Below, piece by piece: positions 1 to 12,162 of a stretch of DNA of 12,162 nt. The notes below the pieces were generated by a model that had not been told where the DNA came from, ran no database searches, and saw only the letters and a list, made by a program, of their open reading frames with translations. This DNA is from Coemansia sp. RSA 922. Lineage: Eukaryota > Kickxellomycota > Kickxellomycetes > Kickxellales > Kickxellaceae. Numbering within the stretch: the first letter of the stretch is position 1; each line of letters begins with the position of its first letter. The stretch lies in the NCBI GenBank assembly GCA_027577415.1, contig JANBQS010000778.1:1-12162 (forward strand). The letters run 5' to 3'. A program made the position numbers and the translations under genes.

Positions 1-831
1 TTTGTAGAGCAGCTGACGAGCCTCTTATCCGACTCCCTCACGCACCAGGAGGAGATCGACGGTCTGCGGACTGAGCTTGCTGCGGTCCGAAAGGACAACG
101 CGATAATGCGCGAGGAGATTAAACGGTTGCGCCTTCGCTTGGGCGCCACTGTTGTGCCGCCTGCATCTTCATCTGCGACTGCGGTCGCTGCTGCTAGTGT
201 AAGAGTTGGCCAGGCGACACCTGTGCCTACACGCCCCGTCCCGCAGCAGCAGCAGCAGCCGAAGAAGCCGCAGCAGCAGCCGCCTGTACCTTCACGGCCT
301 ATCCCTCAGCGGCAGCAGCAGCCGCTGCCTGTGCCCGTGCCCATTGCGCGGCCTATCCCTCAGCAGCAAGTTCAACCGCCCTCTGTTATCCAGCCTAAGG
401 TTCCCCACCAGCCTCAGCTGCCTGCCGCCGGTACCAAGGCTGTGCCTACTGTGGCGCCCACAGCTCCTGCAGCGCGCTTCAACCCACACAAGGATGTTGG
501 CCAGGCCGGCCCCAAAAAGGATGGCAACTGGGCCGCAAAGGATGGCCGGTCGGGCTTTATCGCCGTCAATACTGCTACTGTCCCCGCCGAGCACGCTGAG
601 CGCCTGGAGAGCTTGGTTGCCGAGACCCAGAGCCGCCGCGCCCTTGAGGCTCTGCTGAACGTTGGTGGTGGCACTCAACACCCAAGCCCCGTTGCCTCGC
701 CTCTATATCCTGCTCCCCATGTGCTGGCGATGTTTGAGATGGTGGCAGAGTATATCTTGTCGCAGATCGTTCTGGAAGCATCCTTCACCATGGCCTATGC
801 CAGTTCTCACTCTGTCAAAGTGTCCTGCTGA
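1..831 (+). CDS. bZIP transcription factor, C-terminal part (5' end outside window)
   Basis: The reading frame is open from base 1, so the start and the DNA-contacting basic region lie upstream of the window. Bases 13-141 encode a heptad coiled coil: a-positions L5, S12, I19, L26, N33, I40, L47 and d-positions L8, H15, L22, V29, M36, L43, numbered from the first codon. The Asn in an a-position is typical of bZIP zippers. A Pro/Gln-rich linker follows, with three RPxPQ units at bases 232, 295 and 349, consistent with an activation or low-complexity segment. Bases 478-585 encode a block beginning FNPHKDV and ending AVNTATVP that resembles a conserved stretch after the zipper in some fungal bZIP proteins (from memory, not searched). 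The expected role is sequence-specific DNA binding as a dimer in the nucleus; the target genes cannot be read from this. The gene ends TGA and converges on ELP6. Confidence 0.6.
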   Translation, partial: FVEQLTSLLSDSLTHQEEIDGLRTELAAVRKDNAIMREEIKRLRLRLGATVVPPASSSATAVAAASVRVGQATPVPTRPVPQQQQQPKKPQQQPPVPSRPIPQRQQQPLPVPVPIARPIPQQQVQPPSVIQPKVPHQPQLPAAGTKAVPTVAPTAPAARFNPHKDVGQAGPKKDGNWAAKDGRSGFIAVNTATVPAEHAERLESLVAETQSRRALEALLNVGGGTQHPSPVASPLYPAPHVLAMFEMVAEYILSQIVLEASFTMAYASSHSVKVSC

Positions 832-945
832 CAACCTCTGCAAGCTTCTTCTCTTTTTGCTATTCTATCACATTTGTCACATAATCACTTTTTTTTTCCC
901 TCATAGTCATCATTATCAGTATATTATCAATCCTCTTTTTTTCCT

Positions 946-1701
946 TTAAAGAACAATGCGGGATTGGCCAGGCGAAAAGAAAAGAACTGTGGCGTCTGAC
1001 ACCTTGTAGTGCAAAACCGTAGGCTTGAATGTTTTGCTTGCTGGTAGTTGGCAGTGCAAGTGTCCCGCGACTGCAGTGAGCTGGCCTGAGACGTCGCTGG
1101 ATGATCCTGATGCCAGTGCCTCAAAGCTCAGTACGTAATGCGATCTACGTACCACGGCATGAGCAAGGGGCTCGGTACATTCGTCGTCAACAAACATATT
1201 GACTACAAGTCTGGCGCCTGTTACGCCATGAGACTCTACGATTCTCTGACACGCCGTAAAGAACCACAACGCAGTATCCAAATCATGACCCTGATCCAAC
1301 AACGAGCACAATCCGTCTATAATGATAACGCTGGGCGGCTGATTCTCGAGCCACACGAAGAACTCTGACCATTCTTCCTTGGGACCCAGTGTGAAATGTG
1401 GGCGTGTGGCGGCTGGTAGACTAGATAAATCGAGCGGTAATAGTGCGTTGACGAATTGGATCTGGTGGTTGGTGAGGTTGACTCCCATTTTGCGTAGTAT
1501 GTGTACGTAGTGGCTGTACGTTTGTGTAAAGCTTATTAGCGTTACTGGTAGTTTGTTGTCAAATGCACTACTGATAAAATGTGGAATCAAAACACTGCCC
1601 TCTGCGCCTAATCCACCGACTATCAGTGTCGTCGTACCGGGTGATGGTGAGAGTCCTGTACTCCAGTTCAAACTGGACGATAGTGTCTTGTATGTCGCCA
1701 T
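946..1701 (-). CDS. ELP6: Elongator complex protein 6
   Basis: This 251-residue protein is close in size to yeast and animal Elp6. Elp4, Elp5 and Elp6 form a hexameric RecA-like ring, the accessory half of Elongator, which with Elp1-3 modifies U34 of tRNA anticodons (the cm5 pathway) in the cytoplasm. Visible hallmarks are a degenerate P-loop, GGLGAEGS at residues 29-36, lacking the catalytic Lys; a strand and helix with SFTQTYSHY at 57-65, matching the SFSHY region of animal ELP6; a Walker-B-like SVIIIDG at 124-130; and a C-terminal part with EALASGSSSDVSGQL at 194-208 and HYKVSDATVLFF at 231-242, both corresponding to conserved ELP6 segments. The ATG at 1701 gives the expected N-terminus. 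The gene has no intron. It converges with the bZIP gene and diverges from the first F-box-like gene. Confidence 0.9.
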   Translation of the reverse strand: MATYKTLSSSLNWSTGLSPSPGTTTLIVGGLGAEGSVLIPHFISSAFDNKLPVTLISFTQTYSHYVHILRKMGVNLTNHQIQFVNALLPLDLSSLPAATRPHFTLGPKEEWSEFFVWLENQPPSVIIIDGLCSLLDQGHDLDTALWFFTACQRIVESHGVTGARLVVNMFVDDECTEPLAHAVVRRSHYVLSFEALASGSSSDVSGQLTAVAGHLHCQLPASKTFKPTVLHYKVSDATVLFFSPGQSRIVL

Positions 1702-2231
1702 TAAAGAAAGAAAATAAGAGTATTAAATGTTGTTTTAGGGGGGTTTTTTTGGATTAGATATACCCAAGGGTTTTGTAATTTTGGTGCGATTTCTAAAGTT
1801 ATTGGGTACCACGTGAGTAGATCGTTGTTGGAATTTTTTTTGTGAAACATGTTACGCATGTCATTGTAGGGTTTTCTTTTTTGTGTGGATACTAACTACA
1901 CAAGTACTCTGACAATGTGTATTAACAAGGTTGAATGGTATCTCTTTATTTATTTTGCAAAGTAAACTGTGAAAAATGTTGCCTGGTCGCTATTTTATGG
2001 CTAAAAAGAGAGCTCTTGAACTGCATAAAAGAAATCGTCTCTTTTGAGAGCGCACAAAGGTCAGCCAAAAGAGCTTGTGCTTGCTGCTTGCTTAAAGAAA
2101 AAAAAGACAAAGCACTCTGGCTTTTTTTTTAACATAAGATGCGCCCACTTTTCTCTCTCTCTCATTTTCTCATTATTTTTTCTATTTCTCTGTCTCTTCA
2201 TCTTTATTATAGGCTTTATTTACTTCTTATC
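1702..2231. promoter_or_regulatory. divergent intergenic region between ELP6 and first F-box-like gene
   Basis: These 530 bases must carry promoters for ELP6 (leftward) and the first F-box-like gene (rightward). Visible items are a CACGTG E-box at 1810-1815, several T-homopolymers, a TATA-like CATAAAA near 2024-2030, and a CAAAGGTCAGCCAA motif at 2055-2068 that recurs upstream of the other two array genes. A long pyrimidine-rich leader (about 2144-2210) lies just before the start codon. I see no convincing protein gene or RNA gene here. Confidence 0.55.
2055..2068 (+). promoter_or_regulatory. shared upstream motif, copy before paralog 1
   Basis: CAAAGGTCAGCCAA, ending about 164 bases before the start codon. 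A closely similar CAAAG, 2-4 bases, GCCAA string occurs upstream of paralogs 2 and 3. It is a candidate transcription-factor site or a relic of promoter duplication. Confidence 0.35.
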
Positions 2232-3890
2232 ATGTCTAACCATGTATCGCCAGCCCAAAGACTTTCCTCTGATTCTGTACGCCTAGTTATTCAATACCTC
2301 ACTAAAGAGACAAGGCAGTCGTCTGGTTCTGTGACATGTAGCATGAGCTTAATACAGGGACTGCTGTCTGTAAGCTCCACGTGGAGACAGGCAACTCTTG
2401 AGTACATGTGGCGAGAGCTTCGCCTAGTTATAAACAAGGACAAAGATGTAGTCTATAATGGGCGACCTAAATGGTTTGACTACGACTGGGTGGCACAAAA
2501 GATAGAGCACCTTGTCATAGAACTCAGTATAAATGTCCCATGGGCCTACCTACTTAATGGCACCGCCTATGAACAACTGTCAGAATACATGAAAAACATG
2601 TCAACCTTGTCTCTTGTGCGCAAGCTTCGAATTAATATTTCTGACCAAGTGGGAAATCCGGATTACACAGTTGAAAGTTCTAGCAACAACGCTATAGAGT
2701 TTGCTCAGTTACTCCGATCATTGACTCCAGAAGTGACATCGGTAGAGGTAAAGTATGAGGAAACAACTTCCAGATTACTCAAGTTTGAAGAGAAAGCATT
2801 GGGTGAATTTCTTAAGTCAGTGTATGATAATGCTCAAAGTACAATGTTGGATACAACGGAGGCCAATTTTAAGCAAACTCATGTTATGGACTGTATCTCT
2901 CAACTGTCGTCTTTGAAATTGTGTTGCACAGACAGATTAGATATATACATGGGTCTAGTTCGCAAGTGTGCTGATACGCTTATACAGCTAGAGATTAAGA
3001 CAGGCTACCCTAAAGCACTGTTTTATGATACTGATAGCAACGTAGTTGTTTACCCAAATTTGATAGATCTGGAGTTGTGCACACATCATCCCATCCTTCC
3101 CGATTACAAAGTATTAATAGAGAACATTGTGCCATTCCCTAGCTTGAAGAAGCTAGTGATTCCAAATGGGTACCCATTTAGCGATGATGTGCTCTTCCGA
3201 GGCAATAGCGACACCCTAGAGCAGCTGCTATTAACCATTATGGGAGACGACTTAACGATGCTAAATATGTATCGGGTATTTGGAAGAAAGTACAAGGTCT
3301 TGCGCATGGTGAGTATTAATGAGACACTTCCTTATCGGGATTTCACTCGTGTACCAGAAACCGAGACAAACAAATTGTTTGGGGATCTGTTATACACTTC
3401 TCGCATATTGAGTATTGGCACCGAGATATTGGCTGCTAGGTTAATATCAGCAGCACAAGTGGGACATGGCTTTAAGTACATTCAAAAGCTTGATGCGCCT
3501 TGGGTCAAGCTATCTCTATTTAACATTCTGAGCTTAGTGAAGGCACTTCCGTCCCTCTTAAAGCTTACATGTGGCATAAATGGACTTGGCTCAGAACTCG
3601 ACCACATTTCTGCAGAAGAATTGCCAGCACATGTTAGCTCTACATATGTCAATTTAGGAAAGAGTTTGTGGAGCTGGTACATACCTTCTTACAGTATTCA
3701 TCGCTATAGAGAAGTAATCAAATGCGTTCTGCTTCTAGCACTTACATGCCCAAAGCTACGTCGAGTAACATTGAAGGAAAGCGATGTCTCCTCTTTTATA
3801 TCTGGAATCGCTGAAGTCCTTGAAAGTGAACCCTATAGCAAATCTGTTCCACTGCTTAGTCACCTTCTTGACGGTATTTATTGTTTGTGA
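2232..3890 (+). CDS. F-box-like protein, tandem paralog 1
   Basis: A 552-residue protein. I place the start at 2232, not at the in-frame ATG at 2139, because MSNHVSPAQ aligns with the starts of the two downstream paralogs; the longer form only adds a hydrophobic translation of the pyrimidine-rich leader. Residues 11-64 fit a divergent F-box: an amphipathic helix (SSDSVRLVIQYL), a spacer longer than usual, then LLSVSSTWRQATLEYMW. The rest carries Leu-rich strand-helix segments suggestive of degenerate leucine-rich repeats, such as YPNLIDLEL at 274-282 and FPSLKKLVI at 302-310. Family motifs are DDVLFRGN at 318-325, SAEELPAHVSSTY at 460-472 and LLLALTCPKLRRV at 500-512. If it is a true F-box protein it would bind Skp1 and recruit substrates to an SCF ubiquitin ligase; this is inference. 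It is the most divergent of the three copies. Confidence 0.75.
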   Translation: MSNHVSPAQRLSSDSVRLVIQYLTKETRQSSGSVTCSMSLIQGLLSVSSTWRQATLEYMWRELRLVINKDKDVVYNGRPKWFDYDWVAQKIEHLVIELSINVPWAYLLNGTAYEQLSEYMKNMSTLSLVRKLRINISDQVGNPDYTVESSSNNAIEFAQLLRSLTPEVTSVEVKYEETTSRLLKFEEKALGEFLKSVYDNAQSTMLDTTEANFKQTHVMDCISQLSSLKLCCTDRLDIYMGLVRKCADTLIQLEIKTGYPKALFYDTDSNVVVYPNLIDLELCTHHPILPDYKVLIENIVPFPSLKKLVIPNGYPFSDDVLFRGNSDTLEQLLLTIMGDDLTMLNMYRVFGRKYKVLRMVSINETLPYRDFTRVPETETNKLFGDLLYTSRILSIGTEILAARLISAAQVGHGFKYIQKLDAPWVKLSLFNILSLVKALPSLLKLTCGINGLGSELDHISAEELPAHVSSTYVNLGKSLWSWYIPSYSIHRYREVIKCVLLLALTCPKLRRVTLKESDVSSFISGIAEVLESEPYSKSVPLLSHLLDGIYCL

Positions 3891-4031
3891 GACTCCTATA
3901 CTTTATGGCAACTACTATTACTGCATTTTTATTTACTTTTTACTGACAGTACATTTGTCCAATACATGCTATAGAAAAATACAATTGCTCTACACTTGGT
4001 AGTATTTGTAGTCCACTAGTAGGTACCGTCA

Positions 4032-4059
4032 TCGCATTGGCAAGCATTGTCTTTGTCTC
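4032..4059 (+). repeat. duplicated promoter block, copy 1
   Basis: This 28-base block is 25/28 identical by eye to 6171-6198, including an exact 20-base core at 4040-4059. It lies about 244 bases before the start of paralog 2. Its position relative to the gene shows that the duplication unit of paralogs 2 and 3 included the upstream region. Confidence 0.7.
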
Positions 4060-4089
4060 CTTTGTAGAGTGATGTTCAAAGACCCAACT

Positions 4090-4102
4090 CAAAGACCGCC
4101 AA
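4090..4102 (+). promoter_or_regulatory. shared upstream motif, first copy before paralog 2
   Basis: CAAAGACCGCCAA; a second version, CAAAGAGGCCAA, follows at 4154-4165. Both match the motif seen before paralogs 1 and 3. Confidence 0.35.
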
Positions 4103-4153
4103 AAACTGGACACCCTCGTCATTGCCTCCTTTGCTCAACCAAAGTCTCATCGC

Positions 4154-4165
4154 CAAAGAGGCCAA
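4154..4165 (+). promoter_or_regulatory. shared upstream motif, second copy before paralog 2
   Basis: CAAAGAGGCCAA, ending about 138 bases before the start codon, nearly the same spacing as the paralog 3 copy (140 bases). Confidence 0.35.
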
Positions 4166-4302
4166 ATAATTGTGCAGCTTTGGGTGAAGGAGCTTTGAGT
4201 AATTTTCCTTCCACCTTTTTTCCTCCATTTACGTCAATCTTTTATTTCTTTACCAAGCTATCCACTTGTTGGTATTTTTTTGACCAGTAATCATTAGCCA
4301 CC

Positions 4303-5982
4303 ATGCACAACCATTTGTCGCCTGCTCAAGCTCTTCCCGTTGATGTTCTACGTTTAATTCTAAAGTGGGTAGTAAAAGAACGGAGGTCGCCGTTTTTTGG
4401 ATATGACAGCCAAGTGGAATGTCTAAAGGAGTTGTTGGCTGTAAGCTCAACTTGGCGACAAGTGGCCCTTGAGTTTCTATGGCATAAACTCAGCCTTACC
4501 ATTGATGCCACGCCTGATAATGTGCGTCTCCATAGTCCAAAGTGGCTAAAAGCTAATATGCTGCCATATAATGCGTCAAATTTGACAAAGGAGATCTGTG
4601 TAAGCGTCTCCCTGCCTGATATTGTTAGCGGAGTTGCTCATAAACTTTTATTCAACTATATTGGAGACACAAAACGTTTTCTATTAGCTTACAAGCTTAC
4701 TGTCCTGATAAGCGACTATAAGAGCCTGAACATTGATGCTACAGACGTTGCCATTACCAATGCTCTAGAGTTTGCTGAGCTACTAAAGTCGATGGCACCA
4801 TCAGCTTTGACAAGAGAGATAGCGTGTTACGAAGGTCTGTCACAATCAATAAATCCCAATGACAACCTTGGCAGCGGCGTGGATGAAGAAGTACTAATCA
4901 TGTTCGCAAATATGCTTTATGGTAACTCGAGGCGAGCAAATTTTGACATATCTGCAGTAGGTGTTGATAAACTATCGACTATCGACTATATTCCGCTGCT
5001 TAATTCCCTAAAGTTAAATTGCGAGAAATCACCCGGTGTTGGTACAAGTCTGGTACACAAGTCTGCCAATATGCTTCAACACTTAAACGTTGGTATACAT
5101 GATGCCAATATGCTAGTGTATGATACAGATGGTGAAGCTGTTCTATACCCAAATTTGCGGCATCTTTGCATATACGGATGTTTCCGTAGTAGTTCTGGTG
5201 CAAAGGAAATGACAACTAAAAACTCACCATTTCCCATGTTAAGAACTTTGACATTGAACACATCTTATCCATTTTATGATGATGTGCTATTCCGAGGCAA
5301 CACTACGACCCTTGAGTATCTGAATTTCAGTTTGGATTATGATACTATTATTATGCTTAATCAAAACCGAGTATTTGAAAGCAAAAACAAGGTCTTGCAG
5401 CATGTAGCTGTCCATAGAGCTGAGAATAGCAACGACCTCTCTCTTGTCTCCAATGCTATTATGAATAAATTTCTTAATAGTTTGGTGGGTAGCGCTAAAA
5501 GATTGACGGTGTCAGCGTCCGAAATATCCAGGGCCTGTATAACAGCGGCGCAACATGGCCAAGTGTTTCAGAACATTAAAGTGATTGTCATAAATTCGGG
5601 CTACCTATCATTATTGGATGTGTTAAGCCTACTGAAAGTATTGCCCGCTCTTTTATATTTTAAAGGTGGAATTAGTAGCTTGGGGCCAGAACTGGAGAAT
5701 ATCTCTGCCGAAGAACTACCCGATTATGTGGCCTCCACCTATTGTGGCGTAGGACGGAATTTGCAGGTTTGGAGAATGATATACTCCAAAAGGCGGGGTG
5801 TTGCCCAAGCTATAGATAACTTATTGCTTCTAGCACTTGCATGTCCTAAGCTCCGTCGGATAGAAACCGTGCCGAATATTTTGACAGATTGTCATACCAG
5901 AGTTGCTGAAGCGCTCTCCAGTGGTCATTATAGCAAGTATGAATATCAGCTCTGCAGAGTGATAAATGCTTTTTGTGCGTAA
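4303..5982 (+). CDS. F-box-like protein, tandem paralog 2
   Basis: A 559-residue protein starting MHNHLSPAQ in a strong GCCACCATG context. The F-box-like helix pair is clearest in this copy: LPVDVLRLILKWV at 11-23 and LLAVSSTWRQVALEFLW at 44-60, with the hallmark Leu-Pro, the VSxxWR core and the terminal LW. Leu-rich segments follow, such as LLNSLKLNC at 232-240, YPNLRHLCIYG at 282-292 and FPMLRTLTL at 310-318, like irregular leucine-rich repeats. Family motifs are DDVLFRGN at 326-333, LGPELENISAEELPDYVAST from 460, and LLLLALACPKLRRIE at 507-521. By eye it is far closer to paralog 3 than to paralog 1. The likely role is a substrate adaptor for a Skp1-Cullin ligase; the substrate is unknown. 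There are no signal peptide, membrane segments or intron. Confidence 0.78.
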   Translation: MHNHLSPAQALPVDVLRLILKWVVKERRSPFFGYDSQVECLKELLAVSSTWRQVALEFLWHKLSLTIDATPDNVRLHSPKWLKANMLPYNASNLTKEICVSVSLPDIVSGVAHKLLFNYIGDTKRFLLAYKLTVLISDYKSLNIDATDVAITNALEFAELLKSMAPSALTREIACYEGLSQSINPNDNLGSGVDEEVLIMFANMLYGNSRRANFDISAVGVDKLSTIDYIPLLNSLKLNCEKSPGVGTSLVHKSANMLQHLNVGIHDANMLVYDTDGEAVLYPNLRHLCIYGCFRSSSGAKEMTTKNSPFPMLRTLTLNTSYPFYDDVLFRGNTTTLEYLNFSLDYDTIIMLNQNRVFESKNKVLQHVAVHRAENSNDLSLVSNAIMNKFLNSLVGSAKRLTVSASEISRACITAAQHGQVFQNIKVIVINSGYLSLLDVLSLLKVLPALLYFKGGISSLGPELENISAEELPDYVASTYCGVGRNLQVWRMIYSKRRGVAQAIDNLLLLALACPKLRRIETVPNILTDCHTRVAEALSSGHYSKYEYQLCRVINAFCA

Positions 5983-6115
5983 GGCAACGTTCAAGCTTTC
6001 TGGATATGACAACTTACACTGCTCTTCGAGTTCAGAAATTGGCATATTTTGTAAATAAGGCTAGTTGGGCGACATCCTACATTATAGAACTACTTTTGAA
6101 TATACACTTTCCTTC

Positions 6116-6121
6116 AATAAA
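6116..6121 (+). terminator. probable polyadenylation signal of paralog 2
   Basis: AATAAA, 134 bases after the stop codon and before the promoter block of the next gene. Confidence 0.4.
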
Positions 6122-6170
6122 CTATTGTAATTGGTCTTTAGCACCGAATAATCATGAACAGTGGCTATTC

Positions 6171-6198
6171 TGCCATTAGCAAGCATTGTCTTTGTCTC
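6171..6198 (+). repeat. duplicated promoter block, copy 2
   Basis: Partner of 4032-4059 (25/28 by eye, exact over 6179-6198). It ends about 190 bases before the start codon, against 244 in the other copy, so about 54 bases of net indel have accumulated between block and gene. Confidence 0.7.
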
Positions 6199-6235
6199 TT
6201 GTCTCTTTTTCTCAGCTTTGACCAAAGTATTCTTT

Positions 6236-6248
6236 CAAAGGCGGCCAA
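6236..6248 (+). promoter_or_regulatory. shared upstream motif, copy before paralog 3
   Basis: CAAAGGCGGCCAA, ending 140 bases before the start codon; same motif as upstream of the other two array genes. Confidence 0.35.
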
Positions 6249-6387
6249 GGAAAATGGACAGAATGGAGAGAAAAGGCTTTGGGGATTCCCTCCTTTCTCT
6301 CTTTTGGTTTACTCTTTTTTGCCCATTTACCTTTTTTAGCAAGCTCTACAACTGTTTGCCTATTTCGACAAGTTAGCACTAGCCATT

Positions 6388-8058
6388 ATGTCCAACAACC
6401 TGTCTCCCGTTCAAACTCTTTCTGTCGATGTTCTACGTTCTATTTTAAAGTGGATAATACTAGAGAAAAGATCGCCATTACATGGGTATAGTTGCCAATT
6501 AGACAACTTAAAAGAATTGTTGACCGTAAGCTCAACTTGGCGACAGGCAGCACTTGGATTTCTGTGGAGAAAGCTTAATATTAATATTAAACCAAATGAA
6601 GTGCAACTAGACCGTCCAATGTGGCTTGCTAAAAATACGCTGCCGGATGATGCCATAAACCTGACTAGGGAGATTTATATAAAAGTTCCCATGTCTGATA
6701 TTGTTAGCGGAATTGCTCGCACACTACTTTTCAACTTTATTGGACATACCAAATGCTTTCCTTTAGCCAACAAGCTTACAATTGAGATGACAGCCTATGA
6801 CAACCAGCGATTTGTCTCCATTGATATTACCATAGCCAATGCTCTAGAGTTTGATAAACTACTCAAATCAATCGCTCCAGCTGCAACGACAATAGAAGTA
6901 GTATTTTTCTGCAGCAAACCACAGACATCAAATGACAACGACAATCCTACCAGACAACTAGATGAAGAGATATTTATGATATTTGCAAATGTGCTTCAAG
7001 CCAGCGCAAAACGCGCAAGTCTTGACTTGCTAGCAGCCAATTTTAAGGACTTATCGACTATGGACTACTCTCCGCTTCTTTCCTCGCTTAGACTCAATTG
7101 TGAGAGGTGGCAAGACGTGGGTGCAAACTTGGTGTGCAAGTCCGCTAGTACACTTCAATGCTTAGACATTGGTTTACATGACGCCAGCATGTTAGTTTAC
7201 GATGTAAATGGTGAGGCTATTAAGTACCCAAATTTGCAGTATCTGTACTTGCATGCACTTGTTCGCAGCTACTCTGGTTTAAAGGTGATATCCTCTAATG
7301 CCACACCATTTCCCCGATTAAGGGGCGTAATACTGTATTCGTCATACCCATTTCATGATGATGTGTTATTCCGAGGTAACAGTGCAACGTTGGAGTATCT
7401 CGATTTCCGTATAAACAGGTATGTGGTAACTATGTTTAATAGATGCAAGACATTTGAGAACAGATGTAAAGTATTGCGGCATGTACTTGTTGGTGAGGAC
7501 AACAACAGTACGAATCTCTCTCTTATCTCAGAGGCTGATATGTGCACATTTATGAGAAACCTAGCAGGAGCTGTTACAAGGTTGAGAGTATCATCATTGA
7601 AAATATCCGAGGCTTGCATAGCAGCGGCACATTATGGACAAGGGTTCAATAGTATCAAAGTGCTTGAATTACGTGCTGACAGTCAATCACTATGTGCTTT
7701 ATTGGGCCTGTTGAGGGTACTTCCAGCCCTAGAAACTATTAGAAGCGGGATTAATGGTTTGGGGCCCGAGCTTGAAAATATATCTGCTGATGGACTTCCG
7801 GATTACGTTGCTTCTACATATCATGAAGCAGGAAAGAACTTACAAGTTTGGAGTATGACCTCCTTTGATAGACAATATACTGTCCAAGTCATGGACTACA
7901 TCTTGCTTCTTGCGCTTGCAAGTCCAAAGCTCCGCCGGATAGAAATCATGCCAAACACTGTTCAAAACTATTATGCCAAAATCTATACAGCGTTGGCGAG
8001 TGGTCCATATAGAAAACATGCCAAGGAACTCAAGAGGCTTCTTAATGCTGCTTACTAG
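6388..8058 (+). CDS. F-box-like protein, tandem paralog 3
   Basis: A 556-residue protein starting MSNNLSPVQ. The F-box-like segment comprises LSVDVLRSILKWI at 11-23 and LLTVSSTWRQAALGFLW at 44-60; the usual Leu-Pro is Leu-Ser here. Leu-rich segments follow: LLSSLRLNC at 230-238, YPNLQYLYL at 280-288 and FPRLRGVIL at 308-316. Family motifs are DDVLFRGN at 324-331, LGPELENISADGLPDYVAST from 458, and ILLLALASPKLRRIE at 505-519. It shares roughly half its residues with paralog 2, estimated by eye along the whole length. The reading frame is intact, so recent pseudogenization is unlikely. The inferred role is a Skp1-binding substrate adaptor. It converges on the small secreted-peptide gene with 217 bases between the stop codons. 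Confidence 0.78.
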   Translation: MSNNLSPVQTLSVDVLRSILKWIILEKRSPLHGYSCQLDNLKELLTVSSTWRQAALGFLWRKLNINIKPNEVQLDRPMWLAKNTLPDDAINLTREIYIKVPMSDIVSGIARTLLFNFIGHTKCFPLANKLTIEMTAYDNQRFVSIDITIANALEFDKLLKSIAPAATTIEVVFFCSKPQTSNDNDNPTRQLDEEIFMIFANVLQASAKRASLDLLAANFKDLSTMDYSPLLSSLRLNCERWQDVGANLVCKSASTLQCLDIGLHDASMLVYDVNGEAIKYPNLQYLYLHALVRSYSGLKVISSNATPFPRLRGVILYSSYPFHDDVLFRGNSATLEYLDFRINRYVVTMFNRCKTFENRCKVLRHVLVGEDNNSTNLSLISEADMCTFMRNLAGAVTRLRVSSLKISEACIAAAHYGQGFNSIKVLELRADSQSLCALLGLLRVLPALETIRSGINGLGPELENISADGLPDYVASTYHEAGKNLQVWSMTSFDRQYTVQVMDYILLLALASPKLRRIEIMPNTVQNYYAKIYTALASGPYRKHAKELKRLLNAAY

Positions 8059-8275
8059 ATAATAAAAATTTAGGATAGTTGAATATGATACCTTTAGCAT
8101 TTCTCGATTGTCTGCGTTTATCTGCCACACTTTTTTTATTGATATTTTTTGCTTAAGTTTCCAAACATTCCTGATACCACAACGTAGCAACTAGTGCTTT
8201 GTGATATCTGGACTATGCCGATATAAGATTAATAAATAATAAACCTTTTATACCTACTCAAGTAACCTTATACAT
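8059..8275. other. convergent 3' region between paralog 3 and the peptide-precursor gene
   Basis: This short AT-rich spacer carries polyadenylation-like hexamers on both strands: AATAAA at 8061-8066, 8231-8236 and 8238-8243 on +, and at 8135-8140 on -. The 3' UTRs of the two genes may overlap. Confidence 0.5.
8231..8243 (+). terminator. candidate polyadenylation signals of paralog 3
   Basis: Two overlapping AATAAA hexamers about 175 bases after the stop codon. A third lies immediately after the stop, at 8061-8066. Confidence 0.35.
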
Positions 8276-8479
8276 CTATGACCGTGGTTCCTTCCAGTTG
8301 CCGACATGGTCAACCTGACGGCGACCAAACTTGTCTTCCCAATCTCCGACATGGTCAACTTGGCGCCGACCTAGTATGTCCTTCCAGTTGCCAACGTGAT
8401 CGACTTGAGGAGCTGGAGCGGGGGTGGCAGTAGCAATGACTGCGAAAACAATAGCAACCAGTGAAAGAGACGCTTTCAT
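8276..8479 (-). CDS. secreted tandem-repeat peptide precursor (Kex2-type, pheromone- or hormone-like)
   Basis: A 67-residue protein. Residues 1-18 form a classic signal peptide (Lys2, hydrophobic core LSLVAIVFAVIA, small residues ATA at 16-18). The TPAPAP stretch (19-24) consists of X-Pro dipeptides, the substrate type of Ste13-like dipeptidyl aminopeptidases. Three tandem units follow with an exact 15-residue period: QVDHVGNWKDILG-RR (25-39), QVDHVGDWEDKFG-RR (40-54) and QVDHVGNWKEPRS (55-67, ending at the stop). Arg-Arg is a Kex2 cleavage site; removal of the basic pair would leave three peptides of 13 residues each, all starting with Gln. This is the architecture of fungal mating-factor precursors, of other Kex2-processed repeat proteins and of some RiPP precursors. 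No Cys is present. The sequence is not one I recognise. A TATA box lies upstream, and the gene is intron-free. Confidence 0.8.
   Translation of the reverse strand: MKASLSLVAIVFAVIATATPAPAPQVDHVGNWKDILGRRQVDHVGDWEDKFGRRQVDHVGNWKEPRS
8279..8407 (-). repeat. three in-frame 45-base peptide-unit repeats
   Basis: Units at 8363-8407, 8318-8362 and 8279-8317 (the last is 39 bases because it ends at the stop codon). The first eight codons of each are nearly invariant in protein (QVDHVG, N or D, W). Several of the differences are synonymous third-base changes (GTC/GTT, CAC/CAT, CGG CGC/CGC CGT), which suggests selection on the peptide rather than very recent copying. Confidence 0.85.
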
Positions 8480-8585
8480 CTTAGATGTAAAGGTAGTAAT
8501 AAAGCAAAGTCGAATAAAGTAAAGGAACAGATGTGTATGTGTTGTTTTGTAGTATTTTGAGATTTACCAGCGGATATCGGGACTT

Positions 8586-8594
8586 CTTTTATAG
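8586..8594 (-). promoter_or_regulatory. TATA box of the peptide-precursor gene
   Basis: Reads CTATAAAAG on the - strand, 106 bases before the start codon. The leader between them is A/C/T-rich with few Gs near the middle (CAAAACAACACATACACATC), a low-structure type common in strongly expressed fungal genes. Confidence 0.55.
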
Positions 8595-8662
8595 GTTTGA
8601 ATGTGTGCTCCTCGGCTAGTTTATAATTTTTGTAAGTGTCATTTTTGCGCACATATCAAGGA

Positions 8663-8720
8663 CGACACTAGCAACAGTGTTTACTTATTGAGCACAACCA
8701 CATACTGAGTTGTAGTGTCG
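8663..8720. repeat. imperfect inverted repeat upstream of the peptide gene
   Basis: CGACACTA at 8663-8670 is the exact reverse complement of TAGTGTCG at 8713-8720. The pairing extends imperfectly on both sides (GACGACACTAGCAAC against GTTGTAGTGTCGGC). The 42-base spacer makes a paired protein-binding site more likely than a hairpin; it could also be chance. Confidence 0.3.
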
Positions 8721-9065
8721 GCTGGTCTTTGCAAAGCATGTGCAAACAATAAATGTACATGTGCTTGTTTGCCTGCTTTTTTGCAACCGGTTGTCTATTG
8801 AAGGGACTCCGCCAGGTGCTAGCCGCCTGGTTGAAGCATGTGTGTCATTGACCTTGCTGCACGACAATCGGTCAATGCTAAAGTGTTGTGCAATTGAATT
8901 TTATTCTCGGGATACCAGGTCCTGTGTTGTCTGCCCAGATACAAGCAATTGAGCCATGGCCAATATTGGTGATTTCGATGCATAAGCTATTACTAAATTT
9001 TTGGTGTGGTTGTGTGTGGACAACTGCAACAATAGCGCCATACCTGTTTTGTAGAGGTTGGTGCC

Positions 9066-9088
9066 AAAAAAAAAAAAAAAAAAAAAAA
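9066..9088 (+). repeat. A23 homopolymer
   Basis: Twenty-three consecutive A residues, followed by CTATAGCAGCGTATTGC. Possibly the tail of a retroposed sequence read on the + strand. Confidence 0.8.
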
Positions 9089-9207
9089 CTATAGCAGCGT
9101 ATTGCTTGTAAACATCCACAGGCATACAATTGCTGTCACTATTTTCTCAGTATCAAGTATCGCAGATCACTTCTACAAAAAAAAAAAAAGCTACTCCAGC
9201 GTTTTGC
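9089..9207 (+). mobile_element. possible short retroposed insertion with A13 tail and degenerate target repeats
   Basis: CTATAGCAGCGTATTGC (9089-9105) recurs as CTACTCCAGCGTTTTGC (9191-9207), 13 of 17 identical. Between them lie about 71 bases, an A13 run (9177-9189) and one G. A poly-A run ending beside a copy of a flanking repeat is the signature of LINE-mediated insertion. The repeat is short and diverged, so chance similarity cannot be ruled out. Confidence 0.3.
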
Positions 9208-10507
9208 GCTGTCCCACCCTACTGCCTCTTTCTGGTGGCCCATGTCCTTCGGCTATCCACCAAACTAATCGCACCACCGTTCCCATTCTTGTCATTGCAT
9301 ATTTCGCCTGGTCATTCTCAGAAATACAAGAGGCTAAATGCGCTTCGGATCGTTTTACAGGGTCCAAGCCCCACTCTATACACCAAGTCGCCCATCGTTT
9401 CCACACGCAGTTGTAACCGGCATTCGTACCCTTACTCTTGCCGTTAAAGTAGGCTGCAACATCCGATTCAGAATGACCCTGGCGCAAAAGGGCATCTCGG
9501 ATGATATCCTCTCGACCTGGCACCGTCGTTGGTCGCTTATCAAGAACTGGATCAGGTTCGACTATAGTTACCATTGACGAGTCAGCCATCGAGACGTCTC
9601 TCACACTATCTGCGCTTTCTTCGGCTGTACTATCTGAACCAGACACCGTGGCAAGTACAGTATTAGCTGGAGAAGCGACCTCCACACATATGCTAGGATC
9701 TCGGCTACCAACGACGCTTGGGACATGAACAGCCAAGCCGGCGTCAGTAGTAGATTCGTTCACGCGCTCGGTACCTGGGCTATAACTATTACGCGGCTGT
9801 TGAGGCCGATTCCGCTGGGGAGATTCAGGGCGCGAATTACAAGTAAGATATGGATGATTGCGTACATTGGCGCCAGATCCGCTGACTCGCCTTCCCCACC
9901 AACGGGTTGACGGTCGAACAGCTAGTGTGGCGCCCTCTGGCCTCGGCTCCAACTCCTCCTCCGTTTCTCGTGCGCGTCTAACATCGACGCTCTCTCCAGT
10001 CGCTTGTGATAGGCTATCCGCGTGTCGGTCGCGCAGGCTAGCAAGCATATCTTTAAGCGAGACAAACACATCGCCAGCTTGCCTCGCCAGCCTCCTATCG
10101 ACCTGCGGGCTGCCAAGCGCGACGCGTAGAAGCTCCGCTCCGTAGGCAGCCATAGTCGACGCCTGGTTAAACGCATTGCTCGTTTCTCTACGCCCAGCAG
10201 CGGTGGTGGGCTGAGGAGCTAAGCCAGACGGTCTACGTATGTGCTGGCGACGGAGGCTCCTCAAAGTTGGCCGATTTTCCAGTGACTCAACGACGTCATC
10301 ATCCTCGTCGTCGTTACTCTCGCTGTCAAGGTGTATATCGTCGTCACTACTCTCGTGGTCATTGGTCACCCGACTATGGCCAGTGGAGCGATCGGACTGA
10401 ACTTTAATGGCTTGCTCCGCAGCCTCCAGTCGTGTGAGGAACCCTCGCTGGTTTTCCAAGACGTTTTCAATGGTGCTGAGAAGACATTCAAGTTGCTCGC
10501 TCTCCAT
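9191..10507 (-). CDS. tyrosine-recombinase core-binding-like protein, probably truncated transposon ORF
   Basis: A 438-residue protein. I choose the ATG at 10507 (ACCATGG context); an upstream in-frame ATG at 10657 would only translate a T-rich leader. Residues 1-35 are a possible coiled coil, 52-75 strongly acidic (DDD, EDDD), 112-166 a helical Ala/Leu/Arg-rich segment recalling retroelement Gag proteins, and 170-330 low-complexity Ser/Pro/Arg-rich. Residues 336-425 look like the SAM-like core-binding domain of tyrosine recombinases in DIRS or Crypton elements: a helix with GTNAGYNCVWKRWATWC (360-376), GLDPVKRSEAHLASCI, then a final helix. The catalytic Arg-His-Arg-Tyr domain is absent: the frame stops at TAG one base from a T13 run (on this strand). 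It may be a truncated element or a co-opted DNA-binding protein. Codon use is GC-richer than in the F-box array. Confidence 0.5.
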   Translation of the reverse strand: MESEQLECLLSTIENVLENQRGFLTRLEAAEQAIKVQSDRSTGHSRVTNDHESSDDDIHLDSESNDDEDDDVVESLENRPTLRSLRRQHIRRPSGLAPQPTTAAGRRETSNAFNQASTMAAYGAELLRVALGSPQVDRRLARQAGDVFVSLKDMLASLRDRHADSLSQATGESVDVRRARETEEELEPRPEGATLAVRPSTRWWGRRVSGSGANVRNHPYLTCNSRPESPQRNRPQQPRNSYSPGTERVNESTTDAGLAVHVPSVVGSRDPSICVEVASPANTVLATVSGSDSTAEESADSVRDVSMADSSMVTIVEPDPVLDKRPTTVPGREDIIRDALLRQGHSESDVAAYFNGKSKGTNAGYNCVWKRWATWCIEWGLDPVKRSEAHLASCISENDQAKYAMTRMGTVVRLVWWIAEGHGPPERGSRVGQRKTLE

Positions 10508-10734
10508 GGTAAAAAAAAATATATATAAATTGAAAGAGAATAATAGTAAATATAAATAGTAAATATAAAATTCAAAACCTAAAGTTTCGGAAGAAGAAAA
10601 AACCACCTCACACACACAAGCAAGAAGGGATAAAGACGAGAAAGGTCTGCGCCACATCCCTTATATTTCGGTTATGTGAGAAACAAGAGTTGTAAAATTG
10701 AGAAACATATAAAAAAAGATATATGGAAAGGAAT
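10508..10734. promoter_or_regulatory. spacer: ARB1 3' flank and promoter of the recombinase-like gene
   Basis: A 227-base AT-rich spacer between two leftward genes. It includes a perfect tandem repeat of a 13-mer (10544-10569), a long T run on the - strand just before the start codon, and a short CA/TG run near 10609-10618. No canonical AATAAA for ARB1 is seen. Confidence 0.45.
10544..10569. repeat. perfect 13-bp tandem repeat
   Basis: TAGTAAATATAAA occurs twice with no gap, about 40-60 bases upstream of the recombinase-like start codon. On the coding strand it reads TTTATATTTACTA twice, so it could serve as TATA-like sequence. Confidence 0.7.
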
Positions 10735-12162
10735 TTAGATGTGGACTTGCTTACGCAGGTTCTCCTTGTACTTCTCAATGGAGCCAGTGAACCGAGTGAT
10801 CTGTTTGTCCTCGCACAGCCAGAGTTCCTTGGCGACCTGACTGATGAGACGGAAGTCGTGAGAAACCAGAACGACGCCACCGTTATAGTGGTTGATAGCA
10901 TCAGCCAGGCCATCGATAGCCTCGGGAGCCAGACCGTTAGTAGGCTCATCGAACAAGATAATGCCGGGAGCCTCCTGGGCGATCTCAGCAAAGACCAGAC
11001 GGCTCTTCAAGCCATCCGAGAGCGTGCTAATGTTGTTGGTCTGGTGGTTTCCCGACAGACCGAAACGGCCAAGGTGCTGACGCCAAAAGTCAGTGTCCTG
11101 CGAGACATGGAGGAACTTGCCGCGGATATAGTCGATAGGCGACTTGTCTCCGTCCAGCTGGTCGTTCGAGTGCTGGCTGTACTTGGCAAGCTTGAGCTGA
11201 GTATGACGCTGCACACGGCCCACAGTAGGGTCAAGGTCGCCAGACATGAGCTTGAGCAAAGTACTCTTACCCGTTCCGTTAGGGCCAATCAGCGCAATAC
11301 GCGAGTCCATGTCGACAGCGGCGTCGACGTTGCGGTACAGGGCGTTCTTGACCACGCCGTCGTAGCTGAAAGTAACGTCGTCAAAGCTCAGCACAGGCGG
11401 GGGCAGACGGTTGGTATCGGGGAAGCGGAACTTGATCTTGCGATCAGTCTCGACCTTCTCAATCAGACCCGCGGCCTCCATCTTGTCGATAATCTTTTGC
11501 TTGGACTTGGCCTGACGCACGAGGTTAGAGTAAGTACCAGCCGAGGCAATAAACTTCTTAATGTGAGCAATCTCCTCCTGCTGCTTCTCGTACGCCTTGG
11601 CCTGGTTGACTTCGTTCTCCTGCTTGGTACGCACAAAGATGTCGTAGTTACCACCATAGTACACCAGCCGCCGCTTCGGCGTAATGTGGACTGTGTGCGT
11701 ACAGATGCTGTTGAGGAAGTCCTGAGAGTGCGACACGATGAGCAAAATGCGGTTGTACGTCTTCAGGTACTCCTCCAGGTACACGACCGACTGCAAGTCG
11801 AGATGGTTGGTAGGGTCGTCCAGCAGCAGCACCGTGGGGCGCTTGAACAGGCACTGCGCCAGCGCCACACGCATACGCCAGCCACCAGACAGGGCCTTGG
11901 TGGGCAGCATCATGCGCTCCTTGTCAAAGCCGAGGCCGTGGAGCAGCTCGGCAGCGCGGGGCTCAAAGGTGCTGGCGTCCATCTGGTCCATACGCTCGTA
12001 AATGCCGTCGAGGAGCGGGTTGTCAGCGCCATCATCGCTAGCCAGTATGTCCTCCAGCTCGCGCTCAAGACGAGCAAACTCGTCGCGAGCAGCCTTGACG
12101 ACATACTCCACGGGGTCCATGTCAGTGGGCTCAGCCTCCTCGCTAAGCAAGTGCGTGTCCAT
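10735..12162 (-). CDS. ARB1: ARB1-type ABCF ATPase, C-terminal 475 residues (5' end outside window)
   Basis: Arb1 (animal ABCF2) is a soluble twin-ATPase of the ABCF class that shuttles between nucleus and cytoplasm and acts in 40S and 60S ribosome biogenesis. The ATG at the window edge is probably internal: the family is about 600 residues and the first Walker A is missing here. Visible in order: signature LSGGW (91-95), Walker B VLLLDDPTNHLDL (111-123) and SHSQDF (144-149) of domain 1; the linker with KKFIASAGTYSNLVRQAKS (202-220) as in yeast Arb1; then PPPVLSFDDVTFSY (254-267), Walker A GPNGTGKS (293-300), signature LSDGL (381-385), Walker B IILFDEP (401-407), NGLA (409-412) and SHDFRL (434-439) of domain 2. 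Asp in the first DDP and Gly in NGL also occur in yeast Arb1 as I recall it; LSDGL and NGLA look unusual. GC-rich, biased codon use suggests high expression. Confidence 0.93.
   Translation of the reverse strand: MDTHLLSEEAEPTDMDPVEYVVKAARDEFARLERELEDILASDDGADNPLLDGIYERMDQMDASTFEPRAAELLHGLGFDKERMMLPTKALSGGWRMRVALAQCLFKRPTVLLLDDPTNHLDLQSVVYLEEYLKTYNRILLIVSHSQDFLNSICTHTVHITPKRRLVYYGGNYDIFVRTKQENEVNQAKAYEKQQEEIAHIKKFIASAGTYSNLVRQAKSKQKIIDKMEAAGLIEKVETDRKIKFRFPDTNRLPPPVLSFDDVTFSYDGVVKNALYRNVDAAVDMDSRIALIGPNGTGKSTLLKLMSGDLDPTVGRVQRHTQLKLAKYSQHSNDQLDGDKSPIDYIRGKFLHVSQDTDFWRQHLGRFGLSGNHQTNNISTLSDGLKSRLVFAEIAQEAPGIILFDEPTNGLAPEAIDGLADAINHYNGGVVLVSHDFRLISQVAKELWLCEDKQITRFTGSIEKYKENLRKQVHI

Follow-up and report, generated by a model that had tools for sequence, protein, structure and literature searches.

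The yeast alpha-factor precursor (MF-alpha1) enters the ER, is cut at dibasic sites and has X-Pro/X-Ala dipeptides beside its product, and alpha-factor itself is a peptide of 13 residues. Ustiloxin-type RiPP precursors, the dikaritins, are likewise secreted repeat precursors cut by Kex2. Precursors with a putative signal peptide and repeats between Kex2 sites received a class name, KEPs, in 2019, and a further survey followed in 2020 (PMC6339444, PMC7329392). By the counts of the second survey, 185 KEPs occur across 16 Zoopagomycota strains and most types are restricted to one genus; its rule asks for at least three tandem repeats between Kex2 sites, each of at least 8 residues and none over 100 (PMC7329392). 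The 2019 pipeline, as described there, looked for at least four fragments after cutting at KR or RR, which is a search threshold and not a definition (PMC6339444). In Coprinopsis cinerea, KEP peptides with N-terminal Gln carry pyroglutamate, also when they are produced in Pichia, and a specific function was found there for none of the KEP peptides examined (PMC9769878).

The window, the whole stretch of 12,162 nucleotides analysed here, corresponds to contig C776 in a Coemansia sp. assembly of 20.4 Mb, and it holds a short gene of this general build (Table 1). The frame fits its interval exactly, as a single exon of 67 codons plus stop, and reads MKASLSLVAIVFAVIATA-TPAPAP-QVDHVGNWKDILG-RR-QVDHVGDWEDKFG-RR-QVDHVGNWKEPRS-stop. 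The original prediction had described a hydrophobic leader, TPAPAP, two RR spacers, a period of 15 and three cores of 13 residues, the third of which runs up to the stop codon; all of this is present in frame exactly as described. It had given no strand, and the gene is now placed on the minus strand. The leader comprises 18 hydrophobic residues ending in A-T-A, after which a signal peptidase would be expected to cut.

Table 1. Features located in the window, with the evidence on which each assignment is based.
Feature	Position	Strand	Basis
Precursor gene, intronless, 67 aa	8276..8479	(-)	sequence; six genomic copies
Putative signal peptide MKASLSLVAIVFAVIATA	8426..8479	(-)	sequence, judged by eye
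TPAPAP, three X-Pro dipeptides	8408..8425	(-)	sequence; leaders of other copies; DPAP-like enzyme in genome
Core 1 QVDHVGNWKDILG	8369..8407	(-)	sequence, unit comparison
RR, Kex2-type site	8363..8368	(-)	sequence, unit comparison; kexin in genome
Core 2 QVDHVGDWEDKFG, penultimate type	8324..8362	(-)	sequence, unit comparison, position test
RR, Kex2-type site	8318..8323	(-)	sequence, unit comparison
Core 3 QVDHVGNWKEPRS, C-terminal type	8279..8317	(-)	sequence, unit comparison, position test
TATAAAAG...TCCGCTG, candidate core promoter element; TATA at -114 from ATG	8568..8593	(-)	six of six copies
ELP6 gene	946-1722	minus	protein comparison

The best match of the precursor to itself has an identity of 0.64 at lag 15 over 28 positions (lags 8-30 scanned, in-phase dibasics required), while 40 Markov-resampled windows reach at most 0.375, with a mean of 0.22. 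At the DNA level the repeat is too diverged for detection by Tandem Repeats Finder at score 40; the repeat is clearer in the peptide than in the DNA. Pfam gives zero matches to the precursor (P0001) even at E 10, and a PDB profile search returned two matches with E values of 0.85 and 0.99, which are not meaningful. Some relatives have sub-threshold Pfam matches (among them ACC_epsilon, and DUF4148, which covers the leader and some of unit 1), which we consider too weak to indicate homology.

The original prediction had called such a precursor undescribed; as a kind it is not, since the KEP class was already in the literature (PMC6339444, PMC7329392), and only the Coemansia family itself appears to be new. 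Judged by its predicted units, the precursor is a KEP under the 2020 rule: there are three units here and four in each of the related copies C561, C90 and C85, the last unit being bounded by the stop codon. The 2019 pipeline would miss the present gene, with its three fragments, and would keep the four-unit paralogues. In common with KEPs, the family has a putative signal peptide, at least three RR-separated repeats of at least 8 residues and, as far as seen, occurrence in one genus; it differs from them in its position-specific tails and in an upstream element common to six copies, both set out below. Since KEPs are known in Zoopagomycota and most types belong to a single genus, a type confined to Coemansia is unsurprising. 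The heptapeptides VDHVGNW and VDHVGDW do not occur in the literature searched, which covers papers and not the supplements of the KEP surveys, where an entry is possible; nor did that literature yield a paper that treats Coemansia together with Kex2.

Seven matches came from a search of the assembly; as two are fragments of a single gene, this makes six copies on six contigs. Sought by exact match at the DNA level, the motif RR-Q-(V/I)-D-(H/N)-V falls at 16 places, all inside these six copies, so that the assembly holds no further copy with such a spacer. The contigs pair as C776/C927, C561/C356 and C90/C85, with flanks about 93% identical over 3.8 to 8 kb; the true count is three loci, each present twice. 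Locus A (C776) and locus B (C561) have diverged flanks in common (about 70%), and locus C (C90/C85) resembles them in the gene region only. With six copies at three loci, the precursor frame is confirmed as real and not a lone chance frame. Four of the six are intact, all four with a hydrophobic N-terminus (by eye).

Other genes are doubled as well: ELP6 and the strongest DPP-IV match are each found twice, and 8 of the 10 S10 matches look paired by score; the kexin P domain has a single match. From the paired precursor loci, ELP6, DPP-IV and most S10 matches, two haplotypes or homoeologues seem to be present in at least part of the assembly; the doubled genes resemble a heterozygous diploid, dikaryon or hybrid state. 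The two ELP6 proteins are 99% identical between contigs. Among 32 ELP6 matches, the best two (83% identical) come from Coemansia sp. RSA 2050 and IMI 209128, and those of Martensiomyces, Linderina and Kickxella are more distant than those of Coemansia. On ELP6, the host most likely belongs to Coemansia (Kickxellales, Zoopagomycota).

Outside the assembly, where relatives were sought at the protein level, a search of a set of 5.8 billion proteins found two more. P0003, from Coemansia sp. RSA 2681, has 65 residues and three units, with RR in both of its spacers. P0002 has 79 residues, a shortened first unit with PR replacing RR (RR in two of three spacers) and a Cys in its last core. A profile search over 1269 candidates gave no additional relative at E 1; either the family is narrow or such small genes are absent from annotations. 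An X-Pro/X-Ala leader before the first Gln, a feature of the original prediction, recurs beyond the present gene: TPAPAP, APAP and AAAP in the other intact copies, TPAPAP and ALAP in P0002 and P0003. The reading as a Kex2-type precursor of several peptides, here in an early-diverging fungus, is supported, with RR and the reading frame preserved in the related copies compared; P0002 has one irregular unit.

Upstream of the gene, a TATAWA lies 89 to 114 bases before the ATG in all six copies, with TCCGCTG 11-13 bases further on. Genome-wide, TATA-N11-13-TCCGCTG gives 10 rows, or 9 distinct sites, six of which belong to family genes; the reversed pattern, as a control, is found at 9 places, so the element is neither rarer nor commoner than chance. 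The evidence for it is thus its presence in six of six copies, which as kin are not independent. Around the remaining three sites (C61, C72 and C294), no KEP-like frame was seen within 700 bases (ATG-started frames of at least 26 residues, by eye). ATGs between the TATA and the start codon occur solely before TCCGCTG, in C927, C561 and C356.

Selection on the units was measured by pooling all pairs of 18 units from five copies, C356 being left out; the pairs are not independent. At core positions 1-8, pS is 0.829 and pN 0.039, a difference of about 20-fold between silent and replacement change, while at positions 9-13 the values are 0.827 and 0.343. The RR codons have a pS of 0.395 and a pN of 0. 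RR is present in 13/13 of the spacers compared at period 15, each directly followed by Gln, and Gln starts all 18 units, in line with the original prediction that every peptide would open with this residue. By these counts, selection maintains both the QVDHV(G)xW head and the sites of cleavage, and the tails vary. Between homologous contigs, dS and dN are 0.267 and 0.011 for C90/C85; the constraint is weaker for C776/C927 (0.171 and 0.052), which agrees with a nonsense codon in C927.

That codon lies within the third core and leaves two full cores; in C356, a 38-base deletion between leader and first core shifts the frame. The original prediction had named decay of the repeats as a sign against itself, and these two copies of six do show it, although the family overall is not decaying. 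That the frame is instead a non-coding or decaying repeat which yields nothing, as such lesions might suggest, is hardly credible given the strong excess of silent over replacement change, the upstream element common to the copies and the relatives in other sources.

The cores differ by position in a regular way. C776, C561, C90 and P0003 all have QVDHVGDWEDKFG as their penultimate core; their last cores end in KEPRS, KEPRP, KETHP and EEPRP, and their first cores in KDILG, KDTHA, KDTHA and EDTHG. Across genes, cores at one position agree at 11.1 of 13 residues, against 8.5 of 13 between positions inside a single gene; this comparison omits C927, C356 and C85 as homologous contigs, P0002 because its units are irregularly spaced, and one extra internal unit each from C561 and C90. 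As high a value comes from 6 of 1296 labellings, and 6 is also the number of equivalent relabellings. By this measure the four genes compared have position-specific cores (first, penultimate, last), and because these match better by position across genes than within a gene, the array has not been homogenised. For most units the same comparison leads us to reject an origin of the repeats in recent tandem duplication; units 2 and 3 of C561, which are identical in protein, may have been duplicated later. At least three kinds of peptide thus appear to be conserved together, and what the gene seems to produce is a defined mixture.

The genome encodes enzymes of the kinds that the original prediction had implied. 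A kexin (C151) with S8 and P domains scores 487 bits to yeast kexin and has a hydrophobic segment towards its C-terminus; a Kex1-like S10 enzyme (C159), with 230 bits to KEX1 against 154 bits to carboxypeptidase Y, has one after the catalytic domain, near the C-terminus; and a DPP-IV/DPAP-like protein (C681) has one near its N-terminus, with a second DPP-IV/DPAP-like frame on C204. Because kexin-, Kex1- and DPAP-type enzymes are widespread across fungi, these genes allow a processing scheme and do not prove it. The set is of the kind that serves yeast alpha-factor, according to the 2019 description (PMC6339444).

We infer the following scheme of secretion and processing, including the order of its steps. 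The precursor chain would enter the ER, the kexin would cleave after every Arg-Arg and the Kex1-like carboxypeptidase would trim the Arg pair. TPAPAP is the predicted substrate of the DPAP/Ste13-like peptidase, which would remove TP-AP-AP from the first product, leaving Gln at the start of all peptides. The N-terminal Gln would then likely turn into pyroglutamate, which is plausible given the modification of Gln-starting KEP peptides reported from Coprinopsis and from Pichia (PMC9769878); the Coprinopsis peptides, of another phylum and with other cores, resemble these in their N-terminal Gln, but were seen by mass spectrometry, whereas the Coemansia peptides are predicted only. Gly precedes RR in 10/13 spacers and Ala in 3/13, so removal of the Arg pair would leave one or the other at the peptide end. 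The Gly is suggestive of C-terminal amidation, which we rate as unlikely given the Ala in the other three spacers; neither domain of an amidating monooxygenase was found in the genome, in a search whose controls were silent too. The product would be a defined mixture of acidic to near-neutral peptides of about 13 residues, in which a common QVDHV(G)xW head is joined to three tails, each specific to a position. The computed [M+H]+ values are 1480.754, 1531.681 and 1551.766 for the unmodified peptides and 1463.728, 1514.655 and 1534.740 with pyroglutamate. Taken as a whole, a KEP-type secreted precursor with Kex2-type processing in this Coemansia is a reading we hold with considerable confidence.

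On the plus strand of the window lie three tandem paralogues of about 570 residues each (2133-3890, 4291-5982 and 6340-8058), the second 52% and the first 34% identical to the third; none is matched in Pfam at E 0.001, and we take them, as an impression, to have an F-box-like start and a leucine-rich body. Upstream of the precursor gene, an open frame of 489 residues on the minus strand (9191-10660) has no match in Pfam or PDB; part of it resembles, by eye, recombinases of the DIRS/Crypton type, and a diverged copy of one stretch (9245-9528) also lies upstream of the locus B gene. At locus C (C90, around 1782-6984), the precursor has an AA9 polysaccharide monooxygenase-like gene on one side and ChaC-like and acyltransferase-like genes on the other, and given the latter two a modified product is possible.

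What the peptides do is best approached through their chemistry. The 11 cores computed have net charges of -4.1 to -0.15 at pH 7 and GRAVY values of -0.47 to -1.67, that is, they are hydrophilic, and have neither Tyr nor Cys (the Cys-bearing last core of P0002 is outside the 11). Acidic to near-neutral, hydrophilic and free of Tyr and Cys, they argue against a membrane-active or ustiloxin-like product and make a linear signal likeliest. A conspecific signal outside the cell would be the likeliest role, a view to which we give about an even chance.

Secreted antagonists or antimicrobials, possibly modified in the manner of ustiloxin-type RiPPs, would fit with the toxins that some fungal KEPs yield by the account of the 2020 survey (PMC7329392), and the acyltransferase-like and ChaC-like neighbours at locus C could be modifying enzymes. 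Against this, the cores computed are unlike cationic membrane-active peptides, they differ from dikaritins in having no Tyr, and UstYa (DUF3328) is unmatched both in the genome, searched without a positive control, and in the neighbouring frames scanned (of the flanking frames of at least 150 residues, two of three in L033, four of seven in L034 on C90 and none in L032, L035 and L036); we consider such a role improbable. Still less can be said for a structural or surface role like that of the Ustilago Rep1 repellents: Rep1 is a repeat protein cut by Kex2 in the same survey (PMC7329392), but the cores computed are short as well as hydrophilic, and we regard this as very unlikely.

The conspecific signal we prefer could take the particular form of a sexual pheromone of Kickxellomycotina, alpha-factor-like and perceived via a GPCR. 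The likeness to alpha-factor processing drawn in the original prediction stands for the general design (ER entry, dibasic cuts, an X-Pro leader and 13-residue products, with Kex2-, Kex1- and DPAP-like genes in the genome), and by analogy of build the gene is a candidate alpha-factor-type precursor. It does not extend further: the Coemansia precursor, unlike MF-alpha1, is without a long pro-region, and its X-Pro/X-Ala dipeptides stand before the first unit only, with none after each RR, where yeast alpha-factor has them. Moreover, every locus is found on both homologous contigs, and neither STE2 nor STE3 is matched in the genome, a weak negative from a search without a positive control. The 2019 description has the pheromones of early-diverging fungi as largely unknown except in Mucoromycotina and Blastocladiomycota (PMC6339444), and a 2023 review, which also mentions low-coverage genomes for more than 100 Kickxellales isolates, calls the mating genetics of Zoopagomycota still poorly understood (PMC10386755). 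On balance, we think a pheromone unlikely. The boldest form of the proposal, which we put forward as speculation and rather doubt, is that this three-locus family secretes a fixed mix of pyroglutamyl 13-mers, with one recognition head, three position-specific tails and an upstream element in common, and that Kickxellomycotina would thereby have its first known peptide pheromone or self-signal, perceived by a receptor that is neither STE2 nor STE3.

For the surveys, the family means that three-unit KEPs can slip below the threshold applied, and their short length perhaps also evades gene callers. As a KEP family it has core versions that are conserved by position, and the mixture itself may be the message. 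Mate finding and mutual sensing in fungi such as Coemansia are poorly known, and for these the family supplies concrete peptide sequences and masses.
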